Shown piece by piece: positions 1-64,000 of a stretch of 64,000 nucleotides of DNA; position 1 is the first letter of the stretch; each line of letters opens with the position of its first letter. Under the pieces are notes generated by a model. That model ran no database searches. It was not told where the DNA came from and saw only the letters and a list, made by a program, of their open reading frames with translations. Origin of the DNA: Jeotgalibaca arthritidis (GTDB lineage Bacteria; Bacillota; Bacilli; Lactobacillales; Aerococcaceae); the NCBI RefSeq assembly GCF_011100465.1, contig NZ_CP049740.1:809857-873856 (forward strand). Reading direction: 5' to 3'. Both the position numbers and the translations under genes were made by a program.

Positions 1-701
1 CTCAGTCCATCGTTCTTGCTATTAAATATGCATCTACCTTTCAAAAAGTTGAAACCCTGTCTATTCGTCTAGGAGAACTAAATAACACCCTTGAGGAAAG
101 AGTGCAAATAAGAACTTCTCAACTGGAGCGATCACAAAATGAACTAAAACAACTGAATCAGAAGCTCGAAATTCTTTCAAACATTGATACTCTAACAAAT
201 GTTCCGAATAGACGGTCACTCAACCAAAATTATGAAGAGGTTTGGGAGATGAACAAGGATTTATTGAAACCAATTACGGTAATTTTGATCGATATAGATT
301 GTTTTAAGCTTTTTAATGATACATATGGTCATCAAAAAGGTGATGAGGTACTAAAATTAGTCGCTCAATCATTGAAAAATAGATTGGATATGGTTGGAGG
401 ATTCTTTGCAAGGTATGGTGGAGAAGAATTCTTTGCTTTATTAGATGGGAAATCCGTTGAAGAAGCCGTTGATATAGCTAAAGATATGAATGATGTCATT
501 CATAAATTAAAAATCCAACACAAAACTTCAACGGTTACAGATACAGTAACAATTAGTATCGGAATTGCCCATTCTACTTCTGCAAATCTAGTAGAAAAAG
601 AGCAACTAATCAGAAAGGCTGACGAAGCTCTTTATCATTCAAAACAAATTGGCGGAGATTCGATATCATTGTTTTATCAGAATGAAATTAAACATCTGTA
701 A
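1..701 (+). CDS. GGDEF-domain protein (diguanylate cyclase), C-terminal part
   Basis: The reading frame is open through the left edge (first full codon at base 3), so only the C-terminal ~233 residues are visible. A coiled-coil-like linker (LEERVQIRTSQLERSQNELK) leads into a GGDEF domain with the DxLTNVPNRR entry motif, an IDIDCFKLFNDTYGH segment and an intact active-site loop RYGGEEF. GGDEF domains make cyclic di-GMP from two GTP. The linker resembles that of membrane sensors of the 7TMR-DISM/GGDEF type, but the sensor part lies outside the window. It ends at a TAA, with a hairpin about 200 bases downstream. It runs opposite to the next gene. The domain call is certain; signal and activity are inferred. 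Confidence 0.9.
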   Translation, partial: QSIVLAIKYASTFQKVETLSIRLGELNNTLEERVQIRTSQLERSQNELKQLNQKLEILSNIDTLTNVPNRRSLNQNYEEVWEMNKDLLKPITVILIDIDCFKLFNDTYGHQKGDEVLKLVAQSLKNRLDMVGGFFARYGGEEFFALLDGKSVEEAVDIAKDMNDVIHKLKIQHKTSTVTDTVTISIGIAHSTSANLVEKEQLIRKADEALYHSKQIGGDSISLFYQNEIKHL

Positions 702-907
702 GCATCTCGATATTGTGGAGAAAATCTAACATAACAGACTAAATTATATTGGAATTCACAAGTATATCCCACAATATCTCGCTTGAAAAAGCATAGAGTT
801 TATGGATCTGAGCTTTTCCAAATCTCTATCCTAATCTTTATATGGTATACTTTAATGGAATTTGAATATTGGGTAGTACTTTCTAAGTAGTGTTGATTCG
901 TAAATGA

Positions 908-945
908 AGAGCCTAACCCATTTTGATTAAGATTTAGGCTCTTTC
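908..945 (+). terminator. Possible terminator after the GGDEF gene
   Basis: AGAGCCTAA (908-916) pairs with TTAGGCTCT (934-942) and is followed by a short T-rich run. The rest of 702-1234 is AT-rich with no supported gene. It carries the att-like repeat at 1093. Confidence 0.45.
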
Positions 946-1092
946 TAGAATTGTTCTGTTAAATTATACGATGGCGTGCTAGTTCCTATGCATCATGTTC
1001 ACTCAGTATTAACTATATTTCTATCCCCATCTAATTTAAATTCACTACATACCTGATATAATAATAATTTTAATGACCTTAAAAAAACTCAT

Positions 1093-1110
1093 TTACTTAT
1101 GGTACGGTTC
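1093..1110 (-). repeat. rlmH 3'-end duplicate (att-like copy 3)
   Basis: The minus strand reads GAACCGTACCATAAGTAA, encoding E-P-Y-H-K-stop, the same ending as RlmH. It has the same orientation as the real rlmH end (2528-2545) and another copy at 2417-2434. SCC elements of staphylococci integrate in exactly these codons, so this is read as an attachment-site scar. No recombinase gene is visible in the window. Confidence 0.6.
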
Positions 1111-1234
1111 TCCGTATGGATGGTAACTGCGGTTTTTTAATCGCTATTAAATCGTTACGGATGTCTTAACAAACATTGATTTTTTTATATTTAATTTAGC
1201 AACATGAATATTCGTTTTTTTTTATTCATCTCAA

Positions 1235-2260
1235 TCAATATTTCTTTAAAATCTCTAAAATAGCAGCTCCGTATTTCTCTACTTTTCTTTCCCCAAATCC
1301 ATTGATTTTAAGTAGCTCTTCTTTGTTTTTAGGCATAGCAGTAATAATATTCTCTAATTCACTGTTAGTAAATATATAATACGCTTTAATTTTTTCTTTG
1401 CGACTTTCTTTTAACCGGAAATTTTTTAAAGTCTTGTAAATTTCCGTTTCCTCTATAACATTGCTTTCTAGTTCCAGATTATTTAAATCATCCTCATCAT
1501 CAGTATTTCTCAGATAAGCTTTATATTTTTGAGTGTAATCTTTTTCGATATCCTTATGAAAATATTTAAGGAAAGCTTCTGCCCACTCTCGCATTTCCTT
1601 ATCAGATCTTTTTGGTTCCTTAGATGCTTTGTAAGTATCTTTAATATATGTAACTAGCTGATCGGATCGAATAACTTTCTCTTTAACTTCTTTTTTTGCA
1701 TACCTTGTTTTCAAAATTGTTTTTGGGTTAGCCAATACAACAATTGAATTATAGCTATTGTCAAATAATTTATCTGCACTTATTTTCATCAAAAAACTCT
1801 TCTTGCGGCCTATTAAAAGCTTTCTAATTAAGTCCATGTGCCGTTGGTTCTGAGTAATTGGAGAGTAAATTCCTTCTCTTTTCTTATATCCATTAAATTC
1901 CATTGTCCTTATGAAATCACCATTATTGTTGATTTCAATATCTCCATATAAATTTTTACACTCAATAACAAAACAAATTTTCTTGGTAAACACTAGATAA
2001 TCAATCTGAGCACCCAATCCTTTATGTTCAAGATATACATCATGGAGGACGTACATTGGCATATGACTATTTTTTAATTCAAATTCAATATTCTTTTCCC
2101 CCGCCATACCGTACTCTAAAAAATTAATATCACGATCAATCAATTTTTGGCCTTTTTTATTAAGTGTTGGCCTTAGTGCTTTCAAAGAATCAATCTTACT
2201 TTCTATATTACTATTCTGTTTTAGAAAAACTGGTTCCTTTTTTCCTATCAACCACTGCAT
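1235..2260 (-). CDS. NERD-domain protein with C-terminal HRDC domain
   Basis: 341 residues from the ATG at 2260, preceded by a GGAAGG-type binding site; an upstream in-frame GTG at 2302 lacks a good site. Residues ~55-170 form a NERD (nuclease-related) domain: GEKNIEFEL, then QIDYLVFTKKICFVIECKN, which carries the Asp...Glu-x-Lys pattern of the PD-(D/E)XK-like fold. Residues ~275-340 are an HRDC domain (FTNSELENII...LLKINGFGERKVEKYG), a nucleic-acid-binding module of RecQ and RNase D. The role is unknown; DNA processing or defence is plausible. The gene sits alone between two copies of the rlmH-end repeat, which suggests it arrived as cargo of an integrating element. Confidence 0.85.
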   Translation of the reverse strand: MQWLIGKKEPVFLKQNSNIESKIDSLKALRPTLNKKGQKLIDRDINFLEYGMAGEKNIEFELKNSHMPMYVLHDVYLEHKGLGAQIDYLVFTKKICFVIECKNLYGDIEINNNGDFIRTMEFNGYKKREGIYSPITQNQRHMDLIRKLLIGRKKSFLMKISADKLFDNSYNSIVVLANPKTILKTRYAKKEVKEKVIRSDQLVTYIKDTYKASKEPKRSDKEMREWAEAFLKYFHKDIEKDYTQKYKAYLRNTDDEDDLNNLELESNVIEETEIYKTLKNFRLKESRKEKIKAYYIFTNSELENIITAMPKNKEELLKINGFGERKVEKYGAAILEILKKY

Positions 2261-2416
2261 ATTCTTCCCTTCCTTCCACTTGTAATTTATTTTTTCTTCC
2301 ACATTTAATTAAATCAATTTTAGGGAAGATATTCACTAACCCATTTAAACATGGGTCTTGTTTTAAAATCGTCAAAAGGTAAATAGAACTTTATATTTCC
2401 TCGATTGTCTGCTAAA

Positions 2417-2434
2417 TCATTTATGATACGGCTC
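2417..2434 (-). repeat. rlmH 3'-end duplicate (att-like copy 2)
   Basis: The minus strand reads GAGCCGTATCATAAATGA. Together with the preceding AAT it encodes N-E-P-Y-H-K-stop, the RlmH tail. It lies about 95 bases beyond the true rlmH stop and in the same orientation. Confidence 0.65.
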
Positions 2435-2527
2435 ATTCATTGCCATTGAACACAATTGTCACAAGCTTTTAAAATCATAAAGCGAACCCGCATCAGTTTG
2501 AGCTGTGGTTTTACGTAAAAACCTCAC

Positions 2528-3007
2528 TTATTTGTGGTAAGGCTCATTCTTCATAATCCGAAACGCACGATACACCTGCTCTACCAACACCAACCGCATC
2601 AACTGATGTGGGAATGTTAATTTTCCAAATGAAATCTCTTGGTTGGCTCTCTTGAGTACAGCCTTGCTTAATCCGAGTGAACCACCGATAATAAAGGTGA
2701 GGTCACTTTTGCCAGAAATGCCGAGTTGTTCGATGGTTTTGGCAAAATCGACGGAATCGTATTGTTTGCCGTTAATGGCAAGCGCGAAGACATAGCTTTG
2801 ATCGCTTACTTTAGCTAGTATGCGTTCGCCTTCTTTGTCTTTGACCATTTCCATTTCTTTATCGCTGAGGTTCTCTGGTGCTTTTTCGTCGTTAACTTCG
2901 ATGATTTGCATTTTGCAATAGCTACCGAGACGTTTGGTGTATTCGGCAATGCCTTGCTTCAAATACTTTTCCTTTAATTTTCCAACTGTTATAATCTTTA
3001 TATTCAT
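2528..3007 (-). CDS. rlmH: 23S rRNA (pseudouridine1915-N3)-methyltransferase RlmH
   Basis: 159 residues, the normal length for this SPOUT-class enzyme, which methylates pseudouridine 1915 in helix 69 of 23S rRNA on assembled 70S ribosomes. The start [16 protein letters not shown], the [10 protein letters not shown] segment and the C-terminal [10 protein letters not shown] are family hallmarks; the FIGG loop and the C-terminal Tyr-His form the cofactor and target site. It is transcribed away from ktrB, with 84 bases between the two starts. In relatives rlmH normally directly follows htrA; here about 19 kb lies between them. The last 18 bases (2528-2545) are the presumed attachment core repeated at 2417 and 1093. 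Confidence 0.97.
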
Positions 3008-3091
3008 GTGCCTTGCCCCTTTTATATTTTCATCTTCATGTTAGTGAAAAACAAAGATAAGTGCAATCTATTTTTTGAAAGGAGTGGTTTT

Positions 3092-4471
3092 GTGCGCGAC
3101 TGGATCTCTCGCTGGGGTATTTCTCAGAAGATTGTGGCGAGTTTTATTATATTGATTATGATTGGAACCTTTCTATTATCACTGCCAATCAGTCAACATC
3201 TGGGTTCTCAAGCAACTTATTTTGATCATTTCTTCCACGCTGCTTCTTTAGTAACGGTAACGGGGCTTGTGGATACGCCTATCGCTCATACGTATTCGTT
3301 TTTTGGGCAGGTGATTTGTTTAATTTTAATGCAAATTGGTGGGTTAGGAATTATGACCATTGTAGCTAGTGTGGTCACTGCTTTTGGTCGGAAGATGTCA
3401 TTGAGTGAGCGACTGGCGGTTCAGGAAGGGTTGAATCGTGAGGATGCAACGGACTTTCGTTCTTTTCTGATTACCATTTTAAAATATGTGTTTGTAATTG
3501 AAGCAGTTGGTTTTTTTATTTTATCATTCCGATTTGTACCTGATTTTGGCTGGGCTGAAGGCTTATTTACAGCCTTATTCTTATCTATTTCTGGCTTTAC
3601 GAATGCAGGTTTTGATACGTTAGGAAGCAATTCTCTCGTTTCTTATGTTCATGACCCCTTAGTTAACCTTGTTATTTCGATTTTAATTATTCTAGGTGGG
3701 ATTGGCTTTCACGTCTGGTTCGATTTTGCTTTGGTATCGCGTAATTGGTTAAAGCGTAAGGGGAAAAAGAGAATACGTTACTTCTACCGTAAATTATCGC
3801 TCCACAGTCGCTTGGCTATTATGGTGAGCCTTATCTTAACAGTAGTGGGAACGCTGATGTTTTTAGTTGTCGAATATCAAAATCCTCATACCATTGGTAA
3901 TTTTTCCTTTGGTGAAAAGTTATTGGCTAGTTTTTTCCAAACGGTTACTATGCGGACGGCTGGTTTAACTACGGTTGATTTTACGCAAGTTTATCCTTTT
4001 ACTCTATTCTGGTTTGTCATTTCTATGTTTATCGGGGGATCACCGGGTAGTACGGCTGGTGGTGTGAAAACAACGACCATCGCTATGATTGTCATTTTGG
4101 TTTACAACGTCTTCCGCGGGCAGAAAAATGTGAACATTTGGAACCATACAATTCCTGAAACGACTGTTCGAAATGCCTTTGTTATCTTTTCAGTTTTCTT
4201 TTCGGCCTTCCTTTTAGGAACGGGCGTATTGTCACTATTGAACCCAGATGTGGACTTTATTATTTTGATGTTTGAAGCTGTATCGGCGATTACAACGGTT
4301 GGGATTAGCGCCCATCTGACGCCGACATTAGGGATTGCTAGTAAAATAACCCTGATTATCTTAATGTTTGCTGGACGGATTGGACCGATTACCATGGCTG
4401 AGAGTTTAGCGCGTAAAGATAAAGAAACAAAAAATATTACCTATGCTGCTGGGAAAATAATTATCGGATAG
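3092..4471 (+). CDS. ktrB: Potassium uptake protein KtrB (TrkH/KtrB family)
   Basis: 459 residues from GTG 3092 behind GAAAGGAG; the open frame extends upstream to 3008, but that part overlaps the divergent promoter region. Four membrane-pore-membrane repeats are visible through their selectivity-filter loops: VTVTGL, SISGFTNAGFD, VTMRTAGLTTVD and SAITTVGISAH. The conserved GGSPGSTAGGVKTTT loop follows the third. The protein forms the K+(Na+)-dependent channel-like translocation dimer in the membrane, gated by the KtrA ring. ktrA follows after 15 bases, so the two form an operon. A gutted second ktrB copy lies just beyond ktrA. Confidence in family is very high; KtrB rather than TrkH is supported by the size and the short partner. 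Confidence 0.95.
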   Translation: MRDWISRWGISQKIVASFIILIMIGTFLLSLPISQHLGSQATYFDHFFHAASLVTVTGLVDTPIAHTYSFFGQVICLILMQIGGLGIMTIVASVVTAFGRKMSLSERLAVQEGLNREDATDFRSFLITILKYVFVIEAVGFFILSFRFVPDFGWAEGLFTALFLSISGFTNAGFDTLGSNSLVSYVHDPLVNLVISILIILGGIGFHVWFDFALVSRNWLKRKGKKRIRYFYRKLSLHSRLAIMVSLILTVVGTLMFLVVEYQNPHTIGNFSFGEKLLASFFQTVTMRTAGLTTVDFTQVYPFTLFWFVISMFIGGSPGSTAGGVKTTTIAMIVILVYNVFRGQKNVNIWNHTIPETTVRNAFVIFSVFFSAFLLGTGVLSLLNPDVDFIILMFEAVSAITTVGISAHLTPTLGIASKITLIILMFAGRIGPITMAESLARKDKETKNITYAAGKIIIG

Positions 4472-4486
4472 AATGGAGTAAAACTC

Positions 4487-5158
4487 ATGAAACGAACGAT
4501 TGGAATTTTAGGGTTGGGGATTTTCGGGAGAAGTATTGCCCGCACCCTTGCAGAATTTGATTATGATGTCATTGCCGTGGATAAAAGTGAGGACAACGTC
4601 AACGATTTGGAGACTCTCATTACAAAAGGCGTGATTGGTGACATTACTGACCGTGATTTATTGGAAACCATCGGCATTGGAGACTGCGATGCAGTTGTGA
4701 TTTCTACCGGTACTGTATTAGAAGCGAGTGTACTTGCAGTGATGCATTGTAAAAAACTAGGTGTACCAAAAATCATTGCTAAAGCAAAAAATAATATGTA
4801 TCGCGATGTTCTTCAAGAAATTGGCGCAAACGAAGTGATTTTGCCTGAACGTGAATCAGGAGTCCGTCTCGCAAAAAAATTGATGCGAAACAAAATTGAA
4901 GATATTGTGGAACTAGACGACCACACTTCCATTGTAGAATTTTCACCTCCTAAAAGCTGGGTTGGGAAGACGATTCAAGAACTGGATTTACGCAAAAGAT
5001 ATGACATCAACTTGATCGGCATGCGTGAATCAAAAAATGCGCCGTTAAACGTTAGTGTATTAGCAAATACACTTGTTCGAGAAGATTTAATATTTTTAGG
5101 AATTTCTGAGTCTGATATATTTGAGCGTCATGACTATTTGAAAGAACCTTATGAATAG
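4487..5158 (+). CDS. ktrA: Potassium uptake regulatory subunit KtrA (RCK domain)
   Basis: 223 residues, typical of KtrA. The N-terminal RCK_N (TrkA-N) Rossmann domain has GLGIFGRSIA and the acidic DK near residue 33 for binding ADP/ATP or NAD(H). The C-terminal RCK_C (TrkA-C) domain from ~residue 140 is the site where c-di-AMP inhibits KtrA in other Firmicutes. It assembles as an octameric ring on KtrB. It is translationally close to ktrB (15-base gap), and a terminator lies 45 bases after its stop. A c-di-AMP-binding CbpA gene is also present in the window (34059). Confidence 0.96.
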   Translation: MKRTIGILGLGIFGRSIARTLAEFDYDVIAVDKSEDNVNDLETLITKGVIGDITDRDLLETIGIGDCDAVVISTGTVLEASVLAVMHCKKLGVPKIIAKAKNNMYRDVLQEIGANEVILPERESGVRLAKKLMRNKIEDIVELDDHTSIVEFSPPKSWVGKTIQELDLRKRYDINLIGMRESKNAPLNVSVLANTLVREDLIFLGISESDIFERHDYLKEPYE

Positions 5159-5202
5159 AAAATAAGAGAAATTTAAAGAAGTTATTTCTTACACAATCTA
5201 TG

Positions 5203-5242
5203 GAAGGTGATCTTGGTAACTATTTAGGTCATCTTCTTTTTT
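5203..5242 (+). terminator. Terminator of ktrBA
   Basis: GAAGGTGATCT (5203-5213) pairs with AGGTCATCTTC (5226-5236), including two G-U pairs, followed by a T run. Confidence 0.75.
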
Positions 5243-5317
5243 CCATTTTTTTACTTGAAGATTGATAATAACAACTGACTATATTATTTCTTATAAATTG
5301 AAAGAGGAATGAACAAT

Positions 5318-5548
5318 ATGAAAGAGCGGTTTTATACGTGGACAACTTCAAAAAAAATAGTAGCTAGTTTTTTGTTTTTAATTCTAGTTGGCTCTATTCT
5401 ACTATCTATGGAGCAACTTCTTTAAACAATTATGATCATGATGTTTGCAGGCAGAGTTGGACCGATTACATTAGTTGATAGTCTGTTAAGAAAAGATGAA
5501 TTCACAAAAAACATTACTTATGCAAAAGGAAAAATCATCATTGGTTGA
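5318..5548 (+). pseudogene. Remnant of a second ktrB with a large internal deletion
   Basis: A GAAAGAGGA site precedes an ATG that starts MKERFYTWTTSKKIVASFLF, matching the KtrB N-terminus (SQKIVASFIILIMIG). After 35 codons comes TAA, and in the same frame follows MIMMFAGRVGPITL...RKDEFTKNITYAKGKIIIG-stop, matching the last ~40 residues of KtrB. Roughly 380 central codons are gone. The first and last parts are kept close to the intact neighbour, so this was a paralogue duplicated beside ktrBA and then deleted internally. Confidence 0.85.
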
Positions 5549-5581
5549 TGTAATGAAAGAATAGTACGAATGAATACTACC

Positions 5582-5620
5582 TAAGAAAAGCGGACAAGTC
5601 CGCCTTGACCTATGAAAAAA
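5582..5620. repeat. Partial copy C of the 160-bp intergenic repeat
   Basis: Nearly identical to the left end of copy B (24865-24903), with one base difference in the CTTGRCCTATG part. It contains GCGGACAAGTCCGC, a short palindrome. The rest of the element is absent and is replaced by the hairpin at 5622. Confidence 0.8.
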
Positions 5621-5646
5621 GGGGCCGGAAAAAAACTCCCGGCCCT
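5615..5646 (-). terminator. Terminator downstream of the fructokinase gene
   Basis: On the minus strand GGGCCGG and CCGGCCC arms (5639-5645 with 5622-5628) are followed by six T. It lies downstream of the fructokinase gene, beyond the structured segment at 5684-5784. Confidence 0.65.
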
Positions 5647-5683
5647 CTAGTATTAACGAATAATAGTGGTGTAAACGTGCTCA

Positions 5684-5784
5684 AAAAGGCAGATCCGACA
5701 CCCACTTCACGAATCATGCGCGGATGGTCTTCGTCCATCCTGTGCTTATTCCTTCCAGTGATTCGGATCTAAACGCCTTTTTTC
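5684..5784. other. Long structured intergenic segment between convergent genes
   Basis: Outer arms AAAGGC/GCCTTT (5685-5690 with 5775-5780) and AGATCCGA/TCGGATCT (5691-5698 with 5763-5770) enclose an inner hairpin GGATGG-CCATCC with a TCTTCGT loop. T runs flank it on either strand, so it may act as a bidirectional terminator between the ktrB remnant and the fructokinase gene. Function beyond termination is unknown. Confidence 0.5.
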
Positions 5785-5799
5785 CCACTCTTTTTTTTC

Positions 5800-6669
5800 T
5801 TATAAATGAATTTTTGCTTCTTTTGCAAGTGCCAAGCAACCGATTGTCCCGGCATTGTCTTCTAATTCCGGTGTAACAATGTAGTTTGTTAAATCAGGCG
5901 TTTTTACATAACTTTGCATTAAATCTTCGAATGCTTGATGAACTTTTTTAAGCATGTGGCGCTGTTTCATTACGCCACCGCCAAAAATTATGACATCCGG
6001 GGAGAGCATGAGTGTTGTGTTATAAGCACATTGCGCTATATAATAAGCCAGCATGTCCCATAGTTCATCATCTGGAGAGATATCTTGCCCTTTTTTACCG
6101 GTTCTTTTCTCAATTGCGGGGCCCGCAGTCATTCCTTCCAAACAATTACCATGGAATGGACAATTTCCTGTAAAAGAATCATTTTTGTGAGGTACTACCA
6201 TCATATGTCCCATTTCCGGGTGGCTAAATCCTTCAACGAAACGACCTTCTTGTATAGCTCCTCCGCCCACTCCGGTTCCAATCGTATAATAAACGACACT
6301 CGACAACCCTTTTCCCTTACCAAATACGTATTCTCCGTAAGCTGCAGCATTAACATCGGTTGTCCAAGCGATTGGCAGAGAAAAATGTTTTTTCATTGTG
6401 CCAACGAAATCAAAATTTTGCCACAGTAATTTAGGAGTAGATGTAATAAACCCATATGTTGGAGAATTTCGATGAATATCAATGGGGCCGAAAGACCCAA
6501 TCCCAATCCCTTCCAGCTTATCTTGATAGCCTTTAAAAAATTGAATAACCAACTCCATCGTTTCCTCTGGTGTTGTTGTAGGAAAGCTCACTCGGTCGAT
6601 AATTTCTAAACTTTCATCAGCAACTGCGCAAACAAATTTTGTGCCACCTGCCTCTATTGATCCGTACAT
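5800..6669 (-). CDS. scrK: ROK-family fructokinase
   Basis: 289 residues from the ATG at 6669, preceded by GAGGAG at 10 bases; an upstream ATG at 6687 overlaps the previous stop. The ROK signature is present: nucleotide-binding GSIEAGGTKFVCAVAD at the N-terminus, GTGVGGGAIQEG around residue 130, and the zinc-type motif GHMMVVPHKND...GNCPFHGNCLEG (His and three Cys). The fructokinases of this subgroup phosphorylate free fructose with ATP. The gene follows the AraC regulator by 17 bases and lies in a sucrose/raffinose cluster, where it would handle fructose released by ScrB. Assignment to fructose rather than another hexose rests on close family pattern and context. Confidence 0.88.
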   Translation of the reverse strand: MYGSIEAGGTKFVCAVADESLEIIDRVSFPTTTPEETMELVIQFFKGYQDKLEGIGIGSFGPIDIHRNSPTYGFITSTPKLLWQNFDFVGTMKKHFSLPIAWTTDVNAAAYGEYVFGKGKGLSSVVYYTIGTGVGGGAIQEGRFVEGFSHPEMGHMMVVPHKNDSFTGNCPFHGNCLEGMTAGPAIEKRTGKKGQDISPDDELWDMLAYYIAQCAYNTTLMLSPDVIIFGGGVMKQRHMLKKVHQAFEDLMQSYVKTPDLTNYIVTPELEDNAGTIGCLALAKEAKIHL

Positions 6670-6686
6670 AATACACTCACTCCTCA

Positions 6687-7514
6687 TTATATTTTTTTAC
6701 TTTCTTTATACTCTGTGGGGGTCATTCCCATCTCTGATTTAAAAACTTTTGCGAAATAATTACCGTTGGAAAACCCAACCGCATGAGCGACATGATCAAT
6801 CGTTTTATAATCCCATAATCGCTCTAATGATTTTAGAATTCTTATTTTTCTCAAGTAAGCCATCGGTGTGTATTGAAAAGCTTCTTCAAAAGATCGGATA
6901 ATCTGAAACTTAGACATGTGGAAGTGGTTTTCCATTAAATCTAAACTGATGTCTTGCTGGTAGTTTTCTTCAATAAATGACCGAAGCACTTGAACTTCAG
7001 GATCCATTTTCTCTTTTTGTTGGGCAACTTCTTCTTTTATTTGTAAAAATAAATCAAAAGAGAGTTTCGCATTCTCATATAAAGACACTTCTTCATTTTC
7101 TAAAAGGAGAATCAGTTCAATTAATTTCTTTGAAAAACTTTCACTGCTTGAAGGGCAGGCTTGGTTAGGTAGTGCCAGCCATTGCTTTGTGATCGGCGAA
7201 AACTCTATATAAATAAATTTCCAATCTTCTCCAAAATAAGTAAATCTTCCGGGAATATCTGCCAAGAAAAAACTTCCAGCTTTTTGAACGTATTCTTTTC
7301 CGCCACTTTCAAAAATCCCCTTCCCGCTTAAGGTATACTGCATAACTACTAATTGATCTTTTCTTCTCATGCCGTCCCATATATAATCCGCATGTCCTGT
7401 CCCTACACCCAGACCTTGGATATAAGGTAGATTCTGATAATCCATATAATGAAAGCGGCGAATGAATGGATGCAATTTATTACCCGCTCTTACAATTTTT
7501 TCTTCTTGTTTCAT
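6687..7514 (-). CDS. AraC-family transcriptional regulator
   Basis: 275 residues from ATG 7514 with AAGGAG at 9 bases; the longer open frame to 7577 overlaps the divergent gene. The N-terminal half (to ~residue 150) is a cupin-like AraC ligand-binding domain. The C-terminal ~100 residues hold two helix-turn-helix motifs ending in the family signature (HVAHAVGFSNGNYFAKVFKSEMGMTPTEYKE). It is divergent from the alpha-galactosidase gene with only 50 bases between starts, and it precedes the fructokinase. The layout matches MsmR/RafR-type activators of alpha-galactoside operons. The inducer is not known. Confidence 0.9.
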   Translation of the reverse strand: MKQEEKIVRAGNKLHPFIRRFHYMDYQNLPYIQGLGVGTGHADYIWDGMRRKDQLVVMQYTLSGKGIFESGGKEYVQKAGSFFLADIPGRFTYFGEDWKFIYIEFSPITKQWLALPNQACPSSSESFSKKLIELILLLENEEVSLYENAKLSFDLFLQIKEEVAQQKEKMDPEVQVLRSFIEENYQQDISLDLMENHFHMSKFQIIRSFEEAFQYTPMAYLRKIRILKSLERLWDYKTIDHVAHAVGFSNGNYFAKVFKSEMGMTPTEYKESKKI

Positions 7515-7564
7515 TTCATCAGACTCCTTATGCTTGTTGTAACAAATAAGAAAGAAGGAATAAT

Positions 7565-9751
7565 ATGCCGATAACATTTGATTCTCAACAGAATATCTTT
7601 CATCTTAAAAATGATTACATAAGCTATATCATCGGGATTGAAAAAGGTAAATATATTACCCACCGTTATTTTGGAAAAAGTCTTACTAGCTACCATGGCA
7701 GCAATGAGCTGCAATTCATTGATCGTGGATTTGCCACAAATCCGATTCCTGACGAACGTACCTTTTCATTAAATGCCCTGCCTTTAGAAACGAGTACACA
7801 GGGAAATGGCGATCACCGTATACCAAATTATCAAATCCGTAACCAACAGGGTTTCAATATTACGGACTTCACCTATAAAGAACATCGAATTTACGAAGGG
7901 AAACGCGAATTAGAAGGACTCCCATATTTGCGAAAGGACAACACTACTTCGTTAGAAATCGTTCTAGAAGACGAAAGACAAACTATTCAAATGATCCTGA
8001 CCTATAATCTCTATGAAAATGATGCGGTTCTCACTCGAAACGCGCGCTTTATCAACTCAGGTAATCAAGCAATCTTTTTAGAAAACGCGGGATCACTTTT
8101 GGTTGATTTCCCTCGTTGGGACTTGGATATGGTTACTTTGAATGGCTCCCATACAAACGAGGCCAATCTGCATCGTCAATCTCTGCATCCCGGAATCCAA
8201 AAAATCGAAAGCAGTCGCGGCACCAGTAGTCCGCAACATCAGCCGTTTCTTGCTCTAGCAAATCGAGAGACAACAGAATTCTCAGGAGAAGTTTTTGCTT
8301 TTCATTTTGTTTACAGCGGGAACTTCGTTGCCCAAGTAGAAGTGGAACAGTATGGCTCCAGCCGGGTACAGATCGGTATTCAACCGGATACTTTCAAGTG
8401 GAAGCTTGATAGTGGACAAAATTTTCAGACGCCCGAAGTTGTGATCAATTACAGTGATCAGGGATTCAATCAAATGTCTCAAAACTTCCATAAAATTTAT
8501 CAAAAAAATCTCATTCCTAATCCCTTTACAGATAAAGCTCGCCCCATTCTTTTAAATACATGGGAAGCAAATTACTTTGACTTATCTGAAGAATCTCTTG
8601 TACAACAAGCCGAGTTGGCAAGCAAACTAGGTATCGAGCTGTTTGTGCTTGACGACGGCTGGTTTGGTGAAAGGAATGATGACACTTCCTCTTTAGGTGA
8701 CTGGCAAGTAAATCCTGCAAAATTACCCAATGGAATTGCTCATCTCGCTGAAAGGATTCATCAACTCAATATGCAATTTGGACTATGGTTCGAACCCGAA
8801 ATGGTCTCAAAGAACAGTGATTTATTTCGCAAGCATCCTGACTGGGCTCTACAAGTTCCGGGCTACCACCTTACAGAAGGACGCCAGCAATTGGTTTTAG
8901 ACTTAAGCCGCGTAGAAGTGCAAAATTATTTGATTGATGTTCTTAGTGGATATTTAGCCACCGGTAAGATTGATTATGTGAAATGGGACATGAACCGACA
9001 CCTAACCGAAGTTGGCAATCAAACATTGCCTTCTGACCAACAAAAAGAACTTTATCACCGCTATGTCCTCGGTCTTTATCGAATTTTAAAAACCGTGACC
9101 GAACGTTATCCTTATGTGCTTTTCGAAAATTGTTCAAGTGGCGGCGGACGTTTCGATCCAAGCATGATGGCTTATATGCCACAAACTTGGACAAGTGACA
9201 ACTCTGATGCACTTTGTCGATCTGTTATTCAATACGGTTATAGCTATCTCTATCCGCCTGTTATGATGGGTGCTCATGTTTCAGACATTCCCAACCATCA
9301 AGTAGGACGCAATACTCCACTTGACACTCGTGGTTGGATTGCAATGAGCGGAAATTTCGGATTTGAATTAGACATAACAAAACAAACTACAGAAAATCTC
9401 CAAAAAATTACAGAACAAATTTCCTGGTATAAAGAACATCGCGAGCTTATTCAATTTGGTGATTTTTATCGTATTCAAGCACCATCCGAAACGGGTGCAA
9501 CGGCTTGGCTATTCAAAAACCAAGAGGAAGCTTTATTGGTTTATTCCAATGGTCTCGCTCGGCCAGCCGTTCCCGTTCAGTATCTTCAGACTAAATTTTT
9601 AGATGAAAATGCTATTTACCAAGATTCTACCACAAAGAAATACTATAGTGGATCGGAATTAAATCATGCAGGTATTCTCGTTCCCCGTATTAAAGGCGAT
9701 TTCGAAGTGATTGCTTACCATTGGAAAAAAACTGAAATTTCGAATAAATAA
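7565..9751 (+). CDS. aga: Alpha-galactosidase, GH36
   Basis: 728 residues, full length for the bacterial GH36 tetrameric type, starting after AAGGAA. The N-terminal beta-sandwich leads into the (beta/alpha)8 barrel, with LFVLDDGWFG, then the nucleophile Asp475 in YVKWDMNRH, CSSGGGRFDP, and the acid/base Asp545 in WTSDNSDA. It hydrolyses terminal alpha-1,6-galactose from melibiose, raffinose and stachyose. No signal peptide is present, so the enzyme is cytoplasmic and a raffinose or melibiose importer must exist; none lies in the window unless ScrA imports raffinose-type sugars. A long perfect hairpin terminates it. It is probably controlled by the divergent AraC regulator. Confidence 0.96.
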   Translation: MPITFDSQQNIFHLKNDYISYIIGIEKGKYITHRYFGKSLTSYHGSNELQFIDRGFATNPIPDERTFSLNALPLETSTQGNGDHRIPNYQIRNQQGFNITDFTYKEHRIYEGKRELEGLPYLRKDNTTSLEIVLEDERQTIQMILTYNLYENDAVLTRNARFINSGNQAIFLENAGSLLVDFPRWDLDMVTLNGSHTNEANLHRQSLHPGIQKIESSRGTSSPQHQPFLALANRETTEFSGEVFAFHFVYSGNFVAQVEVEQYGSSRVQIGIQPDTFKWKLDSGQNFQTPEVVINYSDQGFNQMSQNFHKIYQKNLIPNPFTDKARPILLNTWEANYFDLSEESLVQQAELASKLGIELFVLDDGWFGERNDDTSSLGDWQVNPAKLPNGIAHLAERIHQLNMQFGLWFEPEMVSKNSDLFRKHPDWALQVPGYHLTEGRQQLVLDLSRVEVQNYLIDVLSGYLATGKIDYVKWDMNRHLTEVGNQTLPSDQQKELYHRYVLGLYRILKTVTERYPYVLFENCSSGGGRFDPSMMAYMPQTWTSDNSDALCRSVIQYGYSYLYPPVMMGAHVSDIPNHQVGRNTPLDTRGWIAMSGNFGFELDITKQTTENLQKITEQISWYKEHRELIQFGDFYRIQAPSETGATAWLFKNQEEALLVYSNGLARPAVPVQYLQTKFLDENAIYQDSTTKKYYSGSELNHAGILVPRIKGDFEVIAYHWKKTEISNK

Positions 9752-9756
9752 GTAAA

Positions 9757-9797
9757 CTGAAGTATGTATCTCGAGATACATACTTCAGCTATTTTTA
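9757..9797 (+). terminator. Terminator of aga
   Basis: A 32-base perfect palindrome (15-base arms, arm CTGAAGTATGTATCT, two-base centre) begins five bases after the stop and is followed by CTATTTTTAT. Confidence 0.85.
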
Positions 9798-9952
9798 TAG
9801 ACTAGGGGATTATAAGTTCAGCCATCAATGTCTAGCTCCCAAGTCCTGACCTAGTGAAAAAAAGATAAATTTGCCCCATTGCGCGCTTCGCTGCTCATTC
9901 AGGGTCAAATTTCCTATTTTTTCATAGGCCAAGGCGGACTTGTCCGCTTTTT
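9794..9952. repeat. 160-bp intergenic repeat, copy A
   Basis: Almost identical, in inverse orientation, to 24867-25029, with one single-base indel and a few substitutions. The core can fold into a long hairpin: GGCCTATGAAAAAA-type arms enclose a second pair AAATTTGACCC / GGGGCAAATTT and an inner GAGCAGCGAAGCGCGC loop. It ends in the GCGGACTTGTCCGC palindrome and a T run right at the dexB stop, so it may also terminate dexB. It has no coding capacity. Confidence 0.88.
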
Positions 9953-11566
9953 TTATTTTATTTTTATTGCAAAAGCTTCGTATGGAGCCAGGCTACTAGA
10001 GAGTTCTTCCGAATAATTTGTGATTAACCATTTTTTTACGCTAGGAACGAAATCTAACTGATATCTTTGATTGCTAGGACTAAAATTAACCATAACCAGC
10101 AATTTTTCGCCAGCCAATTCGCGCAAATAAGCTAATACATTGGTATTTCCAGTCTCTACCTTTGTGTAATCACCATCGACTATAACTGGTTCAGTTTTCC
10201 GTAAATCGATTAACTTTTTGTAAGTATACAGCAAAGAATTGCTATCTTCCAAAGCAGCTTCCACATTAATAGTCTCTGTGTTTCCTGTCGGAAGCCAGGG
10301 AGTTCCTTTCGTAAAGCCACCTTGAACGCCATTATTCCACTGCATCGGATGCCGTGCATTATCTCTTCCTTTTGCGTTTATCGACTTCATGATTTCTTTT
10401 TCAGAATAGCCCTGTTGAATTCTTTCTTTATACATACGTATGCTTTCGATATCGTCCACTTCAGCAATACTGGATACGGGATAATTGATCATCCCAATCT
10501 CTTCTCCTTGGTAAATATAGGGAGTGCCTTGCATAAAATGAAGATAGATCGCCAGCATCTTGCCACTCAGTTCACGATAACTTCCATCATGTCCCCAACG
10601 AGAAATAATCCTTGGCAAATCATGGTTGTTCCAAAATAATGAATTCCATCCTTTTCCAGATAGTTCCGTTTGCCATTTTGAAAAAACATCATGCAGTTCT
10701 TGAGGTTCGAGCGCCTTCAAATCCCATTTTCTTTTTCCCGTTTGCTTATCTAAGTTAATGTGTTCAAATTGAAAAACCATCGACAATTCTTGACGGTTCT
10801 CATCTGAATAGAGTTGCGCAATTTCAGGAGTCGCTCCCCATGTTTCGCCTACCGTCACGACATCATATTGTCCAAATGTTTTTTGATTCATTTCGCGAAG
10901 CAATTCATGAAGCTTCGGTCCATTTTTAGTAATTTCTTGGTCTGGTATTTTACCAATCAAATCAATCACATCCAGACGGAAGCCACCAATCCCTTTTTCT
11001 AGCCAAAAATTCATCATATCCCAAATGGCTTCTCGCATTTTCTCATTTTCCCAATTTAAATCGGGTTGCTTTTTAGAATGGAGATGCAAGTAATACTCGC
11101 CTAATTCTGGAACATAGGTCCAAGCTGAACCACCAAAGTTAGAAATCAATCCATTCGGTGGTCCTCCATTCTGGCCTTTTCTCCAGACATAAAAATCATG
11201 ATAAGGATTGTCTGGACCTTTTAAAGATTCTTGAAACCAGCGATGTTCATCGGATGTATGATTCACTACTAAATCCATAATAATACGAATGTTCCGTTTT
11301 TTTGCTTGTAAAATCAGCTCATCCATATCTTCCATGGTTCCGTACTCTTCACCAATTTGTTCGTAATTACTGATATCATAGCCATTATCATCATTAGGGG
11401 ACTCATAGACTGGACTCAGCCATAGAGCGTCTACCCCTAAAAAGGCCAGATAATCTAACCGTTGAACTATTCCCTTTATATCTCCGATCCCATCATCGTT
11501 CGTATCTTGGAAACTACGCGGATAAATTTGATAAATAACCGCTTTTTTCCACCAATTAGTTTGCAT
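9953..11566 (-). CDS. dexB: Glucan 1,6-alpha-glucosidase / oligo-1,6-glucosidase, GH13_31
   Basis: 537 residues, full length. GH13 motifs are in order: [22 protein letters not shown] with nucleophile Asp199, VGETWG with acid/base Glu241, and FWNNHDLPR with the transition-state Asp. Overall sequence closely follows streptococcal DexB (MQ-x-WW start, [18 protein letters not shown] pattern), which cleaves alpha-1,6 bonds of isomalto-oligosaccharides. No signal peptide, so it acts on imported sugars. Its ATG lies inside the end of scrA (11-base overlap), indicating translational coupling. An alternative substrate is isomaltulose or another sucrose isomer, given the scr context. Confidence 0.9.
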
Positions 11567-13508
11567 CCATCTTGCTCACTTTCAAAATGTCTTCTCCAGT
11601 TTGAACGCTTGTTTTTTCAAGTGCTTCGATTTGTTCGAATGAATCTGAGTTTGTAACAACCATGATTACTGTATCATCATAACCTTCATCTAAGATTCCT
11701 TCACGATTAATGATTGCTAACACATCTCCTTTTCTTACTTGCTCTCCTTGCTTTCTAGAAGTCTCGAAGTGTTTTCCATTCAAGTTAACCGTATCGATTC
11801 CAATATGGATAAGTACTTCAGCACCGCTTGCGGTCTGCAAACCGTATGCGTGTTTTGAAGCATTTACCACAGTAAGCAATCCATCAGCAGGAGCATAGAT
11901 TTTATTCTCATTTGGTTTGACTGCGATTCCTTTTCCCATCATTCCAGAAGAAAATACAGGATCATTCACATTTTCCAAAGCAACAACTTCACCACTTACT
12001 GCTGTTCCAATTACTTCTTCTTTTGCTGATGCATGGACAGTTTCTGACACTGCAACTACAGAAGAATTGCTTTCTACACCTTCTGCAAGCGGCTCGCTCA
12101 TTTTATTTTTTCCATAGACATATGTCATTCCAAAAGACAACACCAAACTTACAACTACACCGATCATGAAATAAGGAATAGATGCTGATGCAATAGAGAT
12201 AAACCCAATAACACTTGCTGGTCCCATTGCAACCGATAGGACGTGGAAGAAACCAATTACCGCACAAGCAATACCTGAAGCAATCATCCCAATAATGAAA
12301 GGAAATTTAAGTTTCAGATTTACCCCAAAAATAGCTGGTTCAGTGATTCCCAGTAATGCTGAAGCACTGGCAGAAGAAGCTAAACTCTTTTGCTTTTTAT
12401 CTTTCGTCAAGAAGAAGACTGCAAGCGCTGCTCCCCCTTGCGCAATGTTTGCCATAGCTGCAACCGGGAAAATGAAAGAACCTCCTGTGTTGGCAACATC
12501 AGCTAGTAATGTTGTTTCAATAGCTGGGAAACTTTGGTGTAGACCAGTAATAACCACTGGTGAGTAAATCAGGCCGAAAACGCCTAAACCAATTGCTCCT
12601 GTTGTATCATACAGCCAAACCAATCCATTGGTCATTCCATCAGAAACCATGCGCATAATGGGTCCCACTACAATAAATGTTAAAAATCCGGTAATAATGA
12701 TTGCTAACATAGGGGTAAAAGTAAAGTCAAAGGCTTTATGTATTCTCTTATGGAAGAATTTTTCAAGATTTGCCAATATCCACGAAACAGCTAACACAGG
12801 CAAAACAGAACCTTGATAGCCTGCTTGTGCAACATTTAGACCAAACACATTCCAATAAGGCATACTGCCGTCCGCAATTGCATTCGCAACTCCGTAACCG
12901 TTCACAAGATCTGGCATTACCATTACCATACCCATTGCAGCTCCCAGATATGGATTCCCTCCAAAACGTCTGGTTGCAGAAAAACCAACTAAAATAGGGA
13001 GAAACGCAAATGGCGCAGAAGCTAACAAGTTAATAATACTCGCTAAATCCGTAATGCTTGGAAACATCTCTACTACTGATTGAGGTCCAAACAGATTAGG
13101 GGATGTTAAAACATTATTGATAGCCATCAATAAACCACCAGCAACTAATGCTGGAACAATTGGCACAAAAATATCAGACAGAACTTTAATGAGTGCCATT
13201 ACTGGATTTACTTTTTTTCCATCAGCTGCCACGGCTTTTAAATCTTCTGTTGAAGCCTCTTTCACTCCAGCAAGTTTTACAAGCTCATCGTAGACATTAT
13301 TCACATCTCCAGGACCAATAATAATTTGATATTGATTATTAGCTAAAAAAGTCCCTTTCACATCATCATTGTTATCCAATGACACTTGATTGATATTGTC
13401 ATTGTCTTTTAAAACTAAACGTAACCTTGTAGCGCAATGAGCAGCTGCCTGGATATTGTCCTTCCCTAATGCAGCCAATATTTCCTCTGCGACTTTTTTG
13501 TGATTCAT
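11556..13508 (-). CDS. scrA: PTS system sucrose-type EIIBCA component
   Basis: 650 residues with AAGGAGG before the ATG. Domain order: EIIB (1-~85) with the phosphorylated Cys in [15 protein letters not shown] (~110-460), a polytopic membrane domain; and EIIA (~500-640) of the glucose superfamily, with active His in VLIHIGIDT. The three fused domains take phosphate from HPr and import a disaccharide as its 6-phosphate. scrB and scrR across the divergent promoter make sucrose the most likely substrate; trehalose or beta-glucoside PTS proteins share this architecture. It is the first gene of a scrA-dexB operon, with an ScrR-type operator over its -35 box and a cre-like site behind its start. 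Confidence 0.92.
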
Positions 13509-13527
13509 AAATTTTTCCTCCTTAATT

Positions 13528-13541
13528 TGAAATCGCTTTTT
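13528..13541 (+). promoter_or_regulatory. Candidate cre (CcpA) site
   Basis: TGAAATCGCTTTTT resembles the cre consensus TGWAARCGYTWNCW, with mismatches mainly at the end. It lies between the scrA -10 box and start codon, where CcpA commonly blocks elongation. Weak match. Confidence 0.35.
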
Positions 13542-13550
13542 TCATCAATA

Positions 13551-13578
13551 GTATTACATGCTAAAACAAGAATGTCAA
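13551..13578 (-). promoter_or_regulatory. scrA promoter
   Basis: On the minus strand TTGACA (13573-13578), a 16-base spacer and TAATAC (13551-13556). The -35 box is inside the operator at 13573. Confidence 0.75.
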
Positions 13579-13589
13579 ACGTTTATCAA
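13573..13589 (-). promoter_or_regulatory. ScrR-type operator O1
   Basis: Minus strand TTGATAAACGTTTGACA. It has a LacI-family-like ACGT centre and matches the operator at 13646 in all but a few positions. The downstream LacI-type gene is the expected binder. Confidence 0.75.
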
Positions 13590-13645
13590 AATATTTTTAG
13601 AATAAAAATAAATTAACTACTAACACTGATATTATAACTTTTGCA

Positions 13646-13662
13646 TTGTTATACGTTTGACA
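13646..13662 (+). promoter_or_regulatory. ScrR-type operator O2
   Basis: TTGTTATACGTTTGACA on the plus strand, the partner of O1. Its last six bases are the scrB -35 box, so repressor binding would exclude RNA polymerase. Confidence 0.75.
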
Positions 13663-13685
13663 ATTTGCTTTGAAAAATGTATGAT
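13657..13685 (+). promoter_or_regulatory. scrB promoter
   Basis: TTGACA (13657-13662), 17-base spacer, TATGAT (13680-13685). This near-consensus promoter shows that an upstream in-frame ATG at 13677 cannot be the scrB start. Confidence 0.88.
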
Positions 13686-13721
13686 GTGGGCAAGAATACG
13701 CTTACGAAAAGGAGTAATTTT

Positions 13722-15212
13722 ATGACTCTTATTAAAAATTGGACAACAGAGTTACGCTATCAACATTACGACAAATGGCCCGAGGATTATATAAAACAAC
13801 TAAAGAAGCAAGTATCTCAATCGAAATGGCGCTTAAATTATCACGTTCAACCAGAAACTGGATTATTAAACGATCCAAATGGCTTTTCCTTTTTTAATGG
13901 AAAATGGCATCTATTTTACCAATCCTATCCAATGGGAGCTGTCCATGGACTGAAATCATGGTTTCATCTTACTTCCACTAATTTAATCGATTGGCAAAAA
14001 GAAGGAGCTGACTTGCTCCCTGATAGTCCATACGACAGCCATGGTGTCTATTCAGGTTCTGCGTTTCCACTAGACGATCGACTTTTTTTAGCTTATACAG
14101 GCAATGTTCGAGACAACGATTGGAATCGATTCTCTTATCAAATGGGAGCATGGATGGATCAAAACAATCAAATCGAAAAAGTACAGCTACCATTAATAGA
14201 ACAGCCTCCAAAAGGATATACACAACATTTTCGTGATCCACAAATTTTTGTTTATCAAAATAAATATTTTATGGTAATCGGTGCTCAAAACGAAGCACTG
14301 GAAGGAAAAGTTTTGACATATATGAGTACAGATTTACAAAATTGGGAATTACAAGGAGAGCTGGATTTCTCTGAGCATCAAATGGGCTTTATGGTTGAAT
14401 GTCCGAATCTAGTATTCGTTGATGGAAAAGCTTTGCTCCTTTTCTGTCCTCAGGGCTTGGAAAAAGAAATTTTACCGTATCAAAATATCTATCCGAATAC
14501 GTACGTAGTCGCTAACGAGTTCGATTCAGAGAATAACCGTTTAACCAATCCTAGCAGTTTAAAAAATCTGGATGAAGGGTTTGATGTCTATGCAACTCAA
14601 GCCTTTAACGCTCCGGACGGACGGGCTCTAGCAGTTAGCTGGATTGGATTACCGGAGATTACTTATCCAACTGATCGTGAAGGCTGGGCTCATTGTTTAA
14701 GTCTCACAAAAGAGTTAACCATTAAGGACGGTATGCTTTTTCAAAATCCTGTTGCTGAAACGAAAGATTTGCGAGAAAAAGAATACAAGCTGCACGGACA
14801 GCTTCATGCTGAACCACAAGCAATCAGCACTTCAATAGAAAATCAATATGAACTGAATATAGAGTTCGAACAAGGTGCAAAAGGAAAACTGACACTGTTA
14901 GCAGACCAAAAAGAAAATACAGGATTAGAACTTTCTTTTGATACCGAGCGTGGTACAATGATAATCAACCGAGAAAATGTTGGAATCAGTTTTGGTGAAG
15001 AGTATGGTAATCAACGAGAATTCTCCATTCCACAAGGGCCGCTTTCATTGCGAGTATTTGTTGACTCGTCGGTCGTTGAAATTTTTATAAATGATGGAGA
15101 AAAAACCGCTACTGCTCGTGTGTTTCCTAAAGAATCAAAAAATGATATTTTGCTATCTGGCAGCCAAAGTTCATTTTCCGGTAAATTATGGACCTTGCGT
15201 TCAACGAAATGA
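13722..15212 (+). CDS. scrB: Sucrose-6-phosphate hydrolase, GH32
   Basis: 496 residues from the ATG at 13722 behind AAAAGGAG; a longer frame from 13677 overlaps the -10 box. GH32 motifs: LLNDPNGFSFF with the nucleophile Asp, HFRDPQIF with the transition-state Asp, and VECPNL with the acid/base Glu. A C-terminal beta-sandwich follows from ~residue 345. No signal peptide is present. It splits sucrose-6-phosphate from ScrA into glucose-6-phosphate and fructose; fructose then goes to the ROK fructokinase. scrR follows after 13 bases, so both share the operator-controlled promoter. Confidence 0.95.
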   Translation: MTLIKNWTTELRYQHYDKWPEDYIKQLKKQVSQSKWRLNYHVQPETGLLNDPNGFSFFNGKWHLFYQSYPMGAVHGLKSWFHLTSTNLIDWQKEGADLLPDSPYDSHGVYSGSAFPLDDRLFLAYTGNVRDNDWNRFSYQMGAWMDQNNQIEKVQLPLIEQPPKGYTQHFRDPQIFVYQNKYFMVIGAQNEALEGKVLTYMSTDLQNWELQGELDFSEHQMGFMVECPNLVFVDGKALLLFCPQGLEKEILPYQNIYPNTYVVANEFDSENNRLTNPSSLKNLDEGFDVYATQAFNAPDGRALAVSWIGLPEITYPTDREGWAHCLSLTKELTIKDGMLFQNPVAETKDLREKEYKLHGQLHAEPQAISTSIENQYELNIEFEQGAKGKLTLLADQKENTGLELSFDTERGTMIINRENVGISFGEEYGNQREFSIPQGPLSLRVFVDSSVVEIFINDGEKTATARVFPKESKNDILLSGSQSSFSGKLWTLRSTK

Positions 15213-15225
15213 GAGACAGAAATCA

Positions 15226-16209
15226 ATGACAATCAAGTTAACAGACGTGGCAAAAAAAGCTGGTGTCTCTCCAACTACCGTCTCACGTGTGATTAATAAT
15301 TACGGTTCACTCAGCCAAAAAACGATTGATAAAGTCCAAGCCGCTATGAAAGAATTAAATTATCAACCGAATTCCTTGGCACGCTCTTTGCAAGGAAAGA
15401 ATACTCAATTAATCGGTTTAATTTTTCCTACTGTTGCCAATCCATTTTATGGAGAGTTAGTTGAAAAAATTGAAACCAAACTTTTTGAATTAGGTTATAA
15501 AACGATTCTATGCGACAGTGCAAATAATAAAGAAAAAGAACGAAGCTACATTAACATGCTTTCTGCTAACAAAGTAGATGGAATCATTGCTGGTGCTCAT
15601 AATTTAGGCATTACAGAATATGAAAATATTGGACTGCCGATTGTTTCTTTTGACCGTTATCTTGCAGACGGAATTCCAATTATCGGTAGTGATAATTTTC
15701 GCGGAGGCTATTTAGCTACAGAGAACCTTTATCTCCATGGCGCTCGTAAAATAGCGATTTTGACAGGTAGTCAAGAGTCAGACTCTCCTACAAACCAGCG
15801 ATTAAATGGATATTTATCATTTTTAGAAGAAAAAAATATAGATTCCCATATTTTTCAGTTCCATACAAAAGCGCGATCAACAATCCTTAAAAATCTTGAA
15901 ATCAAACGTATTCTAGAGACAGAAGATATTGACAGTATCTTCTGTACAGATGACCTTACTGCTATCCTTGTCTATAATCTCTGCCAAGAATTGGATATCA
16001 ATGTTCCTGAAGAAATGAAAATTATTGGCTATGATGGCACGAAGTTTATTCAGAATTACTTTCCATACTTATCAACAATCGCTCAACCGATAAGTGATTT
16101 CGCTGATTTACTAGTGGACCTGTTACTTCAACGAATCCAATCGCCTGATAAACCTTTAGCGAACAATTACGAGCTAGCTGTTAAATTAATCCAAGGAAAA
16201 ACTTCTTAA
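15226..16209 (+). CDS. scrR: LacI-family sucrose operon repressor
   Basis: 327 residues from ATG 15226; an upstream open frame from 15091 overlaps scrB and lacks a binding site. N-terminal helix-turn-helix KLTDVAKKAGVSPTTVSRV with a hinge at ~residues 48-58 (YQPNSLARSL), then a periplasmic-binding-protein-like sensor domain. LacI family members dimerise on palindromes with a central CG. Two such sites overlie the divergent scrA and scrB promoters, so this protein very likely controls both arms and itself. A strong terminator follows eight bases after the stop. Confidence 0.92.
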   Translation: MTIKLTDVAKKAGVSPTTVSRVINNYGSLSQKTIDKVQAAMKELNYQPNSLARSLQGKNTQLIGLIFPTVANPFYGELVEKIETKLFELGYKTILCDSANNKEKERSYINMLSANKVDGIIAGAHNLGITEYENIGLPIVSFDRYLADGIPIIGSDNFRGGYLATENLYLHGARKIAILTGSQESDSPTNQRLNGYLSFLEEKNIDSHIFQFHTKARSTILKNLEIKRILETEDIDSIFCTDDLTAILVYNLCQELDINVPEEMKIIGYDGTKFIQNYFPYLSTIAQPISDFADLLVDLLLQRIQSPDKPLANNYELAVKLIQGKTS

Positions 16210-16216
16210 AAATCTT

Positions 16217-16251
16217 GAGTTCAATTCAATTGTGAATTGAACTCTTTTTTT
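16217..16251 (+). terminator. Terminator of scrBR
   Basis: GAGTTCAATTCA pairs with TGAATTGAACTC (16217-16244), followed by seven T. Confidence 0.92.
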
Positions 16252-16514
16252 GCGAAAAAAGATTCTCTGTCAAATAAAGTTAGTGTGCTTAAAAGTATTG
16301 GCTTTACAATTTTTGATACGAATGGATTTGCTTGCTTTGTTAAGAGCCCGGAGAAGACCATCTGAATAGCTCGATTTGTCCCAACTTTGTTTTTTATCAG
16401 ATAAAGATACCGATTAAAGTGGACACTTTCCTTGATAAAAATAACTTATCAGCTAAAGTCTTCTTTTTTACAACCCTCTTTCCTTGATAAATAATTCCTA
16501 TCTTCCTAGTTGGG

Positions 16515-17022
16515 TTATGCACAGCATTTCAAATATATTTTCAGCCTTGATTTTAATGTTTACATTTAAGTAATTCGCATTTTCCATGAGTCTACAACAA
16601 GCACTCTTTGAAAGATGCGTTTTTTGGAATTATCTCTTTATTTTTTCTCTCTATTTCGTTTTTCTTTCTTAATTTTAGAAGTTATCCCAAGTATTGACAC
16701 TCATATCACAGCTTATCCACAAAAGTTATCCACATGTACACATGTTCGCTCCCATATTTAGTGCTTTTTGAATTGTTAAGACTAAATGTAGGTTTTGTAA
16801 AAAAATTGTTAACTGGACAATTCGCCTACTTATCAACACAACAGATTCACAATTAAAATCCTTATTTAGATGCTTTTGTAGTCTTTTTTTCACAATCACA
16901 TTAAAGTTATCCCCACAAACTGTGGATAAGTGTGGATAAGTCTCTATCTAAAAAAGGACGGTTTAACACCTTTCTTCTGACTTATCGACAAGAGATTTAT
17001 TTTTCCCCAGTTTTTATCCACA
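16515..17022. other. DnaA-box cluster in an 880-bp gene-free AT-rich region
   Basis: Consensus TTATCCACA boxes lie at 16713, 16726 and 17014 (plus) and 16921 and 16931 (minus, two in tandem one base apart). One-mismatch boxes are TTATGCACA (16515), TTATCAACA (16830), TTATCGACA (16982) and TTATCCCCA (16907). Density and AT-rich surroundings are those of a replication origin or of a DnaA-titration site. No dnaA, dnaN or rpmH is adjacent, and the core genes to the right are transcribed towards it, which argues against the main oriC. The remainder of 16252-17050 shows no gene. Confidence 0.75.
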
Positions 17023-17052
17023 ATTTTTGACTTTCATCTTTATTTCCAAAAA

Positions 17053-17080
17053 AAGAGCGCCGAGATAAGCTCGACGCTTT
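17053..17080 (-). terminator. Terminator of the ABC exporter operon
   Basis: On the minus strand AGCGTCGAG (17070-17078) pairs with CTCGGCGCT (17056-17064), with one mismatch-type wobble, then a T7 run. Confidence 0.8.
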
Positions 17081-17092
17081 AGTTGATCTTCA

Positions 17093-18961
17093 TTAAATCA
17101 CTATTTCTTGAACTTGGCCTGTTTCATCTTTTTGATAATATTGGGCTTGTGCCTGCCACAAGTCATAATATTTCCCTTCGGATTGGCGAACAAGCTCTTG
17201 ATGGGAACCTAATTGAACCAATCTACCTTCGTCAAAAACAGCAATGCTATCACAGAAACGACAACTGGATAATCGGTGAGAAATATAAATAGTTGTTCGA
17301 CTGCCCGTTACATCCGCAAAGCGTGTATACATTTCATATTCAGACAAGGGATCTAAGGCTGCTGTTGGCTCGTCTAAAATAACGATCGGTGCTTGTTTAT
17401 AAATAGCTCTCGCCATTGCAATTTTTTGTGCTTCGCCACCGGATACCTCAATCCCATTTTCATCGTATTCTTTGTATAGATAGGTTTTGAGGCCATCCTT
17501 CAATGAAGCAAGTCGTTTAGAGAAACCAGAATGGTTTAGAGAAGTCACGATGCGGTCTTCATCTATCTCGCTACTTGCAGCGACATTCTCCCCTAACTTA
17601 AAGCCGTATAAATGGAAATCCTGGAAAACAACCGATAGTAACGACAAATATTCTTGCTCATTGTATTTTCGAATATCAATGCCATTGAGTAGAATTTGCC
17701 CTTCTGTTGGGTCATACAAGCGACAAATCAGTTTGATAAAGGTTGTCTTTCCAGATCCATTCATCCCCACAATCGCTAACTTTTCGCCGGCAGATAAACT
17801 GAGATTGATATCTTTTAAAATAAATTGATCGGTGCCTGGGTATTTAAAGGAAACATTTCTTGCTTCTAGTGTGTACTGATTGTCTAAGCGTTTTTCAACA
17901 GGGAGTGTCCCTTGGTGGCGCGTACTCTTCATGTCTAAGAAATCAAATAATTGTTCTAGCCCAACTGAATTATTAATAAATTCGGTTAGTTTTTCTAAGA
18001 AGGCTGGCATTTCACGAATTAACAAGCTTGAAGCGCCTGTATATTGGATGACAGCGCCCGTTGAAATTGCGCCGTTTAAGGTTTTGCCTATAATCCATAG
18101 GTAAGTGAATGACAGAATCAAATAGGATAAAACAACTGAAATGACGCTAACTCTGTTCACCGTTTGATTGATGTCACCCATGGTTTTTTCCACTTGATAT
18201 TCACTTTTTTTGAAAAAAGAGTCATAAATCGGGCCTTGATGGTACATTCTAATTTCTTTTCCTGACCTGAAATTATTGAGAATGGGATAAATGGCACCCA
18301 TTAAATTGTTAATTTGAACGCCATCTTGAATAAAGTTATTAAATCGTTCAAGCGACCATTTGTTAACGTATAGCACAATCATAATAAAGCCAATAAGACT
18401 TAAAAAGAACAAGACGATCAACCATGGTGAATCGACATTGATAAAAAAGCGTTGGATCGTTGACTGTGATCGGATTAAAGGGATGATGAATAGCAGACCA
18501 ATTAAAATGGTAATGGTGTGTTTAACCATATCCTTGGTCGAGCCAAACAGGCGAAACATCCCGATACCACCCGTCATTTCGTTCATTCGAATGCTACTTA
18601 GTTTCTCTTGAACAGCGATATCTTCAACAAATTGGTAGTCCATATGAATCATCTTTTTATTCAATAGCATTTCTTTTTTGTCCATCGCACGGTAAATTAA
18701 ACTCTCTCTGGTGTGAGCTAAGCCATTAGCGATGGCTGAGACGACAAAATTAATCAGTAAGGCTGCCACAACATAAGCCAGCAAGCGCTGATTAAACTGG
18801 CCGGTCATAAGTAAGTCTAAAATTCGGCTTGTAAAAAAGAATGGTAGGAAAGGAATGATTGCTTCTAGCGCTCCCTGTGACACACTTACCCACAGTAATT
18901 TGGGTTCTAATTGATGCATAAGCGCAATTCCTTTTTTATTAAGCAGTAGTGATTGAGTCAT
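17093..18961 (-). CDS. ABC exporter half-transporter (permease-ATPase fusion), second subunit
   Basis: 622 residues. N-terminal transmembrane domain with about six helices (~residues 20-320), then a nucleotide-binding domain: Walker A GMNGSGKTT, signature VSGGEAQKIAMARAI, Walker B IVILDEPTAALDP and the H-loop YISHR. The ATPase looks catalytically complete. Its start lies within the 3' end of the preceding exporter gene (23-base overlap), so the two probably form a heterodimer. The operon begins with a LytTR response regulator and a GHKL kinase, a layout common for peptide export or peptide-antibiotic resistance, but the substrate cannot be read from the sequence. Confidence 0.9.
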   Translation of the reverse strand: MTQSLLLNKKGIALMHQLEPKLLWVSVSQGALEAIIPFLPFFFTSRILDLLMTGQFNQRLLAYVVAALLINFVVSAIANGLAHTRESLIYRAMDKKEMLLNKKMIHMDYQFVEDIAVQEKLSSIRMNEMTGGIGMFRLFGSTKDMVKHTITILIGLLFIIPLIRSQSTIQRFFINVDSPWLIVLFFLSLIGFIMIVLYVNKWSLERFNNFIQDGVQINNLMGAIYPILNNFRSGKEIRMYHQGPIYDSFFKKSEYQVEKTMGDINQTVNRVSVISVVLSYLILSFTYLWIIGKTLNGAISTGAVIQYTGASSLLIREMPAFLEKLTEFINNSVGLEQLFDFLDMKSTRHQGTLPVEKRLDNQYTLEARNVSFKYPGTDQFILKDINLSLSAGEKLAIVGMNGSGKTTFIKLICRLYDPTEGQILLNGIDIRKYNEQEYLSLLSVVFQDFHLYGFKLGENVAASSEIDEDRIVTSLNHSGFSKRLASLKDGLKTYLYKEYDENGIEVSGGEAQKIAMARAIYKQAPIVILDEPTAALDPLSEYEMYTRFADVTGSRTTIYISHRLSSCRFCDSIAVFDEGRLVQLGSHQELVRQSEGKYYDLWQAQAQYYQKDETGQVQEIVI

Positions 18962-20765
18962 TTACTTTTCCCTCCCATTCTTCTTGATAGTATTGACTTT
19001 GGACTTGGTACATATCTGCATATTTTCCTTTTTTAGCTAGTAGCTCTTGGTGGCTGCCCTCTTCATAAATACTGCCGTTTTCTAGATACACAATCCGGTC
19101 ACAGAACCGCGTTGAAGAAAGGCGATGTGAAATAAAGAGAGATGTTTTATTTTGAGAAATAGCGTTATAAGCCAAGTAAATCTCATTTTCAGCAACAGGA
19201 TCAAGCGCAGCTGTTGGCTCATCCAAAATCAAAACGGGTGATTGTTTGTACAACGCACGAGCGAGCTGTAGTCGTTGCTTTTGACCGCCTGATAAATCAA
19301 CAGCTTTTGGATGGACGCGCTTCACTAGTGGCGTTTTCCCGCCTAATGGTAATTTAGCCAAAATCTCCGCCATACCAGCTTGCTCGACAGCTTCTTCATA
19401 AGATAGACTATATTTTGTTTTCGCTTGTTGGATCGTTTCTTCAATCGTAATCGGTAGTTCAAAATAATCCTGAAATACAGCTGAAAAAAGATCGAGGTAG
19501 CTGTCTTGATCAAACTCTTGTTGCGGAATGCCATTGATTAGTATTTCCCCAGAAGTCGGTTGGTACAAACCGCATAACATCATAATAATAGTTGTTTTAC
19601 CTGCGCCATTCACACCGACTAAGCCTACTTTTTCGCCTGCTGTAATTTTTAGGTTCAAATCATGAATGGTATCGCGGTCGGCATTAGGATAACGGTAGCA
19701 AACCTGACGAAATTCAATGTCAATCGGCAAGCTTAAATCATCTGTCTTACGGTCGCCAGTCGATTGAACTAAATCTAGCTCCATAAAATCACGGTAGTCT
19801 TGAACTTCACTGCTAAGATGGCGAAAGTCCGCTAAGTCAATAAACAAGCCATTTGTCCACTGTGAGATGCTAGCAATAATCCCAATGTAAAAGGAAAAAC
19901 TAGCGACAGACAAACTGCCATCAATCACTTGATTAATCAATAACCAATAAGCTAATGCGTCACGAATCATGCCAAATAAAGAGGATAATAGCGTTCCCTT
20001 AAATTGACGTTTCACTAACTGACTCATCAGTGAAAAACGAGCCGCATAAATCCGTTGAAACTCATCCTCAAACCAACTTTCCATATGAAACAGTCGCATA
20101 TCTTTAACTGCTTTAAAATCACCTGTATGGTCTACAAGGTATTTGGTTTTCTTTGATAAAGGTGCTTGTTGGCGTCTAATTGATTCTGATAGGCGGTTAG
20201 TGCCTAAACTATAGCCGTACATTAGGAGCGAGAAAATCGTGATAACCGCAATAATGAGCGGATGAAGTTGCCCAATTAAATAGCCATAAATAAGCAATCC
20301 TAAACTATCTCTTAAAAAATGATAGGATACCGTAAATATTTTTTGGAAAGCACCATTATTATTCTGAGTAGGCTCGCCTGCCTTTTGAAGCTTACTGATA
20401 TTTTCAGGTTGCTCTAATTTTTGGAAAGGCAAATACAATAACTTGCGACTAAGTCCCATCATGTTCGAAACTCGAAACATGTTCCCGCCTGAATTTTCAT
20501 AATTGCTCATCGTCTCTGAAATAATCATACAAACAGCCGTTAAAGCAAGTAAGGCGTAAAAAATAAGTTGTGCCTGATTCCAGCTTTGGTTACCACTGAC
20601 AATCGAAATGATTAGGGCAATAGTTGCTGATGTTAATAGTGGCAGTAACATATCGGCAATAGCTCTCAAAACGAAGCTAATAATATGTTTAGGCCCTTCC
20701 CGCCACATTTTTTTATATAAGTAAGTCACATTTTGTAAAACAGAATATGTTTGTGTTTCTTCCAT
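18939..20765 (-). CDS. ABC exporter half-transporter (permease-ATPase fusion), first subunit
   Basis: 608 residues from ATG 20765, with GAGGTG six bases upstream; a GTG nine bases earlier would overlap that site. Six-helix membrane domain to ~residue 330, then an ATPase with Walker A GVNGAGKTT, signature LSGGQKQRLQLARAL and ILDEPTAALDP. Both partners of the pair have intact signatures, unlike exporters with one degenerate site. A perfect hairpin with a T run separates this gene from the kinase gene upstream, so the exporter pair may have its own promoter or be subject to attenuation. Confidence 0.9.
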   Translation of the reverse strand: MEETQTYSVLQNVTYLYKKMWREGPKHIISFVLRAIADMLLPLLTSATIALIISIVSGNQSWNQAQLIFYALLALTAVCMIISETMSNYENSGGNMFRVSNMMGLSRKLLYLPFQKLEQPENISKLQKAGEPTQNNNGAFQKIFTVSYHFLRDSLGLLIYGYLIGQLHPLIIAVITIFSLLMYGYSLGTNRLSESIRRQQAPLSKKTKYLVDHTGDFKAVKDMRLFHMESWFEDEFQRIYAARFSLMSQLVKRQFKGTLLSSLFGMIRDALAYWLLINQVIDGSLSVASFSFYIGIIASISQWTNGLFIDLADFRHLSSEVQDYRDFMELDLVQSTGDRKTDDLSLPIDIEFRQVCYRYPNADRDTIHDLNLKITAGEKVGLVGVNGAGKTTIIMMLCGLYQPTSGEILINGIPQQEFDQDSYLDLFSAVFQDYFELPITIEETIQQAKTKYSLSYEEAVEQAGMAEILAKLPLGGKTPLVKRVHPKAVDLSGGQKQRLQLARALYKQSPVLILDEPTAALDPVAENEIYLAYNAISQNKTSLFISHRLSSTRFCDRIVYLENGSIYEEGSHQELLAKKGKYADMYQVQSQYYQEEWEGKVNDSITTA

Positions 20766-20810
20766 TTCTCTCACCTCTGCTATAGTTTACCAACAATTCT
20801 CGCTTAAATT

Positions 20811-20838
20811 AAAAAATGACCTTGAACGGTCATTTTTT
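20811..20838 (-). terminator. Intra-operon hairpin between kinase and exporter genes
   Basis: AAAAAATGACC and GGTCATTTTTT arms (20811-20821, 20828-20838) with a six-base loop; TTTTTTAATTT follows in the minus direction. It looks like a factor-independent terminator sitting between coupled functions. Confidence 0.75.
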
Positions 20839-20850
20839 GGGTATGAGTGG

Positions 20851-21576
20851 TTAAAGGGGTAAAAGAATCTCTGTCGCAAACACGCCTTCTTCATGCTGGC
20901 GATTGACATAACCGTTATATTTTTTCGCTGTTTGATCAATTCTCTTTAAGCCAAAACCGTGCTCTTTACCTGTTTTTGTTGTTGAATAACCACCAGCTAT
21001 TTTTTTCAACACTTGATTCATACTATTGGTAACAGAAATATAGAGTTGCTGTTTCATCACCGTAATATAAACCCGGATAAAGCGTTCGTCCGCATCTTCA
21101 ATGGTCAAACAGCCTTCTATCGCATTGGACAGCAAATTACCAATCAACACCCCTAAATCCACATTACTAACAGCTAAATTTGAAGGGATTTCGGCAGTGA
21201 CATTTAATTGAATGTCGCGCGCTTCAGCGAGGGATAACTTACTATTTAAAATCGCATCTGCCATAACGTTGCCCGTACGAATGGATAAATCAATAGTTAC
21301 TAGATCTTCATCCAAATCAGCTAAATAATTCTCCAATTGGGGTAATTGATCTAGTTCTAAATAGGCCTTCATCGACTGGATATGATTCTTATAGTCGTGG
21401 CGCCAGCCCCTCATCTGCCGATAAATATTTTCAACTTCTTCTGCATGCTGTTTAAGCATATCGGTTTGCGTTTCGACCAACTGCTCTTGGCGTTTTTTCT
21501 GAAGAAAATAAAGGGTTATCGTTAATACAATCAGGAGCACAACAAGTAGCATTAAAATAAGTTCTATTTTAGTCAT
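20851..21576 (-). CDS. GHKL-type sensor histidine kinase (AgrC/NatK-like, single TM)
   Basis: 241 residues. One hydrophobic segment (residues 5-25, LILMLLVVLLIVLTITLYF), a coiled stretch, the phosphoacceptor motif WRHDYKNHIQSMKAYL (His ~61), and a GHKL ATPase with VLIGNLLSNAIEGC (N-box) and GFGLKRI (G-box). This is the class partnered with LytTR regulators. It lacks the multi-helix sensor of AgrC, so it probably senses through the membrane partner, perhaps the ABC pair. Its start overlaps the regulator stop by four bases. Confidence 0.9.
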   Translation of the reverse strand: MTKIELILMLLVVLLIVLTITLYFLQKKRQEQLVETQTDMLKQHAEEVENIYRQMRGWRHDYKNHIQSMKAYLELDQLPQLENYLADLDEDLVTIDLSIRTGNVMADAILNSKLSLAEARDIQLNVTAEIPSNLAVSNVDLGVLIGNLLSNAIEGCLTIEDADERFIRVYITVMKQQLYISVTNSMNQVLKKIAGGYSTTKTGKEHGFGLKRIDQTAKKYNGYVNRQHEEGVFATEILLPL

Positions 21577-22304
21577 TGGGCATCCTTCCTAAAGTAAGAA
21601 ATGAAGGCTTGAGCCACGTCTTTTGAGTTCCTTCTCGAAATCGGAATGACCAGCTCATTAGCCATGATTACTTCTGACTTTTTTACACGTTCAATATGCT
21701 GGCAGTTAATTAGCCAGTTTCGGTTTGTTTGAATAAATTGCTTGTTGTCTAACTGCTTCATAAAATCCTGCATACTTGTTTTAAGGCTATAAGTGCTAGT
21801 TGTGGTGGTTATGACTAGTTCTTTACCGACGATTTCTGCACAAATTAGGCTAGATAGTGGGAGTTTTACTTGTTCATCCTCAATCGGTAAAATGATAACC
21901 GCTTCTTCCTTGGGGATGGTCGTCAGCACCCGATCCAATACGGCATAAAGCTGGTCTTTTTTGACGGGTTTAATTAAAAAGTCGCTAGCAGAAACACGGT
22001 AGCCTTCGCCGATACGTTCTGTCATTCCGGTAATAAAGACAATTTTTAATTGGTCTACTGTCTCGCGAATTTTTTCGGCTAAAGCAACACCATCCAGCTC
22101 TTCCATTTGAATATCGAGAAAAAGTAAATCGACAGCCTTATTTTCTGCGTATTCAAATAAAAATGCTTCCGCACTTTCAAAAATAGGTAAATGAAACTGA
22201 ATACCACGCTCGGCCGCATAGTCTGCTAATATTTTTTGAATAAATTTGGCTTGAATCAACTCATTCTCACAAATCGCCAATGTATATGTCTGCAAAATGG
22301 TCAC
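21573..22304 (-). CDS. LytTR-family response regulator
   Basis: 243 residues. REC domain with phosphorylatable Asp in DLLFLDIQMEELDG (~residue 61), Thr in ITGM and Lys in IKPVKKDQL. A LytTR DNA-binding domain covers ~residues 145-240 (FIQTNRNWLINCQHIERVKK). It is first in a four-gene minus-strand operon with kinase and two exporter subunits; start and stop overlap the kinase by four bases. LytTR proteins bind pairs of imperfect 9-bp direct repeats; none was identified confidently upstream. Confidence 0.92.
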   Translation of the reverse strand: MTILQTYTLAICENELIQAKFIQKILADYAAERGIQFHLPIFESAEAFLFEYAENKAVDLLFLDIQMEELDGVALAEKIRETVDQLKIVFITGMTERIGEGYRVSASDFLIKPVKKDQLYAVLDRVLTTIPKEEAVIILPIEDEQVKLPLSSLICAEIVGKELVITTTTSTYSLKTSMQDFMKQLDNKQFIQTNRNWLINCQHIERVKKSEVIMANELVIPISRRNSKDVAQAFISYFRKDAQ

Positions 22305-22363
22305 CTCTTTCTATTATTATAATGAACTAGGCTGATTTTTGACATGACTATTTTTAAATAGTA

Positions 22364-22391
22364 GATACAGCTCATTTTTACGAGCTGTATC
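22364..22391. repeat. GATACAGC palindromic repeat
   Basis: GATACAGCTC (22364-22373) and GAGCTGTATC (22382-22391) around an eight-base loop. Same core as the repeats at 53211, 62032-62147 and 62875-63018. Confidence 0.7.
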
Positions 22392-22402
22392 GCACATGAG
22401 GC

Positions 22403-22443
22403 ATAAAAAATAAGCAGGCTGAGTGTATCTCAACCTGCTTATT
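22403..22443 (-). terminator. Terminator of htrA
   Basis: On the minus strand AATAAGCAGGTTGAG pairs with CTCAGCCTGCTTATT (22409-22443), then TTTTAT. Confidence 0.85.
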
Positions 22444-22454
22444 GAATCCTTTAA

Positions 22455-23825
22455 TTAAAGTCGGGCTTGTCCATCGGTCAGGGTGACATCCAGTGTCTGC
22501 AATTCGCCATCTCGGTAGAAGGAAATGCTGACTGTGCTACCAACTTCTAAACTATAGAGAACTTTTCTCAGCTCAACCATGTTATTAACTTCTTCGCCGG
22601 CAATCTCAACAATAATATCGTATTGCTCAATCCCTGCTGCTTCTGCGGCAGAAACTGGTTGAACATCAGCAACGACAACACCTGACGTCACGTCAGCTGG
22701 CACTTTCAGAATAGCTTGTTGTTGAGAAACAGAAACTTGCGTCAAGTCTAGCATGCTAACACCTAGAACAGGACGGATGACTTCACCATGTTGTTCCAAC
22801 TCGCTAATAATATGAACAACATCATTACTTGGAATGGCAAAGCCCATTCCTTCAACATTGGAATCAGCAATCTTCATTGAGTTGATTCCAATGACTTGTC
22901 CGGTAATGTTAATCAAGGCACCACCAGAGTTCCCTGGGTTAATGGATGCATCGGTTTGAATAGCTGTTACGTCCCAATCGACTACGCCGTCGCCGTCAAT
23001 ATCCGTTTCAACCGTCCGTTCTGTTGCAGAAATAATCCCTTGTGTAACCGATGTTGCAAATTCTGTTCCGAGTGGTGAACCAATCGCAATAGCTGGCTCG
23101 CCAACATTCAAGTTATCAGAGTTTCCGAACTCAGCAAGCACGCCAATATCTTCAGCTGGAATCGTCAAAACAGCCAAGTCAGTCCAGACGTCGCTACCGA
23201 CTACTTGGGCTTCTTTTTTAGTACCATCTTTCATCATGACTTCGAGTGCGTCGGCACCATCAATCACGTGATTATTAGTTACCACATAGGCCAAATCGCC
23301 TTCAACTTTGTAGACAACCCCACTACCTGTTCCATTAGTCACCAGGTCACTTTCAGCTGTTTCAGATTGTGGAATCGTAAAACCAAATAAATTGCCTGAA
23401 CTTTCGACCAAATTAATAACCGATACAACCGCTTCTTGAACAGTCTCTACTGCTTGTGTCGTACCTGTTTGCACATCCACATTAATGGTAGTTGTTTTAA
23501 CGCCCGTCTCTTCATCAACGATCGTTGTCGATTCTGTGGGTGTTTGCCCAGTTTGATTAAGGTCTACAATGCCACTGCCTACTAGTACGCCCGTACCCAG
23601 TAACGCAACTGTAGCTCCCCCAATTAACCCTCCAAAAATACCACTTTTAATGGTGGACTGTTTTTTTATCTTTGGCTCTTGTTGCGGTTGACGACTGGTT
23701 TGTTGCTGTCTCATTCGCTCTCTCCTTTCCTCTTTTTTATCTGTCACTTCTTCAAATTCTGCTTCTTGTTCTTCCGTTCTAAATACATCTTCTGGATCTT
23801 TGTTTTCCCATTCATTCTTGTCCAT
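22455..23825 (-). CDS. htrA: HtrA-like serine protease
   Basis: 456 residues. A charged cytoplasmic N-terminus (1-~60) precedes one membrane anchor (IFGGLIGGATVALLGTGVLV). The trypsin-like domain has His in TNNHVIDGA, Asp in WTDLAVL and Ser in NPGNSGGALI; a single PDZ domain follows from ~residue 355. The protein faces the cell surface and degrades misfolded exported proteins. It lies directly after walJ, the usual place in Lactobacillales, behind its own TATAAT-containing promoter region. rlmH, its usual next neighbour, is 19 kb away. Confidence 0.96.
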   Translation of the reverse strand: MDKNEWENKDPEDVFRTEEQEAEFEEVTDKKEERRERMRQQQTSRQPQQEPKIKKQSTIKSGIFGGLIGGATVALLGTGVLVGSGIVDLNQTGQTPTESTTIVDEETGVKTTTINVDVQTGTTQAVETVQEAVVSVINLVESSGNLFGFTIPQSETAESDLVTNGTGSGVVYKVEGDLAYVVTNNHVIDGADALEVMMKDGTKKEAQVVGSDVWTDLAVLTIPAEDIGVLAEFGNSDNLNVGEPAIAIGSPLGTEFATSVTQGIISATERTVETDIDGDGVVDWDVTAIQTDASINPGNSGGALINITGQVIGINSMKIADSNVEGMGFAIPSNDVVHIISELEQHGEVIRPVLGVSMLDLTQVSVSQQQAILKVPADVTSGVVVADVQPVSAAEAAGIEQYDIIVEIAGEEVNNMVELRKVLYSLEVGSTVSISFYRDGELQTLDVTLTDGQARL

Positions 23826-23924
23826 ATGCTCACATCCTCTTAGTTATCTTCTCAAAGAAATTATAGATTTTCTTTTTGAAAAAAATATGAAGAATTTAGG
23901 TATTTTTATTCTCTCTTACCTCTT

Positions 23925-23930
23925 ATTATA
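23925..23930 (-). promoter_or_regulatory. htrA -10 box
   Basis: Minus-strand TATAAT about 100 bases before the htrA start, immediately after the walJ terminator. No convincing -35 box; the upstream sequence is the terminator's T run. Confidence 0.5.
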
Positions 23931-23931
23931 G

Positions 23932-23972
23932 CAAAAAAGCAGGAGTTAGGCCTATTAGGAGCCTCTCCTGCT
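23932..23972 (-). terminator. Terminator of walJ
   Basis: Minus strand AGCAGGAG / CTCCTGCT arms (23965-23972 with 23938-23945) plus inner AGGCCT pairing, then T6. Confidence 0.85.
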
Positions 23973-23975
23973 TGC

Positions 23976-24791
23976 TTACACTGTAAAAAGTTCTGTTGGT
24001 TGGTCTGGATCTGTATCGTAAACGTGAAAAGCCTCGTTGACACCCAGGCCTTTTGAACCTAGAATACCAACTGCCGTTTCGTGTGCCAACTGTTTAATAT
24101 TATTATCACGGCTCAGGTGACCAAGGTAAATCCGTTTGGTCTTATCCCCCAGCATTTCTGCCACCGCAAGTGCACCGTCATCATTCGATAAGTGACCTTC
24201 ATCTCCGAGTATACGTTGTTTGAGGGACCATGGATACCTTCCCATGCGAAGGAGTTCCAAATCATGATTGCTTTCAATCAAGTAAGCGTCAGCGTTACGT
24301 AATAATGCTCGCAAACGATCACTGACATAACCTGTATCGGTCAGCATGGCAAACTGTTTGTTTTCATAATGGAATGAATAAAATTGAGGCGCTGCTGCAT
24401 CATGAGAGACGCCAAAGCTTTGAATATCAACGTCACCGAGTGTCATAACTTCGCCCATTTCAAAGATATGCTTTTGTTCGACTTTTATTTTCCCAACTGC
24501 ATCTGGCATGGCGCGCCAAGTGGCTTCATTGGCATAGATATCAATATCATATTTTCGTGCTAAAACACCTAGGCCGTGAACGTGGTCGCGGTGTTCATGT
24601 GTCACTAAAATACTATCGACATCAGCCAGGTCTCGTCCAATCCCTGCCATCAGTTGTTGAATTTTTTTACCGCTTAATCCGCAGTCAACGAGTATTTTTC
24701 TTTCTGGTGTTTCAATATAAGTGCAGTTGCCCGAACTACCACTAGCCAACATACTCACACGAAATTGATTTGTTTGATCTAACTCTATCAC
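23976..24791 (-). CDS. walJ: MBL-fold metallo-hydrolase WalJ (YycJ)
   Basis: 271 residues. Metallo-beta-lactamase fold with the zinc motif THEHRDHVHG, further ligands in the SFGVSHDAAAPQ, LTDTGYV and YLGHLSRDN segments. Members of the WalJ/VicX group are 5'-3' exonucleases or coordinate cell division with replication in Bacillus. It is the last gene of the walRKHIJ series. Unusually it is separated from walI by the 160-bp palindromic repeat, so it may be expressed less tightly with the rest. Confidence 0.93.
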   Translation of the reverse strand: MIELDQTNQFRVSMLASGSSGNCTYIETPERKILVDCGLSGKKIQQLMAGIGRDLADVDSILVTHEHRDHVHGLGVLARKYDIDIYANEATWRAMPDAVGKIKVEQKHIFEMGEVMTLGDVDIQSFGVSHDAAAPQFYSFHYENKQFAMLTDTGYVSDRLRALLRNADAYLIESNHDLELLRMGRYPWSLKQRILGDEGHLSNDDGALAVAEMLGDKTKRIYLGHLSRDNNIKQLAHETAVGILGSKGLGVNEAFHVYDTDPDQPTELFTV

Positions 24792-24866
24792 TTACATTCC
24801 CTCCAATGTCTTCACTAGTTTAACGCATCTGAAGAGAAAAATCAGTAAGAAGATCTTAATTCTTAA

Positions 24867-25029
24867 GAAAAGCGGACAAGTCCGCCTTGGCCTATGAAAA
24901 AATAGGAAATTTGACCCTGAATGAGCAGCGAAGCGCGCAATGGGGCAAATTTATCTTTTTTTCAGTAGGCCAGGACTTGGGAGCTAGACATTGATGGCTG
25001 AACTTATAATCCCCCTAGTCTATAAAAAA
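24867..25029. repeat. 160-bp intergenic repeat, copy B (inside the wal operon)
   Basis: Inverse, near-identical copy of 9794-9952. It starts with the GCGGACAAGTCCGC palindrome, holds nested arms (GGCCTATGAAAAAA with TTTTTTTCAGTAGGCC; AAATTTGACCC with GGGGCAAATTT) and ends at CCTAGTCTATAAAAAAAA. It lies between walI and walJ, all transcribed on the minus strand, so the hairpin is read through or terminates part of the transcript. Confidence 0.88.
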
Positions 25030-25054
25030 AAGAGGCCTCTCAGCCTCTCCTTCT

Positions 25055-26029
25055 TTATTCATCTCTTTCAATATAAACCCGTTCGTTTGCTGCTTCCACA
25101 TCAATCATGGTTTCATTCATAAAGGCTTCAATGGCTTTTAAATTCTGGAATCCATCTGCCACGTCTGCCTCCGACACCTCTGCTCCATTTGAGCTTTGAG
25201 AAGCTGGATCGGCTTCAGGTTCTACCATAACAGGCGCAGTAATCACACTTCCCGTTAAAGCATCCACACGTTTGATTTGAATCGGTATATTTTCACGGAC
25301 AATCTCTACATACCACATTGGGCTGTAAATATTCATGTCATTCAAATTTAAGGTTTGGAAATAAGATAAGGTAATATTAGTCACCTTAGAATTATTCGGA
25401 ATCTGATTGTTCAAATAGAGCGATTCAATCGCTGCCTTTTCTGAAATAACAGTCCGGTCCTTCCCTTGTGCTTCTGAAGCACCAACATGTGTCTGGTCAT
25501 AGGAACTCACTTCACCATCTGAATTAATGTAGAAAATCAATGAAGCTGTCCCATCTGTAATGGGAATGTTGTTATGCTTTTGCACAAAAATAATCCGTTG
25601 GTTGATTGGTTGGTAAGAAAAATACGTATACTCTTCAGCCTTTAAAACATTACCATCTGACATAAATTTCAACAGAGGGGCTAGTTTGTCTAGTATCGTT
25701 CCTGCACCAGCCATATCTAACTCAATGGCTTCGGTCAGCACACTGATTAGCTTGCCATCTTCCATTTGAGTCGTCTGATTAGACAAATTTTTCATGTTTT
25801 CTTCTAAATAATTATCTTTTTCGGTTTTGATGACGGGTATTTGCTGCTGCACATTGCTGAGTTCATCGGCTTGGATACTATCATTCCGCATCCCTTCTTC
25901 CAAGTTTACCGAGGTACTGGGATCACCGAAATTAAGCTCATCGTTTTTTTCCAGTAAAACGGTAATTAAATAGATATTTAAAATAGAGAAAACGATGATT
26001 AAGGTGGTTTGTATTCGTTTATAATCCAA
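25055..26029 (-). CDS. walI: Two-component system regulatory protein WalI (YycI)
   Basis: 324 residues if started at TTG 26029 (aligning with the MDYKRIQ-type family start and eight bases after GAGGAAGG); a GTG at 26038 gives nine more bases but is too close to that site. One N-terminal membrane helix (TTLIIVFSILNIYLITVLL), then an extracytoplasmic YycI domain. WalI and WalH sit in the membrane and modulate WalK. The coding start overlaps the end of walH. Confidence 0.92.
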   Translation of the reverse strand: MDYKRIQTTLIIVFSILNIYLITVLLEKNDELNFGDPSTSVNLEEGMRNDSIQADELSNVQQQIPVIKTEKDNYLEENMKNLSNQTTQMEDGKLISVLTEAIELDMAGAGTILDKLAPLLKFMSDGNVLKAEEYTYFSYQPINQRIIFVQKHNNIPITDGTASLIFYINSDGEVSSYDQTHVGASEAQGKDRTVISEKAAIESLYLNNQIPNNSKVTNITLSYFQTLNLNDMNIYSPMWYVEIVRENIPIQIKRVDALTGSVITAPVMVEPEADPASQSSNGAEVSEADVADGFQNLKAIEAFMNETMIDVEAANERVYIERDE

Positions 26030-27338
26030 CGTTTTCACCTTCCTCTAACGACTTCAGCCACGCATCAACTGTCCGCCAAGTATCATTCATTTTGACATAC
26101 CAGGCGGGCGTTAATTCGGCAATCCGACTACTTTCCTCACTGCTCTTCCACCCGTAACCTACACGGACTGATTGGATGTCATTAAATAGGTAGCCTGCCT
26201 TTGTCAAACGATCAATAACATCAACGCCACTAGGTAACACAACTAACTCTTCTCGGTCTTCTAAAGGTGTTTGAATCACTTCAGTTGGATATTGAATTTC
26301 AACAGGACGCGTATTAGACATCGTTATTCTAATTAAACCACGGTCAGAGCTATTCATAATCGGATAACCATTCATATAGCGGTAGTAAGTAATCTCACCA
26401 CTTTCTTCATCATAGCCATTAAAATAAGTGACACGTGTCCACGTATCAATAAATTTTAAGGCATGGAAACTGTCACGAATCTGTTGGTATGAGGAGCTCT
26501 CCACTTGATCCAAGCTATTTCTCAAATAAGAGAGAATACCGGTTTCCTTATGAATTTGTAGCTTGGAAATATTATCACTGTAAGCTGTATAAAATTCACT
26601 ACTGTCATCCCGCAACTCAGTCGTATCATCAAATAACTCGTTAATGAAAAAACTGTTGGGCTGCTTTTCAACAAGATAAACAATGCGTTTTAATTCAAAG
26701 GAATCACGCGGTAAGAATTTAATGCCATTTTCAAAACCAAAGGCATCTGCTAAAGCAAAGGAATTTTTATTTTCCATATAAATAGCAACTAAATCATCCA
26801 TCGCTGTTTCAGGTCTTCTAGCTGTATACACATGTTTATTGTGGTCATCTACTAAATAAATTGATTCCGATTTATCAGTAGGAATCAAAATCCGGGAAAT
26901 GGTTTCACCATACATATCTTCAGATAGATTTTCAAAATAACGGGAAATTAATCCCAAAAGAATTGAAGCAGGAAACTTAATTTCAACTTTATTTAGCTCT
27001 AACACCAATTCACGGAACAGCTCATCAGAATAAACTGATTCAAAACGCGGGCTGCTCATTTTCCATTTGGCTAAAAAGTCATTGGCTTGACCGACCACTG
27101 TTTCATTTTGTGTGATAAAGGTACTCGAGCTCGTATGAACCAACATTTGATAAGGGGCGAAAATATCTTCAATATTTTTTACCGATGTTGCGGTTGAGGT
27201 TGATAGTTGAGTCGTGCTAATCGTCTGCATACTCGAATTATTAGATGGCACACTGAGTATTCGCCACGTTAAAATCAAACTCAACACAACCATACCATAC
27301 AGGAGGATTGTCACTCGATTTGATTCAGTTTGTTTCAT
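26019..27338 (-). CDS. walH: Two-component system regulatory protein WalH (YycH)
   Basis: 439 residues from ATG 27338, which overlaps the walK stop (ATGA) and has GAGGAGGAG seven bases upstream. One N-terminal transmembrane helix (VTILLYGMVVLSLILTWRIL) and a long extracytoplasmic YycH region. With WalI it controls WalK activity in the membrane. Divergent in sequence, as is typical for this family; identity rests on size, topology and position between walK and walI. Confidence 0.92.
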   Translation of the reverse strand: MKQTESNRVTILLYGMVVLSLILTWRILSVPSNNSSMQTISTTQLSTSTATSVKNIEDIFAPYQMLVHTSSSTFITQNETVVGQANDFLAKWKMSSPRFESVYSDELFRELVLELNKVEIKFPASILLGLISRYFENLSEDMYGETISRILIPTDKSESIYLVDDHNKHVYTARRPETAMDDLVAIYMENKNSFALADAFGFENGIKFLPRDSFELKRIVYLVEKQPNSFFINELFDDTTELRDDSSEFYTAYSDNISKLQIHKETGILSYLRNSLDQVESSSYQQIRDSFHALKFIDTWTRVTYFNGYDEESGEITYYRYMNGYPIMNSSDRGLIRITMSNTRPVEIQYPTEVIQTPLEDREELVVLPSGVDVIDRLTKAGYLFNDIQSVRVGYGWKSSEESSRIAELTPAWYVKMNDTWRTVDAWLKSLEEGENVGL

Positions 27339-29188
27339 TCCCACTCCTCCTCATCGTCAAATGATTCATACGGCAAGGAAATAAAGAAGGTTGACCCTTT
27401 ATTTTCCACACTCGTTGCCCAAATACGGCCACCATGGAGACCAAGAACTTCTCTAGAAATAGCCAATCCTAAACCAGTTCCTCCCATTGACCGAGCACGC
27501 GCCTTATCAACCCGATAGAAGCGTTCAAAGATGTGGTTCAAGTCTTTAGGTGGAATACCCATTCCTTCATCCGTCACGCTAAGAACAACACTGTTATGGG
27601 TTTCCATCAACCGACAGGTCACAGAGCCACCGTCTGGCGAATATTTAATGGCATTATTCATAATATTATCAATCACTTGTGTTATTTTATCTTGGTCAAT
27701 CTCTACCCACAATGTCCGTTGGGTAAAGTCTCTAACAATTTTATAGTTCTTCTCTCGGTAAGCTTCAGATAGCAACATCATGTCAAAGCGGTCCAAAATA
27801 TGCGTAAAGAGGTCGTTCATACTTACGTATTCTAGCTCTAGCTGCATATTTCCTTGGTCCATTCTGGATAGATGAAGTAAATCGGTTACCATCCGAATCA
27901 TCCGGTCGGTTTCAGTTGAAATAACTTGCAGGAAGTTCGGCGCCACATCTTCATCTTTCCAAAAACCATCTTGCAAGGCTTCCGTATAACTCTTTACACT
28001 GGTTAGTGGTGTCCGCAGTTCATGAGAAACATTGGATACGAAGTTACGACGTTCTTGTTCCACTTTTTCTTGCTCGGTAATATCCGTTAGAACGCAGACT
28101 AAGCCGCTAATAAAGCCTGTTTCACGCTGGATAATGGAGAATTCACCTTGGAGGATACTCTCATCTTTCTCTTCTTCTTCAGGAATATGAAGAATGAGTT
28201 CTTCCTTAGTTTCTAGTAATTGACGGAAAGTAAACTCCCTTCCTAATTTCAATACCTTCATAATTGACTTACCGACAGCATCTTCTTGGGGCAAGCCTAG
28301 CAATTCCGATGCACGATTATTAATAATCATAACCTTACCACGACGATCAGTTGCAATAACCCCATCAGACATATGTTTCAAAACACTATCCAAGCGTTGA
28401 CGTTCTGATTCGGTTGTTTCTTGGGCATCCCTTACCTTTAAGGACAAGTCATTAATGGTATCTGCCAACTGACCCAACTCGTCATCTCCGTAAATGCGAA
28501 CCTTGCCCGAATAATCACCTTGAGCAATACTCATGGTTTGGCTTCTCATTTCTGAAATAGGTTTGGTAATCCCTCTCGATATAACAAAGGCCAAGGTAAT
28601 GGTAATAGCAATAGCAAAGAAGGAGGCATTTAAGAAAATGGTCACGACATCACGAATTTGTGAGTAGACCGTTTCAATATTTGATTCCATCATAACAACA
28701 CCAATAATTTCACCAGAGTTACTGGATGAGAAAATTGGTGAAACATTTTTTAATACTCGGCTGTTTTTATCTTCATCCAAGTATTGGTATTTACGATTAC
28801 TTTCCAACAAGAGTGCTTGTTGAACATCACGGTCAGTTGACTTTAGGCCCACCACCGCTTGTCTCGTCTGGTCATTTGTACCCAAAATATAACCTTGATC
28901 ATCAACGACTTGAATTTCCAAAAAATCCCCACCGATATAATCACGCAGGATATTTTGGATTAAACTCTCCGTTGTATCTTGGTCTTCATCCTCCAAGATT
29001 GGTGTTAGCGAGTTTTCCAAAAAACGGATATTCAAACTCATCTGATTATCAAAGTTATTAATCAATTCTGTTTCGAGCTGGCGAATAAAATACGCCCCAA
29101 TAATTTGTAAAGATACCAATAGCAGAAAAATAAACAGCATTGGTATCTTAAAGTGAATGGATTGAAACCATTTAATTTTTTTATTCAT
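27335..29188 (-). CDS. walK: Cell wall metabolism sensor histidine kinase WalK
   Basis: 617 residues with complete WalK order: TM1 (~14-34), extracellular Cache-like sensor (~35-185), TM2 (~186-206), HAMP (~207-260), PAS (~265-375) holding an RXTG-type segment, HisKA with FVSNVSHELRTPLTSVKSY, and HATPase_c with N-box DNIMNNAIKYSP and the GTGLGLAIS loop. It phosphorylates WalR to control autolysin genes. It follows walR by six bases in an operon. Confidence 0.97.
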   Translation of the reverse strand: MNKKIKWFQSIHFKIPMLFIFLLLVSLQIIGAYFIRQLETELINNFDNQMSLNIRFLENSLTPILEDEDQDTTESLIQNILRDYIGGDFLEIQVVDDQGYILGTNDQTRQAVVGLKSTDRDVQQALLLESNRKYQYLDEDKNSRVLKNVSPIFSSSNSGEIIGVVMMESNIETVYSQIRDVVTIFLNASFFAIAITITLAFVISRGITKPISEMRSQTMSIAQGDYSGKVRIYGDDELGQLADTINDLSLKVRDAQETTESERQRLDSVLKHMSDGVIATDRRGKVMIINNRASELLGLPQEDAVGKSIMKVLKLGREFTFRQLLETKEELILHIPEEEEKDESILQGEFSIIQRETGFISGLVCVLTDITEQEKVEQERRNFVSNVSHELRTPLTSVKSYTEALQDGFWKDEDVAPNFLQVISTETDRMIRMVTDLLHLSRMDQGNMQLELEYVSMNDLFTHILDRFDMMLLSEAYREKNYKIVRDFTQRTLWVEIDQDKITQVIDNIMNNAIKYSPDGGSVTCRLMETHNSVVLSVTDEGMGIPPKDLNHIFERFYRVDKARARSMGGTGLGLAISREVLGLHGGRIWATSVENKGSTFFISLPYESFDDEEEWE

Positions 29189-29194
29189 GTTTTA

Positions 29195-29902
29195 TTACTC
29201 CTGGTCTGGATTTTTCAAGAAGTAACCTACTCCTCTACGAGTAATCAACCATGTTGGATGACTTGGTGTATCTTCAATTTTTTCACGAAGACGACGAACG
29301 GTTACATCAACTGTACGAACGTCACCAAAGTAGTCATAACCCCAAACCGTTTGAAGTAAATGTTCGCGTGTCATCACTTGACCAATATGTTTGGCAAGGT
29401 AATGTAATAATTCAAACTCACGGTGGGTCAGTTCAATTTCTTCGCCACGTTTAGAAACAACATAGGCGTCCTCATGAATGGTGATCGCACCAATGTGAAT
29501 GTCATTGCTTTTTTCTTCTTCTGGTTCAACAACTGGTGCTGCACTAACACGACGCAAGTTCGCTTTTACACGAGCAACAAGCTCACGGTTTGAGAAAGGT
29601 TTTGTGATGTAATCATCTGCCCCTAATTCTAGGCCAAGAACTTTATCAATTTCCGAGTCTTTTGCAGTCAGCATAATAATCGGCACTTCGCTTGTCTTTC
29701 TAATTTGACGGCATACTTCTAGGCCATCCATCTTCGGTAACATTAAATCTAATAGAATTAAATCGGGATTTACTTCCGCAAACTTCTCAACGGCTTCTTC
29801 TCCGTCAAATGCGGTATGAACTTCAAAGCCATCTTTGGCAAGATTGAAGTTGATAATATCTGAAATTGGCTTTTCGTCATCTACTACTAATATCTTTTTC
29901 AT
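29195..29902 (-). CDS. walR: Response regulator WalR (OmpR family)
   Basis: 235 residues. REC domain ([12 protein letters not shown], phosphorylated Asp in [13 protein letters not shown], Lys in [10 protein letters not shown]) and a winged helix C-terminal domain ([38 protein letters not shown]). Nearly identical in pattern to WalR of other Firmicutes, the essential regulator of peptidoglycan hydrolases. First gene of the wal cluster, with a clear promoter about 50 bases upstream of its start. Confidence 0.98.
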
Positions 29903-29951
29903 AAGCTTTTTATCTCCTTAAAGGGTTTACTCGACCTTTATATTCTCTCTA

Positions 29952-29980
29952 ATTATACATGGGAAAATTAACAAGTGCAA
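29952..29980 (-). promoter_or_regulatory. walR promoter
   Basis: Minus strand TTGCAC (29975-29980), 17-base spacer, TATAAT (29952-29957). About 10 bases upstream of the -35 lies TGAAAGCGCTACAA (29990-30003), a one-to-two-mismatch cre-like sequence of uncertain meaning. Confidence 0.82.
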
Positions 29981-30039
29981 AGCCCTTTTTGAAAGCGCTA
30001 CAATCGCTTGAGTGGAAACTGATTAATCATCAATACATG

Positions 30040-30066
30040 AAAAGCTGAGATAAAATCCCAGCTTTT
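30040..30066 (-). terminator. Terminator of the L,D-transpeptidase gene
   Basis: AAAAGCTGAGA / TCCCAGCTTTT arms with one mismatch, right after the stop codon on the minus strand. Confidence 0.65.
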
Positions 30067-30072
30067 TTATAA

Positions 30073-31449
30073 TTAAAACATTATAACTGGCATACCTACT
30101 TCTACAAGTTGGAAGAATTTCGTCATTGCTCCAGGTGGTGTATTAATACAACCGTTTGATCCGTTAGCTGCCCATTGATCAGATGCAAATGATGTTTGCC
30201 AGTTGGCATCGTGAATCCCTACACCATTCCAATCAACCGGAACCCAGTAGTTAACAGGCTGGGCATAGTCATTACCGCGACGTGGGTTATAGCCCACAAG
30301 TGTCGCATTTTCTTCTTTATTCCAAGCATAGAATACGCCAACTGGTGTTGGTGTTGTTGCATGACCGGATACAATCGGTGATTCAAATACCCGTGCACCA
30401 TCTTTGTACATATACATCACTTGCGCTTGTAAATCGATTTCTACATAAGAATTGCCAATATCTGTACCGTCAGCGTGGTAGCCTGTTCCATTAATTTCTG
30501 GTTCAACCGTTACATCTTTACCAGCTAGGACATATTGGACAAGACTCTCTGCTTCGGCAATTGTTCCAATTGACCAACCATATGTACCCGGTGGGATTTC
30601 AACTGTTCCACGATTCGTACTATTAAATGTGCGTGTCTTATCATGGGTTGCATATTTATCATGCAACTGGTCTAAGTAAGCTTCTGCTGCAGCTTGATCA
30701 ACAACGGGATTGCCTTCAGCGTCGATACTCATCCAGCTTCTAATTTGCTCAACTGGTACCACTTCTTCTTGACCAGCGATTTTATAAGTAATTACTGTAC
30801 TTGCTAAGTCCTCTAGACGATCGATGATGGTTGTTAATTCTTCGCTGTCTGCTGTTAAAGTTGGCTTAATATAAGCTTCTTCAATTGTAACTGTTTCTTT
30901 TCCTTCAGAAAAAGCAGCTAGTAAACTTGCTTTGAGCGCCTCAATATCAACTTGTGTGCCTTGAACCTCGTCTTGAATGACGAAATTTCCAGCCTCAGTT
31001 ACTACCTTGGCATTTTGAGAGGCAGCACGTTCTTTACTATCTAAATCCAAAGAAGCAAGTAAGTTGTTCAAAGCTTCTTCATTGTAATCAAATGTTGCTT
31101 GGCTTGTTTCTAAATTTTTGTCTTGGAAAGCCTTAATCGGCCAAATCCAGTTTCCTTGCTCTTGTTTAACTGTTTTTAAATAGGCGCTAATATCAACGCT
31201 TGCTTCCAATTCTAATGGTGTGATACTCGTTAATGTTTCACCGTTTTCGGTAATGGTGATGGTCTGGCTGTGCAGGTCTTTAGCAAACTTACGGTTTGCT
31301 TCTTCAACAGTGTCACCTGCTATACTAATCTTACCGACTTTAGTTTGTGGTAAGAAATGATCTTTAAAATAAATGCCGCCACCGATATATGCGATGAGAA
31401 CAACTGCCAATACACTGATTCCCACCACGACTAATGATTTCTTTTTCAA
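30073..31449 (-). CDS. L,D-transpeptidase (YkuD domain) with peptidoglycan-binding repeats
   Basis: 458 residues. N-terminal membrane anchor (LVVVGISVLAVVLIAYIGGGIYF), then two PG_binding_4-like regions (~40-310), then a YkuD catalytic domain with GHATTPTPVG, the HxG region VGIHDANW and the catalytic motif SNGCINTPP (Cys). Such enzymes form 3-3 peptide cross-links in peptidoglycan, bypassing penicillin-binding proteins, as Ldt of Enterococcus faecium does. It is a single-gene unit upstream of the walR promoter. Confidence 0.94.
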   Translation of the reverse strand: MKKKSLVVVGISVLAVVLIAYIGGGIYFKDHFLPQTKVGKISIAGDTVEEANRKFAKDLHSQTITITENGETLTSITPLELEASVDISAYLKTVKQEQGNWIWPIKAFQDKNLETSQATFDYNEEALNNLLASLDLDSKERAASQNAKVVTEAGNFVIQDEVQGTQVDIEALKASLLAAFSEGKETVTIEEAYIKPTLTADSEELTTIIDRLEDLASTVITYKIAGQEEVVPVEQIRSWMSIDAEGNPVVDQAAAEAYLDQLHDKYATHDKTRTFNSTNRGTVEIPPGTYGWSIGTIAEAESLVQYVLAGKDVTVEPEINGTGYHADGTDIGNSYVEIDLQAQVMYMYKDGARVFESPIVSGHATTPTPVGVFYAWNKEENATLVGYNPRRGNDYAQPVNYWVPVDWNGVGIHDANWQTSFASDQWAANGSNGCINTPPGAMTKFFQLVEVGMPVIMF

Positions 31450-31600
31450 CAGAAACCCTCCATTTCTCTATTTCTTACAATTTATTACTGTTATGTTACA
31501 TTTTGATTACATTGTGGATTTCTTTGCTTATTGTAACGCAAAATAATGCCTTTGGCTATATTTTTGCTCAAATTTATGAAAAACACATACTTTTTTCATA

Positions 31601-31636
31601 TAAAAAAGAAGGATGAGGCGCGATACCTATCCTTCT
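31601..31636 (-). terminator. Terminator of the methyltransferase gene
   Basis: AGAAGGAT / ATCCTTCT arms (31607-31614, 31629-31636) overlap the stop codon and are followed by T6 on the minus strand. Confidence 0.8.
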
Positions 31637-32345
31637 ATTGATTCACTTCTTCTATAATATATGAAAAATCATACTCTTCTTTTTTAACAATCATCAGCAA
31701 GCCATCACCTAACGGCACGACAGATGTTTCAAGGGCTGGATGATTAAGAACAGTCTCCATTAATTTATTCAATCGACGATGGATTTTACGCACGCGCTTA
31801 GGAATTTCTTTTTCATCATCTAAAATTGTTCCGCCTTGGAAGACGTCATCAATGACTAACATACCGCCTACCTTTAAGACATCCATACAATAAGGAAGAA
31901 ACTCATAATACTTAGCTTTGGCACTATCCATGAAAATAAAATCATAGGGACCAGTTAAGGTCGGCAAAATATCAGCAGCGTCACCTTCTAGTAAGGTAAC
32001 TTGATCTTTTAAGCCCATTCTTTCAAAGTTTGCTTTTGCGCGTTCAATCATAATGTCAAAACGGTCAATAGTCGTCAAGTGTCCGTCTTTACCAATATGC
32101 TGCGCCATCAAACTTCCTGAGAATCCAATCGCTGTTCCGATTTCTAGAATATGTTGTGGCTTAATTTGGCCAACAATCATATTTAAAAAAACAGCTGTTT
32201 CGTGAGGGATAATCGGAATCCGTCTCTCATTGGCATAGGCTTCAATGTCACCTAATTTCCCTGTAAATGGTTTTAACTCTTTACGCATGAAATCGACAAT
32301 CTCTTCTTTAACAATTGGTCGATCCATCATTTCATTTTTCTTCAT
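31635..32345 (-). CDS. trmR: SAM-dependent O-methyltransferase, TrmR-like
   Basis: 236 residues. Class I methyltransferase of the COMT-like family: SAM motif ILEIGTAIGFSGSLMA, acidic TIDRFD after strand 2, and metal-site residues FMDSAKAKYYEF and VIDDVFQGG. Bacillus TrmR (YrrM) of the same pattern methylates 5-hydroxyuridine at tRNA position 34 to make mo5U. The family call is firm; the TrmR role is by resemblance. Confidence 0.8.
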   Translation of the reverse strand: MKKNEMMDRPIVKEEIVDFMRKELKPFTGKLGDIEAYANERRIPIIPHETAVFLNMIVGQIKPQHILEIGTAIGFSGSLMAQHIGKDGHLTTIDRFDIMIERAKANFERMGLKDQVTLLEGDAADILPTLTGPYDFIFMDSAKAKYYEFLPYCMDVLKVGGMLVIDDVFQGGTILDDEKEIPKRVRKIHRRLNKLMETVLNHPALETSVVPLGDGLLMIVKKEEYDFSYIIEEVNQ

Positions 32346-32363
32346 GACTCTTATCTCCTCAAA

Positions 32364-32408
32364 AAATCAATCCAACCTATTGCGCATCAGGGCGACATAG
32401 GCTGGATT
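32364..32408 (-). terminator. Terminator of the CNNM/CorC-like gene
   Basis: AATCCAGCCTAT / ATAGGTTGGATT on the minus strand (32369-32408), with one wobble pair, then GATTTTTT. Confidence 0.78.
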
Positions 32409-32414
32409 GGTCGT

Positions 32415-33758
32415 TTATTCTTCCTCAGTTTTATCTTGCTCATCGTCTTCTTCAGCAACATGTTCCAAGTGAACCGATAAAACACGGCCACTCTCAACAC
32501 GGGCTGTTGTCAGCATAAAGCCATTGATGCGAACAGTCACGCGTTCATTGTCAGCTGGGAAATAACCGATTTCTTCAATCATCAAGCCACCGATTGTATC
32601 CACTTCGTTGGATGATAACTCTGTTTTAAAAAGCTGATTGAATTTCTGCAAGGTCATTTTACCGCTAATAATATAATTTTTATCGTCCATCTTGCGTGAT
32701 AGACGCTGAATTTCGTCATACTCATCTTCAATGTCACCAACAATCTCTTCTAAGACATCTTCTAGTGTAACAATCCCTTCTACACCACCATACTCATCCT
32801 TTAAGATTGCCATATGGGTTTGTAGTTTCCGAAACTCTACTAAAAGGTCATCAATAAAAATCGTTGCTGGCACAAACAATGGCTCATTTACTAAACTTCT
32901 TAAATTGAGTTGATCAAAACCTACTTCTTTTGAAGCTTTGAGGACATTCTTCATATGAAGGACACCAATTACTTCATCCTTATCGCCTTCATAAACCGGC
33001 ATACGTGAATAAGGACTATTTAATATAATTTCCAAGTTTTCAGAAAGGTCATCTTCTAAATCAAGCATTAAGGTATCCGTACGTGGCACCATTAATTCAC
33101 GAGCCAAACGCGTGTCTAAGGATAACACACCTTCCATCATTGTAAATTCTGATGGGTCAATTGCACCCTGTCCACGACTCTGTGCCAAAATCTGTCTCAT
33201 TTCATCACGTGTTAACTTTTCTTCTTGTTTTGAAAAATCAATTGGTGATAACTTTTTCAAAATGTTAGTTGAAGCGGATAACAACCATACGAATGGTTTT
33301 ACTACAACTTTAACGACAGAGATGGTTCCTGATGTCATTCGCGCCAGTTCTTCTGGCATTTGCAAGGCGATTTGCTTTGGATAAAGTTCACCTAGTACAA
33401 GTGTAATGTATGATAATAGAATTGTAATAATAATCGTAGCAATGGTTTGCCATCCTGAGATGCTACCTAACAAAGGCTCTAAATAAGGAACAAAGTTAGA
33501 TGATGCGGAAGCACTGTTGAAGAATCCTGCTAGGGTAATGGCAACTTGAATCGTTGCTAGGAAATCGTCCGGCTCTTCCAGTAATTTTAGCACTCGTTTC
33601 GCTGTTTTGTCTCCTTCATCCGCCATATTTTCGATTTTCTGGCGATTGATTGATACATAAGCTAGTTCTGCGGATGCAAAAAAAGCATTTATTACGGTTA
33701 AAATGATGACGACCAAAATATTCATTAAAAAACTCTGGGCCTCGGGGTCTGCGTTCAT
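32415..33758 (-). CDS. CNNM/CorC-type transporter (DUF21, CBS pair, CorC_HlyC)
   Basis: 447 residues from ATG 33758 with GAGGAG upstream; the longer frame to 33836 has no site. DUF21 (CNNM) membrane domain with four helices (~10-190), a CBS pair (~205-345, ELMVPRTDTLMLD and GVEGIVTLEDVLEEIVGDI) and a C-terminal CorC_HlyC domain (~360-435). Family members export Mg2+ or confer Mg2+/Co2+ tolerance; old annotations call them hemolysins, which is unlikely here. Acidic tail. Confidence 0.92.
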   Translation of the reverse strand: MNADPEAQSFLMNILVVIILTVINAFFASAELAYVSINRQKIENMADEGDKTAKRVLKLLEEPDDFLATIQVAITLAGFFNSASASSNFVPYLEPLLGSISGWQTIATIIITILLSYITLVLGELYPKQIALQMPEELARMTSGTISVVKVVVKPFVWLLSASTNILKKLSPIDFSKQEEKLTRDEMRQILAQSRGQGAIDPSEFTMMEGVLSLDTRLARELMVPRTDTLMLDLEDDLSENLEIILNSPYSRMPVYEGDKDEVIGVLHMKNVLKASKEVGFDQLNLRSLVNEPLFVPATIFIDDLLVEFRKLQTHMAILKDEYGGVEGIVTLEDVLEEIVGDIEDEYDEIQRLSRKMDDKNYIISGKMTLQKFNQLFKTELSSNEVDTIGGLMIEEIGYFPADNERVTVRINGFMLTTARVESGRVLSVHLEHVAEEDDEQDKTEEE

Positions 33759-34023
33759 ATTTCTTTTCTCCTCTTTGATTATAAATTTAAGATACAATAT
33801 CTCTATTTTATTTTTATGATAGTCAAATTTGCGCAAAAAATCAAGGATTTTTTTATTATTCGTGAACTATCACCTTCGCTGTTTCTATCATTTTTTTTTA
33901 ATTATTTTAATTTAAAAAATAATTACGTAAGCGCTTATTTAGTTGTTATAAAGATGTTTATCTGTTTTTTATTTCATATTTTTTGCATTGCATTTTCTCA
34001 TTTTAGTGTTATGATTTTACTGG

Positions 34024-34029
34024 TATAAT
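34024..34029 (+). promoter_or_regulatory. cbpA extended -10 box
   Basis: TGGTATAAT (TATAAT at 34024-34029) 30 bases before the start. The rest of the 300-base stretch 33759-34058 is AT-rich with no gene. Confidence 0.65.
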
Positions 34030-34058
34030 TATTTATTCATAATTAGGAGGAAATACTC

Positions 34059-34697
34059 ATGCTTATTCGTTCGCTTGCCATTGCAAAAAGAGATCTTACG
34101 GTGGTAAAGGAATCGGCGACTCTTCAAGAGGCAATCGACATCTTGGAAGAATCCGGTTTCCGCTGTGTACCGATTCTTGACGAGACTGGTACTCTTTTCA
34201 GAGGAAATATTTATAAAATGCACATCTATCGTCACAAGGCAAATGGCGGAGATATGTCTTTACCAGTCACTCACCTATTAAAAAATGCGACAAAGTTTAT
34301 TTCAATTGACAGCTCATTCTTTAAGGTCTTCTTTACGATTAAAGAATTACCTTATATCGCTGTTCTAAATAAAGACAATACATTCTTCGGTATCTTGACC
34401 CACAGTAGCTTGTTAAATATGCTGTCACAAGCGTGGAGTGTAGATATGGGTAGTTATGTATTAACTGTTGTAGCACCGAGCCGTAAAGGTGATCTGTACC
34501 AAATTACAAAAATCATTAACAAGACATCTAGTATCGCTAACATCTTAACATTGGACGCGACACGCGATGATGTCCTACGCCGAGTCCTCGTGACATTGCC
34601 TGCTAGCGCGACAAAAGAACAACTTAAAACGATTGTTCAATCCTTAGAACGTCAGGACTACAGCGTCATTTCGATTGAAGATTTAAGATCAGAATAA
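34059..34697 (+). CDS. cbpA: Cyclic di-AMP-binding CBS protein CbpA
   Basis: 212 residues with AGGAGG at the start. Two CBS motifs (~1-130: ATLQEAIDILEESGFRCVPI and KELPYIAVLNKDNTFFGILT) followed by an ACT-like domain (~140-205). The sequence pattern, including GNIYKMHIYRHKANGGDM and LLKNATKFI, matches the CbpA group of Listeria and lactic acid bacteria, which binds c-di-AMP and links it to potassium and (p)ppGpp physiology. Single gene ending in a bidirectional terminator. Confidence 0.88.
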   Translation: MLIRSLAIAKRDLTVVKESATLQEAIDILEESGFRCVPILDETGTLFRGNIYKMHIYRHKANGGDMSLPVTHLLKNATKFISIDSSFFKVFFTIKELPYIAVLNKDNTFFGILTHSSLLNMLSQAWSVDMGSYVLTVVAPSRKGDLYQITKIINKTSSIANILTLDATRDDVLRRVLVTLPASATKEQLKTIVQSLERQDYSVISIEDLRSE

Positions 34698-34707
34698 TCA
34701 TATCACT

Positions 34708-34748
34708 AAAAAACAGTGCGTCTCCTTTTTTTAGGAGGGCACTGTTTT
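34708..34748. terminator. Bidirectional terminator (cbpA / metallo-hydrolase)
   Basis: AAAACAGTGCG...AGGAGGGCACTGTTTTT: long stem with inner TCTCCT/AGGAG pairing, A and T runs on both sides, between convergent genes. Confidence 0.85.
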
Positions 34749-34751
34749 TGA

Positions 34752-35390
34752 TTAGTTCTTTAAGAATGGGTTGGTTTCTAGTTCTGCTTGTACAGTTGTT
34801 GGGTTACCATGACCAGGGAATAAGACCATTTCAACTGGTAGTGGCATAATGTGCTCACGAATCCCCTTTAAGAGGCTCTCCTGATTACCGTATCCCGGGA
34901 AGTCTGTTCGACCAATACTTCCTTGAAAAATCACATCACCAACAATCGCAAAGCCGTTCTCTTTAAAAAGATAAACTAAGCTTCCTGGTGAGTGACCGGG
35001 AATGTGTTGCAATTCAAAGGTAAATGTTCCGATCGTATGAGTTCCCATTATATCTAAGTAGACGTCAGCTGGCTTATCGATGATAATATCGCCTATTTCA
35101 GGATGTCTGCCCGAGCCATTTAACATTGGATTTACTAGCCAGTCTTTTTCAATTGAGCTTTGGTAAACCGGAATGTCGTAAGCATCGCGCACTTGGTTCA
35201 AAGCACCAATATGATCATAGTGGGCGTGGGTTAAGGCAATAGCAATTGGTTTCAAGTTATTACTCTCAACAACGGCCATAATTTCATCTGCTTCAGCACC
35301 CGGATCAAAAATAAGCGTCTCACGATTATCATCGATTAAAAAATAACAATTTTCTTCAATGGGTCCAACTGTCAATACAAGTAGTTCCAT
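34752..35390 (-). CDS. MBL-fold metallo-hydrolase (glyoxalase II-like, YqgX type)
   Basis: 212 residues from ATG 35390 behind GGGGGGAG; the open frame upstream to 35453 is not needed. Zinc motif THAHYDHIGAL, further His in HIPGHSPGS, Asp in VGDVIFQGS and His in FPGHGNPT: the full binuclear set. The size is that of YqgX-type hydrolases, often called hydroxyacylglutathione hydrolase; the true substrate is unproven as these bacteria often lack glutathione. Confidence 0.9.
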   Translation of the reverse strand: MELLVLTVGPIEENCYFLIDDNRETLIFDPGAEADEIMAVVESNNLKPIAIALTHAHYDHIGALNQVRDAYDIPVYQSSIEKDWLVNPMLNGSGRHPEIGDIIIDKPADVYLDIMGTHTIGTFTFELQHIPGHSPGSLVYLFKENGFAIVGDVIFQGSIGRTDFPGYGNQESLLKGIREHIMPLPVEMVLFPGHGNPTTVQAELETNPFLKN

Positions 35391-35456
35391 TCTACTCCCC
35401 CCTCGGTTCCTTTTGTCTTCTCTATCATAGTCTAAATGTTTGTCTTGATACAACTA

Positions 35457-35484
35457 AAACCATGCTGACGAATGCGCATGGTTT
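35457..35484 (-). terminator. Terminator of queT
   Basis: AAACCATGC / GCATGGTTT arms just behind the stop on the minus strand, then T-rich TTAGTTG. Confidence 0.7.
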
Positions 35485-35490
35485 CTTTAC

Positions 35491-35982
35491 TTATGCATTC
35501 ATACGTTCTGCAAACCCAATCAACTTATTCAAATAAGTCATTAGTGGGGCAGAAACAAGTAACACGACAACTTCACCAAAGGCAGTTGTTAGGAAGCTAA
35601 ACCAAAACGGTAGCCCTAATACAAAATACAATTCAACTGCGACAAATACCATAGTGGCTGTAAAGACAATAGTGGTTAACATCATCCGTTTCATTTCAGA
35701 ATCACCCGGTTTAAATAGCTTATCTAAAATAAAGAAAGCAATTAATGTCTGGCCAAATCCAAAGATAAGATCCCAGACTCCTAGTGTTGAAAATATAAGG
35801 TTTGAAATAAACACACCTGCCAACACGCCATATCGATATGAGCGGTGGTAGCCAAATAGATGATTCAACATTTCCGATAGCCTAAATTGGACTGCCCCAA
35901 AAGACATAAATGAGAAAATGCCGGTCATGGCTATATATAAGGCCGCTACGATGGTATTGGTTACCATTCTTCTTGTTTTCAT
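35491..35982 (-). CDS. queT: Queuosine precursor transporter QueT
   Basis: 163 residues, five hydrophobic helices. QueT (COG4708) is the substrate-binding S component of an ECF transporter for queuine precursors; the N-terminal VAALYIAMTGIFSF...VQFRLSEMLNHL is characteristic, including the RxSE motif. The energising EcfAAT module is elsewhere. A preQ1-type riboswitch candidate overlaps its ribosome binding site. Confidence 0.93.
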   Translation of the reverse strand: MKTRRMVTNTIVAALYIAMTGIFSFMSFGAVQFRLSEMLNHLFGYHRSYRYGVLAGVFISNLIFSTLGVWDLIFGFGQTLIAFFILDKLFKPGDSEMKRMMLTTIVFTATMVFVAVELYFVLGLPFWFSFLTTAFGEVVVLLVSAPLMTYLNKLIGFAERMNA

Positions 35983-35993
35983 AATTTCCTCTC

Positions 35994-36036
35994 CTCCTAG
36001 TTTTTTTACGTGGGATGGTCAACGAACCACGTGCTC
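35994..36036 (-). promoter_or_regulatory. Candidate preQ1-I riboswitch upstream of queT
   Basis: The minus strand has ACGTGG...CCACGT (P1), a GGTTCG loop entry, and the tell-tale A-rich tail AAAAAAACTAGG running into the AGGAGG site. This matches the small preQ1-I fold, where the tail pairs back and hides the Shine-Dalgarno. The P2 pairing is not ideal on inspection. Confidence 0.6.
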
Positions 36037-36090
36037 ACTCGTTTGCAAGCCTGACTAGTTTACCACACTCACAAGAGAGGAACAAGATGC

Positions 36091-37458
36091 TTATTGAATG
36101 GTTAGAGCTAGATCTTTATTTAAGAAGAAGGGACGGTAGTAAGCTAACGTACTCGCTAAGGGTAATAACTCTTCTGATAATTGAATATTCAACTCTGTTT
36201 TTAAGTAGTTGCGACGCTCTTGAATTCTTTCCCATAGTTCTGGATAATCTTCTTGAATGTTATGGCGCAAGTCCTCGTCTGCTATGGCGACAGTACTTTC
36301 AGCTGAGACGCCATTGTGACCAGCTTGGGATGGAATAAAATCTACTTGGAAAATCATACCCGATTGAACAGTCGCTTTTGACCCTGGGTAAAATGGTGAC
36401 GACAACCACTCTTCGTTAGCCGTTAAATGACCTGGGCACAATTCCCAGCCATAGTTTGATTGAGGGTAAAAATCATTAAATTGTTTGAAGAAGTCGCCAC
36501 CCTTTTGCCCAATTCGAATGGTCGTTAACCAATAGTGGTAGGCTGCAAAATAAGGTTTAACAACTTCTTCCAAATAAGCCGGATCAATTGATTCCATCTG
36601 CTCGTTTGTTTCTACCGCATAACCTGACCGACTAGACAATCCCCCACGATAAGCAACCGTTAAGGCAACTTTATCTGACAACTTTAATGGCTTATCTAAC
36701 GGATAAAGATTGGCATTTAAAAACCGTTGGCCAAATGCCGCAATCGTGACTACTGTTTGATACTGGCCTTCTTTCGTTAGCAATTGGCCAATTTCCGTTT
36801 CACTTTTCCCTACACTTAGCTGGTTCATCGCATCCAAAACTGCATCTGACGCTAGTGATGAACCATATTCATAGTGAGCAATTTCATTAGCATTATTAGT
36901 TACACGGGCACCGTAGGCCGGATCAATATACAAGCCAGTAGCATTCACCAAGTTTTCTTTTCCAATACGGTTTTCTAAGGCATTGACGATAAAATGCGGC
37001 AGGTCATACTGATCGGTCATTGTCGGAATTAATTTCCAGCCGACTAGTCCTACTTTTTGACTGGTATCAATGGTTGTGTCTGCTAATAAGTTGTCCAGCT
37101 CGCTCACCTCTTGCATCGGTTGGTTAGGTAACGAAAAGAGGCTACATTTTTTTCCTTCCGATGGTGTACGGGAATAGCGTACCTTATTGTAGTTCTCATT
37201 TCCTAGGATGAGAGTGGATGAGCCATCTTGGTTGAGAATTTGCAGTCCTTCCTCAAAACGTGGGATAAAACCGGTTAAGTATTCAAAGTTACTGCCGTGC
37301 TCCTTATCGGCATAAATAACGAGGGCAGACAATCCTCGTTCCCCCATCCGATTTAAGAGAGCTTGCTTTCGCTCTTCCATCGTTTGATCCGTTAAGTGAA
37401 CGAGTTGGCTGGAATGATCAGCTATGGGTTGCTTTACCTTATTTATTTCAACAGTCAT
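36091..37458 (-). CDS. M24-fold (aminopeptidase P/creatinase-like) protein, metal ligands degenerate
   Basis: 455 residues. N-terminal creatinase-like domain (~30-180: RMGERGLSALVIYADKEHGSNFEYLTGF) and C-terminal pita-bread domain. In active M24 enzymes two Asp, one His and two Glu bind metal. Here the first Asp-Asp block is replaced by LTVAYRGGLSSRSGYA, the His block is CPGHLTANEEW, the first Glu is Asp (FQVDF) and the last Glu is kept (SAESTV). So peptidase activity is doubtful. An IS6 element lies about 110 bases upstream of the start and may have cut its promoter region. Confidence 0.8.
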   Translation of the reverse strand: MTVEINKVKQPIADHSSQLVHLTDQTMEERKQALLNRMGERGLSALVIYADKEHGSNFEYLTGFIPRFEEGLQILNQDGSSTLILGNENYNKVRYSRTPSEGKKCSLFSLPNQPMQEVSELDNLLADTTIDTSQKVGLVGWKLIPTMTDQYDLPHFIVNALENRIGKENLVNATGLYIDPAYGARVTNNANEIAHYEYGSSLASDAVLDAMNQLSVGKSETEIGQLLTKEGQYQTVVTIAAFGQRFLNANLYPLDKPLKLSDKVALTVAYRGGLSSRSGYAVETNEQMESIDPAYLEEVVKPYFAAYHYWLTTIRIGQKGGDFFKQFNDFYPQSNYGWELCPGHLTANEEWLSSPFYPGSKATVQSGMIFQVDFIPSQAGHNGVSAESTVAIADEDLRHNIQEDYPELWERIQERRNYLKTELNIQLSEELLPLASTLAYYRPFFLNKDLALTIQ

Positions 37459-37570
37459 TATTATCTTCCTTTCTTTTATTGACTTACTTAACTTGAGTAT
37501 AGGCTAAAATGAAGCATTTTTCGAATAAAGAGAGGTTCAAACTATTTTTTAGGGCTGTATCAAAAAAAGG

Positions 37571-38378
37571 GGTTCTGTTGCAAAGTTGTAAAATAAAATA
37601 CAAATGTTTTACCCAGTCTTGGGTTTATGCCGGAATTCCCAACAATACCTTGATTTCCGTGCAGACCGAAAAGTCGAAAAGAGTGCCTTCTTTTCGACTT
37701 TTTTATATAGTCCTCGAATGGTTTCCATGCCTTTAATCGTGGTAGAGGCCGTGCGTAAACTTCGATAGAATTTATTGCGTCGTTTGATTGGGCGGTGGTC
37801 TTGTTCAATCAAATTATTCAGATATTTAACGGTACGATGTTCCGTTGCTTGATAAAATCCCTGTTCTTTCAACTTCTTGAAGGCGCTCTTAATAGATGGT
37901 GCTTTATCCGTAACGAGAACTCTTGGTTCACCAAATTGTTTGACTAATCGTTTAAGAAAAGCATACGCTGCTTGTGTATTCCGTTTTTTACGTAACCAAA
38001 TATCCAAGGTTAAACCATCTGCATCGATGGCTCGATACAAATAATGCCATTCCCCTTTAATTTTAATATAGGTTTCGTCCATTTTCCACGAATAAAAGGA
38101 CTGTTTATTTTTCTTTTTCCAAATTTGATGGAGTAGTTTGCCGTATTCTTGTACCCAAAGATAAATCGTCGTATGAGAAACGTTAATGCCACGATCATAT
38201 AGGATTTCTTGAACGTCTCGATAGCTTAGGTTATAACGAAGATAATAGCCAACGGCTACAATAATCACATCCTGTTGAAATTGTTTCCCTTTAAAATGAT
38301 TCATCGTTATTCCTCCCACTATCTTTTTCTATCATTCTACCTTATTTGAAGCAGATTTTAAAACTTTGCAACAGAACC
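37571..38378 (-). mobile_element. IS6-family insertion sequence, copy 1 (808 bp, IS1216-like)
   Basis: Bounded by perfect inverted repeats GGTTCTGTTGCAAAGTT at both ends. One transposase gene on the minus strand. Size is one base less than IS1216. Flanking 8-mers (AAAAAAGG left, AATGGCTG right) are not direct repeats, so the two sides were joined by recombination or deletion after insertion. Confidence 0.95.
37609..38304 (-). CDS. IS6-family transposase (copy 1)
   Basis: 231 residues from ATG 38304 with GGGAGG upstream. Helix-turn-helix (YRDVQEILYDRGINVSHTTIY) and an intact DDE set: MDETYIKIKG, VTDKAPSI, EQDHRPIKRR. The last ~25 residues (RSARKSRYCWEF...) are out of the usual frame: one base is missing in a homopolymer (six instead of seven), where copies 2 and 3 keep the canonical ending TEIKVLLGIPA or similar. 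Catalysis may survive as the change is beyond the DDE core. Confidence 0.92.
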   Translation of the reverse strand: MNHFKGKQFQQDVIIVAVGYYLRYNLSYRDVQEILYDRGINVSHTTIYLWVQEYGKLLHQIWKKKNKQSFYSWKMDETYIKIKGEWHYLYRAIDADGLTLDIWLRKKRNTQAAYAFLKRLVKQFGEPRVLVTDKAPSIKSAFKKLKEQGFYQATEHRTVKYLNNLIEQDHRPIKRRNKFYRSLRTASTTIKGMETIRGLYKKVEKKALFSTFRSARKSRYCWEFRHKPKTG

Positions 38379-38407
38379 AATGGCTGTACTCCTGGAAAGG
38401 AATAGCT

Positions 38408-38491
38408 TTGACAGTATATGAAGCATTAACGCTAGCGATTCTACTCGCTACGTTGGTTGTCGAGATACTGAAATTTAACAAAAAAAAATAA
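38408..38491 (+). CDS. Holin-like toxin of a type I toxin-antitoxin system (27 aa)
   Basis: TTG start six bases after AAAGGA. The peptide starts TVYEALTLAILLATLVVEIL and ends KFNKKK: one membrane helix with a lysine tail, the signature of the Hol_Tox (putative holin-like toxin) family. Such peptides depolarise membranes when over-expressed. A hairpin terminator begins at the stop and an antisense transcript converges on it. IS copy 1 ends only 29 bases upstream, so the native toxin promoter has probably been removed. Confidence 0.8.
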   Translation: MTVYEALTLAILLATLVVEILKFNKKK

Positions 38492-38528
38492 TCATCTTTT
38501 AACTTTGATCGGTTAAGATGATTATTTT
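38487..38528. terminator. Shared bidirectional terminator of toxin mRNA and antisense RNA
   Basis: TAATCATCTTTTAAC pairs with GGTTAAGATGATTA (with a small irregularity), T runs on both outer sides. In type I systems both RNAs end here and overlap in this hairpin. Confidence 0.75.
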
Positions 38529-38602
38529 TAATCTATTTAATTCAGTCACCGTCTTTAACGGTTCTGCTTGAGGGGATACGTTACAGCGTATCTCCTTTTC
38601 GT
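38487..38602 (-). ncRNA. Candidate antisense antitoxin RNA
   Basis: Minus-strand promoter TTGAAT (38631-38636), 18-base spacer, extended -10 TGCTACAAT (TACAAT at 38607-38612). Transcription from about 38601 would cross GGATACG/CGTATCTCC, a stable hairpin, and end in the shared terminator, giving a ~115-base RNA overlapping the toxin 3' end. Inferred from promoter, terminator and family precedent. Confidence 0.65.
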
Positions 38603-38705
38603 TTATATTGTAGCACAATCTGCTGTTTTTATTCAACTAATGAAATATCAACTATGTTCATAGGATCTATATAAAATTACATAATGATTTATATTAGTTG
38701 TGGGG

Positions 38706-38885
38706 TTATTTTTTTTTTATTGAATACATAAGTAACCAACAAACCGTGTATATTAGAATACCAATAATAGTTATTAAAAAATTATTACTGGTAGGAAAAG
38801 AATTTTTGCTTAAAATAATTAAAATGAGAATAATGACTTTCAAGACGCCTTCTTCCCAGGATGATATTAAATTTTTTTCATTCAT
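38706..38885 (-). CDS. 59-residue membrane peptide, possible immunity protein
   Basis: ATG at 38885 with AGGAGGAAATTA just upstream. The product starts MNEKNLISSWEEGVLKV and has two hydrophobic segments (VIILILIILS and FLITIIGILIYTVCWLLM) ending in YSIKKK. It begins 28 bases after the stop of the secreted protein gene and on the same strand, so the two are likely co-transcribed. Small two-helix, Lys-tailed proteins placed like this are often bacteriocin immunity proteins, but no family was recognised. Confidence 0.75.
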   Translation of the reverse strand: MNEKNLISSWEEGVLKVIILILIILSKNSFPTSNNFLITIIGILIYTVCWLLMYSIKKK

Positions 38886-38913
38886 TAATTTCCTCCTATA
38901 TTTAAGTATTACA

Positions 38914-39687
38914 TCAATAATAATAGACTGTTTTTTGTCCCAGCAAGCTTGTTCTGCTACTATTGGAGTACTGCTTTATAATCACCATTTCACCCATTAT
39001 GGTAGGAACAGGAGTAGAATAATCAAAAATTCTATACACATCTTCAGAATTATATACGTATGTTAGATTCATAGAATAGGCTAAAGCTGCAACGTCGATT
39101 AAGTAAGCTGATATTTGCGTATATATATTTGGAATAGCACTAAGTACCTTTGAAATTGCTAGTGCAATTGCTCCCACACTTAAGCCTTTTATGTATGTAT
39201 TTGTTTTAAATGTCTTTAAGTATTCCCAAGTACTATCCATAGCAGGGGTAACTAGCCCATTCTCTGATTTTTTCCCAATATCTTCTTTAGCTTCTCCCAA
39301 CTCAATTACTTGACTAAATTCCTCACCGTTAAAAATTCCTTCTTGATGTAAAGAGTTATCTATTAACTCCGTTTTAACTGTAGATACCGTTATAGATTTG
39401 GTAGAATCATTTATTTCATAAGTGGTACTGTTTACTTCACCAGATTCAAAGTCAATTTCTTCAATTGTTTGATAATCTGTATTATTTTGAGAATAGTTAT
39501 AAACTATTTCCGAATCACTTTGGCTAACAAGTTCAAAATTAGTTATATTATCATTAAAGTCTTCAAAAGTACTGTAGGTACTTTCTAAATCATTTTGAGT
39601 TGCAGATACTGTCACTGGTGTTGTTAAAATTGGTGCCGCTACTAATGTAACAATAGAACTTATAATTATAGTTTTTGACAACTTCAT
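38914..39687 (-). CDS. Secreted protein of unknown function, bacteriocin-like context
   Basis: 257 residues from ATG 39687 (TGGAGGTAATAAAC before it). Signal peptide KLSKTIIISSIVTLVAAPIL with a likely VSA-type cleavage near residue 30. The middle (~35-140) is acidic and Ser/Thr/Asn-rich, like a propeptide. The C-terminal half (~155-257) has a hydrophobic region (GLSVGAIALAISKVLSAIPNIYTQ) and ends GQKTVYYY. No catalytic motif is visible. The organisation recalls large secreted antimicrobial proteins such as the geobacillin-26 group, but that is only a resemblance. A membrane peptide gene follows, and a 32-bp palindrome covers the promoter. Confidence 0.8.
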   Translation of the reverse strand: MKLSKTIIISSIVTLVAAPILTTPVTVSATQNDLESTYSTFEDFNDNITNFELVSQSDSEIVYNYSQNNTDYQTIEEIDFESGEVNSTTYEINDSTKSITVSTVKTELIDNSLHQEGIFNGEEFSQVIELGEAKEDIGKKSENGLVTPAMDSTWEYLKTFKTNTYIKGLSVGAIALAISKVLSAIPNIYTQISAYLIDVAALAYSMNLTYVYNSEDVYRIFDYSTPVPTIMGEMVIIKQYSNSSRTSLLGQKTVYYY

Positions 39688-39830
39688 GTTTATTACCTCC
39701 ATATTTAAATGATTTTTTAGAAAAAATTGATAGATCTGGCACACAGATATACTGATTAATCACAATTTAAAATAAACCACTATCCTCCTTTCCCTACTTT
39801 TACCAAAAAAATAATAACGCCTACACCTTT

Positions 39831-39836
39831 ATTGTA
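39831..39836 (-). promoter_or_regulatory. Extended -10 of the secreted-protein operon
   Basis: Minus strand TGCTACAAT (TACAAT 39831-39836). TTGTAA at 39856-39861, at the palindrome edge, is a possible but widely spaced (19 bases) -35. The leader before the start is about 140 bases. Confidence 0.6.
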
Positions 39837-39855
39837 GCATATATAATTTAAATTC

Positions 39856-39887
39856 TTACAAAATAGTCATATATGACTATTTTGTAA
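39856..39887. promoter_or_regulatory. 32-bp perfect palindrome, probable operator
   Basis: TTACAAAATAGTCATA followed immediately by its exact reverse complement. It sits just upstream of the -10 box of the secreted-protein operon, overlapping the -35 zone. Length and perfection suggest a dimeric or tetrameric repressor or activator site; the binder is unknown. Confidence 0.75.
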
Positions 39888-39988
39888 CTTCACTATTAAT
39901 TTTTTATGTAATATAGAGCCTATCTGAATATCCTAAGCATGAATAAATTATCCATTCATTCATCTGAAATGAGCTTAGAATACGCTAC

Positions 39989-40021
39989 AAAAACGCCCTA
40001 TAGATAATATAGGACGTTTTT
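39989..40021. terminator. Bidirectional terminator-like hairpin
   Basis: AAAAACGCCCTATA / TATAGGACGTTTTT arms with one mismatch, downstream of the truncated membrane gene. Confidence 0.7.
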
Positions 40022-40026
40022 TGTGA

Positions 40027-40185
40027 TTAGAAAATTTTCTCAATAAACATGACTACCCAACCGATAATAGCTAGCATAAATGTAAACGAAAGTAGTCCTA
40101 AAACTATTCGAAAAAGAAATGCTCCAGTTGAAAACATAAACCTAATTGCCAACTTAAATCCGAAATATAGGACGATAAGCAGGAG
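40027..40185 (-). pseudogene. 3' remnant of a small membrane protein gene cut by IS copy 2
   Basis: The frame encodes ~50 hydrophobic residues (LLLIVLYFGFKLAIRF...LAIIGWVVMFIEKIF) ending at a good terminator. Upstream, the frame runs into the inverted repeat of IS copy 2, so the start and N-terminus are lost. Family not recognised. Confidence 0.65.
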
Positions 40186-40995
40186 GGTTCTGTTGCAAAG
40201 TTGTAAAATAAAACACAAATGTTTTACCCAGTCTTGGGTTTATGCCGGAATTCCCAACAATACCTTGATTTCCGTGCAGACCGAAAAGTCGAAAAGAAGG
40301 CACTCTTTTCGACTTTTTTTATATAGTCCTCGAATGGTTTCCATACCTTTAATCGTGGTAGAGGCCGTGCGTAAACTTCGATAGAATTTATTGCGTCGTT
40401 TGATTGGGCGGTGGTCTTGTTCAATCAAATTATTCAGATATTTAACGGTACGATGTTCCGTTGCTTGATAAAATCCCTGTTCTTTCAACTTTTTGAAGGC
40501 GCTCTTAATAGATGGTGCTTTATCCGTAACGAGAACTCTTGGTTCACCAAATTGTTTGACTAATCGTTTAAGAAAAGCATACGCTGCTTGTGTATTCCGT
40601 TTTTTTACGTAACCAGATATCTAAGGTTAAGCCATCTACATCGATAGCGCGATATAAATAATGCCACTTTCCTTTAATTTTGATATAAGTCTCGTCCATT
40701 TTCCATGAATAAAAGGACTGTTTGTTTTTCTTTTTCCAAATTTGATAAAGAATCTTTCCGTATTCTTGCACCCAACGGTAAATTGTGGTGTGACAAACGT
40801 GAATTCCTCGGTCATACAGAATTTCCTGCACTTCACGATAACTCAGGTTGTACCGAAGATAGTAGCCGACGGCTACGATAATCACGTCTTTTTGAAATTG
40901 TTTTCCTTTGAACTGAGTCATCTTCATTCCTCCAAGCTATCTTTTTCAATTATTTTACCTCAAAATGAGCTTATCGGAAACTTTGCAACAGAACC
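40186..40995 (-). mobile_element. IS6-family insertion sequence, copy 2 (810 bp, frameshifted)
   Basis: Ends GGTTCTGTTGCAAAG / CTTTGCAACAGAACC. Two bases longer than copy 1: one in the mid-gene A run (seven, not six), one in the C-terminal homopolymer. Flanking 8-mers (AGCAGGAG, CATAATAG) differ. Confidence 0.93.
40240..40921 (-). pseudogene. IS6-family transposase, frameshifted (copy 2)
   Basis: ATG 40921 with GGAGGA. The frame breaks after LDIWLRKK because of the A7 run near 40600; the C-terminal part continues in the next frame to FSVCTEIKVLLGIPA. Both catalytic Asp blocks and the Glu block are present but split between frames. A7 can cause transcriptional slippage, so low-level full-length protein is possible. 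Confidence 0.85.
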
Positions 40996-41124
40996 CATAA
41001 TAGAGCGTGGCGTAAGGTCTACCAGTTGGGCAAGATATTCCTGTGTCCACCCTTTTGCTTCCCGAGCTTTTTTTATCGCTATACCTAACGGCTTAAAATC
41101 AAGTTTTCTTTCATCTTGGTACAT
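40996..41124 (-). pseudogene. XRE-type regulator fragment truncated by IS copy 2
   Basis: From ATG 41124 the minus strand encodes MYQDERKLDFKPLGIAIKKA, REAKGWTQEYLAQL and VDLTPRSI, the first part of an XRE helix-turn-helix. The frame then runs into the IS end, losing the recognition helix end and the remainder. The pattern is common in conjugative elements of Clostridia and Enterococcus, which hints at the source of the bcr segment. Confidence 0.75.
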
Positions 41125-41289
41125 TTTAATATCACCCTATATCATTGTACATTTCGGGTGATGATATTTGAACGAAGTATGATTTTATGTTTAGTAGTGT
41201 ATAATTTCGTATTAGTGGAGAGAAACTTGCTATTATTCGTCATTCCGTATATAATAATTATATACTCTTTGCGAAAGGAAGTTGATATT

Positions 41290-41487
41290 ATGGATTACAT
41301 TTCTGTGAAAGCCGCTTCTGAAAAATGGGGCATATCGGAAAGACGGATACAAAAATTATGTGAGGAAAATCGCATTGACGGAACTGAAAAATTTGGTCGT
41401 GCATGGATGATACCAAAAGATGCAGAAAAACCCGTTGATGGACGTATGAAAACAAGGAACAAACAGGAGGAGAATCATGGAATTTAA
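41290..41487 (+). CDS. Small excisionase/MerR-like helix-turn-helix protein
   Basis: 65 residues from ATG 41290 behind GAAAGGAAG. MDYISVKAASEKWGISERRI-type winged helix (SVKAASEKWGISERRIQKLC, GRAWMIPKDAEKP), a small DNA-binding module widespread on mobile elements of Firmicutes. Its last 11 bases overlap the bcrR start, so the two are translationally coupled. Role in bacitracin resistance unknown. Confidence 0.85.
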   Translation: MDYISVKAASEKWGISERRIQKLCEENRIDGTEKFGRAWMIPKDAEKPVDGRMKTRNKQEENHGI

Positions 41488-42091
41488 TGAAAAGCTACAA
41501 CAGCTTAGGACTGGAAAGAACTTAACGCAGGAACAACTTGCGGAGCAATTATATGTATCAAGAACAGCCATTTCAAAATGGGAAAGCGGCAAGGGTTACC
41601 CTAACATTGAGTCGCTCAAGTGTATTTCTAAATTCTTTTCTGTGACCATAGATGAACTACTATCGGGCGAAGAACTGATTACACTTGCCGAAACTGAAAA
41701 TCGTTCCAACTTGAAAAAGATTTACAACTATATTTATGGAATATTGGATATGATGGCAGTTGCGTTTATATTTCTTCCGTTATATGGAAACTCTGTTGGC
41801 GGTTATGTTTATGCGGTCAATCTACTATCATTTACAGCCACCACACCATTCAATCTTGCAGTCTACTGGAGTGCTTTTGCCGCCTTGATTGTAATAGGGA
41901 TTGCTAAAATAATACTTACCCATTTAGATAAAGAAACATGGGGCGGCATTGCTACAAAATGCTCCCTTGGACTCACTGCTTTGGCTATCTGTTTCTTAGC
42001 AGCAGCAAGAGAACCATATATAACAGCACTTATGTTTCTGCTGTTTGTCGCAAAAATAGTTGTTTGGATTAAGCAGAACGGAACAAAGTAA
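41477..42091 (+). CDS. bcrR: Bacitracin-responsive membrane-bound regulator BcrR
   Basis: 204 residues. XRE helix-turn-helix at the N-terminus (KNLTQEQLAEQLYVSRTAIS, residues ~15-55) and four hydrophobic helices in the C-terminal half. This one-component sensor-regulator in Enterococcus faecalis senses bacitracin in the membrane and activates the bcrABD operon directly. GACA-N7-TGTC sites of the kind reported for BcrR lie just downstream of its stop, before bcrA. Confidence 0.93.
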   Translation: MEFNEKLQQLRTGKNLTQEQLAEQLYVSRTAISKWESGKGYPNIESLKCISKFFSVTIDELLSGEELITLAETENRSNLKKIYNYIYGILDMMAVAFIFLPLYGNSVGGYVYAVNLLSFTATTPFNLAVYWSAFAALIVIGIAKIILTHLDKETWGGIATKCSLGLTALAICFLAAAREPYITALMFLLFVAKIVVWIKQNGTK

Positions 42092-42121
42092 AAACGATAT
42101 AAATCCCTTGAAATAGGCTCT

Positions 42122-42136
42122 GACACGATAAGTGTC
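42122..42136 (+). promoter_or_regulatory. BcrR binding site 1 (also a hairpin)
   Basis: GACACGATAAGTGTC fits GACA-N7-TGTC exactly. It is the core of CTCTGACAC...GTGTCGGGG followed by T7, so it could also end the bcrR transcript. Confidence 0.75.
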
Positions 42137-42154
42137 GGGGCTTTTTTTCATGTT

Positions 42155-42169
42155 GACATGATAGATGTA
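42155..42169 (+). promoter_or_regulatory. BcrR binding site 2
   Basis: GACATGATAGATGTA fits GACA-N7-TGTC with one mismatch in the last base, 33 bases after site 1. Confidence 0.65.
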
Positions 42170-42190
42170 GGCGATGTGACGGTAGGTTTC

Positions 42191-42219
42191 TTGGCTTTTG
42201 ATATAGCTCCTGTGATAAT
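42191..42219 (+). promoter_or_regulatory. Likely bcrA promoter
   Basis: TTGGCT, 17-base spacer, GATAAT, with the two BcrR sites upstream as expected for an activator. Confidence 0.6.
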
Positions 42220-42273
42220 AAAATTGTGGTCAGTGAAAACAAGAACAGCAACCAACGGAAAGGAAAATCAAAT

Positions 42274-43191
42274 ATGGATTATATCATTGAAACAGAAAAT
42301 CTTACGAAGCGATACGGAACAGCCACCGTTGTCGATAAGGTCAATCTTCATGTGCCAACGGGCAAAATTTATGGTTTGCTCGGCAGAAACGGAGCAGGCA
42401 AAACCACAGCAATGAAAATGATGTTGCAGCTTGCTCTCCCAACGGATGGAACGGTACGCTTGTTTGGCACAAACTATAAGGAAAATATCCATACCCTTTA
42501 TAGCAAAGTAGGCTCTATTATCGAAACACCGGGATTTTACAGTAATTTAACAGGGTATGAGAATTTGCAAATTCTCGCTAAACTGCGAGGGGGAGTATCT
42601 AAAAGTGGAGTAGAAAAAGCTCTTGAAGTTGTGGGGCTGCATAAAGAGAAAAGAAAAGTCTTTTCCGATTATTCCCTCGGAATGAAGCAACGGCTTGGTA
42701 TTGCCGCCGCCATTATGCACGAGCCGGAGCTTTTAATACTTGACGAACCGATTAACGGACTTGACCCCATTGGAATAGTTGAAATACGCTCATTTTTATC
42801 TGAACTTAGTCACAATCATGGCATTACCATTTTTATCTCAAGCCATGTTTTAAGCGAGATTGAACAGATAGCAGATATTATCGGCGTTATGCACGAGGGG
42901 CATTTAGTAGAGGAAGTGAATATATCCGAGCTTCACAAAAGGAATCGAAAATACATTCAATTTGATTTATCTGACAGTGAGATAGCTGGAAAGATTTTAG
43001 AAAGCCACTACCACATGACGGATTTTACAGTGCAGGACGGTACGGTGAGAATTTATGACTTTAGCCAAAGTGTTGGAGAAATCAATCGAGAATTTGCACG
43101 AAATGGACTGCTCGTGACAAGGATAGATGATAGTGAGGAAAACTTAGAGGACTACTTTTCTAAACTGATTGGAGGTGGCGGTATTGCTTAA
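42274..43191 (+). CDS. bcrA: Bacitracin ABC transporter ATP-binding protein BcrA
   Basis: 305 residues from ATG 42274 (AAAGGAAAATC upstream). Walker [10 protein letters not shown], signature [15 protein letters not shown], Walker [15 protein letters not shown]-loop FISSH. A ~85-residue C-terminal extension after the ATPase is typical of the DrrA/BcrA class. With BcrB it forms a bacitracin efflux or target-protection transporter. Operon bcrA-bcrB-bcrD with overlapping ends. Confidence 0.94.
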
Positions 43192-43933
43192 TCTTATTTC
43201 TTGTGAATTATTAAAACTAAAGCGTTCAAAAATGGTGCTAATTAGTGTGGCAGGGGTATTATCTACCCCACTTTTGATGTTAATAGAAGCCTTGCAAACA
43301 CATTTTGATAAGCCGGAGATTATCTTTACCTTGTCTGACATATACAGCGACAGTGTACTGTATATCATGCTGCTGGTAAACATTATGATATATGTGGCAA
43401 TTGCAGCTTACTTGTTTAGCAGAGAGTACACAGAAAGCACACTCAAAACCATATTGCCCATACCCATTTCAAGGACAAAACTATTAATTGGAAAATTTTG
43501 CACCCTGCTTCTTTGGATTGTTATGCTCACCCTTGTAACATGGGCAGGTATATTTATCGCTTGTGGGCTATATCACGCTGTCTTTACATTGGAGGGATAT
43601 AGCTTACTAGTGGCAATAGTATGGCTCCCCAAGTTTTTGTTTGGCAGTATCCTGATGTTTTTAACAGTTTCTCCTTTTGTGTTTGTTGCTATGAAAACAA
43701 AAGGATTTGTCGCCCCGATGATTGGCTCTGCCGTGATTGTCATGGGAAGTGCCGCACTTTCAAATCAAGAATGGGGAGCGTTGTATCCGTGGACAGCCAC
43801 CTATTTCTTGGTGCAGGGTAAACTTCAGAGTACCGGCTATCCTACACTGCTGTCTGTATCTATTATTATTCTTGTATCAGCAGTTGGTTTTCTTATGACC
43901 TTTCATCATTTTAAAAAGGAGGATTTGAAATAA
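43184..43933 (+). CDS. bcrB: Bacitracin ABC transporter permease BcrB
   Basis: 249 residues if started at TTG 43184, seven bases after GGAGGT; an upstream TTG at 43169 overlaps that site. Six hydrophobic segments and the N-terminal [20 protein letters not shown] pattern of ABC-2 type permeases. Start overlaps the bcrA stop; stop overlaps the bcrD ATG by one base. Confidence 0.92.
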
Positions 43934-44763
43934 TGGTACTTGATTTTATAGAAATTTTAAAAGTTATTTTTCTTGGAATTGTTGAGGGTATTACTGAGTG
44001 GCTACCTATCAGCAGCACAGGACATATGATTCTTGCGGACAAATTTATCACACTTAATATGAGCGAAGCATTTAAAGAAATGTTTTTTGTTGTTATTCAA
44101 CTTGGAGCTATACTCGCAGTGGTTGTAATGTTTTGGAACAAGATGTTTCCATTTCAGCTAAAGGATAAATCGCAGCCACTTGTTAAAAAGGATACTTTCT
44201 CGTTGTGGTTCAAGGTTGCAGTGGCTTGTATACCGTCAGGTATTATGGGGATTTTATTTGATGATTATTTGGATGCTTACCTCCAAACCCCCATTGTGAT
44301 TTCAATCATGTTAATCTTTTATGGTTTGTTATTCATTCTCATAGAAAATTGGAATAAAAAGCGTACTCCTACTACTATGGCACTTTCTGACATCAGCTAT
44401 AAAACAGCAATCTTGATAGGGGCATTTCAAGTGTTATCACTTATACCCGGCACATCACGGTCGGGAGCAACGATTATAGGTGCTTTACTCATAGGAGTTT
44501 CACGAGTGGCAGCAGCAGAGTTTACTTTTTTCCTCGCAGTACCTACTATGCTTGGAGCAAGTGCTTTTAAGCTGTTAAAATTCGGGTTTGATTTTACAAG
44601 TGCAGAACTGCTCGCTCTTGTTCTCGGTATGGCTGTGGCATTTGCGGTATCTGTCTTAGTAATTAAATTCCTAATGAACTTTATCAAAAAACATGATTTT
44701 AAGGTGTTTGGTTGGTATCGAATTGTGCTTGGTATACTTGTTGTACTTATAACAGTAATGTGA
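43933..44763 (+). CDS. bcrD: Undecaprenyl-diphosphate phosphatase BcrD (UppP/BacA family)
   Basis: 276 residues with AAGGAGG before the ATG. UppP signatures: [20 protein letters not shown] (Glu and Ser-rich loop) and [14 protein letters not shown] (catalytic Ser/Arg region). It dephosphorylates undecaprenyl diphosphate, the bacitracin target, so reducing its surface pool. In E. faecalis the last gene of the operon is called bcrD. Codon use and GC look a little higher than the surrounding chromosome, which fits acquisition. Confidence 0.94.
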
Positions 44764-44797
44764 TAGAAAAACAATTCCATAAGCAATAATCTGCCGC

Positions 44798-44887
44798 ACG
44801 ACGGCAAAAGAAAAAAGCCGTCGTACAGCAGACATATTTTCACGCCTATGAAACGGTGGCTTTGATTTTCAGAGCCGCCGTTTCTTT
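44798..44887 (+). terminator. Two hairpins after bcrD
   Basis: ACGACGGC / GCCGTCGT (44798-44824), then AAACGGTGGCT / AGCCGCCGTTT (44851-44883). The second ends in TTTCTTTG. Confidence 0.75.
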
Positions 44888-44906
44888 GCGTTTACACAAA
44901 CCAATG

Positions 44907-45588
44907 GGTTCTGTTGCAAAGTCTCAAAAAGGTCATTAGTTTTTCAAGATGATTCTTATTTAAGCAGGGATTCCTAATAGTCCTTTGATTTCTGTACAGA
45001 CGGAAAAGCCAAAAAGAGACCCTTCTTTTCGGCTTTTTTTATAAATTCCTCGAATCGCTTCCATGCCTTTAATCGTGGTTGAGGCTGTTCGCAAACTTTG
45101 GTAAAATTTGTTTCTTCGCTTAATTGGACGATGGTCTTGTTCAATCAGATTATTCAGATACTTGATTGTTCGATGTTCTGTTGTTATATACAGTCCATTT
45201 TTCTGAAGCTTTCTGAAGGCACTCTTAATAGAGGGTGCTTTATCCGTTACTAGAACCTTTGGTTCTCCAAATTGTTTGACTAATCGTTTAAGAAAAGCAT
45301 ACGCTGCTTGTGTATTCCGTTTTTTTACGTAACCAAATATCCAAGGTTAAACCATCTGCATCGATGGCTCGATACAAATAATGCCATTTCCCTTTAATTT
45401 TAATATAGGTTTCGTCCATTTTCCACGAATAAAAGGACTGTTTATTTTTCTTTTTCCAAATTTGATAGAGTAGTTTGCCGTATTCTTGTACCCAAAGATA
45501 AATCGTCGTATGAGAAACGTTAATGCCACGATCATATAGGATTTCTTGAACGTCTCGATAGCTTAGGTTATAAAGAAGATAATAGGCA
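44907..45588 (-). mobile_element. IS6-family insertion sequence, copy 3 (truncated mosaic)
   Basis: Left inverted repeat GGTTCTGTTGCAAAG is present. The transposase C-terminal third differs clearly from copies 1 and 2. From about 45270 the sequence becomes nearly identical to copies 1/2, including the A7 frameshift of copy 2, then turns copy 1-like. It stops at ~45588, lacking the transposase start and the right inverted repeat, and abuts the bce terminator. Non-functional. Confidence 0.9.
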
Positions 45589-45610
45589 ACTGCTTGATTT
45601 AGCAGCTGCC
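45585..45610 (-). terminator. Terminator-like hairpin of bceAB at the IS junction
   Basis: GGCAGCTGCT / AGCAGTTGCC on the minus strand with a six-base loop, 10 bases after the bceB stop; its far arm is at the IS boundary. Confidence 0.6.
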
Positions 45611-45619
45611 TCCCTAACC

Positions 45620-47605
45620 TTATTGAACAATTGAATAGTAAATGCGTGCCGTCAGACGGTAAATCAGCCAGTAAAGAAGGCTGAATGCTACGATAACGAC
45701 TGCCAAACAACTCAGCAAGGTCACATGAGATGTGACACCAAAGATAAAGAGTAATTTATGAACCATCGGATAGGCAAATGCGATATGGATAGTTGCGACA
45801 ATGACAGGCAACATGAACATCCAAACCACTTGGCTACGACTGGTGCTACGAATCATGTCTTTATCCAATCCGACTTTCTGCATAATCTGGAATCGTTCTC
45901 TGTCATCATAACCTTCAGAAATCTGTTTGAAATAAGTAATCAAAATGGTTCCTAGCATGAAAAGTAGACTCAAGAAAATACCTAAAAATAGGAAACTACC
46001 ATTCATAGCAAACCATTCTGCGCGACCTTCTTGACGCGTTTCATACCGAACAATAATCTCAACCGTTTCAAGGAGTGGGCGCAAACGGTCAGCGTAGGCC
46101 GCTTTTTGTTGGTCATCACCTGTTGTATTCCATTGAACCAAGCCAGACACACTTACCGATGTTGAGTCATCCACTTGATAGGCTTGAACCACTTGGTCAA
46201 CAGCTTGACGGTTTGGTAAGATGACGAATAAACTCATACCGAAGTCTTGGTCTAAACCAAAGGACTCTACAGAATCATTAAAACGTAAAACCTCAAAGTC
46301 AATACCTGCTAAATCAAGATGACTATCAACTGGATAATCAATTTTTTCATGAATATAGACTTGGTTCGCTGACAAAGTTAAGTTTAATCCTTCCATCGCA
46401 TTAAAATCGTCTAGTGCTACTAAAACAAGTGTCTTAATATCAGACGCAAAACTTCTAGAGCCTTCAAAACGCCCATCTATCAGGTATCCAAAAATATTCG
46501 CATAAGGATAACTCTTAAAATCAGTAATCTCTAAATCCTCTTTTTCAGCAACAATCATATCAATAGCTGTTGCCATATCCGCTTCAATAGCAGGAACAGA
46601 AATTTCTTCATCGTAATAAATCGTCGCGGCATTATCTGTTGGGTAGCGACTAGCCAAGACTGTTTCAGCTCCCACATATATAGACACCGTCGTCCCCAAA
46701 GCAATCATCACCATACAAGACAAAATCGTAATATTAGCCAACCCTGCAGCATTTTGTTTCATACGGTAGAGCATACCTGAGATTGAAATAAATCCGCGAG
46801 GCTGGTAGTAGATTTTTTTGTTTTTCTTCATGGCTTTTAAAATAAAGATTGATCCCGAGGTGAATAATAAATAGGTACCAATGATTACTAATAGTACCGC
46901 TAGGAAAAACTGAATCAGCGCAGCCAATGGATCCGATATCGTTACGGATATAAAATAACCCGCCCCTAATGTTACTAGTCCTAATAGAAAGAGAAATAGG
47001 TTACTTTTAGGCTCTTTCTCTCCCTCTTTTTGCCCCTTCAATAAATGAATAGGATTCGAAAAGGTCACTTGGCTCACATTATACAAATAAGCCAATAGGA
47101 AGATAGCCATAAATAATCCGATCGTTAGTAACAAGTTGGGCCAGTGGAAATGATAAGCCATTTCAGCCGGCATCCGTAAGAGATAATTTAATAGGAAGAA
47201 ACAGAGTCGGCCAAACACCAGTCCAACAACTGTTCCTAAAGCAAGCGTCGCTAGAGTGACGAGAATCGTTTCAACAAACAGAATTTTAGCAACGTGTTTT
47301 TTCTCTAGTCCCAAAATCCCATAAAGGCCAATTTCCTTCTTTCGTTTCTTAATCAAAAAACTATTTGCGTAGAGCAAGAAAATAACTGAGAAGATGGCGA
47401 TAACGATACTCCCAAATGACAGCATTTCCTTGACCGCATTGCCACCTCTAAATTGCGAAAAATCGTTGCTCATCACTGTCATCATTTGTAAAAACATGCC
47501 GACTGTTGCGACTGCCGACACCATATAGGGCACATAGAGCTGGCGGTTAGCCTTAATATTGCGAACAGCCATTTTATAAAAATAACTAAAGCGCATTGTG
47601 CTCAC
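45620..47605 (-). CDS. bceB: BceB-type ABC transporter permease (FtsX domain)
   Basis: 661 residues. Ten predicted membrane helices arranged 1+3+(large extracellular domain ~310-520)+... with FtsX domains at both ends (e.g. VIAIFSVIFLLYANSFLIKKRKKE split around residue 55-75 and KVGLDKDMIRS near 575). The big outer domain between helices 7 and 8 is the mark of Bce transporters, which bind UPP-bacitracin and signal to the kinase. Overlaps bceA by 20 bases. Confidence 0.92.
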   Translation of the reverse strand: MSTMRFSYFYKMAVRNIKANRQLYVPYMVSAVATVGMFLQMMTVMSNDFSQFRGGNAVKEMLSFGSIVIAIFSVIFLLYANSFLIKKRKKEIGLYGILGLEKKHVAKILFVETILVTLATLALGTVVGLVFGRLCFFLLNYLLRMPAEMAYHFHWPNLLLTIGLFMAIFLLAYLYNVSQVTFSNPIHLLKGQKEGEKEPKSNLFLFLLGLVTLGAGYFISVTISDPLAALIQFFLAVLLVIIGTYLLFTSGSIFILKAMKKNKKIYYQPRGFISISGMLYRMKQNAAGLANITILSCMVMIALGTTVSIYVGAETVLASRYPTDNAATIYYDEEISVPAIEADMATAIDMIVAEKEDLEITDFKSYPYANIFGYLIDGRFEGSRSFASDIKTLVLVALDDFNAMEGLNLTLSANQVYIHEKIDYPVDSHLDLAGIDFEVLRFNDSVESFGLDQDFGMSLFVILPNRQAVDQVVQAYQVDDSTSVSVSGLVQWNTTGDDQQKAAYADRLRPLLETVEIIVRYETRQEGRAEWFAMNGSFLFLGIFLSLLFMLGTILITYFKQISEGYDDRERFQIMQKVGLDKDMIRSTSRSQVVWMFMLPVIVATIHIAFAYPMVHKLLFIFGVTSHVTLLSCLAVVIVAFSLLYWLIYRLTARIYYSIVQ

Positions 47606-48356
47606 CTCGATTAGTCACCACTAACATGGATTGGGCGATTTTATCATGAAATGCTTCAGGGCTTGAATCTCCTCTGTAAACTTCATGGTAAACAACCCCA
47701 TCTCGAATAAATAAAACACGATTTGAATGACTGGCAGCTTGCACACTATGGGTCACCATCACAATCGTTTGACCAGCTTGATTGATTTCTTCAAAGGTCT
47801 CTAATAAATTTTGAGAAGCCTTTGAATCTAAGGCGCCCGTTGGCTCATCGGCTAGTAGTATCTTTGGCTCGGTAATGAGGGCACGCGCCACAGCTGCACG
47901 TTGCTTTTGTCCACCAGACACTTCATAAGGGAAGTTTTCCAATTGATTTTCAATTCCTAAACGCTTAGCCAGTGGTTGTAAGCGACTTTCCATTTCACTA
48001 ACTGCTGTCGATGATAATACAAGTGGCAAGAAAATATTGTCTTTTAAGTTAAAAGTGTCGAGTAAGTTAAAGTCTTGGAAAACAAAGCCTAACGTATCGC
48101 GGCGGAAACGAGAAATCTCTTTGTCTTTAATGTGAGAAATCGGTTGACCGTCTAAATAAACTTCACCCTCTGTTGGGCGGTCTAATGTCGATAGAATATT
48201 TAAAAGAGTTGTTTTTCCTGAACCCGATTCACCCATAATTGAGATAAATTCACCTTTTTCAACTGAAAAATTAACGTCAGATAGTGCCTCGGTTCCTTTT
48301 AAACTTTGTTTCGCACGGTATACTTTTTTTAAGTGTTTTACTTCTAAGAATGTCAT
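47586..48356 (-). CDS. bceA: BceA-type ABC transporter ATP-binding protein
   Basis: 256 residues from ATG 48356 with GAGGAG at eight bases (another ATG six bases upstream is too close to it). Walker A GESGSGKTT, signature VSGGQKQRAAVARAL, Walker B LLADEPTGALDS, H-loop VTHS: the MacB/LolD-like class used by Bce systems. Partner of BceB. It has its own promoter region behind the kinase terminator, with a Bce-box-like inverted repeat. Confidence 0.93.
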   Translation of the reverse strand: MTFLEVKHLKKVYRAKQSLKGTEALSDVNFSVEKGEFISIMGESGSGKTTLLNILSTLDRPTEGEVYLDGQPISHIKDKEISRFRRDTLGFVFQDFNLLDTFNLKDNIFLPLVLSSTAVSEMESRLQPLAKRLGIENQLENFPYEVSGGQKQRAAVARALITEPKILLADEPTGALDSKASQNLLETFEEINQAGQTIVMVTHSVQAASHSNRVLFIRDGVVYHEVYRGDSSPEAFHDKIAQSMLVVTNRGEHNAL

Positions 48357-48421
48357 CTTCATTCCTCCTCCCTTATAGTCTATGCGATTTTATCTTTTTT
48401 AGCCTGTACCTATCCTTACAA

Positions 48422-48459
48422 TCAAAAAGTGGAACCTTACATTTTTGTAAGCTTCCACT
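48422..48459 (-). terminator. Terminator of bceRS, enclosing a Bce-box-like repeat
   Basis: AGTGGAAGCTTAC / GTAAGGTTCCACT with T5. The loop region forms TTACA-AAAA-TGTAA (48437-48450), resembling sites bound by BceR-type regulators upstream of bceA. Either or both functions are possible. Confidence 0.65.
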
Positions 48460-48460
48460 G

Positions 48461-49471
48461 TTAGTCGTATAAAGAGAGGTTTTCTTGGTCAAGCGTCACA
48501 CTCACACGCGTATAATCGCCAAGCGCTGATTCAACCTTAATCGAATGACCCAATCGCTGGCAAATGCGTTTCGATAAAAAGAGACCTAGTCCGGTTGATT
48601 TTTCCGTCAACCTACCATTTGTCCCACTATAGCCCTTTTCAAAAATCTTAGGTAAATCTTGGCTGCTAATTCCCATCCCATTATCCCAAAAGACCAGTGT
48701 CTGGCCTTCTTTATAAATATGAAGTTTTCCTTGCGTGGCATATTTTAAACTGTTTGAAATAATTAATTCAACTAAAACTTCTAACCATTTGCCATCACTG
48801 ACAACCTTTAAATTTAAGGGCTGATAATCCAGTTGAACCTGATTATAAATAAACAAGACGGCATACTTTTTAATCACTTTTTTAACCACTAGGTCGACAT
48901 CAACGACGCCTAAATCCAGCTCCTGACTGTGTTCGGATAGCTTGAGGTAGCTGAGCGCCATGTGAGTATAGTCTTCTACCCGAATCAGTTCTTGTTGAAA
49001 CTGACGTTTTTGCTGGGCATCCGTCATACCTTGGTTTAACAAACTCATAGCTGCAATCGGCGTTTTAATCTGATGAAGCCACAAGGTAAAATAATCCAAT
49101 TGTTCTTGTTGGACTTCCCGATTGGCTTGCATATCGCGGTAATACAGATCGGCTAATTCTAATAACTTAGCTTGATAGACCGATTCAATGGGGTCGTTCC
49201 CCTTGGCTAAAGCTTCCCATTCTGCACGTTGCGATACGTCTAAAGACTCTAAAGACTGGTAGTGTCGGTAGTAACCAATGGCTTGGTAAGTGAAATAAGC
49301 AAGATTGATAGCTGTAAAAACTAAGCTACTATACCAAAAAAATGATGATGAAAATCGTGTGAGAAAAGCAACTAAGCCAAAGCTTAAGAGTGCCACTAAA
49401 TAAACAACTACAGCAGGCCGCATACTACGCCAAAAGGCTTTTAAAATTGTTAACTTTAGGCCCTTCTTCAT
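48461..49471 (-). CDS. bceS: BceS-type intramembrane-sensing histidine kinase
   Basis: 336 residues. Two membrane helices (~17-36 and ~45-64) with only a few residues between them, no sensor domain: intramembrane-sensing class. HisKA-like LWLHQIKTPIAAMSLL with phosphoacceptor His, N-box ELIISNSLKYA, G-boxes FWDNGMGI and GLGLFLSK. Such kinases rely on BceAB to detect bacitracin. It overlaps bceR by four bases. Confidence 0.92.
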   Translation of the reverse strand: MKKGLKLTILKAFWRSMRPAVVVYLVALLSFGLVAFLTRFSSSFFWYSSLVFTAINLAYFTYQAIGYYRHYQSLESLDVSQRAEWEALAKGNDPIESVYQAKLLELADLYYRDMQANREVQQEQLDYFTLWLHQIKTPIAAMSLLNQGMTDAQQKRQFQQELIRVEDYTHMALSYLKLSEHSQELDLGVVDVDLVVKKVIKKYAVLFIYNQVQLDYQPLNLKVVSDGKWLEVLVELIISNSLKYATQGKLHIYKEGQTLVFWDNGMGISSQDLPKIFEKGYSGTNGRLTEKSTGLGLFLSKRICQRLGHSIKVESALGDYTRVSVTLDQENLSLYD

Positions 49472-50148
49472 TGCTCATCCTCCTGAACCGAATAGCCCAA
49501 TCCTTTTTTAGTCACAATAAACTGGTCTAAGCCCACTTGTTTTAACTTTTTTCGTAAACGAGCGATTAAAACGGCTAGCGTATTGTCATCAATAAAGGAT
49601 TCATCTTCCCACAAATGGACCATAATATCTTCGCGAGAAACATAGCGGTTCTTTTGTTGGAACAGCAACTCCATGACTTTAAGTTCATTGCGTGTCAGGT
49701 CAATACTGTGGTCGTGGAAAACCACTTTCGATTCGCCACTTCTCAAAACAACATCGCCTACTTTTAAAAAATTATCCAATTCATTAAAATCATAAGTCCG
49801 GCGCAAAACAGCTTGAATTTTAGCAAGGACTACTGATAGATCAAATGGTTTTTGAATGTAATCATCGCCGCCCATTTGAATCGCCATCACCACATCCATA
49901 TTTTCTGAGCGACTGGAAATAAAAATAATCGGCACTTGCGATAGTTTTCGAATTTCCTGACACCAGTGGTAACCATTGAAAGCGGGCAGTTGAATATCCA
50001 TTAACACAAGTTGTGGCTATTCTGCTTGAAATTGCTCTAAAATCGTTTGAAAATCAGTCACCTGATAAGGCGTATAGTGCCACTTTTCAAGTTCAGACGC
50101 CAAGATACCTGAAATCGTTCGATCATCTTCTACAATCAAGATTTTCAA
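49468..50148 (-). pseudogene. bceR: BceR-type response regulator interrupted by an amber codon
   Basis: From TTG 50148 (GGAAGGTGATGAC upstream) the frame encodes KILIVEDDRTISGILASEL and continues to codon 43; codon 44 is TAG (50017-50019). The same frame then resumes PQLVLMDIQLPAFNGYHW and runs to a normal end with the OmpR winged helix (LTRNELKVMELL...TLAVLIARLRKKL). A full gene would be 226 codons, the usual BceR length. Internal starts (GTG 50007) would give a protein lacking the N-terminal acidic pocket. A recent nonsense mutation or a sequencing error are the two readings. Confidence 0.85.
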
Positions 50149-50163
50149 CAGTCATCACCTTCC

Positions 50164-51294
50164 TTACTCACTATCGATGTAATGTCTCGGAACACGGTGG
50201 CTAATACCACACAAAATTTCATAACCAATCGTACCAATATCAACTGCCATATCAGAGGGGCTATTGACTTGGCCATGGTTTTCACCTAATAAGGTTACTT
50301 TTGTGCCAATTGGGAATTCCTTCGGCAAACTAATCATACATTGGTCCATACAAATCACGCCTCGAACAGGACACGGGTGTCCTTCAACCAATAAGGTCTG
50401 TCCGCCTAAATCACGGCGCCAACCATCTGCATAACCAATTGGCAGCGTCGCTAACCATTCACCTTCATAAGCACGGTAGCGGGCACCATAACTGATGGTG
50501 TCACCCTCATGCATTTGTTTCACATAGCTCAATTCAGTTTCAAGTTTAAAGGCAGGTTTTAGCGGATATGGTAGTGAGATTGTTTTGTCAGATGGGTTGT
50601 AACCATACATAGCGATTCCTATTCTAACAGCATCCGTTTCAAAGTCTTCATGCCATAAGGTCATGGCTGAGTTTGCTAGATGAACAATTTCTGGACGCTT
50701 TTCCAAGGCAGCAACCTGCTCTTTAAATGTTTCATATTGAGTAGCTACTTGGCTGTCGTCCTCCCCATCTGCTGTTGCAAAATGAGTGAAGATTCCTTCT
50801 AGCAGTAGTTCATCATGGTCGTTACAAAATGCTTCAAAAGCCAAGATGTCTTGCTTTGTTCGTAGGCCTATACGCCCCATACCGGTATCAACGGCTAAAT
50901 GGATCCGAAGCGGGTTGTCCGTTTTACGTAGTTTCAAGAGCGGTAAGGCTTGTTCTAGCCACTCGGTTGAAGACACGGTCGCAGAAATATTTTGATCTGC
51001 CATCAACGCAGCATCGCGGAGTTCCGTTATCCCCATAACGAGTAAGAAATCTTCTGTAAAGCCGCTATCACGAAGCTCCAAAGCCTCATCTAAAATAGCG
51101 ACACAAAAGCCATCAACGCCGGCTTCCTTAGCTGCGTTAGCAATCGGGATAGCGCCATGGCCGTAACCATCTGCCTTAACGACTGCTAGTAGTTTTTTAT
51201 CTGCTTTAATATGTGTTCGTATTGTTTTTATATTTGATTTAATGGCTCCTAAATCAATGGTTGCCACTGTCGGTCGGTGCACGCCTCTTACCAT
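50164..51294 (-). CDS. alr: Alanine racemase
   Basis: 376 residues, full length. PLP-binding Lys in AVVKADGYGHGA (~residue 40), catalytic Tyr in ISYGARYRA (~265), and the GMGRIGLR loop. Makes D-alanine for peptidoglycan and teichoic acids. Follows acpS by 10 bases; the acpS-alr pairing is classical in Firmicutes. Confidence 0.97.
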   Translation of the reverse strand: MVRGVHRPTVATIDLGAIKSNIKTIRTHIKADKKLLAVVKADGYGHGAIPIANAAKEAGVDGFCVAILDEALELRDSGFTEDFLLVMGITELRDAALMADQNISATVSSTEWLEQALPLLKLRKTDNPLRIHLAVDTGMGRIGLRTKQDILAFEAFCNDHDELLLEGIFTHFATADGEDDSQVATQYETFKEQVAALEKRPEIVHLANSAMTLWHEDFETDAVRIGIAMYGYNPSDKTISLPYPLKPAFKLETELSYVKQMHEGDTISYGARYRAYEGEWLATLPIGYADGWRRDLGGQTLLVEGHPCPVRGVICMDQCMISLPKEFPIGTKVTLLGENHGQVNSPSDMAVDIGTIGYEILCGISHRVPRHYIDSE

Positions 51295-51304
51295 AAAATT
51301 CTCC

Positions 51305-51655
51305 TTACTTTTCTAAAATAACTTGCGCAATCACGATATTGGTTGAATGGGAAATCGATACCCACGCGTTGCCTTCAAATGGTGCTGCTGTGATCTCTGG
51401 CTTACCTATTTCGTCAGGCAGCACTTCAATATCACGAAAGCCCAATTTACCAATCCCTGTTCCATAGGCTTTTGAAAAAGCCTCCTTGGCTGCAAATCGC
51501 CCTGCTAAAAACTCCATCTGTCGGCTTCCTTTTAGCTGGTTAAAAATCATTTTTTCATTATCTGTTAAGACGCGATCTGCAAAGGTCGATCGTTTCTCAT
51601 ATGCTGCTGTGATACGATCTAACTCTGTCACATCGAGCCCAATACCTACAATCAT
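51305..51655 (-). CDS. acpS: Holo-[acyl-carrier-protein] synthase
   Basis: 116 residues, normal AcpS length. Mg-binding Asp in VGIGLDVTELDRI and Glu in FAAKEAFSKAYGTG. Transfers 4'-phosphopantetheine to acyl carrier protein. First gene of an acpS-alr operon. Confidence 0.97.
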   Translation of the reverse strand: MIVGIGLDVTELDRITAAYEKRSTFADRVLTDNEKMIFNQLKGSRQMEFLAGRFAAKEAFSKAYGTGIGKLGFRDIEVLPDEIGKPEITAAPFEGNAWVSISHSTNIVIAQVILEK

Positions 51656-51736
51656 ACTTGTTCATCCCTTCTTATACACTGGGTTTATTTTACCATACAT
51701 TCTTAGCTAGTCAGCTGCTTAACGTCAGCTAGCCAT

Positions 51737-53101
51737 TTAATGGGGAATCACAATACTCAAATCATTCAAGTTTGTATCCTTTAACAATTGTTGGCTGTAG
51801 CGTTTTAAGAAATTGTTGCTGTTTTCTTGAATGACTCGGTAGCCGTCATGTTGGATATAGGCTGCTATTTCTGCGTCATCTTCTACATAATCTTCACCGG
51901 AAAAATAGCGCACATTCATTTGGCCAACATAATCCATAACTGCTTCCGCATAACTCTCGTCATACCATTGTTCTTCAAACATTTGCTGCAGAGCTAAGAG
52001 CTCGCCGTCTTCTTTAAAAATTTGGTAGCTTGTTTCAGAATAATTTAGCAATTCATCTTGAATTTGGGCTGTCTCATTCGCCCATCCTTCAACATCTAAT
52101 GTCAAACGGTCGTATGCTAATTCTTCATTAGATAGCCTTATTTGACCAATGGCATTAGGGAAAATAGACAAGGCACCCGTTACAATTTCATAAAAAGGTT
52201 GGTTAGCTGTTAATAATTGGCTAATATTTTGAGCATGAATATGTCCTGCAAAGGCTGTTTTTATATGGTGATTCATAAAATAATCGATTGCTTGATCAGC
52301 TTCTTCCATTACTAAGCGACTACCTTCATTACCGCTATGGTTTAAGAGTGGGTGATGGCCTACTAAATAGATCTCTTCTTTTTCACCTTCTACCATTTGG
52401 AAATAACGGTCCAGCCACTCATAGGTTTGGGGGCGGATTTTACCTTCCGCGACGGGAGCCTTACTACTTTTCTCTTCTGGATAGGCATTGGTATCTACCA
52501 TTAAAATCGGATAGCCCGCTTTTGGTTCAAAAATATAGCTGAGCGAGTTTGGGTCTTTGAAAACTGCTAGGTCATAGCCGTAATCGGCAAATAAGTCTTG
52601 GAAGTCAGCCGGCGTCACTTGGTCTACAACGGTCATCTGATCGCCTTCAAACTTACGAGCCCAACCGCTATGAATATCGTGGTTGCCCGGCATAACAGCA
52701 ACTTGCGTACCGATTGCTTCTATTTGTTTAAAATAATCCGTTAGTTCGACCATACTTTGATATTCACCGTTAAAGGTCAAGTCGCCACTAACAATCAACA
52801 AATCGGGCTGCTCTTTTGCCACTTGCCAAACTAATGCTTCCATAATAGCTGGCATATTGGCTAAGTCTTTCCCCGCTGATGTGGCCTGCATTTTGCCAAA
52901 AGCCTCGCCATCATCAAAATAAAGCGGCGATAAATAGTGAATATCGGTTACCATCCAAATAGTGACTTCTTCTTCGTCTGTCACTAGTGGTGGCACAGTT
53001 ATTAGTTCGGGACTAGCATCTATTTGATCGTTTTGAGTGGTTAATCCATATAAAAAAATACCTACTATGATTACACTGGCTAATAGAATGATTTTTTTCA
53101 T
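51737..53101 (-). CDS. Membrane-anchored metallophosphoesterase
   Basis: 454 residues from ATG 53101 with AAAGGAGG; a much longer upstream frame has no binding site. N-terminal anchor or signal (KKIILLASVIIVGIFLYGL). Calcineurin-like motifs in order: TDIHYLSP, SGDLTFNGE, PGNHDIHSG, GHHPLL and FAGHIHAQ, giving a complete dimetal site. The C-terminal ~150 residues have no recognised domain. Resembles exported 3',5'-nucleotide phosphodiesterase-like enzymes; substrate unknown. Confidence 0.88.
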   Translation of the reverse strand: MKKIILLASVIIVGIFLYGLTTQNDQIDASPELITVPPLVTDEEEVTIWMVTDIHYLSPLYFDDGEAFGKMQATSAGKDLANMPAIMEALVWQVAKEQPDLLIVSGDLTFNGEYQSMVELTDYFKQIEAIGTQVAVMPGNHDIHSGWARKFEGDQMTVVDQVTPADFQDLFADYGYDLAVFKDPNSLSYIFEPKAGYPILMVDTNAYPEEKSSKAPVAEGKIRPQTYEWLDRYFQMVEGEKEEIYLVGHHPLLNHSGNEGSRLVMEEADQAIDYFMNHHIKTAFAGHIHAQNISQLLTANQPFYEIVTGALSIFPNAIGQIRLSNEELAYDRLTLDVEGWANETAQIQDELLNYSETSYQIFKEDGELLALQQMFEEQWYDESYAEAVMDYVGQMNVRYFSGEDYVEDDAEIAAYIQHDGYRVIQENSNNFLKRYSQQLLKDTNLNDLSIVIPH

Positions 53102-53210
53102 ATTCAGCCCTCCTTTATCATCTGTTTTATTATAAGACGACAGAGCTGGGCTTGTCGAATGGATTTTTAGCGAACAAATCTGATTTACTATAGGAGCGAG
53201 AGCTCGGTCA

Positions 53211-53248
53211 TGTGAGATACAGCTAACTTTAATAGGCTGTATCTTACA
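53211..53248. repeat. GATACAGC palindromic repeat
   Basis: TGTGAGATACAGC (53211 on) pairs with GGCTGTATCTTACA (to 53248) around a short AT-rich loop, between the phosphoesterase and cshA. Confidence 0.75.
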
Positions 53249-53261
53249 ACTAGAAAATAAG

Positions 53262-53293
53262 CACAAAAAAGAGGCCTCTTTCGAGACCTCTTT
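53262..53293 (-). terminator. Terminator of cshA
   Basis: AAAGAGGTCTC-type arm pairs with GAGGCCTCTTT (53268-53293), then T run on the minus strand. Confidence 0.8.
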
Positions 53294-53301
53294 ATCATTA
53301 A

Positions 53302-54888
53302 TTAGTCGTTGTTACGAATTGTAAATCCTGGTTTTTTACCTTTGTTTTGGCCTTTATAACCAGATGATGAACGGTCATCGCGTTTGCGATCGTCACGACG
53401 TTTGCCGCCGCCTGAACGGTTTTTGCTACCTTCATTGTTACGTGAACGGTTGCCGCCTCTATCATTTCTGTCGCCTCTGTCACGACGGTCATTAGAACGG
53501 CCGCCGCCTTTACCTTTATATCCGCCACCGCTCTTACCACGGTAACCGCCTTTGCCACCTTTACGAGATGGTAATGGACGTTCTGGAGTGATATTTACAG
53601 GTACTTCAGACGCTTCTTTTGTTTGGCTCTTAAGGAATGCTGCAGCTAATTCTTCTGCTGTATACTTGTCCAATAAATGTTTAATGGCATTATCGTATTT
53701 ATCAGCTTCTGTATCCTTAATAATGTCTTCGATTGTATCAATCGCATTTTTCAATTGTCCAACCATTGCTTCTTTATCTGAAGGTGGACGTAATGGTGAC
53801 ATTTCTTTACGTGTTAATTTTTCAATTGTACGTAGGTAGTCCATTTCGTTTGGTGTAACAAATGTTACTGACATACCTTCTTTACCAGCACGGCCTGTAC
53901 GACCAATACGGTGAACATAGCTCTCTGGATCTTGAGGAATATCGTAGTTATAAACGTGAGTAACACCAGAAATATCTAGTCCACGAGCTGCAACGTCAGT
54001 CGCAACAAGAATATCTAGATTCCCATTTTTGAAGTCGTTTAGAACGCTCATACGTTTTTTCTGAGTTAAGTCACCGTGAATTCCTTCAGCGCGGTAACCA
54101 CGTAGTTCTAATCCTTTAGCTAACTCATCAACACGACGTTTTGTACGTCCGAAGATAATTGTCAATTCTGGATTTTGAACATCGAATAAACGAGTCATGT
54201 TATCAAATTTCTCGAAATCTTTACATTTAACGAAATATTGATCGATCAAATTAGCAGTCATTTCTGATGCTTTAATTTGAACGTGCTCAGGATTTTTCAT
54301 AAATTGTACACCGATACGTTTGATAGAAGGTGGCATTGTAGCTGAGAACAATAGTGTTTGACGAGTTTCAGATGGTGTTTCCGAAATAATTGCTTCGATG
54401 TCTTCCAAGAAGCCCATGTTTAGCATTTCGTCTGCTTCGTCTAAAACTAATGTTTCGATATTTTGCAATTTAAGAGCTTTACGACGGATAAGGTCTAATA
54501 GACGACCAGGTGTTCCAACAACGATGTGTGGATTATTTTTCAAGCCACGAATTTGGCGGCTAATATCAGCTCCACCGTAAACAACTTGTGTGGTAATACG
54601 TTTTTCGCGACCTAGGCGGTATAGCTCTTCTTGAGTTTGGATAGCAAGTTCACGAGTTGGTGCAATTACTAACCCTTGAATAGTGCGGTTGTTACGGTCG
54701 ATTTTTTCAAGCATTGGTAGACCAAATGCAGCAGTTTTACCTGTACCTGTTTGTGCTTGACCAATAACGTCAAGCCCTGTTAGTGCCAACGGAATTGTTT
54801 GTTCCTGGATTGGTGTTGCTTCTTCAAAGCCCATAGCTTCAACGGATTTTAATAGTTCGGGAGATAATCCCAGTTCTGAAAATTTCAT
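53302..54888 (-). CDS. cshA: DEAD-box RNA helicase CshA
   Basis: 528 residues. Q motif and [11 protein letters not shown] (motif I), PTRELA, DEAD (VLDEADEML), SAT, and [13 protein letters not shown] (motif VI). A dimerisation region and a Gly/Arg/Lys-rich C-terminal tail (~440-528) follow, as in CshA of Bacillus, part of the RNA degradosome and cold response. The ~390-base stretch upstream (54889-55283) shows no gene and probably holds a long leader. Confidence 0.96.
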
Positions 54889-55283
54889 GTTTCCTCCTAA
54901 TTTTTGAGAAACAATGGAGAGTCTTTTTTAACCCTATAAAAAATTTTTAAAAAAGCTTAGCAACAATCGCCAGCCTTTTTTAATCCTCTAGTCGGTAAAT
55001 ATCAAATTATATACAAAAGATATCTTATCGTTTTAAACCGGACACTTGTCGCCGGTCTGTTCGTTCATCTATGAAGAAAAACCCTCTTTTATTCCTCGTG
55101 ATTTTTAACATCTGTAATCATAGCATGGTTTTCACTATTTTACAAATTTATTAGCCTCATTTTGAAAACTATTTTCCTCATCTAAATCTTATGAACCTTA
55201 TTAAATAAATAAAAAAGAAGCATCTAGAGCCTTTCAGCCCGACATTTCTTTTGAAATCAACCAATCAATATTGTGCACCTTTT

Positions 55284-55650
55284 TTATATGGTTTTCTCTA
55301 GGCGCTTGGAGAATTTAGAAAGCGAGTAGCAGACAATCCAATACATTAACCCCATCATAAGAAACATCGGAATCACATAATTGGTATTTTGCCCGTATAC
55401 AATACGTACATGGTGCGTTAATTCTGGCAAGGTAATAATCGTTGCCAATGACGTATCTTTAATCAAGGATACAATTTGACTGACAATCGGTGGCACCATC
55501 GCACGAAGCGCTTGGGGAATAATGATATACCATAATGTTTGAGCGTAAGTTAAGCCCGTCGACACACCCGCTTCTGTTTGTCCCTTTGGAATTGAATTCA
55601 AGCCACCACGGATAATTTCCGACAGCATTGCTGATTCAAAAATGGTTAAC
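55284..55650 (-). pseudogene. Amino-acid ABC transporter permease, C-terminal remnant
   Basis: About 120 residues (FESAMLSEIIRGGLNSIPKG, then GQTEAGVSTGLT, the EAA loop, and two membrane segments) matching the last half of HisM/GlnP-type permeases. The N-terminal half is absent; the frame upstream is stopped within a GH4 gene fragment. Not expected to work. Confidence 0.85.
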
Positions 55651-56226
55651 GGATGTCCTCATCAAATGGAAGGGATAGTTGGCATCTTGGATATGAAAGG
55701 CATTCAGACCTAAGTTGGCAAATTGACGCGCCGCGTAAGAAGCAATATCACCTGATGTACCTATACCAGCAGGATTGGTAAAGTTAATTAACCATGCATC
55801 GGGACATTGCACCTTCATATCGGCAATAATTTGACCAATAATTGGAATCGTTCGAAAAGCCTTAAAGATTCCACCGGCACCATTGGTTTCTTGACCTAAA
55901 ACCCCGTGGGACAAAGGAATGCGTTCATCCTTTACCCGAGCATTGAGCAGACCGACCCGGAATTGCGTTGTAACAAAGTCTGCATCTTTCAAAGCCTCAA
56001 AGCGATCTAATGTTAAGTGGACTTCCCAATCGAGTCCGGCTGCACGAATTTGGCGTTTAGCCATCTCCCCTACAATTTCTAGCTTGTGGCGTCCTTCTTC
56101 AATATCAACCAACCAAATTTCTTTAATCGGTAATTGGTCTTTCCTCATAATATAGCCTTCAATTAATTCGGGTGTATAGCTGGAGCCACCGCCAATGGTG
56201 ACAATCTTCAATCCTGTTCGAGTCAT
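55636..56226 (-). pseudogene. GH4 family 6-phospho-glycosidase, N-terminal remnant
   Basis: Starts properly at ATG 56226 behind GGAGGG. NAD-binding IVTIGGGSSYTPEL, FRVGLLNARVKDE, GQETNGAGG and NFTNPAG are intact. After ~190 residues the frame passes into permease sequence and stops; full GH4 enzymes have ~440 residues, and the catalytic Cys-containing motif is missing. A deletion fused it to the permease remnant at about 55650. Confidence 0.88.
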
Positions 56227-56352
56227 CTCTTTCCCTCCGTTTTTTGATAAGGTTTTCATAGCTTTACTTTAGCATATCAATACTGGCAAAAAAGCTTTTC
56301 GAAGTGGATTGAGACAAGTGTCTCGCCTTTGATTTTTGTTTCAGCTTTGAAA

Positions 56353-56380
56353 CAAAAAAGCAGCCCTTTTAGGAGCTGCT
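56353..56380 (-). terminator. Terminator of murF
   Basis: AGCAGC / GCTGCT arms with a stable interior (TCCTAAAAGG), then T6 on the minus strand. Confidence 0.82.
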
Positions 56381-56387
56381 CACAGGT

Positions 56388-57776
56388 TTAATCGACGCGG
56401 AGTTCTTTCACGACAGAAAGTAAATCCGTTCCGAAGCTTGATTTAATTAAAACTTGATCATGTTGCTTTAACTCTTTTTTCAAAGCAGTAATCAGCGGTG
56501 CTTTATCGCCACTAAAGTGGTGGATATCGCTTGCTTCGTAGGTATTGCTTAAAACATCAAACAAAGCAGTCATTTCTTCACCGTATAAATAAAGGCAATC
56601 AAAGTCGTGCGGTGTCAAAGATGGTGCCAACGATTCATGAAGTTCTTTAGACTGGTCACCTAGTTCACGAATATCGCCTAAGACAACAATACGACGTCCC
56701 TCCGCTTCACGCGGTACTTGACGAAAGGCATCTAAGACAGCACGCATAGCCGTTGGACTAGCATTATAAGCATCATTTAAAATATGTGACCCATTCACAC
56801 CGTCTAACCATTGTGTGCGGTTTTCAGTCAGTGTGAAATTTTCTAAGTAAGCTTTCACTTCAATCATTGAGATGTCAAAATAAGCGGCTACTGAAAGAGC
56901 GATCAAGGCATTTTGAACGTTGTAATCACCTAAAACTGGAATCGATAATTCAGCTGTATCATCGAAATTCACTTTAAAATTAGTATGATCTTTGTGACTA
57001 TCAATGCCGTAAGCAAATAGAGTAGCCGTTTTATCAATACCAAAAGTCGCTTTTTTATAACTGCCATCAATTGGCATTTCTTCACGAATCAGCGGCTCGT
57101 TGATCGGATAAATAAATAAACCATCATCCTTCAAGCCTTCTAAAATTTCCAGCTTAGCTTTCGCAATATTTCGGCGTGAACCAAGGTGCTCCAAATGACT
57201 CTCACCAATTAGAGTAATAGCTGCCACGTCTGGCTGAGCGATTTTGCTCAAGCGAGAAATTTCGTTAAAGCCTGACATGCCCATTTCTAATACAATAACT
57301 TCTGTGTCTTCTGGCATATCTAAAATGGTGCTTGGTAACCCAATATCATTGTTATAGTTACCTGCTGTTTTATGAACGCGGTAGCGAGCAGATAACACAG
57401 CTGCCGTCATGTCTTTAGTCGTTGTTTTCCCATTGCTACCAGTGATAGCGACCACCTTCGGATTAACCATCGCTAAATAAGCTTTTGCTAAATCTTGGAA
57501 AGCTTGTAAGGTGTCATCAACTAAAATAATGGCAATACCTTCAGGTGCTTCTGATTCTGGACGGCTCCAAAGCGCAGCCGTTGCTCCATTAGCAATGGCT
57601 GATTGAATGTAATCATGACCGTCTGTTTCGCCTTCTGTCAGTGGCACAAACAGGGTATTTTCTGTTGCTTTTCGTGAATCGAACACAACTGATTCGATTT
57701 CAGCAAAGCGGTTAGGTGAACTATAATCAATGGCATGGACAGCTTTTACAACGTCTATAATACGAATAGGCTTCAT
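56388..57776 (-). CDS. murF: UDP-N-acetylmuramoyl-tripeptide--D-alanyl-D-alanine ligase
   Basis: 462 residues. ATP-binding ITGSNGKTTTKDM, central domain with LGDYNVQNALIAL, and DAYNASPTAMRA. Adds D-Ala-D-Ala to the UDP-MurNAc-tripeptide in the cytoplasm. Follows ddl by 72 bases; the two supply and use D-Ala-D-Ala and probably belong to one transcription unit, partly ended by a hairpin between them. Confidence 0.97.
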   Translation of the reverse strand: MKPIRIIDVVKAVHAIDYSSPNRFAEIESVVFDSRKATENTLFVPLTEGETDGHDYIQSAIANGATAALWSRPESEAPEGIAIILVDDTLQAFQDLAKAYLAMVNPKVVAITGSNGKTTTKDMTAAVLSARYRVHKTAGNYNNDIGLPSTILDMPEDTEVIVLEMGMSGFNEISRLSKIAQPDVAAITLIGESHLEHLGSRRNIAKAKLEILEGLKDDGLFIYPINEPLIREEMPIDGSYKKATFGIDKTATLFAYGIDSHKDHTNFKVNFDDTAELSIPVLGDYNVQNALIALSVAAYFDISMIEVKAYLENFTLTENRTQWLDGVNGSHILNDAYNASPTAMRAVLDAFRQVPREAEGRRIVVLGDIRELGDQSKELHESLAPSLTPHDFDCLYLYGEEMTALFDVLSNTYEASDIHHFSGDKAPLITALKKELKQHDQVLIKSSFGTDLLSVVKELRVD

Positions 57777-57805
57777 GTCTCGTCCTTCTTTCTGATGTGA
57801 TAAAA

Positions 57806-57835
57806 GAAAATGCCGCCTCTCAAAGAGGGCAGCAC
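57806..57835 (-). terminator. Hairpin between ddl and murF
   Basis: GCCCTCTTTGAGAGGCGGC on the minus strand: GCCCTC/GAGGCG stem followed by ATTTTCTTTTA. Partial terminator or processing site. Confidence 0.55.
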
Positions 57836-57848
57836 CTATTCTTTTTTA

Positions 57849-58934
57849 TTAGTCTAGTTCAGTAAAATCAATTTTTTCAGCATGGCGTTTTAAAGCAAGC
57901 TGGATCAGTTCTTCAACTAAATCGCTGTACTTCAAGCCTGTGTATTCCCATAGTAGTGGATACATCGAGAATTTAGTAAAGCCAGGTAAAGTATTGACTT
58001 CATTTAAATAAATTTCATGGTTGCTCGTTACAAAGAAATCACAGCGGCTCAAACCAGAACCATCTAAGGTACGGAAGGCTGTTGCAGCATAGTCTTGTAG
58101 CTTAGCAATCAAGTCTTCTGGTAGCTCTGCTGGAATTTGTAAATCAACAGAGTTGTTGATGTACTTTTCTTCATAGTCATAAAATTCAGTGGTTTTAACA
58201 ATTTCACCAGGAGCTGATGTGTGAACATCGGCATTTCCTAAAATAGCAATTTCGATTTCACGCGCTTCGACGCCTTGTTCAACCACAATACGGTGGTCAT
58301 AAAGGAAGGCTTTATTAATCGCCTCTGTTAATTCTTCGCGGTTGCTAGCTTTCGTAATCCCAACACTTGAGCCCATGTTTGCCGGTTTCACATACATCGG
58401 ATAAATGAGTGAACCTTCACAGCGAACAAAGGTTGCTTCTTGGTTGCTGTCCCAATCAAACTTAAAGACTGGCACATAAGGCACTTGCGGTAATCCTGCT
58501 TGTTGGAACAATTGCTTGCTGACAATTTTGTCCATTCCTGCTGCACTAGCTAAGACGCCACAGCCAACATAAGGCATATCTAATACTTCAAATAAGCCTT
58601 GGACTGTTCCATCTTCACCATTTGGTCCATGTAAAACAGGGAAAATAACGGCATCGTCAGATTGGATAGCACCAGGATTGATTTTCTTACCATAAGAAGT
58701 AGCACCTTCTTCGCTAGCCATAACAGCTGCTTCTCCAGCAGTGAATCGTAACCATTCTGACTCTGCTACTGGTGCTTTTAGTGTTTCACCCTGTAACCAG
58801 TCACCTTTACGAGTGATGTAAACAGGAACAACGTCATAATAATCATAATAAATTTCTTTTACAATTGAGTGGGCAGTTAGGATTGAAACATCATGTTCCG
58901 CACTTTTGCCTCCATAGATTAGAAAAACTTTCAT
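57849..58934 (-). CDS. ddl: D-alanine--D-alanine ligase
   Basis: 361 residues from ATG 58934 (AAGGAG upstream); the open frame begins 18 bases earlier. LIYGGKSAEHDVSILTA N-terminus, HGPNGEDGTVQGLFE, ATP-grasp KPANMGSSVGITK, the omega-loop FYDYEEKYINN with Tyr (D-Ala, not D-Lac type) and NEVNTLPGFT. Makes the dipeptide used by MurF; vancomycin-susceptible type. Confidence 0.97.
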   Translation of the reverse strand: MKVFLIYGGKSAEHDVSILTAHSIVKEIYYDYYDVVPVYITRKGDWLQGETLKAPVAESEWLRFTAGEAAVMASEEGATSYGKKINPGAIQSDDAVIFPVLHGPNGEDGTVQGLFEVLDMPYVGCGVLASAAGMDKIVSKQLFQQAGLPQVPYVPVFKFDWDSNQEATFVRCEGSLIYPMYVKPANMGSSVGITKASNREELTEAINKAFLYDHRIVVEQGVEAREIEIAILGNADVHTSAPGEIVKTTEFYDYEEKYINNSVDLQIPAELPEDLIAKLQDYAATAFRTLDGSGLSRCDFFVTSNHEIYLNEVNTLPGFTKFSMYPLLWEYTGLKYSDLVEELIQLALKRHAEKIDFTELD

Positions 58935-59018
58935 ACTTTTTCTCCTTAGCATTGAATATAGGTATATTCAAATCTTTTTCATAGGTCATTGTATCACATC
59001 ACAAAGAGCCATGACATC

Positions 59019-59046
59019 ATAAAAAGAGCCCGACACTCTTTTTTTG
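59019..59046 (-). terminator. Terminator downstream of the 59054-59803 gene
   Basis: AAAAAGAG / CTCTTTTT arms (59021-59028, 59037-59044) with A and T runs on both sides. Confidence 0.75.
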
Positions 59047-59053
59047 CCAGACT

Positions 59054-59803
59054 CTAATCAAAATCATAGATAAGGGTCCATTCCCCTTTTTCTGCATGGT
59101 ATTCGATGTAACCGACTGCTTCATCCTCGTCAAACAAGCGGTCAACCAAGGATAATTTATCCTCAGCAATAAAAATTGGAACACGGTAAAGGTTATCTTT
59201 AATGATAATTTGACGAAAAGAGAGACAGACACCTTCTCGAAAAACGAGTGCCAACTGGTCCATTTTGGTGATCGCGAACGGCGCCGCTATTCTGTCTTTT
59301 TGGAAAAATCGTTTCTTCTCATTCAGCTTATTAGTCATGCGTTGGGTGATAGAACCAACAAATTGATCAATAAACTCTTCCAAATAGCGATAGTAAACTT
59401 TATTAAAGCCATTTGGCAATGAAAGAAAAATATAATTATTCTGCAATTTGTAATAGAATGGCGAATGTAAATAGTTATGTGCATGAGCCAGGTATAGAAT
59501 TTCAGAAATTTCAACTGGGGTTAATTGGTGTAGCATTTCCAGATTGGTGAAATCAATCCATGATGTTGTCCGCGCAACCGCTGATTGGCTATTTTCTAAA
59601 AAGGCTCTGACATTCTCTTGTCCTTTAATGACTTGAAAACCACTATGGTTATCGTAGTCACCAACACTGCCATCACTTTTAATCAACAACAGGTTATTCG
59701 GTGTTCGTTTTAGTAAGCTTTTTTGATTGATATTAACAATACCTTTACTTAGTACATTGTTTCCAACTGTATCGTAATAAATATAAACAACTTGACTTGG
59801 CAC
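59054..59803 (-). CDS. Conserved-looking protein of unknown function
   Basis: 249 residues from GTG 59803 behind GGGAGGA. Soluble, mixed alpha/beta composition, no signal peptide, no membrane helix and no motif recognised. Segments such as ISEILYLAHAHNYLHSPFYYKL and VGYIEYHAEKGEWTLIYDFD suggest a folded single protein rather than a random frame. It is a separate unit with a terminator, upstream of ddl on the same strand. Confidence 0.75.
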   Translation of the reverse strand: MPSQVVYIYYDTVGNNVLSKGIVNINQKSLLKRTPNNLLLIKSDGSVGDYDNHSGFQVIKGQENVRAFLENSQSAVARTTSWIDFTNLEMLHQLTPVEISEILYLAHAHNYLHSPFYYKLQNNYIFLSLPNGFNKVYYRYLEEFIDQFVGSITQRMTNKLNEKKRFFQKDRIAAPFAITKMDQLALVFREGVCLSFRQIIIKDNLYRVPIFIAEDKLSLVDRLFDEDEAVGYIEYHAEKGEWTLIYDFD

Positions 59804-60065
59804 TTTACATCCTCCCTTCTTCTTTCTTTCCGAACTTATTGTACTACCTTCTGAAAATAGGTAGGTATCAAATCCGTGTTAATATTATTACAATCATATA
59901 TCTTTTTTTAAATAAAAGCTCTAAGTTTTCTTTAATATTCTCCTAAATATTTTTATTATAAGACAAAAGTGATAAAATGTCGAAAAGTTGTCTTATACGG
60001 ATACACTATTTTTGAAAAATAGTTTACACTATTCCTATCAAGCGTTTACAAAAGGAGGTTATTTT

Positions 60066-60836
60066 ATGACAGTCATCAATTGCCCCATGGGAATCAACCG
60101 ACCACTACTAATTGATTCTGCCACCCTAACCAATCGTTTAACAACGGAGGATTTGCCAGCAGCCTATTTGGACTTATTAGCTGAAAAAAATGGTGGCTAT
60201 CTTCAAAATATGTGGCTGCCTACTCCTGAACCAACATCTGACGGTCTGGATTACGGTCTCATCCATTATATTTTCGGTTTACATCACGATCCTGAAACAA
60301 GTATCCTTCACCAGCAACGCCATGACTTCCCTGATTACTTTGTTATTTTTAGCGCCAACGAGCAGCAATTATTTGCCTTTGACTATGCTAACCAAGATGT
60401 CCAAAACCAACCTGCTATTCGTCATTTAGATATTGAAACTGATAATTGGCAAATTGTCGCTCCTAATTTCCAACGTTTTTTAGAGATGCTACAGCCTTAT
60501 CAACTGACTATTCCTCTTGAAGGAAAACTGACGCGTCACGAAACAAATCACGCTTTTTTATTAGTTGACGATGCAGACTTTTTGGAAGAGTTATGGCTCC
60601 ATGTGGAAGACTGGGAAGACAAGGAGTGGTTGTTGGGTTGGTTGGAACATTTCACCAAGCACCCAAAGCTTGCCTATCGCCGAGTCACATTAGCTGCCCT
60701 TGAGGTTCAACTGCTCTATTTTCGTTTATCTTTCCCTTCCTCCGGCGTTGATCTCCTCAATCGTTTCTTAGCGGACGAGGACGAGGGCTTGCGCAAGCAG
60801 GCAGAGGCCTTGATCACAGAGCTAGCTGAAGTGTGA
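60066..60836 (+). CDS. SMI1/KNR4-like family protein
   Basis: 256 residues from ATG 60066 with AAAGGAGG; the upstream frame is unsupported. Residues ~15-140 fit the SMI1/KNR4 fold (LPAAYLDLLAEKNGGYL, then DYFVIFSANEQQLFAFDY). The C-terminal ~90 residues are helical and repeat-like (LWLHVEDWEDKEWLLGWLEH). SMI1/KNR4 proteins are often immunity proteins against polymorphic toxins; no toxin is adjacent. Followed after 50 bases by an acyl-CoA dehydrogenase gene. Confidence 0.82.
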   Translation: MTVINCPMGINRPLLIDSATLTNRLTTEDLPAAYLDLLAEKNGGYLQNMWLPTPEPTSDGLDYGLIHYIFGLHHDPETSILHQQRHDFPDYFVIFSANEQQLFAFDYANQDVQNQPAIRHLDIETDNWQIVAPNFQRFLEMLQPYQLTIPLEGKLTRHETNHAFLLVDDADFLEELWLHVEDWEDKEWLLGWLEHFTKHPKLAYRRVTLAALEVQLLYFRLSFPSSGVDLLNRFLADEDEGLRKQAEALITELAEV

Positions 60837-60885
60837 TAAAGTTGTGATAAAGTAATGTTAGACTAAATAGAAAGAAGGTTGATTC

Positions 60886-62022
60886 ATGTTTTTAAGTGAT
60901 GATTTGTTAGAGGCGATTCATAGTCGCGCAGCAAAATATGATAAGGAAAATACATTTCCTCATGAAGATTATGCGGCTTTAAAGGAAGCGGGCTATTATA
61001 AGGCATTTGTTCCAAAAGAATATGGCGGTTTCGGGCTTAATCTTAAAGAGATTGCTCACGAGCAAACACGGCTAGCTATGGCAGCACCTGCGACAGCTCT
61101 GGGGATTAATATGCACCAAATTATTGTTGGTGTTGCTCGCCATATGGTCAAGCACGGTAATCTGAAGGGTGAACAAATTTTAAGGGATGCTGCTGAAGGA
61201 CATTTACTTTCCTTTGCAATTTCAGAACCAGCGAATGACCGTGTGTTGTTTGGCTCGATTTGTGAAGCCAAAGCTAACGAGGACGGAGGCTACCGCTTTT
61301 ATGGTCCCAAAGTTTTCATTTCCATGGTCGGCGAATGTTCGCGGATGGTCACTTATGGCATGGACAGCCAAGGCGAGCAGCCACAATCTGTGTTTGCCTA
61401 TCTCGAAAAAAATCCAGAAACTATTAAAATCAAACCAGATTGGGATACGTTAGGTATGCGTGGTACCCAATCCTATAGCGTTTTATTAGATGGTGCCTAC
61501 GCAACCAGTAAGCAAATTCTAACAACAGTCAAGCCTGGTCCAAGCTTTGACCCGGTTGTCTTTGGGATTTTTTCTCACTTCGAATTATTGCTAGCTGCAA
61601 CCTATCACGGGATTGGAAAACGTGCCTTGGAGTTGGGAATCGAAACGGTGAAGAAACGTCGATCCATTGCACAAGGGAAAACGTATGATCAAGATAAAAA
61701 CATCCGCTGGCGGATTGCAGAAGCTGCCATCATTTTGGATAGTGTTCAACCACAAATTAATGTTTTAGCAACTGATATCGAAGAGGACGCTGATCATGGT
61801 AACCTTTGGCTGCCGCGTTTGTCAGCTATTAAAAATACAGCGGTCGAAGCCTCTATCAAAGCGGTCGAGGAGATGGTTCGTGCTAGTGGCGGGCGTTCTT
61901 ACTATAATGATACCGAGCTATCTCGCTTGTTGCGGGATGTCTACGCAGGATTGTTCCAACCTTCTGACCAAGAATCGCTTCACGACGCCTGGGCAAGTTT
62001 ATTATTAGGTCCGATTGAGTAG
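60886..62022 (+). CDS. Acyl-CoA dehydrogenase family protein
   Basis: 378 residues with AGAAAGG before ATG. Acyl-CoA dehydrogenase fold: N-terminal helical domain (YGGFGLNLKEIAHEQTRLA), middle beta-domain (SFAISEPANDR...MRGTQSYSV) and C-terminal helices (GIGKRALELGIETVKKR, VRASGGRSYYNDTELSRLLRD). The usual catalytic Glu position is not clear, so it may act as an FAD-dependent oxidoreductase or monooxygenase-like member. Beta-oxidation is rare in these bacteria; substrate unknown. Confidence 0.88.
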   Translation: MFLSDDLLEAIHSRAAKYDKENTFPHEDYAALKEAGYYKAFVPKEYGGFGLNLKEIAHEQTRLAMAAPATALGINMHQIIVGVARHMVKHGNLKGEQILRDAAEGHLLSFAISEPANDRVLFGSICEAKANEDGGYRFYGPKVFISMVGECSRMVTYGMDSQGEQPQSVFAYLEKNPETIKIKPDWDTLGMRGTQSYSVLLDGAYATSKQILTTVKPGPSFDPVVFGIFSHFELLLAATYHGIGKRALELGIETVKKRRSIAQGKTYDQDKNIRWRIAEAAIILDSVQPQINVLATDIEEDADHGNLWLPRLSAIKNTAVEASIKAVEEMVRASGGRSYYNDTELSRLLRDVYAGLFQPSDQESLHDAWASLLLGPIE

Positions 62023-62031
62023 TTTTTATCC

Positions 62032-62147
62032 GATACAGCTTCTAAAAATTGGCTGTATCTTACATTCGGAGGTCTAAATGTAAGATACAAATGGACTTTA
62101 TAGCGCTGTATCTTACATTCCAGCTACTAAATGTAAGATACAGCACC
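62032..62147. repeat. Tandem GATACAGC palindromes (three linked units)
   Basis: Alternating half-sites: GATACAGC (62032) with CTGTATCTTACAT (to 62065); ATGTAAGATAC (62078) with GCTGTATCTTACAT (to 62118); then ATGTAAGATACAGC (62131-62144). The last half can pair with the preceding one instead, so competing hairpins are possible. Just after the acyl-CoA dehydrogenase stop. Confidence 0.85.
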
Positions 62148-62175
62148 TTTATTTATTCTGTATGGTACAGCAAGA

Positions 62176-62222
62176 CATAAAAAGACGGCGCCGGGACAAA
62201 TTCCCAGCACCGTCTTTATTTT
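62176..62222. terminator. Strong hairpin terminator behind the 40-residue peptide gene
   Basis: AAAGACGGCGCCGGG (62181-62195) and CCCAGCACCGTCTTT (62203-62217), one mismatch; T5 on the minus strand and TATTTTTTA on the plus strand. Confidence 0.88.
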
Positions 62223-62345
62223 TTATCTTAGTGTTTTTAAAGCTGTTGCCCAAGCAACTGTTGTATTTAATACCGCTTGGATTGTTGGTTCGTGAACGTC
62301 TGCTGGTGCAAATGTTCGAACAGATACTGGTTTTATTAGTGTCAT
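62223..62345 (-). CDS. 40-residue peptide of unknown function
   Basis: ATG 62345 lies seven bases after GAAGGGAGTG, a strong site. The peptide starts MTLIKPVSVRTFAPADVH and ends VAWATALKTLR. It has no Cys, no membrane helix and a mixed Thr/Ala/Val content. The stop is directly followed by a strong terminator, so this is a complete mono-cistronic unit and not a shadow frame. It may be a peptide signal, a small regulator or a leaderless secreted peptide; nothing recognisable. Confidence 0.7.
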   Translation of the reverse strand: MTLIKPVSVRTFAPADVHEPTIQAVLNTTVAWATALKTLR

Positions 62346-62489
62346 TCTTTACACTCCCTTCATATATATAATCCGCAAACAAAGTCCATTTCTGTTTTTT
62401 TAATTGCACTATTTTACCTCTAAAAATCATTGCATTTTGGAATGTGTAGTGGTATTATCTTAATGTTATGGGCGAGTGACCAATTCGTG

Positions 62490-62495
62490 TATAAT
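62490..62495 (+). promoter_or_regulatory. rpmE2 -10 box
   Basis: TATAAT at 62490 with TTATGG 18 bases upstream. No Zur box was found, though type B L31 genes are often zinc-controlled. Confidence 0.55.
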
Positions 62496-62546
62496 AATCA
62501 ACTCTGATTTAGGAAATATCTCAGGGCATAAAGGAGAGAAAATAGA

Positions 62547-62810
62547 ATGAAACAAGAAATTCATCCAAGTTACCAACAAGTTGTCTTCATGGATACTACA
62601 ACAGGTTTTAAATTCTTGTCAGGATCTACTAAAGGTTCTAGCGAAACTGTTGAATGGGAAGATGGAAATACATACCCATTAATCCGTGTTGAAATTTCAT
62701 CTGATTCACATCCGTTCTATACTGGCCGTCAAAAATTTGCACAAGCAGAAGGACGCGTTGGTCGTTTCAACAAAAAATACGGTTTCAAAACAGAAACAGA
62801 AGAAGCTTAA
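62547..62810 (+). CDS. rpmE2: 50S ribosomal protein L31 type B
   Basis: 87 residues with AAAGGAGAG upstream. [20 protein letters not shown] start, [29 protein letters not shown]: type B L31, which lacks the zinc-binding Cys motif (C- form). Located beside rho, the usual neighbour in Firmicutes, with a separate thioredoxin-like gene between. Confidence 0.97.
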
Positions 62811-62824
62811 TTTCACAAACAAAA

Positions 62825-62856
62825 GAGCTGAGACAGCATTGTCTCAGCTCTTTTTG
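62825..62856 (+). terminator. Terminator of rpmE2
   Basis: GAGCTGAGAC / GTCTCAGCTC perfect arms (62825-62850), then T5. Confidence 0.92.
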
Positions 62857-62874
62857 TCGTTTAGGGAGTTAGCA

Positions 62875-63018
62875 TTGTAAGATACAGCTCTTCTTTTTGG
62901 TCTGTATCTTACATGGGATGGCTGATATGTAAGATACAGCCTCCCAATGACTAGCTGTATCTTACATTTTGACTAACAAATGTAAATTACAGCCGTATTT
63001 TTAGAGCTGTATCTACCA
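62875..63018. repeat. Three tandem GATACAGC palindromes
   Basis: Units 62875-62914, 62927-62967 and 62979-63018, each about 40 bases: ATGTAAGATACAGC, a 10-14 base loop, then GCTGTATCTTACAT with small changes. The middle unit is close to a perfect palindrome. They fill the convergent space between rpmE2 and the thioredoxin-like gene. Confidence 0.88.
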
Positions 63019-63026
63019 TCTAGACA

Positions 63027-63065
63027 CAAAGAACCCCTTCTAGGCACAGCCGAGAAGGGGTTCTT
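63027..63065. terminator. Terminator of the thioredoxin-like gene
   Basis: AAGAACCCCTTCT / AGAAGGGGTTCTT perfect 13-base arms (63029-63041, 63053-63065), TTTG on the minus strand. Confidence 0.85.
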
Positions 63066-63069
63066 CCAT

Positions 63070-63429
63070 TTAGTTAGCTAGTAATTCTGTTAGTCTTTCT
63101 TCAGAAGCACCACTATCAATGTTTAAGTTTGTAAAGGCATTTTCGCCATCAATCGTAACCACTTGAGGTACCAAAGGCACAGTCATTTTATCGCGTAATG
63201 CTTTCAATTCTGGATCACTCGGTGTATTCAAGCTATTCAAGTAGTGGACAGTTAAGCCATTTTGTTGGCGAACATTTTCCAATTTCGGTACAAACTTTTG
63301 ACAGTATGGACAGGTTGGTTTTCCAATAAATAGGATTGTTTTTTCACCTTTAGCTAAACGGTTTTCAACGTCTTGCGCTGTAATTTCAATAAAGTTGTTA
63401 ACAACTTCTTCGTATTGATCTTGACTCAT
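63070..63429 (-). CDS. Thioredoxin-like protein (PedC / bacteriocin accessory type)
   Basis: 119 residues with AAAGGAGAG upstream. Thioredoxin fold with active-site KPTCPYCQKF (CPYC) and cis-Pro in PLVPQVVTI. Related to PedC-type thiol proteins named from pediocin operons, but here in a housekeeping context between rpmE2 and rho. Cytoplasmic: no signal peptide. Likely a general thiol-disulfide reductase. Confidence 0.88.
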   Translation of the reverse strand: MSQDQYEEVVNNFIEITAQDVENRLAKGEKTILFIGKPTCPYCQKFVPKLENVRQQNGLTVHYLNSLNTPSDPELKALRDKMTVPLVPQVVTIDGENAFTNLNIDSGASEERLTELLAN

Positions 63430-63476
63430 TCCTATCTCTCCTTTAAATCATGCTACAGTCATCATAGCATGGATCA

Positions 63477-64000
63477 TTATTTCATTAAAGAAATGCGGGT
63501 TGAGAATTCCTCATTATTTTTAGTCGTACGTAACTGTTTCAAGAATTCTTCTGTATATTCTAAGGCATCGCCACGCATGGTCTTACGCAACTTCCAAATG
63601 CCTTCCATTTCCTTGGTCGTCAGCAGCGATTCCTCACGGCGCGTTCCTGATTTCTTAATATCAATAGCCGGGAAAATACGACGCTCAGCCAATTCACGCG
63701 ATAAGACAATCTCTGAGTTCCCCGTTCCCTTAAACTCTTCGTAAATCATATCGTCCATGCGGCTACCTGTATCAACAAGGGCCGTTGCTAAAATAGTCAA
63801 GCTCCCGCCATCCTCGATATTTCGTGCCGCCCCAAAGAAGCGTTTCGGCCGGTAAAGTGCAGCTGGATCAATCCCACCGCTCAATGTACGTCCACTTGGC
63901 GGAATCACTAAGTTATAAGCACGCGCAAGACGGGTAATACTATCCATTAAAATAACGACATCGCGTTTATCTTCGACTAGACGCATGGCACGTTCCAAAA
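63477..64000 (-). CDS. rho: Transcription termination factor Rho, C-terminal part
   Basis: The frame is open through the right edge; about 174 C-terminal residues are visible. Walker [17 protein letters not shown], the Q-loop region [26 protein letters not shown] and the R-loop [23 protein letters not shown] are conserved. Hexameric RNA helicase that ends untranslated transcripts. The N-terminal RNA-binding domain is outside the window. Confidence 0.97.

Follow-up and report, generated by a model that had tools for sequence, protein, structure and literature searches.

The region upstream of yydA in Bacillus subtilis is reported to carry seven DnaA sites, with an apparent Kd of 0.16 µM for ATP-DnaA, and as region 8 it is counted among the eight strongest DnaA-binding regions (PMC4447404). 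According to accounts of the same species, loss of six off-origin clusters results in early initiation, and strong restraint is exerted by these clusters only as a set (PMC13220808, PMC5295017). Among the titles and abstract beginnings covered by our literature search, no paper on such a cluster in Lactobacillales was found; no claim of a first report is made, and Okumura 2012 and Ishikawa 2007 may treat its conservation. The yydA region is presumably one of the six Okumura clusters.

A dense group of DnaA boxes was present at positions 16515-17022 of a 64-kb stretch of the Jeotgalibaca arthritidis chromosome (C1 809857-873856, hereafter the window, from whose first base positions without prefix are counted). 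Like the B. subtilis yydA region, it consists of multiple DnaA boxes at an rlmH locus away from the origin; it differs in that the J. arthritidis cluster lies more than 13 kb from rlmH, between convergent genes, and with other outer box spacings. The likeness to B. subtilis is based on the loci of Bacillus relatives, in which the same core pair is found between rlmH and htrA. We consider it likely that the interval is an off-oriC chromosomal DnaA-box cluster, this lineage's counterpart of the DnaA-binding region upstream of rlmH (yydA) in Bacilli, and that it would titrate DnaA. The features of the locus are as follows:

2528-3007, minus strand: rlmH (counterpart of B. subtilis yydA), the usual other neighbour of the cluster
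3008-5158 (ORF limits as listed), plus strand: trkH and trkA, between rlmH and the cluster, likewise in several related genera
15091-16209, plus strand: gene of a LacI-family regulator, last of a sucrose gene set, 3' end toward the cluster
16217-16244, plus strand: terminator-like hairpin at the left border, 12 pairs and a T run, 3' of the LacI-type gene
16515-17022, no strand: DnaA-box cluster, five exact and four one-mismatch boxes
16713-16742, plus strand: core, exact boxes 16713-16721 and 16726-16734 (13-base pitch) and an overlapping weak third site ATGTACACA at 16734-16742
16830-16838, plus strand: one-mismatch box TTATCAACA, 117 bases from the core start
16907-16939, no strand: box group, one-mismatch box 16907 (plus) and exact pair 16921 (minus)/16931 (minus)
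16982-17022, plus strand: box pair, one-mismatch 16982 and exact 17014, 32 bases apart
17056-17078, minus strand: terminator-like hairpin at the right border, 9 pairs and a T run, 3' of the ABC gene
17093-18961, minus strand: ABC transporter gene, 3' end toward the cluster
22455-23825, minus strand: htrA, end of the walRK-yycHIJ-htrA row, adjoining the cluster in many relatives

The exact TTATCCACA boxes at 16713(+), 16726(+), 16921(−), 16931(−) and 17014(+) were the sole five in the 64-kb window, and one-mismatch boxes within the interval, all on the plus strand, were found at 16515, 16830, 16907 and 16982. These positions, including the tandem pair 16713/16726 with its 13-base pitch, agreed with those of an earlier sequence-only reading of the window; 16921/16931 form a second close pair. 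None of 100 dinucleotide shuffles of the window contained at least five exact boxes. Boxes with at most one mismatch numbered 24 over the whole window against a shuffle mean of 19.4, with 16 shuffles reaching 24 or more, which is no excess; the unusual feature is thus the clustering of boxes and not the window-wide number of one-mismatch boxes. The genome of 2,348,096 bases contained 31 exact boxes (28 for the reversed control pattern), five of which lie in the cluster, while 0.006 are expected per 508 bases; the Poisson probability of at least five is ~5e-14, or ~2e-10 over all such windows. Using a score of three points for an exact and one for a one-mismatch box per 500 bases, weights that were our own choice, the cluster reached 19 against a maximum of 7 in 3000 draws from a first-order Markov null built from 100 loci of relatives, mostly of 10 kb. 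This value was the highest in the 638 kb of the genome that were scored, followed by 11 at dnaA. With nine boxes in 508 bases, a density beyond chance, and a distance of ~226 kb from dnaA, the interval is probably one of the off-origin DnaA-box clusters of Bacilli. Its GC content is 31.1% in 16515-17022 as against 38.6% for the window, and the gap between the convergent stop codons of 15091-16209(+) and 17093-18961(−) contains only short candidate ORFs of 25-57 codons, so that its description as gene-free and AT-rich was upheld. A smaller box group (two exact, one near) was noted at C1:225742-226038 within a gene for a type I restriction subunit R.

As the sequence-only reading had stated, dnaA and dnaN lie outside the window, and the minus strand carries the core genes to the right of the cluster (walK/walR, alr, murF and the end of rho). 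Its expectation of a main origin further right was borne out by dnaA, a minus-strand gene that occupies C1 1053198-1054628, ~226 kb right of the cluster. All 15 sampled left-arm stretches, and each of the three 20 kb parts that make up the window, had a negative mean GC skew, and all 13 sampled right-arm stretches had a positive one, single 5 kb pieces deviating on both arms. The sign switched in two straddling stretches, one holding dnaA (seen in 1 kb steps) and the other near 2.20 Mb. At the cluster no skew switch was seen, window skew being mostly negative on either side with some positive 2 kb pieces. Furthermore, the dnaA-dnaN gap contains an exact box followed by a TTTTCCACA box, a 13-base spacer, a CTACTACTACTACTA DnaA-trio run and an AT-rich run, in agreement with PMC8287927, where boxes, spacer and DnaA-trios are arranged in this manner and where the NAN pattern is looser than the strict one used here. 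No strict DnaA-trio pattern was found within 40 bases after any box of the cluster. Position of dnaA, skew and trios thus led to rejection of the cluster as main oriC. In the Bacillus-type bipartite oriC (dnaA and dnaA-dnaN gaps) boxes overlap at an 8-base pitch; the cluster shares the box consensus and also has two sites that overlap at this pitch, but unlike such an origin it is devoid of strict DnaA-trios, dnaA/dnaN and a skew switch.

The higher box score of the cluster (19 versus 11 at dnaA) and its AT-richness would suit an origin used under some conditions, be it a second or latent one or half of a bipartite origin that was displaced, and its core presumably resembles tandem origin boxes. 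This explanation is nevertheless very improbable, given the lack of a skew switch and of strict DnaA-trios at the cluster and of any replication initiator among the 38 of the 81 listed window ORFs that were scanned with NCBIfam models. More boxes were detected upstream of dnaA, which therefore carries boxes on both sides in addition to the trios, and both halves of the origin seem to be present there. The displaced second half proposed in the sequence-only reading was consequently discarded. Using the parS consensus, exact parS sites were found only at 1.044-1.045 Mb and no parS-like site with up to two mismatches occurred in the window, and a segregation site at the cluster was rejected on these grounds. 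The stretch C1:1044067-1045244, 9 kb from dnaA, contains three parS sites (four exact matches), two of which are at most ~190 bases from four DnaA boxes, one exact and three with one mismatch, in a gap between minus-strand ORFs.

The best solved-structure match of the RlmH protein of the window was B. subtilis YydA (1to0). The start of rlmH at 3007 is separated by more than 13 kb from the cluster at 16515, which hence is not directly upstream of this gene, and no box cluster was present at the start of rlmH itself, where a single one-mismatch box was found at 3268. The interval between rlmH and the cluster now holds trkH, trkA and the sugar gene set ending at 16209, and that between the cluster and htrA holds two ABC genes, a histidine kinase gene and a gene for a LytTR-type response regulator (17093-22304). 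The AgrC-like histidine kinase and LytTR-type regulator genes at 20851-22304 are probably a later insert at the locus. In J. arthritidis the cluster is therefore separated from both rlmH and htrA; order and orientation, with the core on the rlmH side and pointing to htrA, are kept despite the inserts on both sides. A second rlmH copy was noted at C1:745437-745889, ~66 kb from the first, with a protein 89% identical over residues 9-159; no DnaA-box cluster lies alongside this copy, and a gene with integrase-core and Mu-transposase C-terminal domains is located ~5 kb from it.

The adjoining sugar and ABC genes look inserted relative to relatives, as might be expected of an integrated plasmid or phage whose origin the boxes would represent. 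However, genome G003 of the same genus has htrA, the cluster, trkA, trkH and rlmH in this order without any of the sugar, ABC or two-component genes, many Bacilli, other families among them, have counterparts of the cluster at their rlmH-htrA locus, and no initiator was seen among the scanned ORFs, which makes an integrated replicon, another proposal of the sequence-only reading, extremely unlikely. The integrated replicon and the displaced half-origin were both rejected on the basis of the synteny in relatives and the dnaA locus.

The distribution of these counterparts was determined at 100 htrA loci, from 97 other genomes of the order and three of the same genus, several pieces ending early at contig ends. 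Downstream of htrA, 67 of the 100 loci exceeded the null's 99.5% point in their box score. By family (f1-f40 being label numbers only, and counts treating related genomes as separate), clusters were found in f1 10/14, f2 12/12, f3 1/12, f4 13/13, f5 0/1, f6 12/12, f7 10/12, f8 0/12 and f9 9/12. In f4, dnaA followed in 12 of the 13 loci, the thirteenth piece being short, and the boxes of this family appear to be the origin itself. Wherever rlmH was present on the examined htrA piece, the cluster was mostly located between htrA and rlmH. The 500 bases upstream of rlmH scored above 4 in 29 of 37 genomes of the order, picked mainly for an htrA without downstream cluster. The misses were G039, G073, G098, G077, G014, G018, G122 and G011, of which G014 has a strong cluster ~11 kb from rlmH, and G073 and G122 have one on the htrA piece. 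Genome G008 had no cluster on a 9.3 kb piece holding htrA, trkHA and rlmH. Altogether, six genomes of the order (G008, G011, G018, G039, G077 and G098) showed no cluster at either place examined, i.e. the htrA side and upstream of rlmH.

At the level of the class, 91 genomes were drawn, of which 85 had rlmH and 82 were scored, J. arthritidis and two genomes of the 37-genome set (G042 and G049) being left out. A score above 4 upstream of rlmH was obtained in 32 of the 82, belonging to 12 of 31 families, and 50 scored 4 or less; every member of f12, f14, f15 and f30 scored 0 or 1. A scan of ~85,000 species with the 30-base core pattern matched at least 120 stretches, 80 of which were listed, a list that is possibly biased; among these, an rlmH and/or htrA match lay alongside in 72 of the 80 loci, including Bacillus, Peribacillus, Listeria, Carnobacterium, Trichococcus and others. 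Two Lachnospiraceae loci among the 80 listed adjoin dnaA, and six, all metagenome-derived (L197, L208, L209, L217, L261 and L266), had no rlmH, htrA or dnaA match. The distance from core to rlmH was a few tens of bases in many of the listed matches and some hundreds in others, e.g. in several Peribacillus. Since the core pattern lies beside rlmH or htrA, and the yydA upstream region is among the strongest DnaA-binding regions, the J. arthritidis cluster is best read as the counterpart of the known B. subtilis cluster.

Nine genomes have trkHA between htrA and rlmH, namely J. arthritidis, G003, G005, G008, G009, G012, G013, G096 and G104. With the exception of G008, which is devoid of it, they keep the cluster on that side of trkA which faces htrA, the scores ranging from 6 (G104, the weakest) to 19. 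The 3' ends of trkA and htrA flank the cluster in G003, G009 and three named Trichococcus contigs, and neither gene starts beside it.

These data bear on the explanation that the cluster is a DnaA-controlled promoter region through which DnaA acts on an adjacent gene, a role put forward for the B. subtilis yydA (rlmH) operon. It agrees with the position of the core or a box pair in many relatives, where rlmH begins a few tens of bases downstream, and with the reported direct regulation of yyzF-yydABCD by DnaA in B. subtilis (PMC8203912). In J. arthritidis, however, the genes on either side have their 3' ends at the cluster and are followed by the terminator-like hairpins, rlmH lies at a distance of more than 13 kb and itself lacks a cluster, and the boxes are also kept in those related genera in which trkA faces htrA. 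Moreover, six promoter-like matches were counted against a shuffle mean of 3.5 (sd 1.9), and no Rfam match was obtained in 14000-19500 at E 0.1, a result by which a structured RNA at the gap was likewise rejected. A promoter function in J. arthritidis is thus unlikely.

The gap sequence itself was used to search 60 genomes, J. arthritidis included, and gave matches in 23: along the gap in J. arthritidis and G001, within 16697-16808 in 17, and only elsewhere in four. At least one of the matches (G018) is the own origin of that genome, beside dnaA. The left part of the gap (16260-16490) was seen to match a repeat that is dispersed over seven other places (nine matches) of G001, of the same genus, and no further copy was found in the J. 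arthritidis genome at the sensitivity of that search.

The conservation in relatives that the sequence-only reading had put forward for checking was evident not only in these counterparts at the rlmH-htrA locus of other families but also in the sequence of the cluster. In an alignment of eight genomes (J. arthritidis, G001-G005 and two of the genus Trichococcus), box columns showed 81% and spacer columns 51% pairwise identity for eight of the nine boxes, the choice of boxes from the J. arthritidis sequence favouring their alignment. The core was the most conserved part, with 16731-16742, including the overlapping third site, invariant in all eight genomes; box 16931 was 97% identical, and box 16921 only 38%. 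A box 115-118 bases from the core start recurred in Isobaculum, Carnobacterium, Trichococcus, Latilactobacillus and Loigolactobacillus loci, and a spacing of 30-33 bases, as in 16982/17014 (32 bases), was common to many clusters of f2 and f6. Many clusters share a skeleton which, in an htrA-oriented frame, comprises a box at 0, a box at ~30-33, an opposite box at ~83-87, a box at ~184-213 and the core pair at ~280-330. Many Bacillus-type loci have in common the core pair and an opposite box ~106 bases away, and differ in their outer boxes. An imperfect palindrome of the CATATGGTAG..CTACCATATATAT type was noticed by eye after the core in three f2 genomes (L022, L024 and L030).

Such geometry, common within and partly between families, with its 13-base core pair, weak overlapping third site and, in several families, an opposite box at a distance of ~83-87 bases from that on the htrA side, could also point to a locus of the datA/DARS type, in which a fixed arrangement of boxes builds a complex altering the nucleotide state of DnaA rather than merely holding it. 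Like E. coli datA, the cluster is a non-coding group of DnaA boxes away from oriC. E. coli datA, though, needs IHF for its promotion of DnaA-ATP hydrolysis (PMC5295017), and B. subtilis is described in a review as having neither IHF nor datA or DARS loci (PMC13220808), so that we regard this explanation as improbable.

Binding and titration of DnaA, by which initiation would be tuned, is the best-supported role for the cluster. As the boxes are kept without a gene to control, DnaA binding is favoured as the retained function and titration becomes the leading model. Several DnaA molecules would bind the cluster cooperatively, with the core pair and the overlapping third site as the probable anchor. 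The replication fork would pass the cluster early after initiation, each new copy would take up DnaA, and the resulting decrease of the free pool may delay initiation at oriC or make it more regular. The J. arthritidis cluster would no longer act as an rlmH promoter switch, and the same region may be one in relatives.

Three observations speak against the counterpart and titration reading as a whole, viz. the low identity (38%) of box 16921, the absence of a cluster from both places in six genomes of the order, and the scores of 4 or less in 50 of the 82 class genomes. In addition, a ~10-fold excess of DnaA is reported to cause no over-initiation in B. subtilis, unlike in E. coli (PMC13220808), a finding that argues against titration in its simple form. 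The sequence-only reading had suggested a titrating or replication-timing site. Titration remains the best-supported reading, by way of the Bacillus counterpart regions, but the distance between cluster and dnaA, which by hand calculation ranges from ~22 kb (G085) to ~425 kb (G096) in complete or near-complete relatives outside f4, is odd if position were to set timing. The chromosomal position of the cluster relative to dnaA is not strictly kept.

A broader proposal, which we advance tentatively and with more doubt than belief, sees in the rlmH-locus cluster a DnaA control element in its own right, widespread among Bacilli and of fixed geometry. It would be a datA analogue of Gram-positive bacteria, selected for setting the pool of free or active DnaA. 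Regulation of rlmH would then be secondary, as is suggested by a lineage in which the cluster was detached from rlmH and kept.

DnaA-box clusters of the Bacillus type may serve gene regulation or the holding of DnaA, and the J. arthritidis lineage offers a natural experiment in this respect. Here the cluster has been parted from its gene and its boxes have yet been retained, which favours DnaA binding as the selected function. The locus is also clean for deletion, as no known promoter would be removed together with the cluster. The data also suggest that several families of the Lactobacillales possess counterparts of the B. subtilis cluster.
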